From: Thermodesulfobium narugense DSM 14796
Lineage (GTDB): Bacteria > Thermodesulfobiota > Thermodesulfobiia > Thermodesulfobiales > Thermodesulfobiaceae
Length of the DNA: 64,000 bases
Direction of reading: 5' to 3'
Assembly: GCF_000212395.1 (NCBI RefSeq)
Contig: NC_015499.1
Location: forward strand, 1,623,421 to 1,687,420
Below the pieces are notes generated by a model, which ran no database searches, had not been told where the DNA came from, and saw nothing but the letters and a program-made list of their open reading frames with translations. Below are positions 1 through 64,000 of the stretch, piece after piece (position 1 is the first letter of the stretch; each line of letters begins with the position of its first letter). The position numbers and the translations under genes are program-made.

Positions 1-33
1 TCTTTCAGAAAACATATAAAAATAATAAAAATT

Positions 34-47
34 TTAAGTTAACTTAA
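34..47. promoter_or_regulatory. 14-bp perfect palindrome before the chemoreceptor gene
   Basis: TTAAGTTAACTTAA is its own reverse complement. It ends inside the AAGGAGG Shine-Dalgarno sequence (46-52) of the chemoreceptor gene starting at 57. A protein bound here, or the RNA stem it could form, would cover the ribosome-binding site. The function is inferred; only the symmetry and position are seen. In AT-rich DNA a 14-bp palindrome can occur by chance. Confidence 0.3.
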
Positions 48-56
48 GGAGGATAA

Positions 57-2259
57 ATGAAAGAAAGTAATGAGAAAAAGCTTTTTAAATTCGGTTCTAG
101 AAAGTTATGGAATACCATCGGTTCAAGATTAACGCTATCAATAATTTTGATTATTGTAATTTTAGGTGCATCCGTTATGCTCGTCTCAAATTACGTAATC
201 AAACAAAGTGTAAAAGCTCAAACAATTGCTGCAATGCAAGAGACTACAAAAGATTCTGTAGCAGGAATAAACAACTACGTAACTAATAGAATTGAAGCTC
301 TTCAAAATCTTGCAAAAAATCCAGCATTTCAAACTGAAAATCCAAAAGTTATAACAGACACTTTAAAATCTGTCTTTCCGATGTTTCCAGAAGCAGAACT
401 AATTTTCTTTGTTAAAACTGATGGTAGTTACATTACTGATACAGGACCAGCCAATGCGAACTTATCAGATAGAGACTATTTCAAAGAGGTTATGTCCACA
501 GGGAAAACCGCAGTATCATCTTTACTAATATCCAAAAGCACAGGAAAAAAGATTTTTGTAATTGCTGTACCTGTATTCAATCAGTCAGGCAAAACAATAG
601 GTGCTGTTGCAGATGCCGTAAAGGCTGATGCTATAGATGAGATGATATCAAATATAAAATTTGGCAAGTCTGGATATGGCTTTTTACTTGATAAGAATGG
701 TCTTTTTGTAGTTCATCCTCTTAAAGAAATGGTTATGAAGGAAAACATTACAAAAGTTAGTAAACTAATAACTCCATCCCTTGCTGAGCTTGGCAAGAGG
801 GTAGTAAGTGAACCTACAGGATTTGGCACATATACTTTTCTTGGACAGGAAAAGATACTTGTATGGGACAGAATTCCTTCTACCGGCTGGATACTATCAA
901 TTCCTGTTTTATTATCAGACTTTTATTCAGGACTATATAACCTTCTTACAATAATATTTATAGCCATCATAATAATTTCTATAATATCCTTCATAATATT
1001 CAAGTTCATATCAAGAAGCATTACAAAACCTCTTTCAGAGATAGTAGAAGTAAACAAGAAGCTTTCAGAAGGTGATCTTAACATAGATATTAATACCAAC
1101 TACTTTGGAGAGTTGGGCATTCTTTCAGAAAGTACCAAGAAGATGGCAGAAAATACAAAATCTGTTATACAGGGGCTAAAGAGCCTTATCTCAGACTTAC
1201 AAAGCGCATCTGAAAAAGTAAAAGAAAACGCTACCATACTATCTCGTTCATCAGGAGAAGTCTCTCAGGCAGCTTCAAATACGGCAAGAGGAGCGGAAGA
1301 GATATCAAAGATAGCTCAAACACTTTCCAATAAAGTAAATACCTTCTCAAGCACCACTCAGGCAATTGCAAAGGGGGCAGAAGAACAAGCAAACAATACA
1401 GAACAGATTGCACAGATGGTAGAACAGATAAACTCTATTATGGAAGAGACTAAAAAGAGACAACAAAGAGCTTACAGATCTTTCTATAACAATGAAGGAT
1501 AGGGCACAGGATGGAAACCTTCTTATGGCAAAAACAAATGAGAGTTCTCACAAGAGCCTTGAATCTGTGAAAAAATTAGCTGAAGTTATCCAATCTCTTA
1601 GCAAGAGATCAGAAGATATAGGTAAGATTGTAGATTTGATATCTAGCATATCAGATCAAACAAACCTCTTAGCCTTAAACGCTGCAATAGAGGCTGCAAG
1701 AGCAGGAGATGCTGGAAGAGGATTTGCTGTAGTAGCAGATGAAGTAAGAAAGCTTGCAGAAGAATCTCAAAGAGCTGCAAATGAGATAGCCTTGATAATA
1801 GGCGAAACCAACAAAGAAACAAGAAATGCGATGAACTCAATGCAAGAGACTCTAAGTGACGTAACTACAGGACTTGAGGCATCAGAAGCTACGTCAAAGA
1901 CTTTTCAGGCAATACTTGCTTCTATAGACAAAGTAAATGTGTTGTTAGAACAAAGAGAAAAGATAAGTGAGAAATTAATTAGCAACCTCTCTACTGTAAA
2001 CGTAAACGTCAGCAACCTTGCTGCCCTCTCAGAAGAATATACCGCTTCAGCGCAAGAGATGGCAGCATCATCAAAAGATATATCCAACGAAATAGAAAGC
2101 CTTGCAGCAATATCGGAAGAGTCATCAGCTTCTGCAGAAGAGCTCGCATCTACCACAGAAGAAAGTGATAAAATAGTTAAGGAGTTTGAGGAAATTTCAA
2201 GAATTTTAATAGAAAATACAGAAAAGATATCTGATGAAGTTAAGAAGTTTAAAGTTTAA
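57..2259 (+). pseudogene. methyl-accepting chemotaxis protein, interrupted by a single-base frameshift
   Basis: This is a membrane chemoreceptor that would signal to CheA. The first part (57-1502) has a short cytoplasmic N-terminus, a membrane helix near residues 25-48, an extracytoplasmic Cache-type ligand domain (about 50-290), a second membrane helix near 300-325, a HAMP domain and the first half of the signalling coiled coil. That frame ends early in a tail unlike the family ([14 protein letters not shown]). The next frame continues the coiled coil at once ([10 protein letters not shown], then MKDRAQDG) and carries the conserved hairpin tip ([21 protein letters not shown]). Joined, the product is about 734 residues, normal for the family. 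The shift lies at or near the A5 run at 1452-1456, where four A would restore the frame. It may be a real lesion, a slippage site or an assembly error. The start at 57 follows AAGGAGG. Confidence 0.85.
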
Positions 2260-2278
2260 TAATTAACAAAATCTCAAA

Positions 2279-2311
2279 TAGCCCGGGGGTATTTCCTCGG
2301 GCTATTTTTTT
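2279..2311 (+). terminator. rho-independent terminator after the chemoreceptor gene
   Basis: An inverted repeat with arms TAGCCCGGGG and CCTCGGGCTA (one G-T wobble) is followed directly by a run of T (2305-2311). It lies 20 bases after the chemoreceptor stop codon. Confidence 0.9.
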
Positions 2312-2324
2312 AAGGGGTGAAACT

Positions 2325-2825
2325 ATGACGAACATAGAAAGACTAAAAAATTATGGGTGGAATTTTGAGGGTAAAGTTGGTCATAAGGAATGGAGATTAA
2401 ATATTGGATCCTCTGATGAGCCTTATATAGTAGATATGCAAATTGATTTCGAAAACAAAAGAGCATACTTTAACGTCAAACATAAAAATATTGAAAAAAG
2501 ACACGAAATAGACTTCAACGAAGCTCTTCTTCATGCTACCGAAGGAAATCTTTTCAAAGATTTGCAAAATCCATTTAAAGAAGAGATAATTTTATCGTAT
2601 AAAAGCGATAACAACAGTGAAATTCAGATAACAAAAGTTCTAAGCCCACGATTCAAATCAATAATGCTTGATGAAGGCGAGGAAGAATACTTTATTAGAA
2701 AAATAAAGAGAATGGGAGAGTCATTATTAGAGTCTTACGAAAAAATAGACAAAGGCGATGTAGAAAAAATATTAAATAAAGGTCAAAACGAAAGGGAAAG
2801 TTTAATATCAAAGTTTTTAGAATAA
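2325..2825 (+). CDS. hypothetical protein, 166 aa
   Basis: I do not recognise this family. The start follows AAGGGG with suitable spacing. The protein is soluble-looking, highly charged and rich in Lys, Glu and Ile, with no signal peptide or membrane helix. The N-terminal part (residues 1-70) looks beta-rich, with WNFEGKVGHKEWRLNIG and YIVDMQIDFENKRAYFNVKHK. The C-terminal 50 residues are predicted helical (FIRKIKRMGESLLESYEKID). It sits alone between the chemoreceptor terminator and a GC-rich palindrome, so it is probably a single-gene unit. Codon use matches the neighbours. No function can be assigned. Confidence 0.65.
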   Translation: MTNIERLKNYGWNFEGKVGHKEWRLNIGSSDEPYIVDMQIDFENKRAYFNVKHKNIEKRHEIDFNEALLHATEGNLFKDLQNPFKEEIILSYKSDNNSEIQITKVLSPRFKSIMLDEGEEEYFIRKIKRMGESLLESYEKIDKGDVEKILNKGQNERESLISKFLE

Positions 2826-2836
2826 TTAGGGTGCTA

Positions 2837-2862
2837 CCCCCCTTCTCCAGCTGGAGAGGGGG
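2837..2862. repeat. GC-rich palindrome (REP-like) after the 166-aa gene
   Basis: Within AT-rich DNA stands a strong inverted repeat: a C5 block, TT, CTCCAG, then CTGGAG, A and a G5 block. It would fold into a near-perfect stem with almost no loop. No T-run follows, so it is not a typical terminator on the plus strand. It lies 12 bases after a stop codon and just before a truncated gene, which suits a REP-like element or the scar of a lost mobile element. I saw no second copy in the window. Confidence 0.5.
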
Positions 2863-2865
2863 CTA

Positions 2866-3411
2866 CAAAAATAGTTCCTATATTAAGGTATTGGATGATT
2901 CCAGTTTCTACTACAATTGGCGGCCTTTTAAGCGGCTTCTTGGTTTATAGGTTCACAGGTAAAATCACCATCCGAATCTCCAGCCCACAAATTTGACTAC
3001 TATAAGCCTATTCTTGGAAAAGTAAAAGTAAAAGAAGTATTAGTAAAGAACGTACCAATTGTAACCGAGAAAGACAACATAAAAGTCGCATCAGAAATAT
3101 TAAAAAAATACAAAGTCTCAGGAATACCTGTGTGTTCAATTCAAAACAATTCATTAGTTGGAGTAATATGCCATGAGGATATCTTAAACAACTATAAAAA
3201 CACAGAAGAGAAAAAGGTTTCAGAGATAATGAACTCTCCTGTAATAACAATATCCCCTGAAGATACGCTTTACGACACCCTATTTATAATGTATAAGAAC
3301 GATATATCTTTTTTGCCTGTTGTAGATAAAAACGTGCTACTGGGCATGATCACAAGGGAAAAGATATTAGAAATTTATTTTAATAATGTAAATAAAGAAA
3401 ATCCAGAATAA
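2866..3411 (+). pseudogene. remnant of a ClC-type channel or similar membrane protein with C-terminal CBS pair
   Basis: Two pieces in different frames form one decayed gene. The first (about 2866-2995) reads a membrane helix, IVPILRYWMIPVSTTIGG then LLSGFLVYRFTG, that resembles an early helix of ClC chloride channels, and then runs into a stop. A shift of one base near 2958-2965 continues as SPSESPAHKFDYYKPILG into a complete tandem CBS pair: first CBS about 3022-3200 (ILKKYKVSGIPV), second about 3220-3400 (VSEIMNSPVITISPEDTLYD). The CBS frame stays open to 3411, but the only start inside it (3130) would cut the first CBS domain. ClC proteins often carry C-terminal CBS pairs; here the channel body is missing. 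It could still express a small CBS protein. Confidence 0.6.
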
Positions 3412-3414
3412 CGT

Positions 3415-3442
3415 TTGCAAATGTTAAATTATTTGATATAAT
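3415..3442 (+). promoter_or_regulatory. sigma-70-type promoter of the tRNA operon
   Basis: TTGCAA (3415-3420), a 16-base spacer and TATAAT (3437-3442) precede the first tRNA by 23 bases. The match to consensus and the position suit a strong stable-RNA promoter. Confidence 0.7.
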
Positions 3443-3465
3443 TCAAATACATTAAATGTTTATTA

Positions 3466-3540
3466 GCGGGCGTAGTTCAATGGTAGAGCATCGGCTTCCC
3501 AAGCCGAGGGTTGAGGGTTCGAGCCCCTTCGCCCGCTCCA
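3466..3540 (+). tRNA. tRNA-Gly (CCC)
   Basis: The acceptor stem GCGGGCG pairs with CGCCCGC, the T loop GGTTCGAGCC is present, and the anticodon loop TTCCCAA gives anticodon CCC, reading GGG. The CCA end (3538-3540) is encoded. It is the first of three tRNAs in one transcript. Confidence 0.95.
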
Positions 3541-3550
3541 AAAGATTTAT

Positions 3551-3625
3551 GGCGACGTGGCCAAGCGGTAAGGCAAGGGCCTGCAAAGCCCTCATTCCCC
3601 AGTTCGAATCTGGGCGTCGCCTCCA
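3551..3625 (+). tRNA. tRNA-Cys (GCA)
   Basis: The acceptor stem GGCGACG pairs with CGTCGCC. The anticodon loop CTGCAAA gives GCA, reading UGC and UGU. The T arm CAGTTCGAATCTG is canonical and CCA is encoded at 3623-3625. It lies 10 bases after tRNA-Gly. Confidence 0.95.
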
Positions 3626-3633
3626 CAAAAGAT

Positions 3634-3718
3634 GCCGGGGTGGCGAAATGGCAGACGCAACGGACTTAAAATCCGTCGGGTATCCCCCGTGTGGGTTCGA
3701 GTCCCACCCCCGGCACCA
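3634..3718 (+). tRNA. tRNA-Leu (TAA)
   Basis: The acceptor stem GCCGGGG pairs with CCCCGGC. The anticodon loop CTTAAAA gives UAA. A long variable arm (CGGGTATCCCCCG) marks it as a class II tRNA, as expected for leucine. CCA is encoded at 3716-3718. Confidence 0.95.
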
Positions 3719-3772
3719 TTTTATTTTTTTTAGAACAAGGACTTAAAAAAATTAAATTTTAGGGAAGTAAAG

Positions 3773-3889
3773 ATGAGCGACAAAGTAAGGGTCGGAATAA
3801 TTATTTGCGATCGCTACTTTGTCAAGCGAGTGCTTTTTATGGGTACTTACGCTAAGAAACGCTGTAAAAAAGTATTCGAAATTAGATGA
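3773..3889 (+). CDS. 38-aa micro-ORF, coupled to the ABC transporter genes
   Basis: A short frame starts at an ATG with a good Shine-Dalgarno (AGGGAAG) and ends in TGA overlapping the ATG of the next gene (ATGA at 3886-3889). That layout favours translational coupling. The first 15 residues, MSDKVRVGIIICDRY, resemble the start of CGGC-domain cysteine-rich proteins as I recall them (a VGIIICDRY-like opening). The rest (FVKRVLFMGTYAKKRCKKVFEIR) does not continue that family. It may therefore be the stump of a truncated CGGC gene that now serves as a leader for the transporter, or a real small protein. No search was possible. Confidence 0.4.
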   Translation: MSDKVRVGIIICDRYFVKRVLFMGTYAKKRCKKVFEIR

Positions 3890-4761
3890 GCGTTATTCAA
3901 GTCGAATCATTAACAAAATACTATAAAAATCTAAAAGCCCTTGATAATGTTAGTTTTTCGTTGGAAGAAGGACAGATACTTTCTCTTATTGGACCAAACG
4001 GTTCAGGAAAAACCACGCTTACAAAAATAATATCTGGCTTCTCTCAAGCTAATTCTGGAGAGATCAAGATATTTGGAAAAAGTGTAGATGATTTCAAAAA
4101 AGTAAAGGATAAAATCGGCTTGGTCTCTCAAGAAAATAATCTTGATCAAGACATCAATGTGCTTGAAAACCTTATAATACACTCAGAGCTATGCGGTTTA
4201 AACGCAAAAATTGCTAAAAAGAGATCTCTCGCTTTGCTACAAAAATTTGGACTTGATAAATATAAACACGAGGATATAAGAAATCTCTCCGGTGGGACAA
4301 AGAGAAAAATAATGCTTGTCAGAGCGCTTTTGACTAATCCAAAACTGTTAATTCTTGATGAGCCTACTATTGGACTCGATCCATCTATCAGAAGACAATT
4401 TTGGGATATAATAATTAATTTAAAGTCGCAAAACGTATCGACAATATTCACTACACACTATATGGAAGAAGCAAACTTTCTGGCTGACAAAATTGCTTTC
4501 ATAAATAAGGGCAAGTTGATTTTAAGCGGAAAACCGCAAGAACTTATAAAAAATGTCCTTGAAAGTTTCGTATTTGAAATAAAGGGAAAAATATCAACAG
4601 ATAACTACAAAAGTTATGTATATGAAGACAAAACCTTTATTTTTACTCCAAGCAAAGAACTTTTACTCTCAAAGCTAAAATTATTTGGAATAGAACCATC
4701 CGCAATAAGAGAAACTACTCTTGATGACCTCTTCTTGTATCTTACTGGAGAAAAAATTTGA
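3886..4761 (+). CDS. ABC-2 type transporter, ATP-binding subunit
   Basis: This is the ATPase of an ABC exporter. The Walker A motif GPNGSGKTT lies at residues 36-44, the signature LSGGTKRK near 135, and Walker B LLILDEPTIGLD near 155, followed by the switch histidine in FTTHYMEEA. The C-terminal 70 residues resemble the extension of the drug and polysaccharide exporter (DrrA/NodI-like) group. Length (291 aa) is usual. It overlaps the upstream micro-ORF by four bases and the permease gene downstream by four bases, so the three form one operon. The substrate cannot be told from sequence. Confidence 0.9.
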   Translation: MSVIQVESLTKYYKNLKALDNVSFSLEEGQILSLIGPNGSGKTTLTKIISGFSQANSGEIKIFGKSVDDFKKVKDKIGLVSQENNLDQDINVLENLIIHSELCGLNAKIAKKRSLALLQKFGLDKYKHEDIRNLSGGTKRKIMLVRALLTNPKLLILDEPTIGLDPSIRRQFWDIIINLKSQNVSTIFTTHYMEEANFLADKIAFINKGKLILSGKPQELIKNVLESFVFEIKGKISTDNYKSYVYEDKTFIFTPSKELLLSKLKLFGIEPSAIRETTLDDLFLYLTGEKI

Positions 4762-5504
4762 TACCATTTTTAATAATATTCAAAAGAAATATTATTTCAT
4801 TTAAAAAGCGTGCATGGGGCGCGTTGATAAGTGGAATAGATCCTTTACTCTTCCTTTTAGCCTTTGGTTTTGGTATAGGAAAATTTGTTCCTAATGTTGA
4901 GGGCTTATCTTATGTTGAATTTATAGCGCCTGCAATGGTTATTATAAGCGTTTTATATGGATCATTTTTTGAGACAACTTACAACGCCTTCGTAAGGATG
5001 TATTACGAAAACATTTATACAGCTTGGCTATCTACAAATGCTACTGTAAAAGATATTGTTTTGGGAGAAATGCTTTGGGGAGCTTTTCGAGGAACAATAT
5101 ATGCAACTATTGTAATCTTTGTTTTGTTTTGTTTTGGTTTGCTAAAAAATTTAGGCTTTTTAATAATAATTTTAGTTTTGCCACTTCTTGGTTTAACATT
5201 TGCTTCAATTGGCATGTTTTTTACTTCAGTAGTGCCTAATATAATGTTTTTCGATTATCTTTATTTTGTGTACATAAATCCAATGATATTATTTTCTGGG
5301 ACATATTTCCCAATTAATATATTGCCCATATTTCTAAAAATAATCTTAAAGGCCATCTTTCCCCTCTATTATGCAGTAAAAATTTCAAGAGAACTCTATC
5401 TTTCACAGCCCATAGATATAACAAACATAATAGTATTGCTAATAACATGTATATTTTTTACATTCATGGCAATCAAGTTTTTAAGAATAAGATTAATTGA
5501 CTAA
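4758..5504 (+). CDS. ABC-2 type transporter, permease subunit
   Basis: The 248-residue integral membrane protein has six hydrophobic helices, as in DrrB/NodJ-type ABC-2 permeases, with the usual IMFFDYLYFVYINPMILFSG stretch in the second half. It begins at a TTG codon that overlaps the stop of the ATPase gene (4758-4761) and so depends on coupled translation. It should form the channel of the exporter with the preceding subunit. The gene runs to within a few bases of the convergent DUF202 gene, whose coding end it overlaps. Confidence 0.88.
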   Translation: MIPFLIIFKRNIISFKKRAWGALISGIDPLLFLLAFGFGIGKFVPNVEGLSYVEFIAPAMVIISVLYGSFFETTYNAFVRMYYENIYTAWLSTNATVKDIVLGEMLWGAFRGTIYATIVIFVLFCFGLLKNLGFLIIILVLPLLGLTFASIGMFFTSVVPNIMFFDYLYFVYINPMILFSGTYFPINILPIFLKIILKAIFPLYYAVKISRELYLSQPIDITNIIVLLITCIFFTFMAIKFLRIRLID

Positions 5505-5887
5505 CGATGTATAAAAACACTATATCCTAAAACCCCTAGAACAAGGATTACTATTAGAGTGTAAAAAACATATATGAAGGCATTTGACTTATACTCACCT
5601 AGTCCGATTCTTCTTTTTACCACAATATAATCTATAAGCCCAACAATAACAGTTAAAAAGGAGAGTCCTGCAAAAACAACGGCTACCCAATAAAGATATA
5701 GGGTCCTTTCTTCAGGAATCCCAAGTGAAGGACCAAGATAATGAACAAAAAGATCGAATCTGTCAAGAAGAACGCTAAAGGCCATCAGTCCAAGTGATGT
5801 TCTAATCCAGGAAAGAAGAGTTCTGACAGCAGCCATGCTTTCTCTGGCATCTTCATTATTATTTTCTCTTTTTGTCTTTGAAAACAA
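5501..5887 (-). CDS. DUF202 family membrane protein
   Basis: The 128-aa protein has a conserved start (ARESMAAVRTLLSWIRTSLGLMAFSVLLDRFDLF) and three membrane helices, the pattern of the DUF202 (YidH-like) family. Function in this family is not established; related proteins are small inner-membrane proteins, and some are fused to or beside transporter domains. Its last codons overlap the convergent ABC permease gene by four bases. A paralogue lies immediately upstream at 5915-6322, and the two probably form an operon, with only 27 bases between them. Confidence 0.85.
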   Translation of the reverse strand: MFSKTKRENNNEDARESMAAVRTLLSWIRTSLGLMAFSVLLDRFDLFVHYLGPSLGIPEERTLYLYWVAVVFAGLSFLTVIVGLIDYIVVKRRIGLGEYKSNAFIYVFYTLIVILVLGVLGYSVFIHR

Positions 5888-5914
5888 AACTAATAGACTC
5901 CCCTAAAGTTTAAT

Positions 5915-6322
5915 CTAAGCTCTAATAAGAACGAGTAGTACCAATACCAATAAAACTGCTACCACAAAGGACATATATCCTATATGATATTCTGGAGAAC
6001 ACTGAAAATATCCAGCCCTAATCTTTCTAACGTTCTGTACATAATCTATTGCACCAGCAAGTATAGTACACACAGCCATAATAAGAAGCATAATAACAAT
6101 CACGTGTATAGAACCCACTGTCCCCCGAATGTAAGAAGAAACACCAGGTTGAGTTTGTAACCACACGTCAACTTTATCAAGAGCAATACCAAACCCCAGC
6201 ATATTAAAAGCCGTCCTGACCCATGCTAAAAATGTCCTGACAGCAGCCATTGCAAATCTTGGATCTACATAAGTCATCCTATCTTCTTCAAGACGAAGAA
6301 TTTTTCTAAGAAGGTCCATCAA
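5915..6322 (-). CDS. DUF202 family membrane protein, paralogue
   Basis: This 135-aa protein shares the family core with its neighbour (RFAMAAVRTFLAWVRTAFNMLGFGIALDKVDVW) and again has three hydrophobic helices. Both copies keep the AAVRT-L-W-RT signature, but the rest has diverged, so the duplication is old. It is the first gene of the pair. Its promoter must lie in the AT-rich region 6323-6410, shared back to back with the carboxylase promoter. Confidence 0.85.
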   Translation of the reverse strand: MMDLLRKILRLEEDRMTYVDPRFAMAAVRTFLAWVRTAFNMLGFGIALDKVDVWLQTQPGVSSYIRGTVGSIHVIVIMLLIMAVCTILAGAIDYVQNVRKIRAGYFQCSPEYHIGYMSFVVAVLLVLVLLVLIRA

Positions 6323-6409
6323 TTTTACTTCACCCCATACTATATAAATTTAATTAATTATAAAACAAAAATTATTTTATATGAAATAAATTTTATCAAA
6401 CAATAAATA

Positions 6410-6444
6410 TTAACAAAAATTAACTTTTGCATATATAATATGCA
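6410..6444 (+). promoter_or_regulatory. promoter of the carboxylase operon with a palindrome over the -10
   Basis: TTAACA (6410-6415), an 18-base spacer and TATAAT (6434-6439) form a good sigma-70-type promoter 36 bases before the gene. An inverted repeat, TGCATA-N5-TATGCA (6428-6444), overlaps the -10 box, the classic place for a repressor. The regulator is unknown. Confidence 0.55.
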
Positions 6445-6474
6445 CTAATATACTGCAGAAAAGGGTGTGTAACG

Positions 6475-7932
6475 ATGGAAAGGAAAATAAAAAAGGTACT
6501 TATTGCAAATCGAGGAGTTAGCGCAGTAAGGGTGATGCACACTTGTCGAGACAAAAAAATTCCAACCACAGCTGTATATAGTACTCCTGATAGATTGGGA
6601 TTACATGTGCTCTCATCTGACTCTGCAGTACACATCGGAGAAGCTCCACCAATAAAATCCTATCTCAATATGGATGCGATAATTGAAGCGGCTTTAAAAA
6701 CTGGATGTAATGCCGTGCATCCAGGATGGGGATTTCTCTCAGAAAACCACATATTTGCACAAAGGGTCATAGACTCAGGTCTTATATGGATCGGGCCAAA
6801 ACCAGAAGTTATAAAAGCTATGGGAGACAAAATAGAAGCAAAAAAATGGGCAAAACGCGCAAATGTTCCTGTAATACCTGGCATTGACAACGCTAAAAGT
6901 TACGAAGAAATCATAGATTGGATGAAAGAAGAAGATATATCTTTCCCAATTTTAGTTAAAGCCTCAGCTGGTGGTGGTGGCAAGGGAATGTTAAAGGTTG
7001 AAAGAGCAGAAGATATACAGAATGCTTTTACCCAGGTAAAATCTGAGGCCCTTAAATCCTTTGGCGATGATAAAGTTCTTGTAGAAAAATATATAGAAAG
7101 AGGAAGGCACATAGAAGTCCAAATTATAGCCGATGAATATGGTTCTATATGTCATCTCTTCGAAAGAGAATGCACCATTCAAAGAAGAAATCAAAAAATT
7201 ATTGAAGAAACACCTTCTCCAAGTCTTGACGATACTCTTAGACAAGAAATATGTTTTACGGCAGTAAGGTTTATGAGAGAAATTGGCTATACATCTGCTG
7301 GAACAGTTGAATTTTTATATGATTCAAACACAAAAAAATTTTATTTTCTTGAAGTAAACACAAGGCTTCAGGTAGAGCATGGCATTACGGAACTCTCAAC
7401 AGGACTTGATATTGTAAGCCTAATGATAGACATAGCAGAAGGTAAAAAATTACCTTTCAACCAGTCTGATATACATCAAAATAGGTGGTCAATAGAGTGT
7501 AGATTAAACGCTGAAGACCCTAAAAATTTCTCTCCTTCCTTTGGAAGAATTACAAGACTTCAGGTTCCACATGGACCAGGTATAAGAATTTCTCCTGGTG
7601 CATATGAGGGAGCATCCATCCCTCCTTTTTATGATTCGATGTTTATGCTTTTAATCAGTGCTGGTGCAGACAGAACAGATGCAATAAGAACAATGGACAG
7701 AGCTTTGTCTAGAGGATTAAGAGTTGAGGGTGTTAAAACAATTGCTCCACTACTTCTTAGCATACTAAGGCATCCAAAATTTATTTCAGGAGAGTTCTCA
7801 ACAAGGTTCATCGAAGAACATATGGATGAGCTGATATCTTCTTTTAAAGAAAGAGACCCGGAAGATGAAGTGTTAAAGATTGCTCGTTATGTTGCAGAAA
7901 TAAGTGCACTTGGACAACAAAAGTGGATGTGA
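6475..7932 (+). CDS. pycA: biotin carboxylase subunit of a pyruvate-carboxylase-type enzyme
   Basis: The 485-aa ATP-grasp enzyme carboxylates biotin with bicarbonate and ATP. Seen are the N-terminal fold (KVLIANRGVSAVRVMHTCR), the glycine-rich ATP loop KASAGGGGKGM near residue 161, the HIEVQI and FLEVNTRLQVEH motifs, and the C-terminal biotin-carboxylase domain. Family enzymes are about 450-500 aa. The partner, with transcarboxylase and biotin domains, follows after nine bases, so this is the two-subunit form of pyruvate carboxylase (PycA/PycB). The expected product is oxaloacetate for gluconeogenesis or a reductive TCA route. An acetyl-CoA carboxylase role is unlikely because no carboxyltransferase of that type is nearby. 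Confidence 0.88.
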   Translation: MERKIKKVLIANRGVSAVRVMHTCRDKKIPTTAVYSTPDRLGLHVLSSDSAVHIGEAPPIKSYLNMDAIIEAALKTGCNAVHPGWGFLSENHIFAQRVIDSGLIWIGPKPEVIKAMGDKIEAKKWAKRANVPVIPGIDNAKSYEEIIDWMKEEDISFPILVKASAGGGGKGMLKVERAEDIQNAFTQVKSEALKSFGDDKVLVEKYIERGRHIEVQIIADEYGSICHLFERECTIQRRNQKIIEETPSPSLDDTLRQEICFTAVRFMREIGYTSAGTVEFLYDSNTKKFYFLEVNTRLQVEHGITELSTGLDIVSLMIDIAEGKKLPFNQSDIHQNRWSIECRLNAEDPKNFSPSFGRITRLQVPHGPGIRISPGAYEGASIPPFYDSMFMLLISAGADRTDAIRTMDRALSRGLRVEGVKTIAPLLLSILRHPKFISGEFSTRFIEEHMDELISSFKERDPEDEVLKIARYVAEISALGQQKWM

Positions 7933-7941
7933 GGTGAAGTT

Positions 7942-9960
7942 ATGTTTGAATATACTTTTGTCAAACCTGGAATGAGTCCCTCAGAAATAGTTAATAGTGT
8001 TAGGAACTTGGCTGGAGTTTGTTTTACTTCCACAGGGATGAGAGATGCTGGACAATCAGATTTTAAAAATAGACACAGAATTTATGACCTTAAAACTCTT
8101 GCACCACTTTATAACAAAATGGGACTTTTTAGTTCGGAATGTCATGGAGGTGCAAGGTGGCATGTAGGAGTAATGAACAGAAAGGAATCACCTTTTGAAG
8201 AAATAGAGATATATAGAGAATTGATGCCTAATGTATTGCTTCAAACTTTAGTAAGAGAAACCAATCTTTGGGGTTACAGACCGTATCCAAAAAATGTAAT
8301 TGAATATGTTGTTTCTAAGGTAGACATAGATGTTTGGAGATGCTTTTCATTCTTGAACGACATAAGAAATATGAGAACAGTCGCAGAAGTAGTAATGAAT
8401 AGAGGAAAGCTTTTTGAACCCGCAATATCCTTTACTGAAGTAGAATGGGCTACAAACGAATATTACTTAAGAACAGTAGATGAAATTGTTTCTCTATGTT
8501 CTGGAATAGATGAAATAATACTTTGCATAAAGGATATGGCAGGAGTTGGCAGTCCAAAAAGAATATACAGCTTAATAGACTCAATAAAACAAAAATACCC
8601 AGAGCTTGTAATTCACTATCACAGGCATACTACAGATGGTCTTGCTCTTCCAGCATATCTTGCTGCAGCACAAGCGGGCGCAAAAATATTAGACGTAGAG
8701 GAAGATTCATTGGTTAGATTTTACGGACAACCTCCGATTATGAGCACCTACGCTTACCTTACAGAATCTGGAATAAACGTTCACCTAAACACACAAGCAG
8801 CTTATGAAGCAATTCAAACAGTAAGAGAATGGATAAAGCATTACGAATGGGCCGAGTCTCCTTTCAAAGGGTTTGATTATTTTGTAACCAAACACAAGAT
8901 GCCTGGCGGAGCATTTCCTAGCTCATTTGAACAAGCTCAAAAAGGCGGTTTTTTACACTTAATGCCACATATCTTAAAATTAATGTCTCTTTACAATAGA
9001 ATAGTTAAATATTTTGATGTAACTCCAGGATCGCAAATAACCTGGGTTACATGTAGCGGAATAATTAATAGATATTCAAAAGAAAAGGGTGAGGCTGGAG
9101 TAACACATATTATAAGACTTTTAGAGAAATTCGTTGAAGAAAAAGAATGCAAATTTGAAGAAATGAACGATGAAGAAAAAAAAGAATTATTAGAGCTTTT
9201 CAAAAGCGCGCCAGGCGATTTTAAAAATTTACTTCTTGGACTTTATGGAAAACTTCCTGTGGGATGGCCTGATAATTGGGTTTATCAAAGCACTTTTTCA
9301 GATGAGTGGGAAGAAAAAATAAAGTCAAGAGTTGATGTATCACCATTAGAACACATTGAAGAAGAAGATTTAGAAAGAGCAAGAGAAGAATTGAAAGAAA
9401 AAATTTCAAGATTGCCTTCGGAAGAAGAATTTATTCTTTATCTAATGCACCCAAAGGATGCTGTAGAAATGATTAATTTTAGAGAAAAGTATGGAGATGC
9501 ACCAATGGTTCTTCCAACAAATGTCTTTACCAACGGATTGAAAAATCCAGGAGATAAAGTAGAGTTTACTTTTTCAGAAAAGCCCTATACCCTTGAATTA
9601 GTTTCTATAGGCAAAGAACATGAAGGCGTTATCCACGTAGTTATGGAAGTAAATAACAAAACTAGAGTTTACAAAGTCGAAACGCCAAGGGCGAAGAAAA
9701 AGGAAATTAGATTTGCAAGAGGTTCTAATGAGCTTGGGTCTCCTATCAATGGCAATCTATGGAGGCTTGGCAATCCAAAAAGAGATCCTATAAAAGTAGG
9801 AGACATATATCACAAAGGCGAAGAGATAGCAAATCTCGAAGCTATGAAGATGGAAACTCCCCTTCTTGCCCCATATGACTGCATGATAAAAGAAATATGT
9901 GTAAATCTTAATGAAAGTGTAGTGGAAAACCAACTTCTTTTCGTATTAAAGCAGATCTAA
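7942..9960 (+). CDS. pycB: pyruvate carboxylase-type transcarboxylase subunit with biotin domain
   Basis: The subunit transfers CO2 from biotin to a 2-oxoacid, most likely pyruvate. The N-terminal TIM barrel keeps the lysine motif CIKDMAG and the metal-binding HYHRH. The last 70 residues are a biotinyl domain with EAMKMET, the biotin lysine being residue 636. The usual barrel opening DTT-RDAHQSLLATR is changed to STGMRDAGQSDFKNRH, a hallmark of a separate branch of these enzymes. Length (672 aa) exceeds oxaloacetate decarboxylase alpha (about 600). No decarboxylase beta or gamma membrane subunit is present, so carboxylation rather than a sodium-pumping decarboxylase is favoured. Pyruvate as substrate remains an inference. 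Confidence 0.82.
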   Translation: MFEYTFVKPGMSPSEIVNSVRNLAGVCFTSTGMRDAGQSDFKNRHRIYDLKTLAPLYNKMGLFSSECHGGARWHVGVMNRKESPFEEIEIYRELMPNVLLQTLVRETNLWGYRPYPKNVIEYVVSKVDIDVWRCFSFLNDIRNMRTVAEVVMNRGKLFEPAISFTEVEWATNEYYLRTVDEIVSLCSGIDEIILCIKDMAGVGSPKRIYSLIDSIKQKYPELVIHYHRHTTDGLALPAYLAAAQAGAKILDVEEDSLVRFYGQPPIMSTYAYLTESGINVHLNTQAAYEAIQTVREWIKHYEWAESPFKGFDYFVTKHKMPGGAFPSSFEQAQKGGFLHLMPHILKLMSLYNRIVKYFDVTPGSQITWVTCSGIINRYSKEKGEAGVTHIIRLLEKFVEEKECKFEEMNDEEKKELLELFKSAPGDFKNLLLGLYGKLPVGWPDNWVYQSTFSDEWEEKIKSRVDVSPLEHIEEEDLERAREELKEKISRLPSEEEFILYLMHPKDAVEMINFREKYGDAPMVLPTNVFTNGLKNPGDKVEFTFSEKPYTLELVSIGKEHEGVIHVVMEVNNKTRVYKVETPRAKKKEIRFARGSNELGSPINGNLWRLGNPKRDPIKVGDIYHKGEEIANLEAMKMETPLLAPYDCMIKEICVNLNESVVENQLLFVLKQI

Positions 9961-9963
9961 CAT

Positions 9964-10003
9964 AAAGAGCCGTGACTAACGTTTAAAATATTCACGGCTC
10001 TTT
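9964..10003. terminator. bidirectional terminator between pycB and hcp
   Basis: Perfect 12-base arms, AAAGAGCCGTGA and TCACGGCTCTTT, enclose a 16-base loop between two convergent genes. A T-rich stretch follows on the plus strand. It can serve both pycB and hcp. Confidence 0.85.
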
Positions 10004-10016
10004 CTTTCTTTAATGT

Positions 10017-11645
10017 CTATCCTAAAATTGCCTTAAGATCTTCATCAGGAGTTCTAATTGGAGCAATATTAAAGTTTTTCACTAACACGTCAAGAACATT
10101 AGGCGTTATAAAGGCTGGCAAAGATGGTCCTAGTCTTATATTCTTTATTCCAAGGTATAACAAACTAAGCAAAATCGCCACCGCTTTTTGTTCATACCAT
10201 GAAAGTATCAAAGAAAGCGGCAAATCGTTAACTCCTACATTAAACGCCTTTGCCAAAGTATCAGCAAGTACTATTGCTGAATACGCATCATTACACTGTC
10301 CAACATCTATAAGCCTGGGGAGTCCATCAATTTCACCTAACTTTTTATCGAAAAATCTAAATTTCCCACAAGCTAGGGTCAACACAATACAATCTTCAGG
10401 AACTTTTTCTACAAATTCAGAATAATAAGATCTTCCCGGCTTTGCACCATCGCACCCTCCTACAAGAAAGAAGTGTCTTATTTTTTTGTTCTTTACAAGA
10501 TCTATGACCTTCGAAGCTGTTGAAAGAAGTGTTTTTCTACCAAAGCCAACCATTACAGAACCTTTATCTAGATCTTCTTCAAATCCTTTCATTTCAAGGG
10601 CTTTTTGAATAACTAAAGAATAGTCATAATTTGTTATATGTTTAACACCTGGCCAGGCTACGACACCTGTTGTAAAAATATTGTCAAAGTAGCTATTTTG
10701 CGGTCTTTGAATACAGTTTGTAGTCATAACAATTGGTCCGGGGAAGTAAGGAAATTCTCTTATTTGATTTTGCCATGCAGTTCCAAAGTGTCCATAAAAG
10801 TGAGGATATTTTTCTTTAAGCAACGGATAACCGTGAGTAGGAAGCATCTCACCATGGGTATATACATAAATCCCTTTACCCTGACTTTGTTTCAAAATCT
10901 CTTCCAAATCTTTCAGATCGTGCCCTGAAACTAATATCGCCTTCCCCTTTTTGTGTCCGAGAGGAACGCTTGTCGGGACAGGATCGCCATAAGCTTTCGT
11001 ATTTGCTCTATCAAGAAGCTCCATAGCAAGAAGATTATATTTACCTACTTCAAGAGTTTTGTTTACCCAATCTTCTAGTGATATATCATTTCTTGTAAGT
11101 TCAAAAAGAGCCCTGAACATATAATCATAAAGATCCTTACTATATTCTCCTAAAATAGCTGCATGATCAGCATAAGCTGCTATACCCTTTAAGCCAAAAA
11201 GTATAGTATGCTTTAAAGCCCTTTTATCTGGATCGGTTTCTGGATCGTTTTTTAATCCAAACTCTTTTCCTTGAGTCTCTAATTCTGAAATATCGTTTGC
11301 AAACTTAAAGTTAGCAATATCAGAAAATTCTATTTTTGACCTTTCAGTTACAGATTTTTTTAAGTCGTCTCTTTTTTGCTCTACTGATTTGATCCAATCT
11401 TTTAACCTTTCTGGATCGAAGTTCACATTTGTTAATGTTGAAAATAAAGCTTGACAAACAAAGTGACCCAACGTCTCATTTACTTCTATTCCTACTTCCT
11501 TTGCGCTTTGAACTACAGACGAAAGACTTTCCAAAGAAAATATCAATAAATCTTGCAAGTTACTTGTAGTTTCATCTTTACCACAAACTCCCTGAATTTC
11601 ACATCCTACCCCTTTTGCCGCTTGTTCACATTGATAACAAAACAT
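10017..11645 (-). CDS. hcp: hybrid cluster protein (hydroxylamine / NO reductase)
   Basis: The 542-aa cytoplasmic metalloprotein begins MFCYQCEQAAKGVGCEIQGV with the CxxC-x(8)-C spacing of the N-terminal iron-sulfur cluster. The hybrid-cluster region carries GGCDGAKPGRSYYSEF and the C-terminal cysteines VLTLACGKFRFF and DVGQCNDAYSA. Hcp proteins reduce hydroxylamine in vitro and nitric oxide in vivo, protecting anaerobes from nitrosative stress. Length is normal for the strict-anaerobe class. It is divergent from a Crp/Fnr regulator over a palindromic FNR-type box (11713-11728), 68 bases before the start codon, which suggests that the regulator controls it. A Shine-Dalgarno AAGGAG precedes the ATG. 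Confidence 0.95.
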   Translation of the reverse strand: MFCYQCEQAAKGVGCEIQGVCGKDETTSNLQDLLIFSLESLSSVVQSAKEVGIEVNETLGHFVCQALFSTLTNVNFDPERLKDWIKSVEQKRDDLKKSVTERSKIEFSDIANFKFANDISELETQGKEFGLKNDPETDPDKRALKHTILFGLKGIAAYADHAAILGEYSKDLYDYMFRALFELTRNDISLEDWVNKTLEVGKYNLLAMELLDRANTKAYGDPVPTSVPLGHKKGKAILVSGHDLKDLEEILKQSQGKGIYVYTHGEMLPTHGYPLLKEKYPHFYGHFGTAWQNQIREFPYFPGPIVMTTNCIQRPQNSYFDNIFTTGVVAWPGVKHITNYDYSLVIQKALEMKGFEEDLDKGSVMVGFGRKTLLSTASKVIDLVKNKKIRHFFLVGGCDGAKPGRSYYSEFVEKVPEDCIVLTLACGKFRFFDKKLGEIDGLPRLIDVGQCNDAYSAIVLADTLAKAFNVGVNDLPLSLILSWYEQKAVAILLSLLYLGIKNIRLGPSLPAFITPNVLDVLVKNFNIAPIRTPDEDLKAILG

Positions 11646-11712
11646 TATAAATCACTCTCCTTTATTTACTTTTTTATTAAGGAATAGAATAAAACTTTAA
11701 AGATAACAGATC

Positions 11713-11728
11713 ATTGATTTAGATCAAT
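11713..11728. promoter_or_regulatory. FNR/HcpR-type operator between hcp and its regulator
   Basis: ATTGAT-TTAG-ATCAAT is a perfect inverted repeat and matches the FNR consensus TTGAT-N4-ATCAA. It lies between hcp (minus) and a Crp/Fnr gene (plus), 49 bases before the regulator's start. The likely binder is the product of 11778-12443. Confidence 0.75.
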
Positions 11729-11777
11729 ATTGTAAAATTAATAGAAAAAATTATTTAAAGAGAGGCATATAATCAAT

Positions 11778-12443
11778 ATGAAAGACATAGTTAAGTCCTG
11801 TGTTTTTTTTAAAAATTTAAGTGATGAAGACATAGCAAAAATTTTAAATATTTCTCATAAAATAGTATTAGATCACAACGAAATACTTTTTACCGAGGGA
11901 AGTTTGGCGTTAAATCTATTTATAGTTTTAAGCGGCAAAATGAAAGTTTTTAAAATTTCTCCATCTGGAAAGGAACAAATACTTCACATAATGACCCCTG
12001 GAGATATAGTTGCAGAAGCACCTATGTTCGCGGGGCTTGATTATCCAGCGAATGCTCAATGTATTGAGAAATGCACTCTTTTAGCAATCGACAGAGAGGG
12101 TTTTAAAAATCTTATAATAAATAATCCTAACCTTACAATGAACATATTATCAGCTGTATCTTTTAGGCTTAGAAACTTTACTTCTCTTATTGAAGCTCTA
12201 TCCTTAAAAGAAGTCTCGGGACGATTAGCATCTTATCTTTTGTACCAAAAAGAAATTCAAAAGAGTTCAAAAATAGAATTGCCTCTTACTAGAACAGAGC
12301 TCTCAAAATATTTTGGCACAATGCCCGAGACTCTTTCAAGAGTATTTACAAAGTTCCAGAATTTAAATATTATTTCTACAAACAACAAGACTGTCACAAT
12401 ATTAGACGAAGAAGGTCTAAAAAAACAAGCATGGGGAACGTAA
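11778..12443 (+). CDS. Crp/Fnr family regulator, probable HcpR-type
   Basis: The 221-aa protein has an N-terminal cyclic-nucleotide-binding-like barrel (residues 10-120, VLSGKMKVFKISPSGKEQIL) and a C-terminal winged helix (about 150-215, LTRTELSKYFGTMPETLSRV). The cysteines are few and not arranged like the FNR iron-sulfur ligands, so it is not a classical FNR. Placement beside hcp and the operator between them match HcpR, the regulator of hcp in sulfate reducers, which senses NO. That assignment rests on context. The last base of the gene is two bases from the end of the convergent NSS gene, with no terminator between. Confidence 0.82.
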   Translation: MKDIVKSCVFFKNLSDEDIAKILNISHKIVLDHNEILFTEGSLALNLFIVLSGKMKVFKISPSGKEQILHIMTPGDIVAEAPMFAGLDYPANAQCIEKCTLLAIDREGFKNLIINNPNLTMNILSAVSFRLRNFTSLIEALSLKEVSGRLASYLLYQKEIQKSSKIELPLTRTELSKYFGTMPETLSRVFTKFQNLNIISTNNKTVTILDEEGLKKQAWGT

Positions 12444-12445
12444 AT

Positions 12446-13818
12446 CTATCTAAAATTAATAATACCTATAGAATTTAAGAAAATTATAATAAGTAGTACT
12501 GGCGTTATAGTTTTTAGAACAAACAAATATACTTTAGTAGCAAATTTAAGTTTTAAAGAATTATTAGAAAGTTCATCCAAAACTTTCTTCTGACTCATAA
12601 CATATCCAACAAATATAGCAATAAAAAATCCTCCTATGGGCAATAGAATATTTGAAGAAATATAGTCATACCAATCGAAAAATCCCTTACCAAAAAACTT
12701 CATAGAACCCAAAAGGGAATTGGCATCAACTGAAAGAGCGGCCGTTGAACCTATTATTACAATTATTACAGAGTTTACAATACTTGCAGTCTTTCTTGAG
12801 ACATTAAACTCTTCAGTAAAATATGCTACCAATACCTCTACAAGAGAGAGCATTGCTGTAGTTGCAGCAATTGAAGAAAGAAAGAAAAAAGCAACGAGTA
12901 AATAATTTCCCAGAGGTATTTTTGAAAAAACGAGAGGAATTGTCATAAATAAGAGCCCAGGACCAGCGCCCGGCTGCATCCCAAAAGCAAAAACCGTAGG
13001 AAAGATAGCAAGTCCAGCCAAGATAGACACAAGAGTATCAGAAAAAGCAACTGAAAATGCTGTTCTAAAAAGATTGTTGTCTTTTGTGAAATAACTGCCA
13101 TAAGTAACCATTGTGCCCATACCAAGAGAAAGTTTAAAGAACGCAAGTCCAAGCGCTGTCAAAATTGCAACTGCAGTCAGTTTTGAAAAATCTATGCTAA
13201 AAAGAAACTTAACCCCATCAAAGGCACCTGGGAGAGTAAGAGCTCTAATATCACAAATTATAATTAACAAAAACAAAATTGGCATAAGCGTTTTTGTAAC
13301 CCTTTCAATTCCTTTTTGAACACCCATAATAAGAATCGCTCCAACAACTACCATAACAATTGCCTGCCAGAGGTCGGTGTAAATGGTCCTATTATTGTTT
13401 GAGCAAATTGAGTTTTTGCACTCTCCAATGTAACACCAACAAAATCCCCTCTTATAGATTTGAACAAATAATAATAAACCCATCCAGCCACACAACTATA
13501 AAAAAACATAATTAAATATGCAGCCAGCACCCCCATAGTGCCTACATGCTTCCACATTGTACCTGGAGCCAATTTCTTAAACGCTCCTATTACATTAGAA
13601 CGTGTGCTTCTCCCGATAAAAAATTCGGCAAGCATTACTGGTATGCCGACAAATATAACACAAAGAACATAAATAAGTAAAAATGCGCCTCCTCCAAAAA
13701 TGCCAGTCAAATAGGGAAATTTCCATATGTTGCCTAATCCTACGGCAGATCCAAGTGTAGCAAAGAAAACAGCAATTCCAGAAGAAAATGTCTCTCTTTT
13801 TTTTAATCCTGAAGACAA
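12446..13818 (-). pseudogene. sodium:neurotransmitter symporter (NSS) family transporter, frameshifted
   Basis: The N-terminal part (13818 to about 13375) is a typical NSS start: SSGIAVFFATLGSAVGLGNI, then WKFPYLTGIFGGGAF, with three membrane helices. That frame ends in GRQLLW and a stop. The adjacent frame continues at DLWQAIVMVVVGAILI and runs through the other helices to 12446. One base is missing, or two added, around 13372-13379. Joined, the protein is about 455 residues with 11-12 helices, typical of bacterial NSS sodium-coupled amino-acid transporters. The first frame ends at 13348 and the second stays open upstream, so the lesion is single. It may be a true pseudogene or a sequencing error; the rest shows no decay. 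Confidence 0.85.
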
Positions 13819-13856
13819 AGCCTTTACTCCTTCCTGTTTTAAAATAGTATTTTGTT

Positions 13857-13876
13857 GTTAGTTAGTTAGTTAGTTA
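13857..13876. repeat. tetranucleotide repeat (GTTA)5
   Basis: Five perfect copies of GTTA, followed by GTTG, lie between the NSS gene and the thioredoxin-VKOR gene and cover the stop codon of the latter (13870-13872). Such repeats can slip during replication. On the minus strand every frame through the repeat soon meets TAA, so a change of copy number would alter only the last residue or two. Confidence 0.8.
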
Positions 13877-14880
13877 GTTGTGTTAATTCTATCAAAATTC
13901 GGATTAAATAGAATTAGCAACAAACCTAATATTATAGAAGATATTAAACAATAAATACAAGCAGATTTTATTACAAATATTTCAAGAACTGTCAGACTAA
14001 TAGCAACAACTACAGCAACAAAATTAATCCAAAAAAGAATCATTCTTGAATTAAAGAAAAATATTTTATCTCTTTTTAACTTACAAGAATATATCCATAA
14101 GGCAAAAAGAACAAAAAAGACAAATATTTCTAACAATGCTACAGGAATTATTCCAAAAATGCGCGAGAAAGAACTTTTTTGTACAATATTACAACCAGAA
14201 AAAATTATACATACTCCAGAGGAACTGGTTGTCTCTAAATGTAGTAAATAAATAGATATTAAAAAACCTACAAAAATGAGAAGGAATATTAGGTAATTTC
14301 TAAAAACTCTAATAAAACTTAAATATTTTGTCAAAGTTGTAAATTTAAGACTCAAAAGAGAATAAGAAGCGAATATTAATAAAGATATAACAGTAAAAAT
14401 TGCAAAGGACTCCCCTACAAAATTCTCGCTTTTAATTGTTTTAATATCTATATCTTTAGCAAATTCAGAATGAAGTACCCTTTCGGGAAAAGGTATGCCA
14501 CCATGATTAATACCGTCTTGAATTAAATCTGGCAAATTCTTCTTTATTTCATCCGTCCCTATTAAAACCTTTTTTCCTACAATCATAAAGGGAATTCCAA
14601 CATCGCTTCTCTTAACACCATATTCTGCTGCCAATTCATAAAAAGGTTCAGCCTGACTCTCTTTGTAAAGCATTATATAGGTGATCAACAATCTATTTTT
14701 AAATTTTTCCTGAATAGGTGGGAGTACATTTTCTATTACATCATGACAGTGAGGACAGGTTGGACTCCAAAAAAGAACTACATTAACTTTACCTGAAGCA
14801 TAAGCACAACCTGTTTTTAAACATAAAGAGAATAATATAATTAGAAATAATATCCTGAGGCTAATAGTATTTCCTCCCAT
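13870..14880 (-). CDS. thioredoxin-like domain fused to a VKOR membrane domain
   Basis: A secreted thioredoxin fold is joined to a vitamin-K-epoxide-reductase (VKOR) domain, so one protein could make and recycle disulfides outside the membrane. After a signal sequence or anchor (residues 8-28) comes the thioredoxin domain with CPHC (near residue 42). From about residue 155, four to five membrane helices carry the VKOR pattern: a loop cysteine pair in GVCIIFSGCNIVQKSSF followed by FGIIPVALLE, and the active CxxC in SACIYCLIS near residue 313. In the well-known bacterial fusions the thioredoxin domain is at the C-terminus; here it is at the N-terminus. Length is 336 aa. The stop codon lies within a GTTA repeat. 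Confidence 0.82.
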   Translation of the reverse strand: MGGNTISLRILFLIILFSLCLKTGCAYASGKVNVVLFWSPTCPHCHDVIENVLPPIQEKFKNRLLITYIMLYKESQAEPFYELAAEYGVKRSDVGIPFMIVGKKVLIGTDEIKKNLPDLIQDGINHGGIPFPERVLHSEFAKDIDIKTIKSENFVGESFAIFTVISLLIFASYSLLSLKFTTLTKYLSFIRVFRNYLIFLLIFVGFLISIYLLHLETTSSSGVCIIFSGCNIVQKSSFSRIFGIIPVALLEIFVFFVLFALWIYSCKLKRDKIFFFNSRMILFWINFVAVVVAISLTVLEIFVIKSACIYCLISSIILGLLLILFNPNFDRINTTN

Positions 14881-14910
14881 AAGATTTAAGTAAATATATC
14901 ACATTTTTAT

Positions 14911-14964
14911 AAAAAAAAAAAAAAACATAAAAATTGGCAGGAGAGACATACTTCCCCTGCCAAT
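14911..14964 (-). terminator. rho-independent terminator after cstA
   Basis: Arms ATTGGCAGG and CCTGCCAAT (14933-14941, 14956-14964) form a hairpin. Reading the minus strand, it is followed by TTTTATG and then 15 T (the A-run at 14911-14925). It lies about 33 bases after the cstA stop. Confidence 0.9.
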
Positions 14965-14996
14965 CAAAATAAAAGAAGAGTATAACTATTTAACTA

Positions 14997-16877
14997 TTAG
15001 TTACTTGTAGACTTTACTGCATCAGATCCCGAAAGTATCTTTAACCAAACTCTTATTGAGTCAAAGAGTACCCATATTCCCATAGCAAGAAGCAATATTG
15101 ACAAAAATGCGTTGATTGCTCCTGCTACATTCCCCTTTTGTGCCATCGGTAAGAATATGTTGGCAAAGTTCATCCACGCCGCAGTAAAGGTAATTGTTAC
15201 CATAAATGCTCCTGGGATCATTGTAACCAAAGAATAAGATATCTTTCTTGTTCTCCTTAAAATTTCAGTAGTTGCAATCAAGAGCGCAAGGCAGGCCAAA
15301 AGCTGGTTTGATGCTCCAAACATAGGCCATATAGTGGAAACACTACCAGAATAAAGAAGGTAACCCCAGAAAAACGAAACCAAAAAACCCGTTAATACTA
15401 TTCCGAAGTTCCAGTGTATATCTTTGAACTTAGGAACAAATATTCCCAAAAATTCTTGTAAAAGATATCTGCCGACTCTTGTTCCTGCATCTACTGCAGA
15501 TAATATAAACATTGCTTCAAACATTATTATGAAGTGATACCAGTAACCCATCATACCAGTAAGAAATGGAACATTGTCAAAAATATAAGCTATACCAGCT
15601 GCCAAAGAAACGGCACCACCAGGTCTACCAACAAGATTTTCTCCTACTAATTGAGAAATGTAAGCAACTTGCTGGGTGTGCATACCAAGCTTCTGAAAAA
15701 CAGCAGGCGCAGTATTTATAGCAAAATAGTCTCCTACAGGCAACACACATGCAGCAATTAGAGCAAGAGCAGCAACAAAACTTTCCATTATCATTGCACC
15801 ATACCCAATAAATCTTGCATCAGTCTCACAGCTCAACATCTTTGGAGTAGTACCGGTTCCAACCATACAGTGGAATCCAGATATAGCACCACAAGCTATT
15901 GTTATAAATAGATATGGAAATAGTGGACCTGGAATAATGGGGCCCCCACCACTTATAAATTTAGTGAATGGTGGCATTTGAAGCATTGGATGAGCTATTA
16001 AGACTCCCAAAGCAATCGCTACTGCTACACCTATTTTCATGTAACTGGACAAATAATCTCTCGGCAAAAGAAGCATCCAAACAGGAAGTACTGATGCAAA
16101 AAAGGCATAAGTTGGAAGCAAAATTTTCATTGTTTGTTCGCTATAAGTAAAATATTTAGCAAATTCTGTGCCAGGTACAACGCTTCCAAGCCATGTTGCA
16201 ACAAATAACAATATAACGCCAATTAATGAGGCTTCACCTATTTTGCCAGGTCTAAAGTGGAACATCCAAAATCCCATAAGAAATGCAATTGGAATTGTTA
16301 ATCCTACAGTAACAGTCCCCCACGGAGAGCCTTTGAGGGCATTTACCACTGCAATGCTCAAACCTGCAAGAGTAAGAACCATTATGAGAAATATTGCAAG
16401 TGACATTACTCTACCAGTCGGAGTTGATATCTCCTTTCTAGCAATTTCTGCAATAGACAAACCACCCTGTCTAACAGATAAAACTAAAACAACAAAATCA
16501 TGTGTTGCACCAGCTATTACAGCTCCCAAAACGATCCAGAGAAGCCCAGGCATAAAGCCCCATTGTGCAGCAAGAACTGGTCCAATCAGAGGCCCTGCCC
16601 CTGCAATAGCCGCAAATTGATGTCCAAACAACACGTACTTGTTTGTAGGTACATAATCTCTTCCATCATTGATTTTACATGCAGGTGTTTCTCTTGTAGC
16701 GTCTAAACACATTACTTTAGCAGCGAGCCAGGCACTGTAATATCTATACCCAACCGCCCATAAGCAAAATCCGAATACCAAAAGTAAAATTGCACTTGGA
16801 ATGCTCATAAGAAAAGAAAGAACAAATAAAGCAATAGCACAAAGCAAAACAACAGGTAAGATCACACTCATTTTCAC
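14997..16877 (-). CDS. cstA: CstA family carbon starvation protein (peptide or pyruvate transporter)
   Basis: The 626-aa polytopic membrane protein has the CstA signature (NKYVLFGHQFAAIAGAGPLI, then GPVLAAQWGF) and about 16-18 hydrophobic segments. CstA proteins take up peptides, and close relatives take up pyruvate, during carbon limitation. A GTG start at 16877 follows GGGGGTGAT with good spacing; an ATG lies two codons later. It is flanked by its own terminator and by a 220-base AT-rich region upstream, so it is probably transcribed alone. Substrate specificity cannot be set from sequence. Confidence 0.92.
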   Translation of the reverse strand: MKMSVILPVVLLCAIALFVLSFLMSIPSAILLLVFGFCLWAVGYRYYSAWLAAKVMCLDATRETPACKINDGRDYVPTNKYVLFGHQFAAIAGAGPLIGPVLAAQWGFMPGLLWIVLGAVIAGATHDFVVLVLSVRQGGLSIAEIARKEISTPTGRVMSLAIFLIMVLTLAGLSIAVVNALKGSPWGTVTVGLTIPIAFLMGFWMFHFRPGKIGEASLIGVILLFVATWLGSVVPGTEFAKYFTYSEQTMKILLPTYAFFASVLPVWMLLLPRDYLSSYMKIGVAVAIALGVLIAHPMLQMPPFTKFISGGGPIIPGPLFPYLFITIACGAISGFHCMVGTGTTPKMLSCETDARFIGYGAMIMESFVAALALIAACVLPVGDYFAINTAPAVFQKLGMHTQQVAYISQLVGENLVGRPGGAVSLAAGIAYIFDNVPFLTGMMGYWYHFIIMFEAMFILSAVDAGTRVGRYLLQEFLGIFVPKFKDIHWNFGIVLTGFLVSFFWGYLLYSGSVSTIWPMFGASNQLLACLALLIATTEILRRTRKISYSLVTMIPGAFMVTITFTAAWMNFANIFLPMAQKGNVAGAINAFLSILLLAMGIWVLFDSIRVWLKILSGSDAVKSTSN

Positions 16878-17052
16878 ACTATATCACCCCCATGTTTTTT
16901 TATAAATCCCTTATACAAAATAATTTTACAATCATTTTTCACCTTCTTTCTTTAAAATACTTTATATTAAGATTATACTAAACATTTTTAGGAATAATAA
17001 ATTAATAAGAATATTCTGAATTATCTCAAATATGTTCTTTAATAACAAAAAT

Positions 17053-17087
17053 AAAAAAAGAGGGAGATTTCTCTCCCTCTTTTTTTA
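17053..17087. terminator. bidirectional terminator
   Basis: Arms GAGGGAGA (17060-17067) and TCTCCCTC (17072-17079), flanked by A7 and T8, form a hairpin with T-runs on both strands. It ends the 72-aa gene on the minus strand. Confidence 0.88.
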
Positions 17088-17100
17088 GAAAAATTTGAAG

Positions 17101-17310
17101 CTATTTGGATTGAATATTGCTATTTTGTAAAGTATTTGCTTTAAGTTGTAAGTTTGGATTGTTACCACTTCCTTTTAGCGGTTTGGAGTTTTGTGTTAGG
17201 TTAGACACTTCTTGATTCACCATTGATTCGAAAAGGTTTGCCTTTTTATTGGTTGCTGTACTTTGAGTAATATTTAACAATGATCCGGAATCAATTCTGT
17301 TAAGGGCCAT
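17101..17310 (-). CDS. small hypothetical protein, 69-72 aa, Asn/Ser-rich
   Basis: The ATG at 17310 lies eight bases after AGGGAG; a GTG at 17319 would add three residues but abuts that Shine-Dalgarno. The product (MALNRIDSGSLLNITQSTAT and on) is polar, rich in Asn, Gln, Ser, Thr and Lys, and has no cysteine, signal or membrane helix. It looks disordered, with a short possible helix at NLFESMVNQEVSNLTQ. A terminator follows directly, and the ribosome-binding site is good, which support a real gene. I do not recognise it. It lies between cstA and the TauE/SafE gene, separated from each by its own signals. Confidence 0.55.
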   Translation of the reverse strand: MALNRIDSGSLLNITQSTATNKKANLFESMVNQEVSNLTQNSKPLKGSGNNPNLQLKANTLQNSNIQSK

Positions 17311-17373
17311 TTTTTTCACTCCCTTTTAGTTTAATATTATGTTCATTATATCACAAGATAGTGTATATAATCT

Positions 17374-18405
17374 TTATACTCCAGGAAGCGCTATTGCGAA
17401 AAAGCCCTTCATTATATAACCCACACCTACATATATTGCAAGGACTCCAAAGAGAATGTAGAGAAAGTTCATAGGCAAATACTTTTGAGTTTTAGGGCCA
17501 ATGTATGCGCCAATTAGTATTCCTGCCATACCTATAAGAATTGGTGGCGCTATCTTTATGCCAAAGACCAACCAACCTACTATTGTTGAAAGCATTCCAA
17601 GAGTTACTGCCATTACTGATGCACCTGGAACGATGTAGAAAGGAAGTCCAAGGACTATTGAGAGAAATGGAACGTATAGAAATCCTCCACCTACTCCTGC
17701 TACAGCAGATACAAATCCTACTATTATTCCAAACAAAAATGGTCCAAAGTTCTTTACCTTGAAGTGTTCTCCAAAGAAGTCAAATTCTACTGCTGCTAAA
17801 CTAAGCTTTAGATTTTCTATGCCCTTTAATTCATTAAGACGTCCTTCAGCTTTTAGTTTTTTTACTTCTTCTTGGAACCTCTTTGCAGCATCCTTTCCTT
17901 TGCTCTTTGCCTTTGCAGCAAAAGGAGTTACTTGATAGAACATAAATATAGATACAAGAAGTGTAAGACAACCAAATATACCTATAACGCTTGACATGTT
18001 TAGCTTGCCGCCTGTAAGCCATACTCCTGCTTGAGCACCAAGTACACTACCAATACCCATAGCAAGGCCAGCAGTCCAAATTAACCTCTTGTTTAAAAAC
18101 CACTGGATAGTACCCATAGTAGAATTTACGCTTGTAATAAGTGAGTTAGACAGCCTTATGTTGTCTGACAGATACTTTCCTGAATCTACTTCCTTGCCAT
18201 TTACTGTAGCCTTTATACCTTTTAGAGAGCTAGCCTTTGCGCCAAGACCTAATACAGATATATGGCCAAAACCTGCCATAATACCCCCAAATGCACCTAC
18301 CGTTGCCATAATCCAACCGTTCCAAATTGACCAAAGAAAATAAACTACTGCATCAATCTGAACTTTTTGATCCCCAACTTGAAGCCAATCTACTGGAAAA
18401 ATCAT
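17374..18405 (-). CDS. TauE/SafE (TSUP) family anion permease
   Basis: The 343-aa membrane protein has about eight hydrophobic helices with the TSUP repeats: VGAFGGIMAGFGHISVLGLG in the first half and VSAVAGVGGGFLYVPFL in the second. A long charged cytoplasmic loop (about residues 165-220, KAKSKGKDAAKRFQEEVKKL) separates the halves and is unusual in size. TSUP proteins move sulfite, sulfoacetate, sulfate and related anions. In a sulfate reducer, uptake or export of a sulfur oxyanion is plausible, but the substrate is not shown. The ATG follows AAAGGAGG. The gene lies next to a DUF169 gene in the same direction. Confidence 0.88.
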   Translation of the reverse strand: MIFPVDWLQVGDQKVQIDAVVYFLWSIWNGWIMATVGAFGGIMAGFGHISVLGLGAKASSLKGIKATVNGKEVDSGKYLSDNIRLSNSLITSVNSTMGTIQWFLNKRLIWTAGLAMGIGSVLGAQAGVWLTGGKLNMSSVIGIFGCLTLLVSIFMFYQVTPFAAKAKSKGKDAAKRFQEEVKKLKAEGRLNELKGIENLKLSLAAVEFDFFGEHFKVKNFGPFLFGIIVGFVSAVAGVGGGFLYVPFLSIVLGLPFYIVPGASVMAVTLGMLSTIVGWLVFGIKIAPPILIGMAGILIGAYIGPKTQKYLPMNFLYILFGVLAIYVGVGYIMKGFFAIALPGV

Positions 18406-18458
18406 ACGTCCTCCTTTCTAAGATATTAAGATATAAATAATAAATTAAATAAAATCAT

Positions 18459-19247
18459 TTACTTTGCGTTTTCACCTTTTTTAAAGACAATCAATGGGCA
18501 ATTTTTACAAACATCCGAACCAGGGAATTCATCTCCAGGCTTTACTATAGAAAGACTCCCGTACCTTTCAACTCTTTCCTTAAACCAGGAAAACAAATCT
18601 GCTATATCCTCACCAGGAATTACTACGTTAGTTTCACCCCTCTCGGTTTTGCCAGCATTATAGCTACCGCTACAAGCAGGGTGGGTAGATGCAAGTTTGG
18701 TATTATAAGCATAAACGTTACCAGCACAAGCCGCTGAATTCATCGTAACATTTGGCCTCATTGGATGAATATCTCTTACTGCCATCCAACCTACACTAAG
18801 TTGATAGGCTTGCATATTATCGCAATAGAAATGAACGACATCAGGATCAAAATGAGTCTTTGCAAGTGGCGAAACAACAATTGCCCTTAGTTTTCCTTCT
18901 TCCAATCTTGGCTTTGAAAGAAGAAATTTTTCAGCCTGTTTCATATCTCTTACATACTTTAAGTGGCTCTTTACCTCAGCTTCATCGAAACCCTTCCACC
19001 CAAATACATATGCAGCATTAGAGCAGCCTAAAGACTCCTTTTCCTGAAGAACTGTAATTCCTTTCATTCTAGGTCCAATTTCTGCTTGGCAAAATGTAAG
19101 AGGTTTATTTGGTACATAATAATCCTTTACATCTTTCTTGAAATCTTGCAGTTCTTCGTCTTTAAAAATAAATTTCACTGCGACAGGTAAGTGCATAAAT
19201 CTAAACTCTTTCATAAAAAAATCCTGAATCTCAGAATAGTTTCGCAT
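18459..19247 (-). CDS. DUF169 family protein
   Basis: The 262-aa soluble protein matches DUF169 in overall pattern: LPVAVKFIFKDEE at the start, the cysteine motif LTFCQAEIGPRMKG, a central VVHFYCDNMQAYQLS, and CAGNVYAYNTKLASTHPACSG. It ends with a CKNCPL pair. Family members occur mainly in anaerobes and archaea; their function is unknown, though conserved cysteines suggest metal or cluster binding. The ATG follows AAGGAGG. It is divergent from a Crp/Fnr regulator (19401-20075), and an inverted repeat lies between them, so co-regulation is likely. Confidence 0.8.
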   Translation of the reverse strand: MRNYSEIQDFFMKEFRFMHLPVAVKFIFKDEELQDFKKDVKDYYVPNKPLTFCQAEIGPRMKGITVLQEKESLGCSNAAYVFGWKGFDEAEVKSHLKYVRDMKQAEKFLLSKPRLEEGKLRAIVVSPLAKTHFDPDVVHFYCDNMQAYQLSVGWMAVRDIHPMRPNVTMNSAACAGNVYAYNTKLASTHPACSGSYNAGKTERGETNVVIPGEDIADLFSWFKERVERYGSLSIVKPGDEFPGSDVCKNCPLIVFKKGENAK

Positions 19248-19321
19248 AAGTCCTCCTTATTTATTAATACACTTAATATATAAATTATTATTTTTTATAA
19301 AAAATTTTTCAGTCATATTTA

Positions 19322-19363
19322 TTACTAAAAAATGTCAGCTATGTTACACTATAATTATTTAGT
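19322..19363. promoter_or_regulatory. inverted repeat and -10 box between DUF169 and a Crp/Fnr gene
   Basis: TTACTAAA (19322-19329) and TTTAGTAA (19356-19363) form an inverted repeat around a TATAAT box (19350-19355). Inside lies TGTCA-N6-TTACA (19334-19349), a weak CRP-like half-site pair. The arrangement suits autoregulation by the adjacent regulator. All assignments are by eye. Confidence 0.4.
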
Positions 19364-19400
19364 AAAATATATTTATAAACTTATTATGAGGGAGATAACT

Positions 19401-20075
19401 TTGGATAATATTTTGCTTTTAGACAAAGAACTTAAAGAATTTACAGAACAAGAGTGGCATAAGCTTTTAGAAAGAGCAATAGTCATGAAACTTCCTAAGG
19501 GTTCTACAGTTTTTTCTGCATCAGAAAAATCTCAAGGAGTTTTTATAATCAAATCTGGATGGGTAAAAATTTCAAGAATTTCAAAAGATGGCAAAGAATC
19601 TGTCGTTGGTTGTATAAGAAATCCCAAAGAAATCATAGGATTAGCCGAAGTTTTGTTAAATAAAAACAGAACTTGCAATGCGGTTGCTATTACAGATATA
19701 GAAATAGGTTTCTTAAAAACAGAAGATTTTTACAATCTAATAAAAGAAGATTTTAATATCTCTCTTAAAATAATGAGACTTTTAGCTGCGCGCATGAGAG
19801 AAGCCGAAGAAAATGTGCACAACCTTAGTTCTAATTATGTCTCAAAGAGACTTGCTTCTTTCTTATATAAAGCTTCTTTCAAATGGGGAATAGACGATGA
19901 AGACGGCATAAAAATTCCTTTGAACTTAACGCATGAAGAAATTGCTCAGGTAGTGGGCACAAGTAGACAAACCACTACAAAAGCTCTTAACATGCTACAA
20001 AAAAAAGGCATTATAAAATTAGAAAAAAAACAAATAAAGATCCTCGATATAAAAAAACTTTTAAGTTACAAATAA
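19401..20075 (+). CDS. Crp/Fnr family transcriptional regulator
   Basis: The preferred start is the TTG at 19401, six bases after GGGAG; the frame stays open to an ATG at 19332, but that start has no Shine-Dalgarno and the added residues look unrelated. The protein (about 224 aa) has an effector barrel (GVFIIKSGWVKISRISKDGK) and a winged helix near the end (LTHEEIAQVVGTSRQTTTKALNML). No FNR-type cysteine set is present. It is divergent from the DUF169 gene and is the second Crp/Fnr regulator within 8 kb, not a close copy of the first. A terminator follows directly. The effector is unknown. Confidence 0.85.
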   Translation: MDNILLLDKELKEFTEQEWHKLLERAIVMKLPKGSTVFSASEKSQGVFIIKSGWVKISRISKDGKESVVGCIRNPKEIIGLAEVLLNKNRTCNAVAITDIEIGFLKTEDFYNLIKEDFNISLKIMRLLAARMREAEENVHNLSSNYVSKRLASFLYKASFKWGIDDEDGIKIPLNLTHEEIAQVVGTSRQTTTKALNMLQKKGIIKLEKKQIKILDIKKLLSYK

Positions 20076-20077
20076 AC

Positions 20078-20105
20078 AAAGATCCGGGAAATCTCCCGGA
20101 TCTTT
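20078..20105. terminator. bidirectional terminator
   Basis: Perfect 12-base arms AAAGATCCGGGA and TCCCGGATCTTT with a four-base loop lie between the convergent Crp/Fnr gene and the end of the sulfate-reduction cluster. It is the expected 3' end of the qmo transcript. Confidence 0.92.
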
Positions 20106-20113
20106 ATAAAAAG

Positions 20114-20875
20114 TTACGTTTTCTTTGGCTCAAGAGTTTTTTTGATCCTGAACATAAAAAACAAGTAGTCTATACCAAATTTCAGAAGTTCTTCGTCACT
20201 TGTTTTCATTGCTTCAATTCTCTCTTTGCTTATCTCGAAAATATCCAAAAATTTAGTATCAAAAACAAATTTTCTAAACTTATCCAGGTCATAGACTGCC
20301 ATAAAATACAAAGAAGCTTCCTTCTCGTTGAATGGTTCTACTCCCATCACATTTCTTCTAAGAATAAATTCAAGCCAATCCTTGTTCTTTTCCAACAAAT
20401 AATCAGCATTTTGATCTTGAAGCCAATCGCCTACTGTAAATTCTTTGCCTTGAGAAAAGCCTTTACAAAACTTTTCTCTAATAAAAAAGAAAAACTCATC
20501 TTCAGGATTTGGATCGTCTTTTTTTCTTAAAGCAGCTATCCCAATAGGATAAGTCCTACAAAGAAGTGGTCTATTTTGATAAATGCTGCAACCTTCTTCT
20601 TTACTAAAAACACACAATCTTTCGTTAGGCTTTAGCATAATTTGAACCATTGGAATCTTAGTTTTTGGATCAATAATTACTTTAGTGTTATTTTGCAAAA
20701 ATTCTCCTGAGGACTGCCCAAGAGCAGTCCTCATTTCTAATACGTCGTAGGGAGTTAAAAGTATATCAACATCTCTACAACATAAATTCCAACAACTCAA
20801 ATCTTTATTACAGCTAAACGTAAACTTAGAAGACCTATCCAGCGCAACCCTTTCAACAACATCCATATTAGGCAT
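20114..20875 (-). CDS. YkgJ family cysteine-cluster protein at the end of the qmo operon
   Basis: The 253-aa protein has the cysteine pattern of the YkgJ/Fli-type zinc- or iron-binding family: CNKDLSCWNLCCRDVDILLT near the start, then CSIYQNRPLLCRTYPIG in the middle and a further Cys in KFCKGF. Family members are thought to bind a metal or iron-sulfur centre, but the role is not known. It follows qmoC by 20 bases and precedes the cluster's terminator, so it is co-transcribed with the APS-reductase electron pathway. A role in assembly or electron transfer for that pathway is an inference. Confidence 0.8.
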   Translation of the reverse strand: MPNMDVVERVALDRSSKFTFSCNKDLSCWNLCCRDVDILLTPYDVLEMRTALGQSSGEFLQNNTKVIIDPKTKIPMVQIMLKPNERLCVFSKEEGCSIYQNRPLLCRTYPIGIAALRKKDDPNPEDEFFFFIREKFCKGFSQGKEFTVGDWLQDQNADYLLEKNKDWLEFILRRNVMGVEPFNEKEASLYFMAVYDLDKFRKFVFDTKFLDIFEISKERIEAMKTSDEELLKFGIDYLFFMFRIKKTLEPKKT

Positions 20876-20895
20876 AAAAAAACCTCATTTCCAAA

Positions 20896-22077
20896 CTATT
20901 CTTGAAGGGCATCTGGTTCTCCGCGGTTGGCTAAATTAGAATATGCGAGAGCTAAAGTTCTATAAGCAAGGTGTGCAATTTTAAAGAAAGGTGCATATAT
21001 AAACAAAAACATTACAAATACAAGATGTATAAAGTATGTCCAGTATGCAATGCTTGCAAGATTCATAAGTCTAAAGATCTCTGCGCCCATTCCAGTAAAC
21101 CCAAGTCCTGCTACAACGATCAACAAAAGCCAATCAAAGCTTGAATTCGTACCAACCTTAAGAGTTGATCTTGTATTTATCATCCAGATTGCCCCTATAA
21201 TTAGTGCTATCCCCGAAATATTACCAAGTATTTTTACAGGGTCATACAAAGGATAAGGGGAAGGGTATCTCAAAACCCACTCATATACCGAAGCAGTAGC
21301 AGTCGTAAGGGCTAACCCGACAAAAGACCAAAAAACAAGTAAGTGGGTAGTAGATCTGACCTTCATAGTATTACAAAGCTTAAACCTCGCAGAAGTAAGA
21401 GCTTCCCAGATAACACCAGCAAATAATCCTATAATACTGCCCTGAAACATAACAGGATAAGATCTTTCAGAATTTAAAGCCTTCCAATAATTAGATAAAC
21501 CTATCCAAAAACAAACTACAGCAAACAGGGCAGCAGGCAAAAAGAAGATATCTATTCCAGTTACAGTTGGAAATAATTTTGCAAAAACAATTTTACCTAC
21601 AGTTGAATGTTCACCCTCAATAGACAGATCTACTAGAGCCTGTGGATTTGCAAGGTATTGTAATTTCCCATTAAGCATAAGATCTATCAAGAGTATAACA
21701 ACTGGCAATAGAAAAGCAAATGGCCACATTGCAGGTTTGCTTACAAGTTTAGCCAAAAATTTTACTGGTGCATATTCTTCTATAGTAATTTTCCTTAAAG
21801 CGCCCAAAACGTCACCCGGCTTTGCACCTCTTGGACAATACGCCGTGCAATCTGCGCATTGATGACATAACCAAATATCAGCGTCTTTAAGAAGTGCATC
21901 TTTCATCCCCCATTGTGCCATAACCATTTCTTTCCTTGGAAATGGTGAATTATTGGGAGCAAGGTTGCAGACAACAGAACACGTAGCACATTGGTAGCAC
22001 TTTTTAACGCTATCGCCACCATTAGCAATAATTTCCTTTATGAAATCTAAATCAGTCTTTACAATTTTTTTCGCCAT
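20896..22077 (-). CDS. qmoC: quinone-interacting membrane-bound oxidoreductase subunit QmoC
   Basis: QmoC links the quinone pool to QmoAB. The N-terminal 100 residues hold two cluster motifs, CYQCATCSVVCNLAPNN and CHQCADCTAYCPRGAKPG, as in HdrC. The rest is a cytochrome-b-like membrane domain of about six helices similar to nitrate reductase gamma, with histidines for haem b in the helices. The ATG at 22077 is set six bases after AGGGGAGG; an ATG two codons upstream touches that sequence. It follows qmoB with almost no gap. Monoderm sulfate reducers usually lack qmoC and use HdrBC instead, so its presence is notable. Confidence 0.94.
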   Translation of the reverse strand: MAKKIVKTDLDFIKEIIANGGDSVKKCYQCATCSVVCNLAPNNSPFPRKEMVMAQWGMKDALLKDADIWLCHQCADCTAYCPRGAKPGDVLGALRKITIEEYAPVKFLAKLVSKPAMWPFAFLLPVVILLIDLMLNGKLQYLANPQALVDLSIEGEHSTVGKIVFAKLFPTVTGIDIFFLPAALFAVVCFWIGLSNYWKALNSERSYPVMFQGSIIGLFAGVIWEALTSARFKLCNTMKVRSTTHLLVFWSFVGLALTTATASVYEWVLRYPSPYPLYDPVKILGNISGIALIIGAIWMINTRSTLKVGTNSSFDWLLLIVVAGLGFTGMGAEIFRLMNLASIAYWTYFIHLVFVMFLFIYAPFFKIAHLAYRTLALAYSNLANRGEPDALQE

Positions 22078-22089
22078 TTTCATCCTCCC

Positions 22090-24237
22090 CTAAAAGCCCT
22101 TGAATGGGTTAGGACCAATTTCTTTAACCCTATCAACATAACCCTTTAGAATGTCCGCTATATTTACATAATCAGAGATCTGAACTTGCATCATCTCCAC
22201 CCTTTCGGATTCAAGACCAAGTCTATCAAGAGTTTCTCCTACCTTTCCAAATCTATAGTTACAAAGTTCTGATCCCTTGATGTAGTGACATTGATAATTT
22301 TCACCAAACTTACAGCCTAGAACCAATGCACCGTCCAAACCATTTCCAAGTCCATCAGCAATCCAGACAAGGTTCATATTTCCTGCACATCTAAGAGGAA
22401 TAAACCTAATACCAGGTGGGAACCTATGTCTCAGGAAAGCCGCAGCATCAAGAGCAGGATAGGCATCATTTTCACAAACAAAAGCCAGATAGCGAAGTTT
22501 TTCTTCGTCATCTTCTGGAACTTCAATCTCTTTTATCATTGAGTTAACCATGTCAATTGAAAAGTCGTGGAAAGAAACGATCCTTTCAGGACATGCGCCC
22601 ATACAGGTTCCACATCTTCTACAACGGTTAAATTTGTAGAATGGGGTTCCTTTCTCGTCTTCATCTATTGCGCCAAATGGGCACTCTTCGGTACAACGCT
22701 TGCAGGAAGTACACCTTTGCATAAATACCTGTGGATAGGACTTCTCCCATCCTCTTGGATGAACAGCTAAACCTCTTTCATAGTGCCACATACATTGAAC
22801 TGCCTTTAGAGCTGCTCCTACAGAATCCTGTATGCATCCATATGTTTCCATCGGTGCCCTTATCGTACCGCATGGGTATATCCCAGTTCTCCTACTCTCA
22901 TACGGAAAGCAAACATAATTAGAGTCAGGATAGTAGCCAGTATCCAGTAGAGGTAGTTCAAGCCCCTGTCTGTACTGCAAATTCAAAATATCTGGCTTCT
23001 CTTGGTTTGCATTAGAAACCATACCTACCACAAGAACAACCAAATCTGCTTCTATAGAGAGTTCATCACCCAGCAGGGTATCAGTTATATCAACGTTCAA
23101 AGAAGTATCTTCCGACAAAGAAACGCTTTTTATTTCACATTTTGTCAGAAGGATGCCTGGATCGTTTTGAAGTTCTTTGTAAAACAATTCAAACTGAGAA
23201 GGCGTTCTTATATCCTTATAAAGAACATAAGCTACTCCATCATTGATATCTCTGACATATTTTGCTTGTTTTAGAGAAGCAGCACAACAATATCCAGAAC
23301 AATATGGGAGATGCTCTGGGTCCCTTGAACCAGCACACAGCACGAAGGCGACTCTTTTAGCAACCTTACCGTCAGATGGCCTCGTTATCTTTCCAGTTTC
23401 CCTTACCATTCTTTCAAAATCTACATTTGAGATTACATCTGGAGAAATACCAAAACCTAACTTATCGAGTTTTGAAACGTCATATGGAGTGAAGCCAGCT
23501 GCGGCTATTATAGTACCAAATCTTTTTACCTTTTCTTCACCAGCTACGTTTAATGTAACATCAAAAAGTCCAGGCATTCCTTCAGTTTTAACAATCTTTG
23601 TATTTAGTAAAACAGTTATATTAGGATCAGCTTCTACCTCTTTAATCATCTTAAAAACAGCAGGCTCTTCCAGCGAAGTGAATGGATACTTTGTTGGAGT
23701 GGTCTTGTACCATTTTGCTGCCCAACCGCCAAGTTTGTCTTCTTTTTCAATTACTGTAACTTTAAAACCAGCTTTTGAGGATTCGATAGCAGCTGAAAGA
23801 CCAGACGTACCTCCACCCACAACCAGGATCTCTTCTGACAGGTCTTCACCAATCCATGGTTCAGGCAAATTAGTCTTCTCTGCCTTAACAATGCCCATAC
23901 GAAGATAATCTTGTGCTGCCATCTGGGCATCATCACTTTTTGGTTCCATAACCCAGGCAACAAATTCTCTAATGTTTACACGTTCAACAATACAACCAGG
24001 GAAATTAAAGATATCAGTCTTTACTCTCGGACTGCAAGCAGCAATAACTATTGTATTTATGCCATCATTAGCAATGTCGTTCTTTATTTCTTCTACAAAG
24101 TCGGGATTGCAAACGCTAGCGTTTGTTTTAACCAAAGACACGCCTTTTTCTTTAGCTATTTCTACCAGTTTCTCAATATCAACTGCATCGCCAATTTCAC
24201 ATCCAGAACAAATATAAACGCCTATTTTCTTATCCAT
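22090..24237 (-). CDS. qmoB: quinone-interacting membrane-bound oxidoreductase subunit QmoB
   Basis: The 715-aa flavoprotein resembles HdrA joined to MvhD. An N-terminal cysteine region (YICSGCEIGDAVDIEKLV) is followed by an FAD-binding fold (ILVVGGGTSGLSAAIES) near residue 140. Two 4Fe-4S motifs, CTSCKRCTEECPFGAID and CRRCGTCMGACPERIVS, lie near residues 510-550. The C-terminal 140 residues match the MvhD delta-subunit fold, with conserved cysteines (LRCAGN, LGCKFGENYQCHY). QmoB passes electrons between QmoC and the AprBA side. It lies three bases after qmoA. Length matches known QmoB proteins (about 750 aa). Confidence 0.95.
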   Translation of the reverse strand: MDKKIGVYICSGCEIGDAVDIEKLVEIAKEKGVSLVKTNASVCNPDFVEEIKNDIANDGINTIVIAACSPRVKTDIFNFPGCIVERVNIREFVAWVMEPKSDDAQMAAQDYLRMGIVKAEKTNLPEPWIGEDLSEEILVVGGGTSGLSAAIESSKAGFKVTVIEKEDKLGGWAAKWYKTTPTKYPFTSLEEPAVFKMIKEVEADPNITVLLNTKIVKTEGMPGLFDVTLNVAGEEKVKRFGTIIAAAGFTPYDVSKLDKLGFGISPDVISNVDFERMVRETGKITRPSDGKVAKRVAFVLCAGSRDPEHLPYCSGYCCAASLKQAKYVRDINDGVAYVLYKDIRTPSQFELFYKELQNDPGILLTKCEIKSVSLSEDTSLNVDITDTLLGDELSIEADLVVLVVGMVSNANQEKPDILNLQYRQGLELPLLDTGYYPDSNYVCFPYESRRTGIYPCGTIRAPMETYGCIQDSVGAALKAVQCMWHYERGLAVHPRGWEKSYPQVFMQRCTSCKRCTEECPFGAIDEDEKGTPFYKFNRCRRCGTCMGACPERIVSFHDFSIDMVNSMIKEIEVPEDDEEKLRYLAFVCENDAYPALDAAAFLRHRFPPGIRFIPLRCAGNMNLVWIADGLGNGLDGALVLGCKFGENYQCHYIKGSELCNYRFGKVGETLDRLGLESERVEMMQVQISDYVNIADILKGYVDRVKEIGPNPFKGF

Positions 24238-24240
24238 TTA

Positions 24241-25503
24241 TTAATTCCCCCTTCCTGATATGCTTTGAAGGGCTTTAAGCACTGAGCCTGTTGCTGAGTG
24301 CAAAGAGCGTATTACATCAAAGGGCATAACAGCAGAACCGGCAAGATATATGCCATCTGGCAAACTGTCAGGATCTATAAAACCTTCAGGAGTCTTTTTA
24401 GCATTAAATGGTAAATTCCAGTCTACACTTGTAGGTTGCATACCTGTAGCCAAAACAACCATATCAAATCTTTCTTTGCTCTTTGAACCTGCCAAAATGT
24501 CTTCTGCTTCTACCCACACATCACCAGAAGGATCTGCTTCAATATTTGCAACTTTTCCCTTTATAAAGAATATATTTGGATTTTCCTTGACACTCCAGTA
24601 AAATTGTTCATATCTGCCGGGAGTTCTTATGTCAATATAGTAAACTGTAGCTTTTACTTCTGGATCTTGATCTAACAGGTAAGTGCACTGTTTAAGAGAT
24701 GCCATACAACATATATATGAGCAATAAGGAAGGTGATTTTCATCTCTTGAACCTGCACACTGAACAAACGCAACATTTTTAACAGGCTTTCCATCTGATG
24801 GTCTTAAAATCTTTCCGCCTGTAGGCCCTGACGGTGATGCGAGTCTCTCCATCATCATATTTGTAATAACATTTGGAACTACTCCGAATTTCAAATTGTC
24901 AATTTTTGTAGCATCATAAGGTTGCCATCCAGTAGTTACAATTATCGAGTCAACGGTTATATCTATAATTTTCTCTTTCATTTTTAAATCAATCGCATTA
25001 TACTTACACGCATCAATACACTTTGAGCACTTTTCTCCCAGACAAACGTTCGGATCGATAACTGCATATGGAGGATTGGCAAACTCAAAGGGGCTGTATA
25101 TAGCTTTTGACTTATTCATATTAAAATTAAATTCATTTTCCCTTTCTACAGGACAAACATTAAAACACTCTCCACACAGAGTACAGTTATCATTTACAAA
25201 ACGAGGCATTTTTTTAAGGGTAACCTTAAAGTTGCCTTTTGAACCTTCAACTTTTAAGACTTCTGTTTGTGTCAAAATCTCAACGCCTTTATTTTCCCTC
25301 ATACGTCTAAAATTAAGCTCTAGACCACATGTTGGAGGACAAAGTTTTGGGAAATATTTAGTCAATTGGGCTACTCTACCGCCCAAATAAGGATTTTTTT
25401 CTACAAGGTAAACCCCTACACCCGTTTCAGCGGCTTCAATAGCAGCAGTAACACCACTAATGCCACCACCGATAACTAGTACCTTTCCTTGAAATTCTAT
25501 CAT
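24241..25503 (-). CDS. qmoA: quinone-interacting membrane-bound oxidoreductase subunit QmoA
   Basis: The 420-aa HdrA-like flavoprotein starts with an FAD-binding fold (VLVIGGGISGVTAAIEAAET) and the YLGGRVAQLTKYFPKLCPP motif. It carries a ferredoxin-like cluster, CTLCGECFNVCP (about residue 115), and a second cysteine group, CLGEKCSKCIDAC (about 155). CAGSRDENHLPYCSYICCMA is the conserved HdrA segment. QmoA is thought to be the subunit that meets AprBA. A Shine-Dalgarno GGAGG precedes the ATG. A hairpin lies between aprA and this gene (25533-25564), so the level of qmo messenger may differ from that of apr. Confidence 0.95.
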   Translation of the reverse strand: MIEFQGKVLVIGGGISGVTAAIEAAETGVGVYLVEKNPYLGGRVAQLTKYFPKLCPPTCGLELNFRRMRENKGVEILTQTEVLKVEGSKGNFKVTLKKMPRFVNDNCTLCGECFNVCPVERENEFNFNMNKSKAIYSPFEFANPPYAVIDPNVCLGEKCSKCIDACKYNAIDLKMKEKIIDITVDSIIVTTGWQPYDATKIDNLKFGVVPNVITNMMMERLASPSGPTGGKILRPSDGKPVKNVAFVQCAGSRDENHLPYCSYICCMASLKQCTYLLDQDPEVKATVYYIDIRTPGRYEQFYWSVKENPNIFFIKGKVANIEADPSGDVWVEAEDILAGSKSKERFDMVVLATGMQPTSVDWNLPFNAKKTPEGFIDPDSLPDGIYLAGSAVMPFDVIRSLHSATGSVLKALQSISGRGN

Positions 25504-25532
25504 CTACCCTACCTCCAAATAATTTAAAAAAT

Positions 25533-25564
25533 AAGTGCTGTGAGGCTTTGCCCCCACAGCACTT
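25533..25564 (-). terminator. terminator-like hairpin between aprA and qmoA
   Basis: Arms AAGTGCTGTG and CACAGCACTT enclose a 12-base loop. On the minus strand the hairpin is followed by ATTTTTTAAATTATTT, an imperfect T-run. It lies 29 bases after the aprA stop and 30 before qmoA. Because qmoA has no clear separate promoter in the short gap, partial readthrough is likely. Confidence 0.7.
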
Positions 25565-25592
25565 AATATGTGATACTTAAATCTTATTTCGA

Positions 25593-27548
25593 TTAGTCTG
25601 GAATAAGCTGAACGTACTCTCTCTTGAATTCCTTAATCTCTCCAGTTTTTGGATCCATCTTAGAGTTTACAAAGCATCTCCAATTAGCATCATCTATGAA
25701 GTTAAAGTCTTCACGATAGTAGTATCCAGGATAACGAGTTTCTTGACGGAACAATATATGCCTGAGATGCATACGGGCAGTCAAGAACCTGTGATAGTTT
25801 TCCCATGCTCTCATGAGCTGGTGTAGATCCCATGCTGCCATCCTATAGCTGTCCTCTTCAAGCAATTCCATATAGTAAAGTGCTTTAGTAAGAAGTGTTT
25901 CTGAGGTAGAATACCACCCTATAGTACCTGCAACGTACTCATCCATTATCTTGTTCAAACGGAAGAGGAATTGCTTTGGAGTAATATATTGTGGATTAAC
26001 AGTATATGGAGTAGTTGAAACTGTCTTATATTTCTCAAAGAGTTCCATAGGAGCATAAATCTCAGCTGCCAATTCATCTGCTGTCTTATCAACTGATGGA
26101 GTGTAATCTCTGTTGTTGAGGATAAACCTTACTGCTTGTTTACCTGCAATACGTCCTTCAGCATGTGAACCAGAAGAGAATTTGTGTCCAGAAGCTCCAA
26201 CTCCATCTCCACAAGTAAACAATCCATTTACAGTAGTCATACGATTGTAAATTTTGCCTTTATATTCCCAGACATATCCCGCTTTTCTCGTTGCATCGTT
26301 TTGCAGATCTTCTGGACCACAAACCCAGAGTCCACAGCAACCAGCGTGTGATCCGAGAAGGTATGGTTCGGCTGGCATAATCTCTGAAGGCATCTTATCA
26401 GGTTCTATATTATTTCCAAGCCATACACCAACCTGTCCAACAGTCATGTCAAGGAAGTCTTCCCATGCCTCTGACTCAAGCTCTTTTGCGTGCTTTGCGT
26501 CAATTGTCTTTGCAAGTTCAGCAAGAGCTTTGTCTGTGTTCATATACATAGGGCCAAGACCTCTCTTGAAATCTTCAATCATCATGTGGTTTCTGATACA
26601 GGTGCCAAGGTTCTTATTATATGGAGCATATTTTTCAATATATTCTGTCTTCGCGCAGTAGTCCTCTCCTCTTGCATTTGTGGCAGTAGCTTTAAAGAGC
26701 AAAAACCAGGTACCGACAGGTCCATAACCATCTTTAAATCTAGCAGGCACGAACCTGTTTTCCATCATTGTCGCCTCTGCGCCAACCTGGAAAGGCATAG
26801 CATAAGTAGAGCCAGCATTCCATACTGGATACCATGCACGACCCATTCCCTCAAGGACTGAACGCGGACGATATATGTGAACTGCTCCACCACAAGCTAT
26901 GATGATTGCCTTTGCTTTTATGAAATAAACTTTGTTCTCACGAACGCTAAATCCTGCTGCAGCTGCAACTCTATTTTCTTCTTTTGAATCTAACAGGAGT
27001 TTAACAATAAATACTCTTTCGAGATATTCTGCTTTGTCATATGACGCCATTGCTGACTTTGCAGCCTCTGCAACGATACACTTATATGATTCACCAGATA
27101 TAGCAACCTGCCAACGACCAGTTCTACGAGGCACGCCGCCCTCTTCTAATTTCAAATTTTTGTCAGTGCCAATAGCTTTCCATATTGGAAGTCCCCACTT
27201 CTCAAAAAGGTGCACTGAATCGTCTACATGACGGCCAAGATCGAATACCAAATCCTCACGGATGATGCCCATAAGGTCTGTACGAACCATTCTTACATAA
27301 TCTTCAGGTTTGTTATCTCTTCCAATATATGTGTTAATTGCAGAAAGACCCTGTGCTACAGCACCTGATCTTTCAAGAGCAGCCTTATCTACTAAAAGTA
27401 TAGACAAACCATGTGGCTTTGCCCACTTAACGGCTTCATATACTGCGCCACATGCGCCCATTCCACCGCCAATGATTAGAAGGTCTACTTCCTTCTCTAC
27501 AATGGCTGGTTTCTCACAATATGAGAATGTACAAGCTTCTCTTTCCAT
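25593..27548 (-). CDS. aprA: adenylylsulfate reductase alpha subunit
   Basis: AprA holds the FAD where APS is reduced to sulfite and AMP. The 651-aa protein has the FAD-binding opening LLIIGGGMGACGAVYEAVKW, the RSGAVAQGLSAINTYIG segment typical of AprA, GPVGTWFLLFKATATNARGE, GCCGLWVCGPEDL, and the FTCGDGVGASGHKFSSGSHA stretch near the flavin. Length matches known AprA (about 620-660 aa). It follows aprB by 30 bases with a good Shine-Dalgarno (GGGAGG). The reaction runs in the reductive direction in a sulfate reducer; an oxidative role would need other genes not seen here. Confidence 0.97.
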   Translation of the reverse strand: MEREACTFSYCEKPAIVEKEVDLLIIGGGMGACGAVYEAVKWAKPHGLSILLVDKAALERSGAVAQGLSAINTYIGRDNKPEDYVRMVRTDLMGIIREDLVFDLGRHVDDSVHLFEKWGLPIWKAIGTDKNLKLEEGGVPRRTGRWQVAISGESYKCIVAEAAKSAMASYDKAEYLERVFIVKLLLDSKEENRVAAAAGFSVRENKVYFIKAKAIIIACGGAVHIYRPRSVLEGMGRAWYPVWNAGSTYAMPFQVGAEATMMENRFVPARFKDGYGPVGTWFLLFKATATNARGEDYCAKTEYIEKYAPYNKNLGTCIRNHMMIEDFKRGLGPMYMNTDKALAELAKTIDAKHAKELESEAWEDFLDMTVGQVGVWLGNNIEPDKMPSEIMPAEPYLLGSHAGCCGLWVCGPEDLQNDATRKAGYVWEYKGKIYNRMTTVNGLFTCGDGVGASGHKFSSGSHAEGRIAGKQAVRFILNNRDYTPSVDKTADELAAEIYAPMELFEKYKTVSTTPYTVNPQYITPKQFLFRLNKIMDEYVAGTIGWYSTSETLLTKALYYMELLEEDSYRMAAWDLHQLMRAWENYHRFLTARMHLRHILFRQETRYPGYYYREDFNFIDDANWRCFVNSKMDPKTGEIKEFKREYVQLIPD

Positions 27549-27578
27549 TACTTAACCTCCCGAAAAAATTTTTAAGTA

Positions 27579-28016
27579 TTAGATTGTTGGCAAAGTGTCC
27601 CCACGCATATTATGCGTAAAGAAACCTGGTTTATCGAGATCGGCCATATTTGGATCGGCCTCAAAGCCTTCATAAGGCTTAATTGAACCTTCTGGAACAG
27701 TACGAATTGGGAATTTGAATCTCTTTACCTTGCCATTACGATACTTACAGGTCCACATGATATTATCGGATCCGCGTAGTGGTATAGCATTTCCACCAAG
27801 AGGTACAAAGTCTGCATATCCTCTTACCTCAATTGCCTGCTGGGGACAAATTTTTACACAACTATAGCACTCCCAACAATACTCTGGTTCTTGGTTATAG
27901 GCTTTCATAATTTCTCTGTTCAACGTCATAAGATCGTTTGGACAAATATACTGACAGGCAGTCTTATCCTGTGCTTTACAACCATCACACTTTTCGGGAT
28001 TTACCCAACTTGGCAT
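27579..28016 (-). CDS. aprB: adenylylsulfate reductase beta subunit
   Basis: The 145-aa iron-sulfur subunit carries two 4Fe-4S clusters: CDGCKAQDKTACQYICPNDL (residues 10-29) and CWECYSCVKICPQQAIEV (47-64). The longer spacing in the first motif is typical of AprB. The C-terminal 70 residues form the extended tail that wraps around AprA (FKFPIRTVPEGSIKPYEGFE). It moves electrons from the Qmo side to the AprA flavin. The ATG follows AAGGAGG. It lies 104 bases after the 105-aa gene. Confidence 0.97.
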   Translation of the reverse strand: MPSWVNPEKCDGCKAQDKTACQYICPNDLMTLNREIMKAYNQEPEYCWECYSCVKICPQQAIEVRGYADFVPLGGNAIPLRGSDNIMWTCKYRNGKVKRFKFPIRTVPEGSIKPYEGFEADPNMADLDKPGFFTHNMRGDTLPTI

Positions 28017-28120
28017 ACTCTTTTCCTCCTTGTTAAATTTCTTAAATTATTGAGAATTTTGTTGCAAATAGCTTTTGAGGTATCTCACCTCCTCGAGAAG
28101 TTTAAAAAATTATTTTTAGT

Positions 28121-28438
28121 TTACTTCCCTAAAGATTTTAAAAGATCTTGTATTACATTTACATTCTTTTTTTCAATTACCATTGCAAATATCTTATCCA
28201 GGCACTCCCTTGGTAACAACTCTACCGTTTGAGTAGAAGAAGTGTCTATCTTTGCTGAAGGATAAACTTCTTTAAGCTTCTGAGCCTGATCGTAGGTAAT
28301 AGGAACACTTAACCTCTTTAATCCTGCAAAAGCCTCCTGAAGTTCAGGAATTTCAAGCATATTTGCCTTTTTTAAAGCTTCTTCTCTTTCAGGTCCAACC
28401 CAAAGTGATATTGTAAGTTTCAAATCACCGTTACTCAT
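28121..28438 (-). CDS. hypothetical protein between sat and aprB, 105 aa
   Basis: I do not recognise this family. The ATG follows GGAGGTG, and the gene begins five bases after the sat stop, so it is translated from the sulfate-cluster transcript. The product is soluble with no cysteine pair: an N-terminal beta-like stretch (GDLKLTISLWVGPEREEALK), a middle region VPITYDQAQKLKEVYPSAKI, and a helical end (DKIFAMVIEKKNVNVIQDLL). ITYDQAQKLKEVYP resembles the ribosomal-protein bL12-like or other helical adaptor pieces only by chance. Constant placement with sat and apr would suggest an accessory or regulatory role; this needs comparison across genomes. Confidence 0.75.
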   Translation of the reverse strand: MSNGDLKLTISLWVGPEREEALKKANMLEIPELQEAFAGLKRLSVPITYDQAQKLKEVYPSAKIDTSSTQTVELLPRECLDKIFAMVIEKKNVNVIQDLLKSLGK

Positions 28439-28443
28439 TGCGA

Positions 28444-29703
28444 TTACACCTCCATTGGAGGAATCGTAAAGACTGGATTACGATTCTCAAGATAGTTGTC
28501 ATTTACGAAAGGTGAACCAAAGCCATATTTCTCTGCACACATCATAACAGTATCAAATACCTCAGGCCTGAATATGAGTCTTGTTGGTTTAACGCCTTGT
28601 TGAATGATAGAACGAATTACTGTGCCAGAAAACTTTTGCTTTTGCTTTTTGTGTCCATCAAATCCTTCATAAACGATCCCGGCACAAACCGGACAATAGT
28701 ACCATTCTTTAGTTAAGACAGACTTAATGCCTAGATCTGGTAGGCCATTGAAGATCTCGTGAGCACCGTAGGTTGGATAATAGTCACCAACGCCAGCGTG
28801 GTCACGTCCAAACATATGGTGAGTACATCCAAGGTTTTTACGAACAATTGCATGAAATACTGCTTCTCTAGGTCCTGCATACCTCATATCCCAGAGAATC
28901 ATCGAAGTCATATGAACATCTTCTCTGAAATAACCGTATTCTCTTAGTGCAGCTTGTCCTAGAACTATACACTCATCTATATAATCGCCCTTTCTCTTCT
29001 CTCCAACAACGCAAGAAACTAATACAGCATCTGCATTAGCAGCAAACCATGCACCCTTCATAAGCCATTCATGACCTGTGTGAGGCACGTTTCTGGTTTG
29101 ATGAGCAACTACTTTTGTCCAACCATTTTTCATAAATTGCATTCTTGATTCGGCCGGTGGAAACCAGAAACGATCAAAGGGTGGATTAAAAACTGGAGGG
29201 TTGATAAGAGTAATTTTGCCGCCTAAAAATTTGGCCTTGTAATCGTAAGTTCTCTTTACTCCAGGATGCTTTTCATCATCAGTGCCATAAACGTGCTTAG
29301 CCATTGCAATCTTGTCATAAACAAACATCTCTTCAACATCAAAAATCGCTAAGGGCTGATCTTTGTAAGTGAAAAGCACACTATCTCCCTTGGCAATTCC
29401 ATACTTTTCGATCTCTTCTTCTGACATGTCAAATACGATTGGTATAGACCAAACGTATCCATTTGCCAAAGTCATGTTATGAACTACGCTGTCTACATCC
29501 TTTGCACCCATAAATCCTTCCAGTGGAGAGAAAAATCCATAAGCTATGCTTATGCACTCTCTAGCAATTTGTCCTCTCACTGGAACTCGTGCCTTTGCCT
29601 TTTTCGCAAGCTCTTTCGCCTTTTCCTTATCTTCGACAACCCTGTAAACAAGTTTGCCGCCATGAGGAGAAAGCGTGTTGTCTACTGCCACATGTTGACT
29701 CAA
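28444..29703 (-). CDS. sat: sulfate adenylyltransferase (ATP sulfurylase)
   Basis: Sat makes APS and pyrophosphate from sulfate and ATP, the first step of sulfate respiration. The 419-aa protein is the homo-oligomeric type. It has the nucleotide motifs HQTRNVPHTGHE (the QTRN and HxGH boxes, near residue 205) and FGRDHAGVGDYY (near 300), plus a zinc-ribbon-like pair CPVCAG near residue 335. The start is a TTG about nine bases after a G5 ribosome-binding site. It is the second gene of the cluster after adk. Pyrophosphate removal would need a pyrophosphatase, not found in this window. Confidence 0.97.
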   Translation of the reverse strand: MSQHVAVDNTLSPHGGKLVYRVVEDKEKAKELAKKAKARVPVRGQIARECISIAYGFFSPLEGFMGAKDVDSVVHNMTLANGYVWSIPIVFDMSEEEIEKYGIAKGDSVLFTYKDQPLAIFDVEEMFVYDKIAMAKHVYGTDDEKHPGVKRTYDYKAKFLGGKITLINPPVFNPPFDRFWFPPAESRMQFMKNGWTKVVAHQTRNVPHTGHEWLMKGAWFAANADAVLVSCVVGEKRKGDYIDECIVLGQAALREYGYFREDVHMTSMILWDMRYAGPREAVFHAIVRKNLGCTHHMFGRDHAGVGDYYPTYGAHEIFNGLPDLGIKSVLTKEWYYCPVCAGIVYEGFDGHKKQKQKFSGTVIRSIIQQGVKPTRLIFRPEVFDTVMMCAEKYGFGSPFVNDNYLENRNPVFTIPPMEV

Positions 29704-29742
29704 TGCCTTTTACCCCCTTTAGAGTAATTTATATAGTATTTT

Positions 29743-30393
29743 TTAAACGACTGGGTTAAGCTGAACAAGAATTTTTCTATATATCGCATTAATATCGCCC
29801 GTACCCTCAACTACTTTTAATATACCTTTATTTCTATAGTATTCTATTAGAGGTTCTGTAGAACTCTGATATACCTCAAGTCTTTTCTTAATTGTTTCTT
29901 CGTTATCATCTGCACGTTGGTATAGCTCTCCACCACAAACATCACATTTTCCCTCAACCTTTGGTGGAGAAAAATAAATGTTGTACATTTGACCGCAGGA
30001 TTTACACGTTCTTCTTCCTGTTAAGCGCTTCATAAGATCTTCAAATGGAACATCCAATACTAGTGCCACATCTAGTGGCTTGCCCAAATCACCAAGAAGA
30101 GAGTCTAATTCTTTTGCCTGAGAAACATTTCTTGGAAAACCGTCCAAAATAAAGCCATTTTCTGTATCGGGCTCTTGAAGCCTTTCCTTTATAAGGCCTA
30201 TTACTACGCTATCCGGAACAAGTTCGCCTTTATCCATATAACTCTTAGCTTCCTTCCCCAGAGGAGTACCATCTGCTACCGCCTTCCTTAACATATCCCC
30301 TGTTGAAATCTGAGGTATCTTAAGTTGCTCTACTAACATCTTCGCCTGTGTTCCTTTGCCAGCCCCTGGTGCACCTAAAAATACTAGTCTCAT
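29743..30393 (-). CDS. adk: adenylate kinase, zinc-finger LID type
   Basis: Adk turns AMP and ATP into two ADP. In this cluster it would recycle the AMP released by APS reductase. The P-loop GAPGAGKGTQ lies at residues 7-16, and the LID has four cysteines, CKSCG and CDVCGG, the zinc-binding form common in thermophiles and monoderms. I set the start at the ATG at 30393, which begins MRLVFLGAPG as in the family; a start eight codons upstream would overlap the GGAG ribosome site. The protein is 216 aa. It is the first gene of the sulfate cluster, 39 bases before sat. Confidence 0.95.
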   Translation of the reverse strand: MRLVFLGAPGAGKGTQAKMLVEQLKIPQISTGDMLRKAVADGTPLGKEAKSYMDKGELVPDSVVIGLIKERLQEPDTENGFILDGFPRNVSQAKELDSLLGDLGKPLDVALVLDVPFEDLMKRLTGRRTCKSCGQMYNIYFSPPKVEGKCDVCGGELYQRADDNEETIKKRLEVYQSSTEPLIEYYRNKGILKVVEGTGDINAIYRKILVQLNPVV

Positions 30394-30417
30394 TAAATTG
30401 CCCCACTCCTTTCGCAT

Positions 30418-30766
30418 ACTCTTATCCCTAAATTTTTATTAAGCCCTATTCTTTTATCTATAGATTTCTCTAATAGATTCATACACATCATTTATATCTT
30501 ACTTTATAAAACTATTTTTTACAATAGCATTAATAATTTTTTTATATAAGTTTTACTTATATGAATATAAAAGATATTTATTTTATTCTTTTTTTCAACC
30601 GCCCTTGCCCTTACACAAATAAATTATATATTCAAAATAATGAAAAAGTTCAAAATTGTCAGATAACACTTTAAAAATATAAAATCAGTTTGATTTATTT
30701 ATTTAAATAAATTTTAAAAGCATATGAAAAATTTATAAATTGTATTTGAGTTTCCTTATAACTTGA
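30418..30766. promoter_or_regulatory. AT-rich intergenic region with a 19-bp palindrome, leader of the sulfate cluster
   Basis: No gene is visible here. On the minus strand, possible promoter elements are TTGTAA-N17-TAAGAT (about 30499-30527) and, further upstream, TTGAAC-N19-TATAAT (about 30617-30648). Between them lies ATATAAGT-TTT-ACTTATAT (30544-30562), a perfect inverted repeat with a three-base centre and a candidate operator or activator site for the adk-sat-apr-qmo transcript. The promoter calls are weak, because the DNA is nearly all A and T. A GC-richer patch (30599-30614) stands out but matches nothing I know. Confidence 0.4.
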
Positions 30767-32029
30767 CTAAACCTCATCTCTTAAGTCAAAAACTCTTTTA
30801 GTTTTTTTCTCACTTCTTGGTAAAGCCCCAAATGTCAATAGTTCAACGTCAAAAGTTGCTCCTACTCTATCCTTTATTCTTCTGGATATCTTTTTTGATA
30901 AATTTGTGTTGTCTGGCTCACTACACTCAACCTTTAAAATAGCTCTATCTTTACCTTCAAATCTATCCAAAATTATCTGATATTCAGAAAACAATTCATC
31001 AAATTCTCTTAAAACTATTTCTATTTGTGCAGGAAAGCAATTTACCCCCTTTATCTTAAACATATCGTCAGATCTTCCAGTTAACCTTTCTATTCTTGGA
31101 TATTTCAAGCCGCATTCACACAATTCATGATTTATTGAAGTAATATCTCTAGTTCTAAATCTAAGAAGTGGAGCGCCCTCTTTTTTGAAAGTAGTGATTA
31201 CCAGCTCACCTCTTGCTCCATCAGGCAACACTTCTAAAGTGTCAGGATCTATTACTTCAAAATACATAAAATCGTCGAAGACGTGAATTCCATTATGATA
31301 TTTGCAATCAAGGCCAATGCCAGGACCATAAATTTCAGTAAGGCCATATATGTCAAATGACTCAATATTCAAAAGTTCCTCAATTCTTTTTCTCATACGA
31401 TCCCCCCATCTTTCTGAACCTATTATCCCAATTCTTAAAGATATATCTTCTCTTAAACCTCTTCTTTCTATTTCTTCCCCCAATAGAAGAGCATAAGAAG
31501 AGGTTGAAGTAAGAACAGTAGATTTTAAATTTAGCATCATTTCTATTTGTCTATCAGTATTGCCTGGACCAGTCGGAATTGTCATAGCACCTAATAATTC
31601 AGCTCCAAGTTGGAATCCTATACCAGCAGTCCATAAACCATAACCTGGTGTAATCTGAACCCTATCAGTTGGCTTTACTCCGGCTATCTCGTAACACCTC
31701 TTCATCATAATTTTCCAATCGTCAATATCTTTCTGCGTATATGGTATTATGACTGGCTTGCCAGTAGTTCCAGATGAAGAATGTATCCTAACTATCTTCT
31801 CTTCAGGACAGGCAAGCATTCCCAAAGGATATGCATCTCTTAAATCCTCTTTTGTTGTAAATGGAAGCTTAGAAAAATCATCCATCGACTTAAAATCATT
31901 CACTTCAAATCCTATTTCTCTAAATTTTTTCCTGTAAAAAGGGCTATTTTCAGCAATATTTTTTAAAAAACTTTTAATATTTTCAAACTCTAGACTCTCA
32001 ACGCTCTTTTCTTTTTCTTCTACTCTCAT
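30767..32029 (-). CDS. paaK: phenylacetate-CoA ligase family AMP-forming ligase
   Basis: The 420-aa adenylate-forming enzyme has the ATP motif HSSSGTTGKPVIIPYT near residue 85, the YGLTEIYGPGIG motif near 230, and the short C-terminal domain typical of PaaK. Family enzymes activate aryl acetates, indole acetate or related acids with CoA. Anaerobes often have PaaK paralogues beside indolepyruvate oxidoreductase genes; none is present here. The gene points away from pepF and towards the sulfate cluster, separated from it by 370 bases, so it is a separate unit. The substrate is not certain. Confidence 0.85.
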   Translation of the reverse strand: MRVEEKEKSVESLEFENIKSFLKNIAENSPFYRKKFREIGFEVNDFKSMDDFSKLPFTTKEDLRDAYPLGMLACPEEKIVRIHSSSGTTGKPVIIPYTQKDIDDWKIMMKRCYEIAGVKPTDRVQITPGYGLWTAGIGFQLGAELLGAMTIPTGPGNTDRQIEMMLNLKSTVLTSTSSYALLLGEEIERRGLREDISLRIGIIGSERWGDRMRKRIEELLNIESFDIYGLTEIYGPGIGLDCKYHNGIHVFDDFMYFEVIDPDTLEVLPDGARGELVITTFKKEGAPLLRFRTRDITSINHELCECGLKYPRIERLTGRSDDMFKIKGVNCFPAQIEIVLREFDELFSEYQIILDRFEGKDRAILKVECSEPDNTNLSKKISRRIKDRVGATFDVELLTFGALPRSEKKTKRVFDLRDEV

Positions 32030-32125
32030 ATTTCCTCCTCTTTCTTATCTCAAGGTTAATGATAGAATTTAAGGATATTTAACCAGATATGTCAATAGAT
32101 AAAAAATTTTTAAGGAGGAATAAAC

Positions 32126-33907
32126 TTGAAAGATAACAAAACTGAAATTCTTGAAAGAAATAAAATTGACAGTACTTATAAGTGGTCGATAGAAGATCTA
32201 TATATATCAAAAGAAGCTTTTGAGTCTGATTTCAAAAAGGCAAAAGAATTTATTCAAGACATTAAAAATTATCAAAATACTCTAAATAGTAAAGAGAAAA
32301 TTTTAGAATGCTTAAAATTCAGAGATGAAATTTCAAAAATTTTAGATAAACTATATACTTATTCACACATGAAATTCGATGAGGATTCATCAATAGAAGA
32401 ATCTCAAATAATACTTTCCAATGTACAATGGCTTTTTCAAAGCTTTGAGGAATCGATCGCCTTTATCGAACCCGAATTAATATCCTTAGGTGAAAAGTTT
32501 TTAAATGAAATTTCTTTAGACCCTGATTTTGAAGATTATAATTTTGAAATAATTAATCTAATCAGACAAATCCCACACACTTTAAGCCAAAACGAGGAAA
32601 AACTATTAGCAAAAACCTCTCTTCTTGCATTTTCCCCTTCCAATATTTATCACCACTTGACTATTAGCGATTTTGAGTTTCCCGACGCATTTGATTCAAA
32701 CAACAAACCATATCCCGTAACACAGGGAACATATTCTTTATACGTACATAATAAGGATAGAACTTTAAGAGAAAGCGCATACAAATCACTCTTTGGAACT
32801 TATAAACACCATCAAAATATGCTTGCTTCCAATTTAGATATGTCATTTAAATTCTTAAATTTCTATTCATCAGCAAGAAAGTATGAATCTTCAATAGATT
32901 ATTCTCTATTTTCAGATAACGTAAGCAAAAATTTTTACAAAAATCTAATAGACATTGTAAAATCAAACCTACAGCCTCTTCATTCATATATAAAATTAAA
33001 ATCAAAAGTTTTAGGTTTGAAAAAAGTCAGGCTTTTTGACCTTAACGTTTCATTGTTTGATTTCGAAAAAGATATTAGCTATCAAGATTCAATAGAGATC
33101 ATCATAAATTCTCTCGTGCCTCTTGGCAAAGAGTATATCGATCTAGCCCAGAAAGCTTTCAGTGAAAGATGGATAGACGTTTATGAAAACAAAAATAAAG
33201 CCTCTGGCGCATATTCCACTTCATGTTATGATGTGCATCCATATATACTCCTCAACTATCATGGAAATTTAGAAGACGTTTTTACTCTCGCACACGAATT
33301 GGGTCACGCTATTCACAGTGCCTTGACAAATAAAAACCAACCCTATCCAAAATCTTCCTATAGCATTATTTCTGCAGAAATTGCGTCTATTACGAATGAG
33401 ATGTTGCTTCTAGAATATCTAATAGAAAATACTTCAGATAAAAATGAGAAAAAATTCTTTTTAAATAAATTTTTAGAGAATACCAGAACCACCTTGTATA
33501 GGCAAATACAATTTGCAGAGTTTGAAATGAAAATATCTGACTTAATAGATAATTCTCAACCCTTAACAGCACAAAATCTTAATAATATTTATGATAACTT
33601 AAATAAAGAATATTATGGCGATTTGTTTGAGACTGATGAATACTCAGGAGTTGAATGGTCAAGAATACCTCATTTTTATAGTCCCTTTTACGTATATAAA
33701 TATGCAACAGGCTTTTCTTGTGCAAACTATTTTGCGCAAAGAATTTTAAATGAAGATACAGCAAGTTATATAAAGTTCTTAAAATCTGGAGGATCAAATT
33801 TCCCCTTAGAACTATTAAAATCTGCAGGACTAGATCTTGAAAGTCTTGAACCAGTAAAGTTTACAATAAAAAAATTTATAGAAAAACTTAGAGAAGTTTC
33901 TGTTTAA
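32126..33907 (+). CDS. pepF: oligoendopeptidase F (M3 zinc metallopeptidase)
   Basis: The 593-aa cytoplasmic peptidase has the zinc motif HELGHAIHS near residue 390 and the third ligand in the ISAEIASITNEMLL segment about 25 residues later. The N-terminal half is the helical oligoendopeptidase domain. PepF cuts peptides of roughly 7-17 residues and may clear signal peptides or other fragments. The start is a TTG after AAGGAGG. It is a single gene with its own terminator, divergent from the ligase gene. Confidence 0.93.
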   Translation: MKDNKTEILERNKIDSTYKWSIEDLYISKEAFESDFKKAKEFIQDIKNYQNTLNSKEKILECLKFRDEISKILDKLYTYSHMKFDEDSSIEESQIILSNVQWLFQSFEESIAFIEPELISLGEKFLNEISLDPDFEDYNFEIINLIRQIPHTLSQNEEKLLAKTSLLAFSPSNIYHHLTISDFEFPDAFDSNNKPYPVTQGTYSLYVHNKDRTLRESAYKSLFGTYKHHQNMLASNLDMSFKFLNFYSSARKYESSIDYSLFSDNVSKNFYKNLIDIVKSNLQPLHSYIKLKSKVLGLKKVRLFDLNVSLFDFEKDISYQDSIEIIINSLVPLGKEYIDLAQKAFSERWIDVYENKNKASGAYSTSCYDVHPYILLNYHGNLEDVFTLAHELGHAIHSALTNKNQPYPKSSYSIISAEIASITNEMLLLEYLIENTSDKNEKKFFLNKFLENTRTTLYRQIQFAEFEMKISDLIDNSQPLTAQNLNNIYDNLNKEYYGDLFETDEYSGVEWSRIPHFYSPFYVYKYATGFSCANYFAQRILNEDTASYIKFLKSGGSNFPLELLKSAGLDLESLEPVKFTIKKFIEKLREVSV

Positions 33908-33920
33908 TTTTATTCTTTTT

Positions 33921-33956
33921 AAAAACAAATAGCACCAAAAGGTGCTATTTGTTTTT
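33921..33956. terminator. bidirectional terminator after pepF
   Basis: Perfect 16-base arms AAAAACAAATAGCACC and GGTGCTATTTGTTTTT with loop AAAA lie between pepF and the convergent fumarase gene. Both strands have A/T runs in the right place. Confidence 0.93.
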
Positions 33957-33978
33957 AAAATTAAACTAAATACGTTTG

Positions 33979-34530
33979 TTACGCAATTCTATACTTTTTT
34001 ATCCCCTCTTCATAGAGGTTATTCCCCTTTGTATCTATTACAACAACTACCGGAAAATTTTTCACTTCAAGTCTTCTTATAGCTTCAGGACCAAGATCCT
34101 CAAAAGCAATGATTTCAGATTTTACAATACATTTAGAGAGGAGGGCACCGACACCACCAGTTGCAGCAAAGTATACCGCTTTATTTTTTATAATGGACTG
34201 TATAACTTCATCAGATCTATTTCCCTTGCCTATCATCCCTTTTAAACCTAAATCAAGTAAACGAGGAGTATACTTGTCCATCCTATAACTTGTTGTAGGA
34301 CCTGCAGACCCTATCACGTAACCTGGCCTTGCCGGAGTAGGTCCAACATAATATATAAAACTACCATTAATTTCAAAGGGCAAATCTTTTCCACCATCAA
34401 GTGCTTCTATAATTCTCTTGTGTGCTGAATCCCTTGCTGTATATATAATACCGTTCAAAAATACTCTATCACCAATATTTAAGCTTTCTAAAATATTATC
34501 CTTTACTGGAACAGTTAAATTGAATTCCAT
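33979..34530 (-). CDS. class I fumarate hydratase, beta (C-terminal) subunit, without its partner
   Basis: The 183-aa protein matches the C-terminal swivelling domain of class I iron-sulfur fumarases and the tartrate dehydratase beta subunit: LNIGDRVFLNGIIYTARDSA, YYVGPTPARPGYVIGSAGPT, SYRMDKYTPRLLDLGLKGMIGK then GNRS. In two-subunit enzymes the alpha gene, with the 4Fe-4S site, normally stands immediately before beta. Here the gene before it is bacteriohemerythrin, one base away. The alpha gene must be elsewhere, or this subunit has another partner. Fumarase would fit a reductive or partial TCA cycle with the carboxylase in this window. Confidence 0.9.
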   Translation of the reverse strand: MEFNLTVPVKDNILESLNIGDRVFLNGIIYTARDSAHKRIIEALDGGKDLPFEINGSFIYYVGPTPARPGYVIGSAGPTTSYRMDKYTPRLLDLGLKGMIGKGNRSDEVIQSIIKNKAVYFAATGGVGALLSKCIVKSEIIAFEDLGPEAIRRLEVKNFPVVVVIDTKGNNLYEEGIKKYRIA

Positions 34531-34531
34531 A

Positions 34532-34942
34532 TTAACGCGCCTTCTCTTTCAAAAAAGCTCCAGCTTTTTTGTCAACTTTCATTATGTGATTGACCAGCCA
34601 ATCTACTAGGTTTTTGCTTAATTTCATTGTAAGAGAAATTGAAGGTCCATTTTGTTCAAAATCTTTCTTTAAATCTCCTACATAGTTAACAAAATATTTA
34701 TGTTGCTCGATTTGTTCATTTAAACCAGGATAATTGTATTGTTTCATATATTTTTCTTCAGAATTAAAGTGTTCAACAACGTAATCTGATAAAAAATTTA
34801 GTGTCTCACCTATTTCCTGTCTCCCCTTACCAGAATTACAAGCATCTAAAAGCTTATTTACTCTGTTTATAAGTTCTTTGTGCTGATCGTCAATCTCTTT
34901 AAACCCAGAACTTAAGTCATCGCTCCACTGAACTGCTGGCAT
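34532..34942 (-). CDS. bacteriohemerythrin
   Basis: The 136-aa four-helix-bundle protein binds a di-iron centre that carries O2. The ligands can be read: DQHKELI (His 21), VVEHFNSEEKYM (His 57, Glu 61), EQHKYF (His 76?), and the C-terminal WLVNHIMKVDKKAGAFL (His and Asp). Single-domain hemerythrins in anaerobes sequester or sense oxygen. It is first in a pair with the fumarase beta gene, one base apart, so both are co-transcribed; class I fumarase is oxygen-sensitive, and local oxygen removal would protect it, although that link is an inference. Confidence 0.93.
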   Translation of the reverse strand: MPAVQWSDDLSSGFKEIDDQHKELINRVNKLLDACNSGKGRQEIGETLNFLSDYVVEHFNSEEKYMKQYNYPGLNEQIEQHKYFVNYVGDLKKDFEQNGPSISLTMKLSKNLVDWLVNHIMKVDKKAGAFLKEKAR

Positions 34943-35016
34943 AATATCACCCCTTAATATTAATAATCAATACTATATTTTAAATTTCTTTTAAAAAAAA
35001 ATCAAATAAACAAATG

Positions 35017-35045
35017 GACCTATGATTGTTTTAAATCATAGGTCC
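35017..35045 (-). terminator. terminator after the nifX-like gene
   Basis: Arms GGACCTATGATT and AATCATAGGTCC enclose a five-base loop, followed on the minus strand by an AT-rich stretch ending in T9. It lies 28 bases after the stop codon at 35073. Confidence 0.9.
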
Positions 35046-35072
35046 TAAAATAAATATTATTTTTTTACTTAT

Positions 35073-35429
35073 CTAGCCCATCCCGAATTGATTTGGATCT
35101 TTTAGCTCTTCTAACTTACCTTCTAAAAACAATTTTAGAACTATTTTAATGTCCTTTTCATCAGTAGTATAAATTTTTATATTTTGTGATCTTAAAAGAT
35201 TAAATGCCTTAGGCCCTATATTCTTTGAAATCACGACATCTACATTGGCATTTATAATCGTTTGAGCAGCCTGCAGACCTGCACCCTGAGGAGCTTTGAA
35301 ATTTTGAACGTTTTCGAATTCTTCCCATTTCTTTTCTCCACTATCATAAACAAGAAAAAGTTTAGCTCTTCCAAAGCTTTCGTCTATGATCATCTTATCC
35401 TTATCAAAAACTGTAAATGCTATTCTCAT
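35073..35429 (-). CDS. NifX/NifB-C-terminal-like cofactor-binding protein
   Basis: The 118-aa protein has the dinitrogenase iron-molybdenum cofactor-binding fold: MRIAFTVFDKDKMIIDESFG at the start, NFKAPQGAGLQAAQTIINA and VVISKNIGPKAFNLLRSQNI. Standalone members in non-diazotrophs bind or deliver metal clusters, with no nitrogenase needed. No nif structural genes are present here. It is third in a DUF134, Mrp-NifX, NifX operon, seven bases after the fusion gene, and is related to the C-terminal part of that gene's product. It lacks the cysteine and histidine-rich elements of its neighbour. Confidence 0.87.
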   Translation of the reverse strand: MRIAFTVFDKDKMIIDESFGRAKLFLVYDSGEKKWEEFENVQNFKAPQGAGLQAAQTIINANVDVVISKNIGPKAFNLLRSQNIKIYTTDEKDIKIVLKLFLEGKLEELKDPNQFGMG

Positions 35430-35436
35430 TTCTCAA

Positions 35437-36630
35437 CTAGTGCTTGTGTGCATGACCTTTGCCATGCTCATGATCACAAGAGTTTTCACCTATAACCAGT
35501 TTATTGTTCAAATAAGCTTCTACTACATCTCTTAAGGTTCCACCTGATACACCAGTAATTACCTCAATACCGTTTTGTCTCATTAAATTTTTAGCCATAG
35601 GACCCATTCCACCTGTTAAAACTACGTTAACTTTTTGCTTGGCAAGCCAGTTGGGTATCACACCTGGAGCATGTGGTGGTGGTGTGAGATATTCTTCCTT
35701 TACAATCTTACCATCCTCCACATCAGCTATTCCAAAAACTTCACAATGACCAAAATGAGCACATAATTCTCCTTGTGCCATAGGTATGGCAATTCTCATA
35801 AAACTTTCTCCTCCTTTATTATTTTTAGATAATTTATTAATAATTTTGTCAACAATTTCATTCATGATTTCTTTTACTTTTCCATTATATTTGTCCAAAA
35901 GATTTCCTTCATCACTTTCCTCAACAATCTTTGGGTCTATAGGAATTTTGCCCAAAAAATCTATTTTATATTGTTTAGAAAGCTCGTCGCCGCCACCTGA
36001 TTTAAATATGTTATGAACAGTCCCACAATTTGGGCATACAAAACCACTCATATTTTCAATAACTCCAAGAACATCAATGTTTACCTGCTTACAAAAAGTC
36101 AAAGACTTTCTCACGTCTGCAAGAGAAAGCTTTTGTGGCGTGGTCACAATTAATGCTTTGCAATCAGGAATTGTTTGAGCAATAGTTAAAGGCTCGTCGC
36201 CAGTTCCCGGAGGACTATCGATTATAAGATAATCTAACTCTCCCCAATCTACATCAGACAAGAACTGGTTTATAATACCAATTTTTATAGGCCCTCTCCA
36301 TATTATTGCATCATCTGGATTCTCAAGTAAAAACTGTACAGAAACTACTTTAAGATTTTTGCTCCAAAGGACTGGTTTTAACATTTCTCCAGAAGGATAA
36401 ATCCTTTGCCAAACTATACCCATTATTGTACCTATGCTTGGCCCGTGTACGTCTACATCTAGAAGACCAACCTTATAACCTCTATTAGAAAGAAAAACTG
36501 CCAAATTGGCAGCAACCGTGCTCTTTCCTACTCCTCCTTTACCGCTCATTACCATAATTTTATTAGAGACCTTTTTTAAAAAGTTTTCCAACCTTTCAAG
36601 CTTCTCTTTATTTTTATCCTTATCTGCCAA
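35437..36630 (-). CDS. Mrp/NBP35-type ATPase fused to a NifX-like domain with His-rich tail
   Basis: The 397-aa protein joins a scaffold ATPase for iron-sulfur cluster assembly to a cofactor-binding domain. Residues 20-265 are the Mrp domain, with deviant Walker A GKGGVGKST, WRGPIK, DSPPGTGDE, and a CPNC pair near residue 200. Residues 277-380 are a NifX-like domain (MRIAIPMAQGELCAHFGHCE, GGMGPMAKNLMRQNGIEV). The last residues, CDHEHGKGHAHKH, look metal-binding. The start is a TTG after GGAGG at 36630. An excellent internal ribosome site and ATG at 35799 could also make the NifX part alone. Similar fusions exist in sulfate reducers (for example the Mrp-like protein of the ORP complex). Confidence 0.9.
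   Translation of the reverse strand: MADKDKNKEKLERLENFLKKVSNKIMVMSGKGGVGKSTVAANLAVFLSNRGYKVGLLDVDVHGPSIGTIMGIVWQRIYPSGEMLKPVLWSKNLKVVSVQFLLENPDDAIIWRGPIKIGIINQFLSDVDWGELDYLIIDSPPGTGDEPLTIAQTIPDCKALIVTTPQKLSLADVRKSLTFCKQVNIDVLGVIENMSGFVCPNCGTVHNIFKSGGGDELSKQYKIDFLGKIPIDPKIVEESDEGNLLDKYNGKVKEIMNEIVDKIINKLSKNNKGGESFMRIAIPMAQGELCAHFGHCEVFGIADVEDGKIVKEEYLTPPPHAPGVIPNWLAKQKVNVVLTGGMGPMAKNLMRQNGIEVITGVSGGTLRDVVEAYLNNKLVIGENSCDHEHGKGHAHKH
35797..35817 (-). promoter_or_regulatory. internal ribosome-binding site within the Mrp-NifX gene
   Basis: On the minus strand AAAGGAGGAG (35808-35817) stands eight bases before an in-frame ATG (35797-35799). This is a stronger site than the one at the gene's own start. 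Translation from here would give a 120-aa free NifX-like protein with the His-rich tail. Confidence 0.6.
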
Positions 36631-36633
36631 AAC

Positions 36634-37023
36634 CTAATCCTCCATTTCATTGTTTTTAAATTTAATACATTCTTTAATTTCTTTTTTCCAACACATTTTG
36701 CACCTTTTTCCACAAGTCTTGCCTGGATCAAGAATTGTATAATTGCCACCAGATATTACAAAGGGTCTTCCAAACCATATAGATTGAGAAACCTTAAACC
36801 TCGCCGACTTTAAAATTCTACAAAAAGTTGGCGCTGATACCTGCATGCTGTCAGCTGCTTCCTGGAAATCATAGTTTTCCAGATCTACCAGCCTTAAAGC
36901 CTCTACTTCCTCATAAGTTAAAACGTTTGTGCCGCTCATACAAGAAGGCTCACAATCTACAGGTTTAAAACACTTTATATTTGGTATGCAAAATAATCTT
37001 CTTTCTTTCGGTGGCCTTGCTAT
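36634..37023 (-). CDS. DUF134 (UPF0251) family DNA-binding protein, probable AUA start
   Basis: The protein has a helix-turn-helix of the family (LTYEEVEALRLVDLENYDFQ, EAADSMQVSAPTFCRILKSA) and C-terminal cysteines CGKRCKMCWKK. Beginning at the first ATG (36939) would give 101 aa and lose the conserved N-terminus. In the same frame the upstream codons read ARPPKERRLFCIPNIKCFKP, the usual opening of DUF134 proteins (MARPKK-RR...). The codon before it is ATA (37021-37023), eight bases after AGGAG, and an in-frame TAA at 37039-37041 blocks any start further up. No ATG, GTG or TTG lies between. I therefore call a 129-aa protein with an AUA start. It heads the Mrp-NifX and NifX genes and is probably their regulator or partner. 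Confidence 0.75.
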   Translation of the reverse strand: MARPPKERRLFCIPNIKCFKPVDCEPSCMSGTNVLTYEEVEALRLVDLENYDFQEAADSMQVSAPTFCRILKSARFKVSQSIWFGRPFVISGGNYTILDPGKTCGKRCKMCWKKEIKECIKFKNNEMED

Positions 37024-37035
37024 TTTTATTTCTCC
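37021..37035 (-). promoter_or_regulatory. ribosome-binding site pointing to an AUA start for the DUF134 gene
   Basis: AGGAG (37031-37035, minus strand) followed after eight bases by ATA GCA AGG CCA. The codons after ATA give the conserved MARP-like N-terminus of the family. Confidence 0.6.
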
Positions 37036-37037
37036 TA

Positions 37038-37065
37038 ATTATTATGAAATATATTTCATAATAAT
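37038..37065. promoter_or_regulatory. 28-bp perfect palindrome before the DUF134-Mrp-NifX operon
   Basis: Two 13-base arms, ATTATTATGAAAT and ATTTCATAATAAT, surround a central AT without mismatch. The palindrome ends two bases upstream of the AGGAG ribosome site of the DUF134 gene on the minus strand. It is most likely the operator of the operon, perhaps bound by DUF134 itself; as RNA it could also form a 13-base-pair stem beside the ribosome site. Confidence 0.65.
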
Positions 37066-37114
37066 ACAAAAAAAAATTATGTCAAGTATTAATTAAACCA
37101 ATATTTTAGATTTT

Positions 37115-38338
37115 TCAAAACGTTATAAGCTGGGATGACCATCTAATAGCTTCCAAATATGCCTTCATCACATCATCAAAATTTAACTTCAATTTTTCCA
37201 ACAATTTATAAAATTTATCTACTTCTGTTTTTTCATAAGAAATAACAAGCTCTAAAGCTTGAAAATATATATTCTTTTCTCCCATCAGAGCAGCCTTTAC
37301 AAGAGCGTTTATAGGAAGTTCATTAATCAATTCAGATCTTGGCCTATCTAGAAGCGCATCAATAGAAGAAAATAGCCCTGTCATAAAAAAATTGGACAAA
37401 TCGTCATTTTTCTTGCTTAAAAATTGTCCGATATTTTCGCACATCTTCGCTCTAAAAATAGATAAAGTAACTAACTCTTCTGGCTTATCGTCAGCAAGTT
37501 CTCCCAAAGCTATTAAGCTCAACCATTTTAGAAATTCGTTCTTTCCAAGCAAGACTATGGCTTGTTTAATAGAATTTATTCTATTTCTAAACCCAAAGTA
37601 TATGCTGTTCATAAATTTTAACAGTCTAAATGATAAAGATAGGTCTCTTTTTATCAAATCTTCTAAGACTGCCGGCCTCCAATTCTCTTTATATGCTTCG
37701 TCTAACAGGTTAAGAATAAACTGCTTTCTTAAAGGAACACTCTTTCTTGACACATATGAGGGTTTACTAAAAAAATATCCCTGAAAAAGTGAATACCCAC
37801 TTTCCTTAGCTAATAAAAAGTCATCATATGTTTCTATCTTCTCTGCCAAGAAAGTGATACTATCTTTTATAGAACTAATTTTTTTTGGATATTCTCTCTT
37901 TTCCTCGTCAGTAACCTGAAGAAAATCCACCTTTATATAATCTGCACTCATAATTAAATCTTTGAACTCATTTTTGAAAAAAAAATCATCAAGGGCAATT
38001 TTATAACCCTTTTTCTTAATGGCTTTAACTGTATCAGATATGCCCAGGTCATAGTAAGAGGTTTCAAGTACCTCTATTACTACTTTATTTGGAGGCAAAA
38101 GACTTGGGACATCATCTCTCAAGAGCTTTCCAGTAAAATTTATAAAGGCAGGCAAACCATTTGTCAAAACGTCAAGACCAATAACAGAAAGACTAGATTT
38201 TAGAAGTTCAATAGTAGAGCTCTCACCATCAAATGCATCGTATGAGATTGAATCTATACTTTTTCTAAAAAGAAGTTCATATGCCTTAACTTTTACAACC
38301 TTGTTGAAAATTGGCTGTCTTGCTACAACGACATCCAT
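37115..38338 (-). CDS. EAL-HDOD signalling protein (YuxH-like)
   Basis: The 407-aa protein begins MDVVVARQPIFNKVVKVKAY, typical of the EAL-HDOD group. The N-terminal 200 residues form an EAL-like barrel: the motif position reads VIEVLET rather than EAL, and KIALDDF is present, so c-di-GMP hydrolysis is doubtful. The HDOD domain follows (about 210-400, EDLIKRDLSLSFRLLKFMNS, RINSIKQAIVLLGKNEFLKW). Such proteins are regulatory, often binding rather than cutting c-di-GMP. The ATG at 38338 follows GGAGAGGAG. It stands on the same strand as chrA but is separated by 116 bases. Confidence 0.87.
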   Translation of the reverse strand: MDVVVARQPIFNKVVKVKAYELLFRKSIDSISYDAFDGESSTIELLKSSLSVIGLDVLTNGLPAFINFTGKLLRDDVPSLLPPNKVVIEVLETSYYDLGISDTVKAIKKKGYKIALDDFFFKNEFKDLIMSADYIKVDFLQVTDEEKREYPKKISSIKDSITFLAEKIETYDDFLLAKESGYSLFQGYFFSKPSYVSRKSVPLRKQFILNLLDEAYKENWRPAVLEDLIKRDLSLSFRLLKFMNSIYFGFRNRINSIKQAIVLLGKNEFLKWLSLIALGELADDKPEELVTLSIFRAKMCENIGQFLSKKNDDLSNFFMTGLFSSIDALLDRPRSELINELPINALVKAALMGEKNIYFQALELVISYEKTEVDKFYKLLEKLKLNFDDVMKAYLEAIRWSSQLITF

Positions 38339-38454
38339 TTTTCTCCTCTCCAAATAAATAGCATTTTATAATTAAAACATTTTAAATTGAATTAACTACT
38401 TACAAAGTATAAATAATAGTAGAAAAAAATCAAGAAATAAATTTAAGAAAATGC

Positions 38455-39645
38455 TTAATATAAATGAAAAACCCCAAACAAAATAAAGGAGCCCAAAATT
38501 GCAACTGAAATAAGCAACACTATATTTACTTTTCTATATAACCCTACAAGAAAAATTAGTAAGAAAAAAAAGGAAAGAGGATCCTTTACAGCCATTGGAA
38601 AGTAGTTAACAGACATAGAAGCCAAAAGTCCAGTTAATGCTACTAAAAGCCCAAAAATTCCTCCCCTAATCCAGGAAAGATGTGATATTCTTTCATAAAA
38701 TGGTGAAACTATTATTGTGAACACAATTGAAGGCACAAAGGTAAACAAAAAAGAAAATATTGCTGCAGAAAACGATCCAATAAAAAATCCAATAAATGAT
38801 GTAATGCACAGTATTGGCCCAGGAGTTACTTGACTAAGGACTATCGCATCAAGAAAGTTTTCCTGACTTATTAACTTCATAGAATCTACAAAGGTTTTTT
38901 GATATAAAGGCAGAGCAACTTGAGCCCCACCAAATGCCAAAAAGCTTATCTGGGTAATTTTAAAATAAAAAGGAATAAGATTAGGAGTTATAATGTAAGC
39001 TGAAATTATGAGTAAAGAGATAGCAGTAATGCCTATAATAAGTTCAATTTTTGGAATATATAATTTTTGTTCAGAAACAACATTGCTAAAAACGCTTCCT
39101 TTTGGGAGAAAATCTCTGAAAAATATAGAAATAAAAAAAGAAAGCAAAAAAACTAAAAAAATATTTATGCCTATCATATAAAATACAAAGCACAGTAACA
39201 GCAATATTCTTCCAAAATTTATATCTACATATCTTCTATAAAAATTTAAAAATGCCCAAACAAAAAACGCTACTACAAATGGCTTTAGACCGTGGAATAA
39301 AACGTCAATAGTAGCTATATTAATAGATTTATAAAAATATGCAAGAATAGAAATTAGAATTACAGATGGAAAAACAAGAGCAAGAGCTCCAATTAACCCG
39401 CTTAAAAAACCAAATCTCCTGTAACCTACATATCCGACTAAATTTATCATAATAGGACCAGGCAAAAGTTGTGTCAGAGCAATGCCTTTAAGGAAGTCCT
39501 CTTCTGCAACATATCTTTTTCTTGACACAAATTCCTCTTTTAGATAAGAAATCATAGCAAGCCCACCAAACACAGTCGAACCTATTGTCAAACAACGAAT
39601 AATAAATTTGAAATTTAGTGAAAGATTTTTAGATAAATTTTGCAT
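38455..39645 (-). CDS. chrA: ChrA family chromate/anion transporter (full-length, two-domain)
   Basis: The 396-aa membrane protein contains two homologous halves of about 190 residues, each opening with the CHR signature: FGGLAMISYLKEEFVSRKRY with LTQLLPGPIMINLVGYVGYR in the first, FGGAQVALPLYQKTFVD with LSQVTPGPILCITSFIG in the second. About ten to twelve helices are visible. Long-chain ChrA proteins export chromate; since chromate mimics sulfate, related anions may be moved in a sulfate reducer. The ATG lacks a clear Shine-Dalgarno; the gene lies 11 bases after a HEPN gene and may be coupled to it. Confidence 0.9.
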   Translation of the reverse strand: MQNLSKNLSLNFKFIIRCLTIGSTVFGGLAMISYLKEEFVSRKRYVAEEDFLKGIALTQLLPGPIMINLVGYVGYRRFGFLSGLIGALALVFPSVILISILAYFYKSINIATIDVLFHGLKPFVVAFFVWAFLNFYRRYVDINFGRILLLLCFVFYMIGINIFLVFLLSFFISIFFRDFLPKGSVFSNVVSEQKLYIPKIELIIGITAISLLIISAYIITPNLIPFYFKITQISFLAFGGAQVALPLYQKTFVDSMKLISQENFLDAIVLSQVTPGPILCITSFIGFFIGSFSAAIFSFLFTFVPSIVFTIIVSPFYERISHLSWIRGGIFGLLVALTGLLASMSVNYFPMAVKDPLSFFFLLIFLVGLYRKVNIVLLISVAILGSFILFGVFHLY

Positions 39646-39656
39646 CTTTGTTCTAA

Positions 39657-40037
39657 CTAAACTAATTGTTTAGATGTGTTCAGAAACTCTACAGCTTTTG
39701 GATAAAGAGATTTAACCTCTTCTAATGTTGGATTCGATCTCAAATTACAAATCGAATCGTTGTCACATTTGTGTCTAAAAGTTTTAGCGAATTTTAGAGC
39801 ATCAAAAAGCTCTTCAGGAAACTTGTTTTCTTTTACGACCTTTTTATCAAATAGTTCAAAAATCAAATCATGACTGTAACCAGAAAAATCATCAATATCT
39901 AATATAGCCAATATAGAATTAAACATAGCATAATAAAGAGCGTTCATTATATAGTGGTTATCTGCTTCAAAAGAAAGTAGATCCCTTGCCTCATCTAAAT
40001 AATCCTGTGCAATTTTAAGCCTCTCGTATTTATTCAT
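39657..40037 (-). CDS. orphan HEPN-domain protein
   Basis: The 126-aa all-helical protein fits the HEPN fold: MNKYERLKIAQDYLDEARDL, the ALYYAMFNSILAIL helix, the SHDLIFELFDKKVVKENKFP region and a final FAKTFRHKCDNDS helix. HEPN proteins usually pair with a MNT nucleotidyltransferase as a toxin-antitoxin pair, but none is adjacent. The RX4-6H RNase motif is not clear, although an arginine and histidine lie together (FRHK). It precedes chrA in the same direction by 11 bases. No Shine-Dalgarno is visible before the ATG. The function is open: lone HEPN proteins may be helper or orphaned elements. Confidence 0.78.
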   Translation of the reverse strand: MNKYERLKIAQDYLDEARDLLSFEADNHYIMNALYYAMFNSILAILDIDDFSGYSHDLIFELFDKKVVKENKFPEELFDALKFAKTFRHKCDNDSICNLRSNPTLEEVKSLYPKAVEFLNTSKQLV

Positions 40038-40108
40038 AATTAATTATTTTAGCATGATTCTAAAGTTTTGATATAATAAGCTAAAAAAAGAACTTTTCAG
40101 GAGGAAAA

Positions 40109-40693
40109 ATGTTTGAACTTGATTGTAGAGGAATGGTTTGTCCAAAACCAGTAGTTCTAACAAAACAAGCTCTTAAAGAGCACGATGAAATAATAGTTAT
40201 AGTTGACAATAAAACCTCAAGAGATAACATTAACAATCTTGCAAAGGACAAAAATATGCACTTCGAAGTAGAAGAAAAAAACAATTTATATTATTGTAAG
40301 ATAAAGAAAAATAAGACCGAAAACCCTCTTAAAAAAAAGCTAGAAAACTCTTACGGACAAGTCCCATGGAGCGTTTTTGTAAAATCGAATACTCTAGGGC
40401 ACGGGAGCGATGAGCTTGGCAAAAATCTTATAAATGCCTTTTTTGATGCACTCTTATATTTTGAAGACCACCCAAAAATAATTGCTTTTATGAATTCTGG
40501 TGTTTTTCTAACCCTACAAGATTCGGAATGCCTAAAAGAAATTAAAATGCTAAGCGAAAAGGGTTCAGAAGTACTAGTTTGTGGAACCTGCCTAAACTTT
40601 TTTAACGTTAAAGAAAAACTTGCAGTAGGCAAGGTTTCCAATATGTTCTCTATCTTAGAATCTCTTAAAGGGACCTATATAATAGAGCCCTAA
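40109..40693 (+). CDS. yedF: YedF family sulfurtransferase-like protein (TusA + DsrE-like)
   Basis: The first 75 residues are a TusA domain (FELDCRGMVCPKPVVLTKQA, with the sulfur-carrying cysteine in the CPKP box). Residues 95-194 are a DsrE-like domain (SVFVKSNTLGHGSDELGKNL, VLVCGTCLNFFNVKEKLAVG). This two-domain form is named YedF and often occurs with selenium-metabolism genes in anaerobes; a role in delivering sulfur or selenium is likely. Selenophosphate genes are not in this window. The ATG follows AGGAGG. It stands alone, between HEPN (divergent) and the globin sensor (convergent). Confidence 0.88.
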   Translation: MFELDCRGMVCPKPVVLTKQALKEHDEIIVIVDNKTSRDNINNLAKDKNMHFEVEEKNNLYYCKIKKNKTENPLKKKLENSYGQVPWSVFVKSNTLGHGSDELGKNLINAFFDALLYFEDHPKIIAFMNSGVFLTLQDSECLKEIKMLSEKGSEVLVCGTCLNFFNVKEKLAVGKVSNMFSILESLKGTYIIEP

Positions 40694-40697
40694 AGTT

Positions 40698-41447
40698 CTA
40701 AGAAGTTTCTTCCTGATATTTTATTTGTCTAATTTCACGCATATTTTTATCTATCATTTCCATTATCCTTTTTGAAGACCTTGAAGAATCTTCTGCTAAT
40801 TTTCTAACCTCTTTGGCAACTACCGCAAACGTTCTACCTGCTTCGCCTGCCCTAGCTGCCTCTATGCTGGCATTCAAAGAAAGTATATTTGTCCTACCTG
40901 CAATGCTTTCTACAACCTTCACAGCCTCTGATACCTGCTCTTGAGTTTTAATTATGTGCTCAAGTTGTTCAGCAAAGTAATTGTCAATAATTAATTGGAT
41001 GTCAAGTATGATTCTTTTGACAAATGCGTTAAAGGATTTTACGAATTCAGATTCATCCTTCTCTACTTCGTGAACTATAGAGGAGATCTCCTCAAAATAA
41101 AGTCTGTAGGCTCCTAGATACCACGAGGGATAAAGCCCAATTAATTGGTGCCTTTTACCAACAAAAAGCCTTCTTTGAAAGTACTCTTCATCTATTACAG
41201 GACTTGTAAGAGATATAAAGTAATCTCTCATAGTTTTACTTAATCTTTCTATCGTAGAATTTTTCTCAATTATTTCTTTAAGGTTTGAAAATCCAGTAAT
41301 GTGATCGTAAAATCTTTTTACAAAGTTATCTGCTCTCTTTTCAAAATAAGGCCTAAACTTTGCCATTCTTTGCAGGTCTTCTATAGTAAGACCCAAATAA
41401 CGAAACCTTTGCTGGTATTTAGAATCATTAGTTAAATTTTCTTCCAT
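40698..41447 (-). CDS. soluble globin-coupled chemoreceptor with very short signalling domain
   Basis: The N-terminal 160 residues form a sensor globin (protoglobin/HemAT type): [20 protein letters not shown], and the haem-ligand histidine in [20 protein letters not shown]. Residues 175-249 contain the chemoreceptor signalling tip ([20 protein letters not shown] then [15 protein letters not shown]). The domain is cut right after that tip and ends at IKYQEETS, so only about 75 of the usual 150-200 residues remain. No membrane helix is present. The ATG at 41447 follows GGTGGTG; an upstream start has no support. It probably senses O2 or NO and signals to CheA, if the short tip still works. Confidence 0.88.
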
Positions 41448-41540
41448 CCCGCACCACCTATTTTTTTTGTTTCTATAATTATATATCAATATTAATTAAT
41501 TTTTAATATCTCTTTTCTGTGTTAAAATTTCAAAGTTAAG

Positions 41541-42431
41541 TTGAAAGTTGATTTAACGAAAAATAACTTAATAGGATATATCTTTACCATTGGTGCCGCA
41601 TCGTTATGGGGTTTTGGAGGTTGTGTAGCAAAATTTGCTTTCAATAGCTCCATTGACCCCTTATTGTTTGTAAAAATAAGACTTGCTCTGTCATTTTCTC
41701 TGCTTTTTATTTATCTTTATTTTTTTAATAGAAAACATATACTTATAGATAAATCTGATATTTCATATTTTTTGATTTTAGGCGTATTTGGAATGTCAAC
41801 AATGCAACTATTTTATTTAATGGCCATAAAGTACACAAATGTATCTACAGCTGTATTCTTACAGTACACATCACCTGTTTTAATGGCTTTATATTTGTAC
41901 TTTTTTGAAAGAAATCCTATTTCAATACCAAAAGTAATCGCAATTTTACTTTCCTTAACTGGGGGCGCATGCTTTGTGACCAACATGACAGAAACATCTT
42001 TAAAATTTCAGGGATTACTTTACGGGATGCTAGCTGCATTAGGTATGGCATTTATAAGCGTTCATGGCAGAAAGTCTTTAAAAAAGTATAGTCCCTTAAC
42101 CCTTATACTTTACTCTTCTGGCTTTGCAGCAATTTTTATTAATATTATTACTCCTTTTGACACAACAATCTTCAGTCTGCCCAAATCAACCTGGTTTATA
42201 TTAATTTATTTTTCTATATTTTCAACTTTAATTCCATACTTTCTATACTTTAAAGGGGTTTCAATAATAAGCCCCACAAATGCAGGAATTACGGCTTGTT
42301 TAGAGCCATTTATAGCTTCAATTGTAGCATTTTTTTGGCTCAAAGAAGGTTTAACAATTCTTCAAATTATTGGCGGAACTTTAATAGTTTCAGGTGTTAT
42401 TACTTTACAAAAATTCGACAAATTATCATGA
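41541..42431 (+). CDS. EamA/DMT family transporter
   Basis: The 296-aa protein has ten hydrophobic helices in two EamA repeats: AASLWGFGGCVAKFAFN at the start and LRIGLL-like packing in the second half, ending with FFWLKEGLTILQIIGGTLIV, the family signature. DMT transporters export amino acids, nucleosides or drugs; the substrate is unknown. The start is a TTG at 41541 without a strong ribosome site. The stop overlaps the ATG of the next gene (ATGA at 42428-42431), so the two are translationally coupled. Confidence 0.88.
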   Translation: MKVDLTKNNLIGYIFTIGAASLWGFGGCVAKFAFNSSIDPLLFVKIRLALSFSLLFIYLYFFNRKHILIDKSDISYFLILGVFGMSTMQLFYLMAIKYTNVSTAVFLQYTSPVLMALYLYFFERNPISIPKVIAILLSLTGGACFVTNMTETSLKFQGLLYGMLAALGMAFISVHGRKSLKKYSPLTLILYSSGFAAIFINIITPFDTTIFSLPKSTWFILIYFSIFSTLIPYFLYFKGVSIISPTNAGITACLEPFIASIVAFFWLKEGLTILQIIGGTLIVSGVITLQKFDKLS

Positions 42432-43291
42432 ATTTAATCTTTGGACCAGCTGGTAACGAAGAACTTTTTTATAGATCGGGATTCAAATCAACTTTAGATT
42501 CTGCAAAGTATATCTCAAAGATGGGGCTTTTTGCATTTGAATATCCACTCACTCACGGTATAAGATTAAGCGAGAAAACCGCTGTAAAAATAGGAGAATC
42601 CTTTAAGAGAGAAAACATAAAGCTCAGCATTCATGCGCCATATTACATAAATATAACAAGCCCCAACCCTGAAATATTAGAAAAAAGCGAAAAACATTTA
42701 ATAAAAGCCATCCAGTTTGGAAATTTAATGAGCGCTGATAGAATAATATTTCACCCAGGAAGTTCTAAGGGGGATGAAAGAGAAATTGTGTTAGAAAGAT
42801 CTATAATTTTTTTGGAACAATTTATCTGTAAAAATATGAAATTAATAGAAAACATAAAGCTTTGTCCAGAAACGCATGGTAAAAGTATCAGCTTAGGAAA
42901 TGTTGATGAAATAGTAGAAATATGCAAAATAAATCCCGATATCTTTTTGCCAGCTATAGATTTTGCTCATCTTTTTGCCGTTGGCAAGGGGAACTTGACT
43001 CAGGAAAGGGACTTTACTAACATCTTTAAAAAGTTTAAAGACTATAAAGAATTTCACATACATTTTAGTCAGATAGAATTTAATGATAAAGGAGAAGTGA
43101 GACACAAGTCATTAAACTCAGGTTTTGGACCACCAATTGATCCTTTCCTATTAAGTCTCTTAAAAAATTCTATAAGGGGGAGAGTGATAGTTGAAACTCC
43201 TGGTACTCAAGCAAGAGATGCTAAAATATTATTAGAAAGATTTTTGGAGTTGGAGGGAAAAGGTGCTAAACCCATACGACAAGGCACATGA
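42428..43291 (+). CDS. endonuclease IV-like TIM-barrel protein
   Basis: The 287-aa protein follows the AP endonuclease IV pattern. Likely metal ligands can be read in order: LSIHAPYYIN (His), IFHPGSS (His), CPETHGKSISLG (Glu), AIDFAHLFAVG (Asp, His), FHIHFSQ (His), GEVRHKSL (His) and VIVETPG (Glu). It would cut DNA at abasic sites. Differences from standard Nfo are large enough for a related zinc barrel with another substrate. The start overlaps the transporter stop. The ylbF gene overlaps its end by 29 bases. Confidence 0.82.
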   Translation: MNLIFGPAGNEELFYRSGFKSTLDSAKYISKMGLFAFEYPLTHGIRLSEKTAVKIGESFKRENIKLSIHAPYYINITSPNPEILEKSEKHLIKAIQFGNLMSADRIIFHPGSSKGDEREIVLERSIIFLEQFICKNMKLIENIKLCPETHGKSISLGNVDEIVEICKINPDIFLPAIDFAHLFAVGKGNLTQERDFTNIFKKFKDYKEFHIHFSQIEFNDKGEVRHKSLNSGFGPPIDPFLLSLLKNSIRGRVIVETPGTQARDAKILLERFLELEGKGAKPIRQGT

Positions 43292-43637
43292 ATTGGCTAA
43301 ATCAATCAAAGATTCACAAGAATATAGTGAACTAATTAAATCAATAGAATTAGTAAAAAGTGATGAGAATCTTTACAAAATGGTTAAAAATTTCTTCACA
43401 TTAAAAACACAGATAGAGATAGATATGCTTTCTGGCAAAGAAGAAAATAAAGAAAAGAAAGACAACTTAAAAAGACTTCATGATCTTGTAATGGCAATAC
43501 CAGAAGGCAGAAAAATAATCGAATCACAATACAGGTTTCAGAGATTAATGGGTGATATCTATAAAATAATTGGTGAAGCCATCAACGAAGGAATGGAATT
43601 TTTTAACTTCCTACAAGAAAAGGAACAACAAAAATAG
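43263..43637 (+). CDS. YlbF/YmcA family protein
   Basis: The 124-aa helical protein opens PYDKAHELAKSIKDSQEYSE and continues KMVKNFFTLKTQIEIDMLSG and FQRLMGDIYKIIGEAINEGM, the YlbF family pattern. In Bacillus YlbF and YmcA, with YaaT, form a complex that affects RNase Y and phosphorelay control. It starts at a GTG preceded by GGAGGG, inside the end of the previous gene (29-base overlap). It is convergent with the FTR-like gene, seven bases away, with no terminator seen. Confidence 0.82.
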   Translation: MLNPYDKAHELAKSIKDSQEYSELIKSIELVKSDENLYKMVKNFFTLKTQIEIDMLSGKEENKEKKDNLKRLHDLVMAIPEGRKIIESQYRFQRLMGDIYKIIGEAINEGMEFFNFLQEKEQQK

Positions 43638-43644
43638 CACATCC

Positions 43645-43986
43645 TTATCCAAAAAGCTTGTCGAATGGTCTTCTCTCTGGAACAGTTACTCTTTTATCTG
43701 GGTTTTGGTTCCACTCATGGCTAACATATAGGCCACAGTAGCAAGACCCATATTCTTCAACGTCCTTATCTTTATACGCACATGGACATATAATATCTTT
43801 ATCCTTTTCTCTATCGCCAGAATTCAACCTACAAGGACAACCCCTGTAACCATTCCTCCTTTCATTTTCCAAAATTCCCCTTATTATTGACATTGTATGT
43901 TCTAAATTGTTGTTTAATTCTTGCCCCTTAGAATGTGCATATTTTGTCAAAATTTCGAATAGCTTTTCAGGGGTTACAGGAGCCAT
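43645..43986 (-). CDS. ferredoxin:thioredoxin reductase catalytic-subunit-like protein
   Basis: The 113-aa protein has the FTR catalytic-chain cysteine set: CPC (residues 50-52), CPC (67-69) and CYC (82-84). These would hold a 4Fe-4S cluster next to a redox disulfide, passing electrons from ferredoxin to a thioredoxin- or glutaredoxin-like partner. In plant and cyanobacterial FTR the last motif is CHC, and the histidine tunes the disulfide; here it is tyrosine. No FTR variable subunit is nearby, as in other FTR-like disulfide reductases of anaerobes. The glutaredoxin-like gene is just upstream, three bases away, and is the likely substrate. Confidence 0.9.
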   Translation of the reverse strand: MAPVTPEKLFEILTKYAHSKGQELNNNLEHTMSIIRGILENERRNGYRGCPCRLNSGDREKDKDIICPCAYKDKDVEEYGSCYCGLYVSHEWNQNPDKRVTVPERRPFDKLFG

Positions 43987-43989
43987 AAT

Positions 43990-44250
43990 TTATACCAATC
44001 CCTTAATTTTTGTTTCGTTAAAACCCACTATAATAGTTTTCCCTTTCACTATAGTAGGAAATCCAGGATTAACCTTTGGATTACAACTATCAGCAAGTTT
44101 CTTGACTATTTCAAGAATCTTGTTTTGCTCTTCCTTTGGTAACAGATCTACATCAATAGCCTCAAAATCAGCCCCCAATTCCTTAAGAAGGGTTTTGGCC
44201 TTCTTGCAATAGGGGCAAGTACTTAAAGCATATACCGTTATCTGTGCCAT
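43990..44250 (-). CDS. glutaredoxin-like redox protein
   Basis: The 86-aa thioredoxin-fold protein begins MAQITVYALSTCPYCKKAKT with the CPYC site at residues 12-15. It continues GADFEAIDVDLL and has a glycine-proline loop (NPGFPTIVKGKTIIVGFNE) with the cis-proline. It resembles NrdH/glutaredoxin-like proteins used in anaerobes. The ATG follows GGAGG. It is followed by the FTR-like gene, so electrons probably flow from ferredoxin through FTR-like to this protein. Targets are unknown. Confidence 0.9.
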   Translation of the reverse strand: MAQITVYALSTCPYCKKAKTLLKELGADFEAIDVDLLPKEEQNKILEIVKKLADSCNPKVNPGFPTIVKGKTIIVGFNETKIKGLV

Positions 44251-44263
44251 AAAACCTCCAAAA

Positions 44264-44557
44264 TTAAGCTGAATTTTTTTCTATTTCCTTTAAAAGTTTA
44301 TATATGACTTTAAAGGTTAAAACCTTTGAAGTCCTGGCAATAGCATGAGATAATTCTTCTGCAGAATAAATATTGCAATTTTGAAGATAAATAGAATCTT
44401 GAACGCTAAAATTATTCTCTTCCATAAAGAGTTCAGGGTCAAATGCTAACATTCCATTCTGCTCACCGTAGTAAATTTTCAATAAAGAAGAAAGCAGTTC
44501 AGTAGCGGAAATATAATTGCCTATTTGACTAGATGAATCTACAATCTGATAAAACAC
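44264..44557 (-). CDS. hypothetical protein, 97 aa, in the FTR/glutaredoxin operon
   Basis: I do not recognise the family. The GTG start follows AAGGAGGTGA, an almost complete match to the anti-Shine-Dalgarno, with good spacing. The protein is soluble and mostly helical (ISATELLSSLLKIYYGEQNG, AEELSHAIARTSKVLTFKVI, KVIYKLLKEIEKNSA), with a single cysteine in LQNCNIYS. It lies 13 bases upstream of the glutaredoxin gene in the same direction and is its probable operon head. A regulatory or adaptor role in thiol metabolism is only a guess from position. Confidence 0.7.
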   Translation of the reverse strand: MFYQIVDSSSQIGNYISATELLSSLLKIYYGEQNGMLAFDPELFMEENNFSVQDSIYLQNCNIYSAEELSHAIARTSKVLTFKVIYKLLKEIEKNSA

Positions 44558-44640
44558 TACGGTTCACCTCCTTAAATTTTAAACAGCGCATGAGAATAAT
44601 TTAACAATTTACTGTAATTATAAACTAAAAACCCAAAAAA

Positions 44641-44808
44641 CTATAAATCTTCTGAAATATCCTCTTCACTTTCTCCAAAAATTGACTCGTAGAGCTTTAC
44701 AATATTGTCCTCAATCTCAAGATCTAGAGCTTTAAGCTCTTCTTCTAGTTTTTTATATTCCCTTTCGGCTTCATTTTTAAGAATTTCTAATTGATTTTCA
44801 AAATCCAT
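44641..44808 (-). CDS. small acidic coiled-coil protein, 55 aa
   Basis: A minus-strand frame from ATG (44806-44808) to TAG (44641-44643) encodes MDFENQLEILKNEAEREYKK and on, ending in EESEEDISEDL-like acidic residues. It is almost entirely a charged amphipathic helix of about 45 residues with heptad-like leucines, then an acidic tail. No good Shine-Dalgarno is seen (TAGGTT). It lies 83 bases upstream of the 97-aa gene, possibly in the same transcript. A coiled-coil frame of this regularity is unlikely to arise in random AT-rich DNA, so I consider it a gene of unknown role. Confidence 0.5.
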   Translation of the reverse strand: MDFENQLEILKNEAEREYKKLEEELKALDLEIEDNIVKLYESIFGESEEDISEDL

Positions 44809-45100
44809 TTTTCGAACCTAAAATTTGAATTAAAAAATAATTTATAAGCATTATTTTAATTATATAATACTTTATATTTTTAGTCACTTTTTTGGAATAT
44901 AATAATATAATTTAGTGGAAAATAAAAATTAAGTAGTATAGAGTTTTATCTAAAATTTAAAATTCTTGTTTTTTATAAAACAAAAATCTCTAATGGAATA
45001 GCTAAGTAATCTGAAAAAATATTATTTCAAAGTAAACTAATAAATGAGGTAATTAACAAAAGCTATTCTCTTTTGTCAAATTCATTATAAAATATATCAA
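44809..45100. other. AT-rich intergenic region between divergent units
   Basis: The 290 bases hold promoters for the 55-aa gene (leftward) and glnD (rightward), but no box stands out. An inverted repeat TTGTTTT-N4-AAAACAA lies at 44966-44983. I see no gene, riboswitch or known motif. Confidence 0.4.
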
Positions 45101-47650
45101 ATGGAGCTAGATTTTTATTATGAAAAGGATAAAAAAGAAAGGGAAAGCTTTGTAATATATCACTTGCGCGACCGTCTTCTTTACGGTCGAAAAATACTTT
45201 TTGAAAGAACTATTTGTGGTTTCATCGACCCTCTGGAAGTAGAAAGTTATTTAAATAAACTTTACAGGGAAGTGTGTTCTGATATATTAAAGTTCTGCAT
45301 AATAGAAGCAAGGGAAGAGGGATTTCCAGAAGAAGACATATGTATAGCTGCTGTTGGGGGCTTTGGCAGATGTGAAATGGCGCCTTATTCAGATATTGAT
45401 TTAGTTTTCTTGTCCCAAAACGAAGAAGGACCTTTTTTAGACAACGTTTTAAAAAGAGGATATAGGCTTTTATCAGATATCTTTTTTGGTATAGACTTAG
45501 AAGTCGGCTACAGTTTCAGAACCACAGAAATAAAACACATCGATCACATAACCAGAACCAGTTTTTTAGATTCTAACATTATTTCTGGAGATAACAACAT
45601 TTTCCAAGAATTTAAAAGAAATTTTTGGAACAGATTAAACTTAACTGAATTCATATTTGCAAAGTTATCAGAAAGAGAAATAGCCTCTCAAAAGTTCGGC
45701 GATAATCCTTATTTATTAAGTCCAAACCTTAAGGAGTGTAAAGGTGGACTTAGAGATTATCATACATTTAAGTGGATTTTTCAGAGCAGATTTGCGCTTC
45801 CAAACTGCTCAATTATCAAAGATGTAGAAGATACAAATATTTTAGATAAAAATGATATTGATAAACTCGAATCTTCATATCGATTTCTTAGAAAGATAAG
45901 AATCTTACTACATATAATGGCAAGAAAAAGACAAGATTATCTCTCAAAAAATTATCAATCAAGGTTAGCAGAATTTTTAGGTTATAAAAATTCAGTAGAA
46001 TTTATGAAAGAATTAATCTATTGTCTTGAAAATATTTCAGAAATATCTAATAGAGGTATAAAAAAGATACTTCAAGAAGGCTTTCAAATTTCTAGTTGTT
46101 TTTCAATAAAGGGTAATAATATTACTTATCAATACGACTCTCCTATTCAAATTTTTAGATTCGATTTTATAAGAGCTTTTGAATATAAATCTCTTTACGA
46201 TCTGGAATTATCAATAAATCTCGAAGAAGAGCTTATTAAACAACGAAGCAAATTAAGACCCAACGATGAAACCATGAACGTATTTTTAAAAATTCTAAAA
46301 AATGGAAAAAACAAAGCCTCTATATTAAGAAAAATGCAATACTTAGGTTTATTTGAGATACTAATACCAGAATCAAGGGGAATTTTTTATACTTTGCCTG
46401 AAGATCCTATGCATGAATTTACCATTGGAGAACACACAATGGTTATGATTGAAACTCTCGAAATGTTCGAAAGAGGCGATTTCGGACAAGAAATAGCAGA
46501 AATATTTAATTCCTTATCGGATCCACTCACTTTATATCTTGCAGCTTTATTTCATGATATTGCAAAGTTAAAAAATTCAGAAAATCACGACATAGAAGGT
46601 GCAAAGATATTTTCTAACTGGGCAAAGAAAACTAAATTAGATAAAAACACAATAAACAACGTTAATTTTATCATAGCAAATCATCTACAGATGGTAAGAA
46701 CCTCAAGATTAAGAGATCTACATAGAGAAGAAACTATCGAAGAATTCGCTCAATTAGTTTCAGACACAGAAAGGCTGAAAAACTTATATCTTATTTCTTA
46801 TGCAGATCTATATTCTTTGTCAAAAAAGAAACCAAGTCCAATATCAATTTATCAGCTAAACGAACTTTTCAAAAAGAGTCAATCAAATTTGTTGAAACCT
46901 ATATCGAAGACAAACTTTAAAGATGTATTTAAAAGGAATATAAAAAAGAGTTTACCAAACAAAGATGAAATCAATCTTTATATTGACAACATGCCTGCTA
47001 CCTATTTAATGAACATACCACAAGATATTATTGCGTTTCATTTAGATCTTATTTCCAGACTAAAAAATGAAACGCCTCAAGTATATTTCGAAGAATCAAT
47101 CAACAAAGATTTTTCAAAAGTCACTATTGCTACATATGAAATTGAGGGACTATTGTGGAAAATAGCAGCAGTATTCTATGGACACAATTTAGATATCCAC
47201 ACTGCTGAATTATACAAGTTCTCTACAGAGCCACCAGTGGTAATTAACGAAATTTGGACAACGTTCAAAAATAGACCAGTACCTGAATTTTTAGCGCAAT
47301 CAATAAAGAAAGATTTGAGCGATACTCTTAGCCTAAAAAAGGATATATTTGAATTATTAAGAGAAAAAAACAAGGACATAGAATTTCCAGTAAAACTTTT
47401 CAATGTTAACTGTTTAAACAATATATCTCCAAAATCAACTGTTATTGAAATAATTGCCGAAGATAGACACGGACTCTTGTATAGATTAACTCAGACTCTA
47501 TCCTCCCTTGGGCTTTATATACAAACAGCAAAAATTTCTACCTGGGAGGGTAGGGCTGAAGATGCATTTTATATTACAAAAGAAAATAACTTAAAGTTAA
47601 GTGACCAAGAATGTCAAGAATATTTGAAAAAAATAATTTACCATATATAA
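45101..47650 (+). CDS. glnD: PII uridylyltransferase/uridylyl-removing enzyme-like protein (GlnD)
   Basis: GlnD modifies the nitrogen signal protein PII according to glutamine. The 849-aa protein has the nucleotidyltransferase core GGFGRCEMAPYSDIDLVF near residue 85 (family GGYGRGEL; here a cysteine replaces the second glycine), the KGGLRDY segment, a central HD domain (HEFTIGEHT and LFHDIAKLKNSENHD, near residues 445 and 480) and two C-terminal ACT domains (VTIATYEIEGLLWKIAAVFY and VIEIIAEDRHGLLYRLTQTL). GlnD is mostly proteobacterial, so its presence beside monoderm-type genes is unusual. The ATG has no visible ribosome site; no better start is found. No PII gene is in the window. Confidence 0.9.
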   Translation: MELDFYYEKDKKERESFVIYHLRDRLLYGRKILFERTICGFIDPLEVESYLNKLYREVCSDILKFCIIEAREEGFPEEDICIAAVGGFGRCEMAPYSDIDLVFLSQNEEGPFLDNVLKRGYRLLSDIFFGIDLEVGYSFRTTEIKHIDHITRTSFLDSNIISGDNNIFQEFKRNFWNRLNLTEFIFAKLSEREIASQKFGDNPYLLSPNLKECKGGLRDYHTFKWIFQSRFALPNCSIIKDVEDTNILDKNDIDKLESSYRFLRKIRILLHIMARKRQDYLSKNYQSRLAEFLGYKNSVEFMKELIYCLENISEISNRGIKKILQEGFQISSCFSIKGNNITYQYDSPIQIFRFDFIRAFEYKSLYDLELSINLEEELIKQRSKLRPNDETMNVFLKILKNGKNKASILRKMQYLGLFEILIPESRGIFYTLPEDPMHEFTIGEHTMVMIETLEMFERGDFGQEIAEIFNSLSDPLTLYLAALFHDIAKLKNSENHDIEGAKIFSNWAKKTKLDKNTINNVNFIIANHLQMVRTSRLRDLHREETIEEFAQLVSDTERLKNLYLISYADLYSLSKKKPSPISIYQLNELFKKSQSNLLKPISKTNFKDVFKRNIKKSLPNKDEINLYIDNMPATYLMNIPQDIIAFHLDLISRLKNETPQVYFEESINKDFSKVTIATYEIEGLLWKIAAVFYGHNLDIHTAELYKFSTEPPVVINEIWTTFKNRPVPEFLAQSIKKDLSDTLSLKKDIFELLREKNKDIEFPVKLFNVNCLNNISPKSTVIEIIAEDRHGLLYRLTQTLSSLGLYIQTAKISTWEGRAEDAFYITKENNLKLSDQECQEYLKKIIYHI

Positions 47651-47693
47651 TCTCTTCTTTGCTGTATTCTAAACAACTTATTAAAAATGCTTT

Positions 47694-47711
47694 AAGGAGG
47701 AAAAAACAATA
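47694..47711 (+). promoter_or_regulatory. ribosome-binding site pointing to an AUA start for the M20-like gene
   Basis: AAGGAGG (47694-47700) is followed after eight bases by ATA (47709-47711), then GAT ATT AAG AAA. The frame has a TAA at 47682-47684 and no ATG, GTG or TTG until 47775, well inside the conserved region. Confidence 0.65.
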
Positions 47712-48908
47712 GATATTAAGAAAATAATTGAAGAATTTTCAGAAATTAGTTCAAAAAACGACGAAGTCTTTCGCTTGGGGTATTCAGAGGAAGAAGACAA
47801 AGCTATTAACTATGTTTTGAAATTGCTTCCAAAAAATTTCGAAATTAAGACAGATAATATTGGCAATCTAATTGCAATGTACAATGAAGACCCTTCAGCT
47901 AAAAAGGTTTTACTCGGCATTCACCTCGATACAATTCCATTTAGTGGCAAATATTCATCGTCGCTTCCTATGATAGTAGCAGTTGGATCTATCAATAAAT
48001 TATTAGAAAAAGATTTTTATCCAAAGAAAACAGTTGGCTTAATAATCTTTAGAGCCACTTCTCCAAACAGATTCTCGAGGGGCTGTATTGGTTCAAGAGG
48101 AGCAGTAGGAGAGCTAAATGAAAGAGATCTGTATCTTTCAGATAAAGATGGAGTATTATTACAAGATGAAATAATAAAGAGAAGTCTTGGGCTTTCAAGT
48201 AGTTTTCCTACATTTTTTAAAGATGATATATATACTTTTTTGGAACTAGAAAGCGACTTTTCAGGCATATTAAGTGAAAAATCCATACCAATTTGTATGG
48301 TAAAAAACCAACAAGGACCTGTTATTTTAAAATTATCCATCGTAGGCAAAATACAATATACCTGTTGCACCCCATCTAACTTAATTAAAAACCCTTTAAA
48401 TGCTTTTACAAAGATTTTGGATCTTCTTTATAAAATGATGAAAGAAAATAAGCTGTTCGGTGGAGTATACGAAATTAATATGGAACCAAAAGTCATGGGA
48501 GTCTTTCCAACTAGAATAAACTTTAATCTAGATCTAAGATCGCCAGATTTGAAATTAAGGAGCGAACTTCTTAATAATCTTAAAGACATGATAAACAAAA
48601 TATCTGAAGAAGAAAGTTGTCAAATAGATATTTTAAGCCAAACATCTCATTCTCCTCATATCTTTTCAGATAAACTCATCGAAATTTCAAAAAAGATATT
48701 TTTAAAAAATAACATCAAGCCAATAACAATTGACACTGGAATTCTTTCTAATGCAAGGTGGATGAGTCTGGTAAGTCAGGAAACAGGAATGTTTTTGTTA
48801 AGATACAAGAAAGGAAATTCACCTAAAAAAGAAGAGATAAACGAAAATGATATAATCCTAAGTATCGATGTCGTCAGTGAAATATTAAAGGAGAGAGTTT
48901 CTCTATGA
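47709..48908 (+). CDS. M20/N-carbamoylase-like protein with lost active site, probable AUA start
   Basis: The 399-aa protein follows the Zn-dependent M20 hydantoinase/carbamoylase fold: NIGNLIAMY, LLGIHLDTIPFSGKYSSSL, GCIGSRGAVGELNERDL, VVGK-type lid region and a C-terminal ISIDVV. Family metal ligands can be aligned by eye. The first His (GIHLDT) remains. The Asp of GxYDG is Ser (GKYSSS), the DEE pair is replaced (ATSPNRF), the LHIEQG histidine is gone (LELESDFSG), and the last histidine (SHSPEE) is missing (NSPKKEE). It should not be an active metallohydrolase. The upstream codons from ATA match the family N-terminus, so the ATA at 47709 is the best start. It overlaps rapZ by four bases and is thus coupled to rapZ-yvcK-whiA. 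Confidence 0.75.
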   Translation: MDIKKIIEEFSEISSKNDEVFRLGYSEEEDKAINYVLKLLPKNFEIKTDNIGNLIAMYNEDPSAKKVLLGIHLDTIPFSGKYSSSLPMIVAVGSINKLLEKDFYPKKTVGLIIFRATSPNRFSRGCIGSRGAVGELNERDLYLSDKDGVLLQDEIIKRSLGLSSSFPTFFKDDIYTFLELESDFSGILSEKSIPICMVKNQQGPVILKLSIVGKIQYTCCTPSNLIKNPLNAFTKILDLLYKMMKENKLFGGVYEINMEPKVMGVFPTRINFNLDLRSPDLKLRSELLNNLKDMINKISEEESCQIDILSQTSHSPHIFSDKLIEISKKIFLKNNIKPITIDTGILSNARWMSLVSQETGMFLLRYKKGNSPKKEEINENDIILSIDVVSEILKERVSL

Positions 48909-49783
48909 ATGCTGGACCATGGCTTATAATATTAACTGGCCTTTCTGGCGCAGGAAAATCTCAAGCTTTACATGCTCTTGAAGATTTAGGCTTTTTTTGC
49001 ATAGATAACCTGCCGCCGTTCTTGCTGCCTGAGCTTACAAGATTCTCTTTTTCGCCTAAATTTCCAATTTCTCGTATGGCAGTAGTAATAGACATTAGGG
49101 GAAAAACTCTTTTTCCTGATTTACAAAATATCCTAAAAAAGATAAAGGAACAACCAATAAATATAACCACACTCTTTCTTGAAGCTAGTGACGAGGTGCT
49201 AATCAGAAGATTTTCAGAAACGAGAAGGCGCCATCCACTATCTCAAGAGGGAGGATACCTCTCTGCGGGAATCATAAAAGAAAGAGAAATGCTTTCAGTA
49301 ATAAGAGAGATGTCAGATATAGTTATAGACACTTCATATATGAAAGTAAATCAACTAAAAGAAAGGCTAAGAGCTTATTTTACTTCAGAAGAAGAACAAA
49401 TTTTTAATACAACCCTTCTTTCATTTGGCTTCAAATATGGCATACCTATGGATGCAGATATGATTATAGATGTGAGATTTCTACCAAATCCGTTTTATGA
49501 AGAACACCTAAAAAATTTAACAGGTATGGACGCTCCCGTAGAAGAATTTATACTCTCACAAGAGGTTACTAAAAATTTTCTTAAGGTTTTAGATCAATAT
49601 CTCTTATTTTTTCTTCCAAAGTGCATGGAAGAAGGAAAAAGCAATGTAACCATCGCAATAGGTTGCACAGGAGGAGAACACAGGTCTGTTACAATAGTTC
49701 GCGAGTTAGCAAGAAGATACAGAAATTTAGGCTTCAAAATTTTTGAGTGGCACAGAGATCTGAAAATTGGGAGAAACGCTTAA
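48905..49783 (+). CDS. rapZ: RapZ/YvcJ nucleotide-binding protein
   Basis: The 292-aa protein has a P-loop GLSGAGKSQALHALEDLGFF near residue 13 and the C-terminal signature IAIGCTGGEHRSVTIVRELA. RapZ is an RNase adapter that controls GlmZ/GlmS in E. coli; YvcJ hydrolyses GTP in Bacillus. The position before yvcK and whiA matches the conserved monoderm cluster. It begins in the last codons of the M20-like gene (ATGA overlap) and its TAA is adjacent to the ATG of yvcK. Confidence 0.95.
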   Translation: MNAGPWLIILTGLSGAGKSQALHALEDLGFFCIDNLPPFLLPELTRFSFSPKFPISRMAVVIDIRGKTLFPDLQNILKKIKEQPINITTLFLEASDEVLIRRFSETRRRHPLSQEGGYLSAGIIKEREMLSVIREMSDIVIDTSYMKVNQLKERLRAYFTSEEEQIFNTTLLSFGFKYGIPMDADMIIDVRFLPNPFYEEHLKNLTGMDAPVEEFILSQEVTKNFLKVLDQYLLFFLPKCMEEGKSNVTIAIGCTGGEHRSVTIVRELARRYRNLGFKIFEWHRDLKIGRNA

Positions 49784-51088
49784 ATGAGTTTTAGACCTTT
49801 AAAGTGGCTAAGATGGTTAACACCCGGTTTAGGAATAAAAAGATGGATCTTTCTTGGTTCCTTTTCTTTGCTTTTAATAGTAACAAGCTTAATATTATCT
49901 TTAGAAGCAATTTCGATAACAAGATCGTTTATTAAGAGTTTATCTTATTTTATTCATGAAATTTCTTCAAAAATACCAATTCAGATAATCTCTCTATTAT
50001 TGTTTTTGATAGGCTTTGTAGCATTAATTTATTCCATTAGAGGTTTAGTAAAACAAATTGTTAAGCCTATGCAAATAGGATCAAGAAGAGACGTGGTAGA
50101 GCTGCTGTGGCTCGAAAGACAGTTAAAAAAAAGGCCACAGGTAGTTGCAATTGGCGGCGGAACAGGCCAGTCTACAGTTCTTAGAGGTTTGAAATATTAT
50201 CCTATAAATCTAACTGCAATAGTAACTCCTTTTGACGATGGCGGTTCTTCAGGGTTCATAAGAAAAGAATTAGGATTTCTTCCTCCTGGAGATATAAGAA
50301 ATTGTTTAGCCGCCTTATCTCTCCAGGAAGATTTGCTCGGAGCTGTTTTGCAATATAGATTTAAGGGCATACCTGGACTTGAAGGACATCCAGTAGGGAA
50401 TATCCTCTTAGCTGCTGCCACAGAAATAACTGGAGATTTTCTAAAAGCTATTAATATGGTTGAAAAAATAATTTCAGCAAGAGGACATGTTATACCTTCA
50501 ACTCTATTTAATACAAGACTTTGCGCAAAACTGAAAGACGGCTCAATTGTTGAGGGAGAATCAAATATATCAAGAAGTATTTACCCAATAGAAACTATAT
50601 TTTTAGATCCTTTACCTCCCAGCGCTTTCCCGGAAGCCATAAAAAAAATCAATGAAGCGGATGCAATTGTTATCGGACCTGGGAGTCTCTTTACAAGTAT
50701 TTTGCCAAATTTACTTATGAAAGACCTATTAGAAGCAATAAAAGATTCGAAAGCAATAAAAATTTATGTCTGTAATATCATGACACAACCGGGAGAAACA
50801 GGAGGTTATAAAGCTTCGGACCACGTTAGAGCCTTTTTGGAGATACTAGGCTTTTTGCCATTTGACATAGTTCTTCTAAACAACAAAAAGCCCGAAAAAC
50901 TTATAGACTATTATGAACAAAAAGGCTCTGAAATAGTAATTAACGACCTACCTGAACTCGAAAAATTTAAAGTTAAAACAGTTCTGGCGGATTTGTTATA
51001 TGAAGAAAACCATATAAGACACGATCACAAAAAATTAGCAAAAATCATTTTTGACAATATATTTAAAAGTAACAAAAAATTACATTAG
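49784..51088 (+). CDS. yvcK: YvcK gluconeogenesis factor with N-terminal membrane helices
   Basis: The 434-aa protein has a CofD-like fold, with VVAIGGGTGQSTVLRGLKYY near residue 120, TPFDDGGSSGFIRKELGFLP and GNILLAAATEITG. YvcK binds UDP-sugars and is needed for growth on gluconeogenic carbon and for cell-wall precursor flux. Unlike the plain Bacillus form (about 317 aa), this one carries about 105 extra residues with two membrane helices (GIKRWIFLGSFSLLLIVTS, IQIISLLLFLIGFVALIYSI), a variant found in several anaerobes. It directly follows rapZ with no gap. Confidence 0.94.
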   Translation: MSFRPLKWLRWLTPGLGIKRWIFLGSFSLLLIVTSLILSLEAISITRSFIKSLSYFIHEISSKIPIQIISLLLFLIGFVALIYSIRGLVKQIVKPMQIGSRRDVVELLWLERQLKKRPQVVAIGGGTGQSTVLRGLKYYPINLTAIVTPFDDGGSSGFIRKELGFLPPGDIRNCLAALSLQEDLLGAVLQYRFKGIPGLEGHPVGNILLAAATEITGDFLKAINMVEKIISARGHVIPSTLFNTRLCAKLKDGSIVEGESNISRSIYPIETIFLDPLPPSAFPEAIKKINEADAIVIGPGSLFTSILPNLLMKDLLEAIKDSKAIKIYVCNIMTQPGETGGYKASDHVRAFLEILGFLPFDIVLLNNKKPEKLIDYYEQKGSEIVINDLPELEKFKVKTVLADLLYEENHIRHDHKKLAKIIFDNIFKSNKKLH

Positions 51089-51186
51089 TTAGGTTTAAAA
51101 AAGGGTTATCAGAATAATTTAATATAAAAGTGTGATATGATAAAATTAGTGTATTTAAATTAATTTAAAGAGAATTTTGCACACAA

Positions 51187-51216
51187 TTGTTTTTCGAATT
51201 TGCTAGATGGTATAAT
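51187..51216 (+). promoter_or_regulatory. promoter before whiA
   Basis: TTGTTT (51187-51192), an 18-base spacer and TATAAT (51211-51216) precede the whiA ATG by 20 bases. The short leader would place the start of transcription just before the ribosome site. It implies that whiA and the glycolysis genes have a promoter of their own besides readthrough from yvcK. Confidence 0.5.
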
Positions 51217-51236
51217 GTCTCTGGACGGGTGGAAAA

Positions 51237-52100
51237 ATGTTGAAATTAAAAAATGACGAAAATGAAATAATAAGAAGTGAAATAGCTTCTTTACCCATAG
51301 AGAACAAAAGACTGTCAAAATTTGAGTTGAAAGGCATAATGCTTTCTCACTCGAAAGCTAATGACAAGGGAATTATTATAAAGTGTAAAAACTTTAAAGT
51401 AGCTAAAAGAACAATTATGTTAGCTCATTTTCTAAATATAAAAACAGAGTTATATCAAAAATCCAAAAAATCAAAAAATTCTCAAGAAACTCAAAAGACT
51501 ACAATGGTAAAATTAGAAAAGTTTTTATTGCCAGATCCACCAGAAACATTTCCATCTCAAAAATCCATCCAGAGTTTCTTAAGAGGATTATTTCTAAATT
51601 CAGGTTATTTAAGCACAAAAAATGGTTATCACCTCGAAATTATCACAAATAGCGAAATATTTGGTTTTCTTTCTGCACTCCTAGAAGAAATTGGCTTTAA
51701 TTTTAAAATAAGAAAAGCCAACAGCTACTCTCTTTTTTTAAAAAATTTTAACGAAATAGTTTCCTTTTTAGCATATATTCAAGTGCATAATTTCTGTGCC
51801 TACCTTGAAGCAGAAGCCATAAAAAAGGAAGCTAATAACGAAATAAACAGAGAAGTAAACTATGAAACTGGCAATATAAAAAGGCAAATAAAGGCATCTC
51901 TTGAAATATTAAGATCAATAAATATTCTTGAAAGTTCTGAAAATTATTATAAATTGCCTATAAAATGGCAAAAAATGATGGCCTTAAAGAAAGATCACCC
52001 ATTATTTTCCATGAAAGAAATTGGAGAACATCTTGGAATGTCAAAAAATCAAGTTTCATCTGTATTTAGACAAATAAGGAAATTAACATTTAACCTGTAG
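51237..52100 (+). CDS. whiA: WhiA family DNA-binding protein
   Basis: The 287-aa protein contains a LAGLIDADG-like half (FLRGLFLNSGYLSTKNGYHL near residue 115) and a C-terminal helix-turn-helix (KDHPLFSMKEIGEHLGMSKN, QVSSVFRQIRKLTFNL). WhiA links cell division, chromosome segregation and carbon metabolism in monoderms and is a regulator of sporulation in Streptomyces. It completes the rapZ-yvcK-whiA trio, after a 148-base gap with its own promoter. The N-terminal region has diverged from typical WhiA, with a lysine-rich linker (KSKKSKNSQETQK). Next follows gap after ten bases. Confidence 0.88.
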   Translation: MLKLKNDENEIIRSEIASLPIENKRLSKFELKGIMLSHSKANDKGIIIKCKNFKVAKRTIMLAHFLNIKTELYQKSKKSKNSQETQKTTMVKLEKFLLPDPPETFPSQKSIQSFLRGLFLNSGYLSTKNGYHLEIITNSEIFGFLSALLEEIGFNFKIRKANSYSLFLKNFNEIVSFLAYIQVHNFCAYLEAEAIKKEANNEINREVNYETGNIKRQIKASLEILRSINILESSENYYKLPIKWQKMMALKKDHPLFSMKEIGEHLGMSKNQVSSVFRQIRKLTFNL

Positions 52101-52110
52101 GAGGGAGAAC

Positions 52111-53118
52111 ATGAGAGTAGCAGTTAATGGTTTTGGAAGAATTGGGCGTTTATTTGTTAGGCTTGCCTTTTCATTGCCAGATATTGAAATAGTAGCAATA
52201 AACAGTTCAAGGAAAATACCTCAGTTAGCTCATCTATTGCAGTATGATTCTACATACAGAACCTGGAGCAAAGAAGTAAGCTTCGATGATGACAATTTAA
52301 TTATTGAAGGAAAAAAAATAAAAATTCTCGAGGAAAGAAAGGACACAACAAAGCTCCCATGGAAAGAACTTGATATTGACCTAGTAATAGAGTCAACAGG
52401 CGAACTTACGAAAAGAGAACTAGCTGAAAACCACATAACAGCAGGGGCAAAAAAGGTTCTAATTACTGCCCCAGGGAAAGATGTTGACGCTTTTATTGTT
52501 GTAGGAGTAAACGACCAGATACTAGATTTAAATAATCACAAAATAATTTCAGCCGCATCTTGCACAACCAATTGTCTCGCACCCGCTGTAAAAGTATTAT
52601 TTGATAAGTTTGGAATAGTCTCAGGCTTTATGACAACCGTACACGCATACACTATGGATCAAAGACTACTTGACGGTACACACAAAAAAGATTTTAGAAG
52701 AGCGCGTTCTGCTGCCATAAACATTGTGCCTACTTCAACGGGTGCCGCAAAATCAATTGGAAAGGTCATACCAGAATTAAATGGCAAAATGGACGGAGTA
52801 GCGCTAAGGGTTCCTGTTCCCACAGGTTCAATGGTTGATCTTAGCGTTATTTTGGAAAAACAGCCCTCAATTGAAGAAATCAAATCGGCCTATAAGGAAG
52901 CTGAATCATGCGAGCCTTTAAAGGGGATTCTGAAGTATACAGAAACTCCTTTGGTTTCATCTGATTATATCGGCACATTTTATTCTTCAATAATTGACGG
53001 CTTAATGTTAAATAAAACAGGAGATATATATAAAATTTACGCATGGTATGACAATGAGCACGGTTATGCATGTAGGGTCGTAGATTTGGCCAAAAAACTT
53101 ATACCAGCCTTTAAGTAA
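52111..53118 (+). CDS. gap: glyceraldehyde-3-phosphate dehydrogenase, type I
   Basis: Gap converts glyceraldehyde 3-phosphate and 1,3-bisphosphoglycerate, using NAD(P). The 335-aa protein has the Rossmann start RVAVNGFGRIGRLFVRLAFS, the active-site SAASCTTNCLAP with its cysteine near residue 151, HAYTMDQRLLDGTHK and the C-terminal WYDNEHGYACRVVDLA. Residue 33 region reads INSSRKIP, without the Asp that fixes strict NAD preference, so NADPH use is possible. It starts ten bases after whiA with GGAGGG and is first of four triose-phosphate enzymes. Confidence 0.97.
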   Translation: MRVAVNGFGRIGRLFVRLAFSLPDIEIVAINSSRKIPQLAHLLQYDSTYRTWSKEVSFDDDNLIIEGKKIKILEERKDTTKLPWKELDIDLVIESTGELTKRELAENHITAGAKKVLITAPGKDVDAFIVVGVNDQILDLNNHKIISAASCTTNCLAPAVKVLFDKFGIVSGFMTTVHAYTMDQRLLDGTHKKDFRRARSAAINIVPTSTGAAKSIGKVIPELNGKMDGVALRVPVPTGSMVDLSVILEKQPSIEEIKSAYKEAESCEPLKGILKYTETPLVSSDYIGTFYSSIIDGLMLNKTGDIYKIYAWYDNEHGYACRVVDLAKKLIPAFK

Positions 53119-53209
53119 GAATTAAAAATATTTTAATTTTAGACCTACAGCAAATAAATACGTGGTTTTATATTTTAAAAAAAAAGATTAGTTACTTTAG
53201 GAGGCTGAA

Positions 53210-54400
53210 ATGGAATTTAATAAAAAATTACTTATAGATTTCCCTGTCTACCAGTTAGAAGGAAAAAGAGTTTTCGTAAGAGCAGATCTTAACGATCCAG
53301 CAGATTCTGAAGGAAATCTCACAGGAGATATGAGAATAAGAGCAGTATTACCAACAATTGGCTATCTGGTAAACGCAAGAGCAAAGGTTATTCTTGCATC
53401 TCACTTTGGTCGCCCAAAAAATAGAGAAAAGGAATTTTCACTAAGAGGTGTAAAAAAAAGACTTGAAGAATTATCAAGTTTCAGGATTCACCTAGCACCT
53501 GACTGTCAGGGAGAAGATGTTGTTAAATTATCAAAAGAACTAAAAAATGGAGAAGTATTGCTCCTTGAAAACCTTAGGTTTTGTCCAGGAGAAACAAAAA
53601 ATGATCCAGAATATGCAAGATTCTTAGCCTCACTTGGAGATATATATGTAGCAGAAGCATTCGGTGCATGCCATAGAGAACATGCATCAATTTCCTCGGT
53701 ACCAAAGTTAATACCTTCTATGGCAGGATTTTTGTTGGCAAAGGAAATAAATACTTTAAACAAGTTGTTGCACAATCCTGAACAACCGCTAGTAGTAGTG
53801 GCAGGTGGTAAAAAAGTCTCTGACAAAATAAAGGTTATAGGTAACTTAATAGACAAGGTAGATAGCATTTGTGTAGGTGGTGGAATGAGTTTTGCCTTCT
53901 TAAAAGCAAAAGGATATGAAATTGGAAGATCATATGTAGAAGACAACATGGATGCTGTAGCAAAAGAAATATTAGGAAACAATGGAAAAAAGATATTATT
54001 ACCTGTAGACGTGATGGTAGCAAAGGAACTAAGACCAGCATCAGAATCCAAAGTAGTTAATGTAGACGAAATTCCGCCTGATTGGTATGGAGTTGACATA
54101 GGGCCAAAGACTATAGAAATGTTTAAAGCTCAAATATCAAAGGCAAAAACAATATTCTGGAATGGACCACTTGGAATTGTTGAAATTCCGGACTTTTCAT
54201 ACGGGACAAGAATAGTAGGCTTGTACATCGCGCTTTCATCCGCAATTACCGTATCAGGTGGCGGAGACACTGCTGAAGTTGTAAGAATGATGAACCTTGA
54301 TCAGCACTTCACTCACGTATCAACAGGCGGAGGGGCAGCATTAAAATTTTTGGAAGGAGCTGATTTGCCTGGTATATCAGTCCTCCCAGAAAGGAGCTAA
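53210..54400 (+). CDS. pgk: phosphoglycerate kinase
   Basis: Pgk exchanges phosphate between 1,3-bisphosphoglycerate and ADP. The 396-aa protein begins with the signature KRVFVRADLNDPADSEG (most Pgk read RVDFNVP; the DLN form is a common variant), has SHFGRPK, LLENLRFCPGE, and the nucleotide motif VSGGGDTAEVVR near residue 350. Length is normal. The ATG follows AGGAGG. It ends one base before tpiA. Confidence 0.97.
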   Translation: MEFNKKLLIDFPVYQLEGKRVFVRADLNDPADSEGNLTGDMRIRAVLPTIGYLVNARAKVILASHFGRPKNREKEFSLRGVKKRLEELSSFRIHLAPDCQGEDVVKLSKELKNGEVLLLENLRFCPGETKNDPEYARFLASLGDIYVAEAFGACHREHASISSVPKLIPSMAGFLLAKEINTLNKLLHNPEQPLVVVAGGKKVSDKIKVIGNLIDKVDSICVGGGMSFAFLKAKGYEIGRSYVEDNMDAVAKEILGNNGKKILLPVDVMVAKELRPASESKVVNVDEIPPDWYGVDIGPKTIEMFKAQISKAKTIFWNGPLGIVEIPDFSYGTRIVGLYIALSSAITVSGGGDTAEVVRMMNLDQHFTHVSTGGGAALKFLEGADLPGISVLPERS

Positions 54401-54401
54401 A

Positions 54402-55100
54402 ATGAATTACGCTATCGCAAACTTTAAAATGAATAAAACTTCAGATGAAGTAGATGAATATATTTGTGAATTAAGACAAAATCTAAAAAACAGCGTTAAA
54501 ACTGTAATTTGTCCTTCCTTTGTCTCTCTTGAAAGAGCCGTGAAAGCCTCCTTTGGATCCTTAATAGAGATCGGCGCTCAAAATCTATTTTTCGAAGAAA
54601 AAGGCGCCTTCACAGGAGAGATATCCATTGGAATGTTAGAAAGTGTAGGAGTAAAATACGCGATAATTGGTCACTCTGAAAGAAGACACTACTTCAAAGA
54701 ATCAGATGATTTGTTGTTTAAAAAGGTTAAAGCTGCAGCTAATAGATTAAAAGTAATTTATTGCTTTGGCGAAACAGAAGAAGAAAGAGACGCTGGCAAA
54801 TCACTTGAAGTAACGCTTAATCAGTTAAATTTAGTAAAAAGCTTTTTCGAAAATATAATTCTCGCATATGAACCAGTCTGGGCAATAGGAACTGGTAAAA
54901 CTGCTAACGCAGAAGGATCATTTGCTTTAATTAAAGAATTAGAATCAAAATTAGGAGCCCTCCCGGATTGTCTTTATGGTGGTTCAGTCAATCATAAAAA
55001 CGCAAAATCATTTATTGATGCAGGATTTAAAGGCGTATTGGTTGGTTCGGCAAGCCTTGATGTAAAAGAATTTTCAAAAATTATAGAAAACATGTCTTAA
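54402..55100 (+). CDS. tpiA: triosephosphate isomerase
   Basis: TpiA interconverts dihydroxyacetone phosphate and glyceraldehyde 3-phosphate. The 232-aa barrel has the catalytic lysine in ANFKMNKT, the histidine in IGHSERRHYF near residue 89, and the glutamate loop AYEPVWAIGTGKTANAE near residue 153, followed by YGGSVN. Slightly shorter than usual (250 aa), with all active residues present. It follows pgk by one base; the AGGAG before it lies in the end of pgk. Confidence 0.97.
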   Translation: MNYAIANFKMNKTSDEVDEYICELRQNLKNSVKTVICPSFVSLERAVKASFGSLIEIGAQNLFFEEKGAFTGEISIGMLESVGVKYAIIGHSERRHYFKESDDLLFKKVKAAANRLKVIYCFGETEEERDAGKSLEVTLNQLNLVKSFFENIILAYEPVWAIGTGKTANAEGSFALIKELESKLGALPDCLYGGSVNHKNAKSFIDAGFKGVLVGSASLDVKEFSKIIENMS

Positions 55101-55141
55101 AATAAATAAAGCAAATTCTGACTAAAAACTAGGAGGGAAAA

Positions 55142-56647
55142 GTGAATAAGATATTGCTTATAATATTGGATGGTTTTGGTTTTAGCAAGGAAACTTACGG
55201 CAATGCAGTTGCAGTTTCTCACATGCCAAACTACAGAAGAATTATGAACACATATCCAAATACCCTCCTTGTAGCATCAGGTGAAGAAGTTGGCCTTCCA
55301 CCAGGTCAAATGGGAAATTCAGAAGTAGGTCATTTAAACCTCGGGGCAGGTAGGATTATGTATCAGGAACTCACAAGAATTAATAAAGCCATTAAAGATG
55401 GAAGCTTTTTCACAAATAAAGAATTAAAATGTGTTATGAACAAAGCAAGAGAAAAAGCCCTTCATCTTGTTGGTCTCGTTTCTGACGGTGGAGTTCATAG
55501 CCATATTGAACACCTAAAATCTCTTATCACAATGGCAAAACAGGAAGGAGTAAAGAACGTCTACGTTCATGCAATTACTGATGGCAGAGATACTCAACCA
55601 GGAACTGCTATAAATTTCTTAAAGGAAGTAGAAGCTCATACAAAACAAGAGGGAACTGGAGTAATCGTATCTGTTTCAGGAAGATATTATGCCATGGACA
55701 GAGACAAAAGATGGGAAAGAACCCAAAAAGCATATGATGTGTTTACGGGCAGGGATAAGACAAATTTTAAAACTTACGAAGAAGCAATTATCTATTTGTC
55801 AGGAAAAGGCGAAACAGACGAATTTTTTACACCATTTTCAGTAGGTCTCAACTCGCATGAAACAAGAATAAAAGATGGCGATTCAATTATATTTTTCAAT
55901 TTTAGAGCAGACAGAATGAGACAAATTACCAGAGCGCTCTTAGATCCTGAATTCAAAGAGTTTAACGTGATAAAACTTAAACTATTTCCATTAACTTTTA
56001 CAGAATACGATAAAGAGTTCCCACTGCCAGTAGCCTTTAAAAATGAAATACCAAAAAACGTCCTAGCAGAAGTTATATCAAATAAAGGCTTGTTTCAGCT
56101 TCATACAGCAGAAACAGAAAAATATGCACACGTGACCTTTTTCTTCAATGGCGGCAGAGAAGAACCATTTGATAAAGAAGAGAGAATCTTAATTCATTCT
56201 CCAAAGGTAGCAACTTATGATCTAAAACCCGAAATGAGCGCTTTTGAACTTACGGAAAGTCTTTTAAAATCCCTGTTTGATAAAAATTATGACTTTACGG
56301 TAGTAAACTTTGCAAATCCCGATATGGTTGGACATACTGGCAATTTTGAAGCTGTAAAAAAAGCTCTTAATGCTGTGGACATCTGTTTGGGCAAAATATT
56401 TGACTTATTTGAAAACAAATTTCCTATTGTGATAACTGCAGATCATGGGAATTGCGAGGAGATGCTTGATAAAAATACAGGGGAGCCAATGACATCTCAT
56501 ACCACCAATCCCGTTCCATTTGTCATTGTAGGAAACAAAAAACCTCTAAGAGAAAATGGAATTTTAGCAGATGTAGCGCCAACAGTTCTTGAACTTATGG
56601 GAATAATTCAGCCAGAAGAGATGACAGGAAGATCTCTTATAATTTAA
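55142..56647 (+). CDS. gpmI: phosphoglycerate mutase, cofactor-independent
   Basis: GpmI interconverts 3- and 2-phosphoglycerate with two manganese ions. The 501-aa protein starts ILLIILDGFGFSKETYGNAV, has the phospho-serine in GNSEVGHLNLGAGRI near residue 60, SDGGVHSHIEHL, NFRADRMRQI, NFANPDMVGHTGNFE and ITADHGNCEEM. The start is a GTG after GGAGGG. It closes the gap-pgk-tpiA-gpmI set; enolase is not in the window. Confidence 0.96.
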   Translation: MNKILLIILDGFGFSKETYGNAVAVSHMPNYRRIMNTYPNTLLVASGEEVGLPPGQMGNSEVGHLNLGAGRIMYQELTRINKAIKDGSFFTNKELKCVMNKAREKALHLVGLVSDGGVHSHIEHLKSLITMAKQEGVKNVYVHAITDGRDTQPGTAINFLKEVEAHTKQEGTGVIVSVSGRYYAMDRDKRWERTQKAYDVFTGRDKTNFKTYEEAIIYLSGKGETDEFFTPFSVGLNSHETRIKDGDSIIFFNFRADRMRQITRALLDPEFKEFNVIKLKLFPLTFTEYDKEFPLPVAFKNEIPKNVLAEVISNKGLFQLHTAETEKYAHVTFFFNGGREEPFDKEERILIHSPKVATYDLKPEMSAFELTESLLKSLFDKNYDFTVVNFANPDMVGHTGNFEAVKKALNAVDICLGKIFDLFENKFPIVITADHGNCEEMLDKNTGEPMTSHTTNPVPFVIVGNKKPLRENGILADVAPTVLELMGIIQPEEMTGRSLII

Positions 56648-56667
56648 AAAAAATTAAGATTATCTTA

Positions 56668-57594
56668 ATGAACTCAAGGCTTGTCAAAAATCTTTTAAGC
56701 GTTTTAATATCGTTATTCTTAGTTTATTTACTAGCTATAAATATTGATATAAAAAGAGTTTTAGAAGTTGTTTTTAACTTTAATAAAGAATTTATAATAG
56801 CTTTTTTTGTGTTGTTTTTTATTGTGCTAAATCTTAGGGCTTATATCTGGAAAAATTTATTAGCCAACATATCAAAAGATCTAAGTTTTAGACACTTAAT
56901 TGCAGGTGAAGGAGTAGGATTTGCCATCAATTCATTTTTACCATTGAGATTAGGAGATTTGATTAGAGGCATATACCTATCAAAAACATCCAATTTACCA
57001 TTTCCATCGGTTTTGGTTAGCATAGCTACCGAACAGCTTTTAGACTTTTTTACAATATTAACACTTGGTCTTTTTTGTCTGTGTATAGGAGTCAAAATTT
57101 CTATAAATATTCTTTTTTTGCCGATAGTTATGACTATTATCTTTTTAATATTATTCTTCCTATCGATATTTATAAGGAAAAAATTCAAACACTTCAAAAT
57201 TAGATTCCCTAATTTTTGGCTTTTGGTTCATCCTTTTTTAGATCTAACAAAAAGCAGTATTTTCAAAAGAGTCTATCTGGCAAATATTCTGTGTTTGTTA
57301 TTAATTTCATTGGGAATACTCTTACTTTACTTCAATTTAGTAGGTAAAATCCTACTTATCGAATCTTTGATATCAACCTTCTTTGTAAACATAGGACTTT
57401 TGAGTTTTGGAATATGGATGGCGTCAAAAAAGTATGGAATAGATTTCGATGATGCGACAGGGATCTTTTTTATTTATCAAATAACAATAATTTTTGTAAG
57501 TTTGCTAACGTTTATTCTTATAACATTCTATGATCTCATACTAACGTTAAAAACAAAGAAAATCTTTGTTATTTTAAAAAATTTAAAAAGTTAA
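56668..57594 (+). CDS. lysylphosphatidylglycerol synthase TM-domain-like protein (UPF0104)
   Basis: The 308-aa membrane protein has about seven to eight helices. Early segments, LLAINIDIKRVLEVVFNFNK and FLPLRLGDLIRGIYLSKTSN, match the family (the ARxGEL/RLGDLIR motif). Members flip or transfer lipids or lipid-linked sugars; the soluble MprF synthetase domain is absent. The ATG lies 20 bases after gpmI, with a weak ribosome site, so it probably belongs to the same transcript. The specific role is not known. Confidence 0.8.
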   Translation: MNSRLVKNLLSVLISLFLVYLLAINIDIKRVLEVVFNFNKEFIIAFFVLFFIVLNLRAYIWKNLLANISKDLSFRHLIAGEGVGFAINSFLPLRLGDLIRGIYLSKTSNLPFPSVLVSIATEQLLDFFTILTLGLFCLCIGVKISINILFLPIVMTIIFLILFFLSIFIRKKFKHFKIRFPNFWLLVHPFLDLTKSSIFKRVYLANILCLLLISLGILLLYFNLVGKILLIESLISTFFVNIGLLSFGIWMASKKYGIDFDDATGIFFIYQITIIFVSLLTFILITFYDLILTLKTKKIFVILKNLKS

Positions 57595-57680
57595 TCTAAG
57601 TCACTATCCTGCTTTATTGTCTCTATATTTAAGGAGAATTGTCTGGTGTCTTAAAAATTACCCCCCCACAATAATGTATA

Positions 57681-58700
57681 CTACTTTTCAAAAATTATTC
57701 TTGAATCAATATCCTTTATGCTTTTACACCCTGTTAGGATCATCGCAGCATACAATTCCTGAGTATATTTTTCAATTATAAACTTTACTCCTTCAGACAT
57801 AGCGCCAAACGCTCCAGTTATTAGGGGTCTTCCCACAAGCACTCCCTTTGCACCAAGCGCTATTAGTTTCAACGCATCAACTCCAGATCTTACCCCACCG
57901 TCTGCAAGAACTATAGCATCTTTACCTACTGCCTTTATTATTTTAGGAAGCACTTCAGCTACACCAGGAGTAAAATCTAGAACCCTGCCTCCATGATTAG
58001 AAACAACAATTGCATTTGCACCAGCATCAAAACAAGCAACTGCTTCATCTGGGGTCATAATCCCCTTTACAACAAACGGTACACTTACAGAATTAACCAG
58101 TTCTCTAATCTTACTTATGTTTTTTGGCCCCACAGCTTGCCCTTTAAGTTTCATAGTTACAAGACCAGCACCATCTATGTCGATACCTACAGCTATTGCG
58201 CCCGCTTGAATAGCATCTTCGAATCTTCTTATTATCTCCCCCTGATCCACTCTTGGCTTAATAATTGCAACACCCCTTGTAGCCAACTTTATTGCCTCTA
58301 GACCATCCGTAAACATGCTAGGAATTGCAGGATCCCCTATCCACCCCAGACTTCCTGCATCGTGACATCCTTTAACAAGAGAAGAGACCAATTCAAATTC
58401 AGTAAGACCACCGCCACAATTAAGCGATGCGTTTGTTATGGGTGCCCCCATTATTGGAGTCAAAAGGTTTATCCCAAAAAGATTAATTGAAGTATCAGGT
58501 TCTAAAACATCGTGCACTACTCTGAGGTTCAACCTTATATCAGACAAAGCTCTAACATTTTGTTTAAAAGATTCTCCTGTTCCAGTTCCCCCCATTCCAG
58601 GAACTTCTCCTGCACATGCTCTTCCATCACAAACAACACAAACCCTACAAAAATTGTTAAACTTCTTTCTAGCCTCTTCTTTAATTGTCTTAAGATCCAC
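57681..58700 (-). CDS. FMN-dependent alpha-hydroxy-acid dehydrogenase-like protein
   Basis: The 339-aa TIM barrel matches the lactate/glycolate oxidase family: GAPITNASLNCGGGLTEFEL, PFVVKGIMTPDEAVACFDAG with the flavin lysine, VSNHGGRVLDFTPGVAEVLP with the catalytic histidine, and LADGGVRSGVDALKLIALGA, then GVLVGRP. The N-terminus has a cysteine-rich stretch, NFCRVCVVCDGRACAG, absent in ordinary family members and shared by a version found in anaerobes. It could oxidise a 2-hydroxy acid using a cluster or thiols. The GTG start follows GGAGGAG. It lies 128 bases downstream of the SSS symporter. Confidence 0.85.
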   Translation of the reverse strand: MDLKTIKEEARKKFNNFCRVCVVCDGRACAGEVPGMGGTGTGESFKQNVRALSDIRLNLRVVHDVLEPDTSINLFGINLLTPIMGAPITNASLNCGGGLTEFELVSSLVKGCHDAGSLGWIGDPAIPSMFTDGLEAIKLATRGVAIIKPRVDQGEIIRRFEDAIQAGAIAVGIDIDGAGLVTMKLKGQAVGPKNISKIRELVNSVSVPFVVKGIMTPDEAVACFDAGANAIVVSNHGGRVLDFTPGVAEVLPKIIKAVGKDAIVLADGGVRSGVDALKLIALGAKGVLVGRPLITGAFGAMSEGVKFIIEKYTQELYAAMILTGCKSIKDIDSRIIFEK

Positions 58701-58828
58701 GTTTCTCCTCCTGTCAAAAAAATATTTTTTTATTAATATCCAATTATATATTGCTTACTTAAAAAATATAATAAAACTAAATTTTGGTATTTTTCTGACA
58801 ATTCATTTAATTTGAATTTAGAGCATTT

Positions 58829-60124
58829 CTATTTGTAAAATCTTGAAAAAAATATGATAGTTATAAAAGATATAGGCATTGAAATTAAAGTTGAGTCAAT
58901 AAAAGGATAAATTGGTGCTTTATAATGAAAGATGTCTACCCAAACGGTCGGTCCAAGTATTGTAAGAATTATGGCCAAAGTCGCCCCCACCAAACTTCCT
59001 AATATTAGTGCGTTTTTAGAAATATTGTCTAAATATATTGAACAAAAAAGTACAGGGAAATTAGCACTTGCAGCAAGAGAATAAGAAAGTCCAACCATAA
59101 ATGCAACATTTTGTCCAATAAAGACCATAGCTAATAAAAAAGCAATAATTCCAATCGCAATAACACAAAAAACCCATACATATGATTTTTTGCTATTAAA
59201 TACATCTTCTTTTAAAGTTGTAGCCCCCGCCACAAAAAGCCCACTTAACACAGCAAATATTGTAACGAAGGTTATCATGGTAGTAATATAAAACAGTAAA
59301 TCGTGTCCAATATAGTAAGTAAGATGTAGCAAAACCATATTAGCTCCGTCATTTAAATCCTTCTTATCAAGAATAGATCTAGATTCAACACCAAGGAAAA
59401 AAACTATTAGATAGAATATACTAATTAATAAAGTCGCAAGAAAAACTGATATTCTTGCGGATCTTCTGTCTTGTACAGTAAAAAATCTTATCAAAATGTT
59501 AGGAAGCCCAGCTGTACCAAAAAGAAGAGCAAAAGAGAGAGAAAAATAGTCGAATGGATAACGAAAAATAGTTTGAGGCAAAAATAAACTATTTAATAAT
59601 CCACTTGTCAAAAAAAAGTTACTTGTGTTCATTTTGAAAAGGGTTAGAAAAAGAATTATCAAAGTAAGAGAAAATAATATTACAGTTTTATAAATTTGGA
59701 ACCATGTAGTTCCAAACATCCCGCCCATTAAAACAAAACAAACAGCAATAAATGTGACCATAAAAAGAGATAAATTATAACCCATTCCAGTAACCAAAGA
59801 AAGCAGCCATGCAGCACCAATTAATTCTGCAACCAAGAAAATAATTATGCACAACAGTCCTGTTAAGCTAAGCGCAACTTTAACGTCTCTACCATTAAAT
59901 CTGAGAGCAATCAGGTCTATATAAGTTGATACCCCTCTTCTCGACATAGGTTCAGCTACCAAAAAAAGCATTATGGGCCAACCTACTATCCAGCCAACAG
60001 CATAAAAAAGACCATCAAACCCCTTAGTAGCAGTCAAGCCAGCTATCCCAAGAAAAGAAGCAGCCCCAACATAGTCACCAAAAAGAGCTAAAGCATTTTG
60101 AAAAGCATTAAACTTATTTTGCAT
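58829..60124 (-). CDS. sodium:solute symporter, acetate permease (ActP)-like, lacking the first helix
   Basis: The 431-aa transporter aligns with ActP from its first core helix: FNAFQNALALFGDYVGAASF then LGIAGLTATKGFDGL, with LFGTAGLPNILIRFFTV, and NVAFMVGLSYSLAASANFPV. ActP has about 65 extra residues before this point, including a membrane helix outside the conserved 5+5 core; here they are absent, and the ATG precedes the core directly. No frameshifted helix is found upstream, because the DUF485 gene ends 34 bases away. Acetate or another monocarboxylate is the likely substrate, in line with acs nearby. Confidence 0.85.
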   Translation of the reverse strand: MQNKFNAFQNALALFGDYVGAASFLGIAGLTATKGFDGLFYAVGWIVGWPIMLFLVAEPMSRRGVSTYIDLIALRFNGRDVKVALSLTGLLCIIIFLVAELIGAAWLLSLVTGMGYNLSLFMVTFIAVCFVLMGGMFGTTWFQIYKTVILFSLTLIILFLTLFKMNTSNFFLTSGLLNSLFLPQTIFRYPFDYFSLSFALLFGTAGLPNILIRFFTVQDRRSARISVFLATLLISIFYLIVFFLGVESRSILDKKDLNDGANMVLLHLTYYIGHDLLFYITTMITFVTIFAVLSGLFVAGATTLKEDVFNSKKSYVWVFCVIAIGIIAFLLAMVFIGQNVAFMVGLSYSLAASANFPVLFCSIYLDNISKNALILGSLVGATLAIILTILGPTVWVDIFHYKAPIYPFIDSTLISMPISFITIIFFSRFYK

Positions 60125-60158
60125 ATAAGATATTATAAATTAATTATTAAACTTTATT

Positions 60159-60422
60159 TTATTTTTTTAACTTGTTAAGCCTTTTTTCGTAAAAGTTATT
60201 ATTCCACCAAACATAGATTCCTGTAATAAACAAACACAAAATTATAACAATAAAACTACACAATAAAACGCTATTCAAGTTAAACAAAAAATTATTTGAG
60301 AAAAAATCTATGTCAAATGCAACCACGTAAATAAAGCTAAAATAGATCAAAAAGACAACTGCAGAAAATAAAAAAGATATTTTTTTATGAAAGCTATTGA
60401 GTTTTTTTAAATCTTCATTCAT
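60159..60422 (-). CDS. DUF485 family membrane protein
   Basis: The 87-aa protein has two membrane helices (LFSAVVFLIYFSFIYVVAFD and VLLCSFIVIILCLFITGIYV) and a basic tail. DUF485 genes typically precede acetate symporters (YjcH before ActP in E. coli), as here, 34 bases before the SSS gene. The sequence is more divergent than usual, but length, two-helix layout and the YVWWNN-like end agree. It may assist the symporter. Confidence 0.8.
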   Translation of the reverse strand: MNEDLKKLNSFHKKISFLFSAVVFLIYFSFIYVVAFDIDFFSNNFLFNLNSVLLCSFIVIILCLFITGIYVWWNNNFYEKRLNKLKK

Positions 60423-60509
60423 TTATATATCTCAAATTTTTTGGCTCCTCACATTTAAGTGATGTAAAATGATTTTACTCTATTTTAGATTTTACACAAA
60501 AAATTTAAA

Positions 60510-60848
60510 TTATTTAGACAAATTGTCTAAGGCATTTTGAACATACTGCATATACATTAGTGCTGGGCCTCCACCCATTAAAACTGACACCCATGCAGCT
60601 TCCATAATCTCTTCTTTTGTTGCTCCATTGTCAAGCGCTGCTTTCACATGGGAATTAATACACCACTCACATTTAAGAATAACTGCAAGACTTACCGCAA
60701 TAAGCTCTTTGGTTTTTGTTGAAAGAGCACCTTCTGCTTTTATAGATTTGGACAAATTAAAAAAAGCTGATGATTGCTTTCCCCATTCTTTTGAGAAACG
60801 TGCCAAATTTTTATTTATTGTATCTAATTGTTCTTTTGGGTTATCCAC
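60510..60848 (-). CDS. carboxymuconolactone decarboxylase family (AhpD-like) protein
   Basis: The 112-aa helical protein has the AhpD-type redox motif CEWCINSHVKAALDNGATKE with Cys 60, Cys 63 and His 67, followed by EIMEAAWVSVLMGGGPALMY. It probably has peroxidase or disulfide reductase activity. Conserved relatives form trimers or hexamers. The start is a GTG after AAGGAGG. It lies 87 bases upstream of the DUF485 gene and after the satP terminator. Confidence 0.9.
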   Translation of the reverse strand: MDNPKEQLDTINKNLARFSKEWGKQSSAFFNLSKSIKAEGALSTKTKELIAVSLAVILKCEWCINSHVKAALDNGATKEEIMEAAWVSVLMGGGPALMYMQYVQNALDNLSK

Positions 60849-61038
60849 AAATTGGCCTCCTTACATAATATTTTAAACAAAATAAAATTATTTTCTTCAA
60901 TAAATATGCTTTTTGCTGCCAAGTTGGTTTAATACAAAAAATTATATAACATAAAATTATTTTTTTCAAACAAGAAGATATTTAAATAATATAATAAACT
61001 AAGTAAATTATTTAATTACTAATTTAGAAGACAAAAAA

Positions 61039-61079
61039 AAATAAGAGAGATGCTCTCTAATAACGCATCTCTCTTATTT
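61039..61079 (-). terminator. terminator after satP
   Basis: Perfect 15-base arms AAATAAGAGAGATGC and GCATCTCTCTTATTT enclose an 11-base loop. On the minus strand a T9 run follows. It lies 18 bases after the stop codon at 61097. Confidence 0.92.
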
Positions 61080-61096
61080 GTAAAAAATTGTATAAA

Positions 61097-61651
61097 TTAT
61101 TTAGTGCTAAATTGAGCTTTAATTATCTCAAACATGCCATACCAAGCTGAAATTGCAGTAGCAATTCCTTCATACCCCGCAAATATCTTTATAGCTGTAC
61201 TTTCAGTGTAATGTGCAATAACAAGTAATATAAACAATAATGAAAGAAGAACAAAAATTATCTGCACAGTTCTATTTTTGCTCATGAAAGAAAGATAAGT
61301 CATAACAACTGTAAAGATTGTCCAAGCAATCAAAGTTACTCCTAAAGCAGCGCCTAAAGCATCTTTTGGCATCCAACCCCAGGCAGGAGAATAAATAAGA
61401 GCAGCTAAAGCCATCCAAAAAGAACCATATCCAGTAAAAGCTACCATCCCAAATGTATTACCAGTTCTAAATTCTAAAACTCCAGCAATAAACTGTGCAA
61501 GCCCTCCGTAAAACAAACCTAGTGGCAAGGCAGCAAAAAGTGCAGCAGGCACAAGTCCTGCATTTGCAACGTTTAATACAAAAGTAGTCAAAGCAAAACC
61601 TGCCAAACCTACAGCACCTGGGTTTGCCATTTTCAATTCTGAATTAGACAT
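61097..61651 (-). CDS. satP: acetate uptake transporter (GPR1/FUN34/SatP family)
   Basis: The 184-aa protein carries the family signature ANPGAVGLAGFALTTFVLNV near residue 9, then GLAQFIAGVLEFRTGNTFGM then VAFTGYGSFW, and has six membrane helices. SatP-type channels take up acetate and succinate. It follows acs by 24 bases after a good ribosome site (AGGAGG), so uptake and activation of acetate are co-expressed. A terminator ends this two-gene unit. Confidence 0.94.
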   Translation of the reverse strand: MSNSELKMANPGAVGLAGFALTTFVLNVANAGLVPAALFAALPLGLFYGGLAQFIAGVLEFRTGNTFGMVAFTGYGSFWMALAALIYSPAWGWMPKDALGAALGVTLIAWTIFTVVMTYLSFMSKNRTVQIIFVLLSLLFILLVIAHYTESTAIKIFAGYEGIATAISAWYGMFEIIKAQFSTK

Positions 61652-61675
61652 TTTTTCAACCTCCTATTTTTTTAT

Positions 61676-63721
61676 TTATTCGCCGCGCACAATATTACGA
61701 ATTTCTTCAACAACATCAGGATTAACAAGAGTTGTTATATCACCGTAATCTTCCCTGTTATTTGAAATAGCTGCAAGTATTCTTCTCATAATCTTTCCAG
61801 ATCTGGTCTTGGGCATATCTGAGACAACATAAACATTTGCAGGCCTTGCAATGGGACCAATTATTGAAGAGATAGCTTGTTTTATTTTATCTTCTAGATG
61901 CTTGTTATCTGTTTCATAACCGCTCTTCAAAGAAACATATAAATCAGGTACATGACCTCTCAATTCATCGCTTTTTGGAACTACTGCTGCTTCAGCTACC
62001 TCCTCACACGTAAGCGCAGCTGATTCAATTTCTTTAGTTCCAAGCCTGTGCCCAGCAACGTTAATGACATCATCAACTCTTCCCAAAACCCTAATATATC
62101 CATCCTTTGCCATAGTTGCTGCATCACCAGAAAAGTATGGCCAATCACGCCAATCTTTGCTGTCTCTATTTTTACAGTATTTTTCGTAATATTGTTTTAC
62201 AAGTCTCTCAGGATCTCCCCAGATTGTAAGCATCCTCCCTGGCCATGGATTTTTTATACATAAATTACCAGCCTTACCAGAACCAGGTAATACTTCATTA
62301 CCAAGTTCATCATATATAACAGGATATATTCCTAAAGCTCCTGGCCCCGCACTCCCAGGCTTCATCGGCATGACGCTAGGAATGGTAGTACACAACCAAC
62401 CTCCAGTTTCTGTCTGCCACCACGTGTCTAAGACGACTGCTCCTTTTTTACCTACCACTTTGTAATACCATCTCCAAACTTCAGGTTCTATAGGCTCGCC
62501 AACTGTTACCAACAGTCTAAAATCACATTTATATTGAGTAGGATTAGACCCAGCTCTCATAAGCATTCTGATAGCTGTGGGAGCAGTGTGTAATATAGAT
62601 ACCCCTAATCTCTCTGCTATACGCCATACTCTGTTTACATTGGGATATAAGGGAACCCCCTCATACATAACAGATGTAGCAGCATTTGCTAAAGGCCCAT
62701 ATACTATGTAACTGTGCCCTGTTATCCATCCAATATCAGCCATGCACCAATGAACGTCTTCAGGATGAATATCGTGTATAAATTTGCTTGTTCCAGCAAC
62801 ATAGGATAGATAACCACCTGTACTGTGTGCACACCCTTTGGGTTTTCCTGTAGAACCGCTAGTATACATTAAAAATAATATTGATTCTGAAGGCATTGGA
62901 ACATAATCTACCCTTTTGCCTCTGTGTTTCTTCATTAAATCATCTAACAAAAGATCTCTTCCCTCAACTAGGGGCGTTTTGGAAGAGTAGGTTCCAGGAT
63001 GCCTTGTCCAGATCAGAACCTTTTCAACTTTTTGCCCAAGCTTTTCAGCAGTGGCAACCGCAATATCAGCATTTGCTTTATGATCTATAAACTTCCCACT
63101 TCTATAATAACCATCAATTGTTATAAGAATTTTGCTCTTTGAGTCTGCAATTCTTTCTCCACATGCCTGACCGCTAAATCCTCCAAAAACCTCGGAGTGG
63201 ATTATTCCGAGTCTTGCACACGCAAGCATTGAAATAGGCAATTCTGGCACCATAGGAAGATGAAATGTTACCGTATCACCAGCTTTTAAACCCATTTCAA
63301 GAAGTAGTGATGCAAATTCATTAACCTTTACGTACAATTCCTGATAAGTAAGAATCCTATCAGGTTCGTCTACTGACTCCGAAACCCAAATAATAGCAGC
63401 TTTATTTTTATATTTGTCAAGATGTCTGTCAACACAGTTATAACATGCGTTTAATTTACCGCCGACAAACCATCGCCAAAAAGGAGGATTTGAACTATCA
63501 AGAGTAGTAGTCCAATATCTATCCCAACTTAGCAAGTTGGCATACTCATGAAAACATTCAGGAAAATTTTCTTCTTTAAATTTGTTTAAAAACGGTTGAT
63601 TCTGAATATAAGCTTTTCTTACAAATTCTTCACTCGGATAAATATAGTCTTCTTCGAGCCAATAGGCCCCTATTTCAGCTTCTGAAATTCCAGTCCCATT
63701 AATTTGAGTTACCTCCTCCAT
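61676..63721 (-). CDS. acs: acetyl-CoA synthetase (AMP-forming)
   Basis: Acs activates acetate to acetyl-CoA with ATP. The 681-aa enzyme has the ATP motif FLMYTSGSTGKPKGCAHSTG near residue 290, DTWWQTETGGWLCTTIP near 430, the hinge region SGDAATMAKDGYIRVLGRVD, VINVAGHRLGT, and the C-terminal lysine in PKTRSGKIMRRIL, which is often controlled by acetylation. I set the start at 63721, where ATG follows AAGGAGG; the longer frame to 63757 has no ribosome site. A sigma-70-type promoter lies at 63816-63844. Confidence 0.96.
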   Translation of the reverse strand: MEEVTQINGTGISEAEIGAYWLEEDYIYPSEEFVRKAYIQNQPFLNKFKEENFPECFHEYANLLSWDRYWTTTLDSSNPPFWRWFVGGKLNACYNCVDRHLDKYKNKAAIIWVSESVDEPDRILTYQELYVKVNEFASLLLEMGLKAGDTVTFHLPMVPELPISMLACARLGIIHSEVFGGFSGQACGERIADSKSKILITIDGYYRSGKFIDHKANADIAVATAEKLGQKVEKVLIWTRHPGTYSSKTPLVEGRDLLLDDLMKKHRGKRVDYVPMPSESILFLMYTSGSTGKPKGCAHSTGGYLSYVAGTSKFIHDIHPEDVHWCMADIGWITGHSYIVYGPLANAATSVMYEGVPLYPNVNRVWRIAERLGVSILHTAPTAIRMLMRAGSNPTQYKCDFRLLVTVGEPIEPEVWRWYYKVVGKKGAVVLDTWWQTETGGWLCTTIPSVMPMKPGSAGPGALGIYPVIYDELGNEVLPGSGKAGNLCIKNPWPGRMLTIWGDPERLVKQYYEKYCKNRDSKDWRDWPYFSGDAATMAKDGYIRVLGRVDDVINVAGHRLGTKEIESAALTCEEVAEAAVVPKSDELRGHVPDLYVSLKSGYETDNKHLEDKIKQAISSIIGPIARPANVYVVSDMPKTRSGKIMRRILAAISNNREDYGDITTLVNPDVVEEIRNIVRGE

Positions 63722-63815
63722 CCTTTTCCTCCTTCTTTTACAAAATTTAAAGAACAAAAACGTTTAAAATTGAATTGTTATTCACATCACTCCCTTAATT
63801 TTTAAATTACAAACA

Positions 63816-63844
63816 ATTTTAAAATGAATTATCAGAATTGTCAA
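63816..63844 (-). promoter_or_regulatory. promoter of the acs-satP unit
   Basis: On the minus strand TTGACA (63839-63844), a 17-base spacer and TAAAAT (63816-63821) give a near-ideal sigma-70-type promoter about 95 bases before acs. Around it are a direct repeat ATTATCAGA (63828-63836 and 63846-63854) and an inverted pair AATTGTC/GACAATT (63836-63842, 63853-63859), possible regulator sites overlapping the -35 box. The rest of the region to 64000 holds no gene. Confidence 0.6.
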
Positions 63845-64000
63845 TATTATCAGACAATTAATTTAAAATAGATTTTTATAAATTGTTTTTATGTATTTTT
63901 AAATTGCTTGACAATTATTTATAAATTTGCTGAATATTACTAAAAATAAAAACTTTTTCTTGAATAAATTTTTTTAGAAGGTAATCTTTTTTACAATCCC

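Follow-up and report, generated by a model that had tools for sequence, protein, structure and literature searches.

The gene immediately upstream of rapZ in the window analyzed here (a stretch of 64,000 nucleotides from Thermodesulfobium narugense) encodes a protein, P0001, that appears to be an M20-family carbamoylase homolog stripped of its metal center. Since all four genomes of the genus keep this ligand-less gene nearly unchanged, P0001 probably serves in binding or control now and no longer as an enzyme. Carbamoylases are amidases whose substrates are N-carbamoyl or ureido amino acids.

Gene neighborhood

The gene and its neighbors are located as follows.

45101..47650, + strand: glnD (PII uridylyltransferase), 58 bp upstream of the M20 gene; domain match, order kept in G001-G003
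47709..48908, + strand: M20 carbamoylase-fold protein P0001, 399 aa, putatively catalytically dead; homology, alignment, dN/dS and fold model
48905..49783, + strand: rapZ, with an ATGA overlap with the M20 gene; RapZ N domain E 4e-49, C domain E 3e-44
49784..51088, + strand: yvcK/glmR, with an N-terminal hydrophobic extension; CofD domain at residues 120-405, N-terminus from translation
51237..52100, + strand: whiA; domain match

The M20 frame (47709-48908, + strand) runs uninterrupted for 399 codons to a TGA, and its end shares the 4 bp ATGA with the start of rapZ, exactly as a sequence-only reading of this DNA had described. The same ATGA overlap is present in G002 and G003, and rapZ has its own Shine-Dalgarno-like sequence approximately 11 nt upstream. 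The sequence-only reading also placed the gene at the head of a rapZ-yvcK-whiA operon. Its position before rapZ is confirmed, but its position as operon head is not established, because the end of glnD is so near and the DNA between the two genes showed no terminator-like site. A promoter scan performed at background level (42 sites found versus 40 expected); the best promoter-like site, at 47624-47651, was rejected on that account and because its -10 element is not kept in G002. No riboswitch or other RNA was found in the operon, the sole Rfam matches of the window being three tRNAs at 3466-3715.

Because all four genomes have glnD directly before the M20 gene, a neighbor that the sequence-only reading did not take into account, a role in nitrogen control is a serious rival, in which P0001 would have GlnD rather than rapZ-yvcK as its partner, would sense or hold a ureido or amino-acid ligand rich in nitrogen and would act on PII uridylylation. 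The conserved gene order is consistent with this, as is the action of the ancestral family on ureido nitrogen compounds. However, the translational overlap of the M20 gene is with rapZ, not with glnD, and GlnD already possesses a C-terminal ACT domain of its own. We consider a GlnD partnership unlikely.

Two other features of the region were observed. YvcK/GlmR has an N-terminal extension of approximately 110 residues with two hydrophobic stretches ahead of its CofD-like domain, which suggests a membrane-anchored form. At 43645-44557 (- strand), a ferredoxin-thioredoxin reductase catalytic chain adjoins a glutaredoxin-like protein, and a further 97-aa frame there (44264-44557) has no Pfam match.

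Family membership and predicted fold

P0001 aligns over nearly its whole length with the TIGR01879 profile (E 2.8e-44; residues 4-388 to profile positions 4-393) and also matches NF006771 (E 2.9e-48), but the scores are below the family cut-offs (151.7 bits against 204 for TIGR01879; below the curated cut-off for NF006771), and a Pfam search returned no match. These alignments indicate, far beyond chance, a full-length homolog of the M20 hydantoinase/carbamoylase family. It is the only TIGR01879 protein in the source genome, where the second match (2.7e-5) is a different M20 protein. The best sequence match among solved structures is the ureidoglycolate hydrolase of Arabidopsis (UAH; 4pxb, 4pxe; 3e-25), and a solved L-N-carbamoylase matches at 5e-23. 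UAH and P0001 have the stretches IPxSGKY and PxRFxxxCxGSR in common. Nonetheless, UAH is an active enzyme with its metal site, and the family tree does not group the dead proteins with UAH; their branch is very long, at 4.3, which prevents the placing of their active ancestor.

The structure of P0001 was modeled from an alignment with six homologs, active enzymes among them (mean pLDDT 88.8, pTM 0.87). Comparison of the model with known structures, a check proposed in the sequence-only reading, returned the carbamoylase fold: Foldseek gave TM scores of 0.80-0.89 to the carbamoylases 3n5f, 5thw and 8c46, and other M20 enzymes all ranked lower. The two-domain fold, catalytic plus dimerization, is thus predicted to be intact. 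Since the alignment contains active homologs, which favor that fold, the model agrees with the sequence and is not independent proof.

The former active site

P0001 was compared with 24 homologs from other bacteria, all of which have intact ligands. The assignment of motif residues to metals follows the M20 family at large. The sites of interest are listed below.

47922..47930, + strand: His72-Leu-Asp74, the only retained part of the metal site; alignment
47955..47957, + strand: Ser83, replacing the bridging Asp (Asp in 24/24 homologs; Ser in 4/4 genomes of the genus)
48057..48062, + strand: Thr117-Ser118, replacing the catalytic Glu and the metal-binding Glu (Glu-Glu in 24/24 homologs)
48249..48251, + strand: Glu181, replacing the metal His of LHIEQG; alignment
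48537..48539, + strand: Arg277, retained carboxylate-binding Arg; invariant in homologs, role from PMC10952681
48822..48824, + strand: Pro372, replacing the last metal His; alignment

From the two-metal set of the family (His, bridging Asp, Glu, His, His), the first His alone is kept. This pattern had been recognized by eye, and the alignment agrees with it at the retained His of GIHLDT, at the bridging Asp, at the catalytic DEE (now Ala-Thr117-Ser118) and at the LHIEQG His. The loss of the final His is likewise real, but the residue in its place is Pro372, and the Asn named earlier sits two residues before it. Further changes include the His of HAG (Tyr217), the Asn of NVIP (Gly264), the Gln of LHIEQG (Phe184) and the His-Asp of GHDA (Ser347-Asn348). 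P0001 and the TIGR01879 amidases (L-N-carbamoylase 3n5f, 8apz) therefore have full-length homology, the predicted two-domain fold and the carboxylate Arg in common, whereas P0001 is without the catalytic Glu, the bridging Asp, the metal Glu and the His residues of LHIEQG and SHSPEE, is also without the substrate His, Asn and Gln, and scores under the family cut-off. On the alignment, the loss of the metal-ligand and catalytic residues is well supported.

In the Rhizobium enzyme RrCbetaAA, Arg291 forms a salt bridge with the substrate carboxylate (PMC10952681). Its residues Glu131, Gln196, Arg291 and His385 correspond to positions 117, 184, 277 and 372 of P0001, and these consistent offsets agree with Arg277 being the equivalent substrate-carboxylate Arg.

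Could the ligands have moved elsewhere? P0001 has three His in all, of which two are invariant in the genus, and with so few the standard two-metal site does not appear to have been rebuilt at other positions; no replacement set of ligands is evident in the sequence, although clusters of Cys, Asp and Glu may still exist in the folded protein. A working carbamoylase or peptidase with shifted ligands would fit the intact predicted fold and the retained His72 and Arg277, but the catalytic Glu and all but one of the five ligand positions have been altered, and we regard such an enzyme as very improbable.

Conservation and selection in the genus

The genus is represented by four genomes (G000-G003) forming two close pairs. 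The M20 gene is found in all four, at 81-91% identity and with identical replaced residues; both the gene and its altered sites are thus present in relatives. The frames of G000, G002 and G003 are of near-equal length and free of stops and frameshifts; the contig of G001 stops inside the gene after 231 residues, all open. G002 and G003 both retain the arrangement glnD-M20-rapZ-yvcK-whiA-gap-pgk, of which G001 shows glnD-M20. The position before rapZ is conserved wherever the contigs reach, with M20, rapZ and yvcK found together in G000, G002 and G003.

The dN/dS ratios of the M20 gene are 0.080, 0.049 and 0.066 in three comparisons, two of which have synonymous sites near saturation. These values are close to those of whiA (0.05-0.11) and above those of rapZ (0.01-0.02), and they show that the gene is under purifying selection. 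If the gene were a decaying remnant without function, then both the missing catalytic residues and the missing standard start codon would be readily understood, but the low dN/dS and the intact frames rule out decay, which we consider barely credible. The independent evidence is limited because the species fall into two close pairs, and, the gene being confined to one genus among the genomes searched, its conservation rests on these four species.

Selection is not spread evenly along the protein. Of the 33 family-conserved sites that have changed, 29 are fixed within the genus; the corresponding share over all sites is 76%. Furthermore, the former active-site segments have 171 invariant sites out of 200 (86%), whereas 133 of 199 sites (67%) are invariant elsewhere (Fisher's exact test, P = 1e-5, to be taken loosely because the segments were hand-picked around the motifs). 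Selection on the protein sequence is well supported by these comparisons, and it is strongest in the region of the former pocket.

Such conservation could also be explained by new chemistry, if the pocket had been rebuilt around His72, Glu181, Asp183, Thr117, Ser118, Tyr217 and Cys219-Cys220 so as to act on a related ligand with one metal or none. P0001 does have five invariant Cys, which, along with the Glu at a former His site, might coordinate a metal. On the other hand, no catalytic or metal cluster is recognizable in the sequence, the catalytic Glu, the HAG His, the GHDA His-Asp and the Gln were lost together, and a binding role explains the conservation of the pocket equally well. A rebuilt activity is, in our judgment, rather improbable.

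The earlier proposal of a conserved fold with lost chemistry, kept for binding, can thus be upheld in its first part: the ligands are gone, the fold is predicted to be intact and dN/dS is low, in four species. We infer from the lost residues that P0001 is catalytically inactive, and its ligand binding and the identity of its partner are likewise inferred. Similar cases are known among metallopeptidase pseudoenzymes, in which the fold is kept, the metal ligands are lost and the protein is retained by selection (reviewed in PMC11266112), although P0001 differs in its genomic setting beside rapZ-yvcK-whiA. Searched by words, that review showed no treatment of M20 proteins or carbamoylases, and no carbamoylase pseudoenzyme was found in the literature searched.

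Start codon and translation

The start of the M20 gene is marked by two features.

47694..47700, + strand: Shine-Dalgarno sequence AAGGAGG, 8 nt before the ATA; sequence, conserved context
47709..47711, + strand: probable ATA start codon of the M20 gene; conserved context, infC parallel

Each of the four genomes retains the start context (A/G)AGGAGGAAAA(A/T)ACAATA, the Shine-Dalgarno sequence reading GAGGAGG instead of AAGGAGG in two species. Within the first 60 codons there is no ATG, GTG or TTG common to the four orthologs; a standard internal start at TTG 47775 was rejected because it is absent from two of the four. The gene infC, encoding IF3, offers a parallel in the same genomes: in all four, GGAGG is followed after 8 nt by ATA (L097, G000:C1:298001; L113, L114 and L115), with an in-frame GTG also present that overlaps the Shine-Dalgarno region. 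The M20 gene therefore has a probable ATA start, as judged from the conserved context.

In staphylococci, non-canonical starts are conserved behind extended Shine-Dalgarno sequences, including AUA at infC and ccpN (PMC13009471). The M20 gene resembles S. aureus ccpN and infC in its conserved AUA behind an extended Shine-Dalgarno sequence, and infC of the genus appears to be ATA-started as in S. aureus. However, ccpN is a different gene, and the M20 start is predicted from sequence. S. aureus AUA/AUU sites with extended Shine-Dalgarno sequences give approximately 10% of AUG expression, and ccpN up to 30% in rich medium (PMC13009471); by analogy, low and IF3-sensitive translation is a reasonable prediction for the M20 gene.

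Weak start codons serve attenuation (PMC13009471), and it may be asked whether the product itself matters. The conserved AUA start and ATGA overlap would be expected if weak translation of the M20 gene mainly set the translation of rapZ. Conversely, rapZ has a Shine-Dalgarno-like sequence of its own, and the low dN/dS and pocket-centered conservation indicate that the amino-acid sequence is selected. We find such a role decidedly unlikely.

Two side observations concern start codons in this genome. Since ATA is not among its permitted starts, the automatic frame list begins the M20 gene at TTG 47775 (377 aa), and annotations produced by a similar procedure may be missing the protein's first 22 residues. 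In addition, a 347-aa frame that looks like a small mechanosensitive channel (L107, G000:C1:1353842) is preceded by AAGGAGGTAATATACATA and may likewise have an ATA start.

Distribution outside the genus

Ligand-less members were searched for in 386 whole genomes of many families, and none was found outside the genus; only active homologs were detected. Among the matches listed in the genome_contigs scan, the only one outside the genus was an active enzyme of Chitinophagaceae. At 20 rapZ loci from other families, no carbamoylase was present within approximately 3 kb upstream (fewer bases at contig ends), and where genomes were listed with matches to both carbamoylase and rapZ, the two genes were not near each other. 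The statement that no link between such a protein and this operon had been described agrees with our literature searches, which found none between the rapZ-yvcK-whiA operon and an M20 protein.

A probable binding protein beside the RapZ/GlmR node

The fold, the conserved pocket and the carboxylate Arg, in the absence of the chemistry, are best read as those of a binding protein. We propose that an M20-family carbamoylase lost its two-metal catalytic center and was retained for binding. With its fold and Arg277, P0001 would close on a small carboxylate-bearing ligand, or present a partner-binding face, without hydrolysis. It would be produced alongside rapZ-yvcK-whiA and at a low level, because its translation would start at AUA behind a strong Shine-Dalgarno sequence, and it would adjust the product of an adjacent gene, first of all at the amino-sugar node of RapZ, GlmR and GlmS (GlmS is encoded in the source genome). 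For this account as a whole, a low-level binding protein that most likely adjusts such a partner, we see roughly an even chance of being correct. The partners are suggested by gene position alone, and shared gene order is no proof of joint function. For the earlier suggestion that P0001 may bind a peptide, a ureido compound, RapZ or YvcK, Arg277 and the rapZ/yvcK neighborhood are no more than circumstantial.

In B. subtilis, GlmS is stimulated by GlmR (YvcK), which switches to binding the RapZ homolog YvcJ when UDP-GlcNAc is high (PMC7525490). A more specific possibility, which we hold to be doubtful but worth stating, is that the dead carbamoylase is a dedicated sensor or adaptor of RapZ-GlmR-GlmS, its dose kept low via AUA and made dependent on IF3 and growth state. 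If this is true, then a dead carbamoylase would have been recruited in one deep-branching lineage to control the supply of cell-wall amino sugars.

The RapZ/GlmR (YvcK) node controls the flow of carbon into the bacterial cell wall, and to our knowledge little is known of its metabolic sensing outside E. coli and B. subtilis. The conserved AUA start makes a second claim, on translational attenuation. A lineage-specific dead enzyme translated together with the operon would be a concrete candidate sensor for this node.
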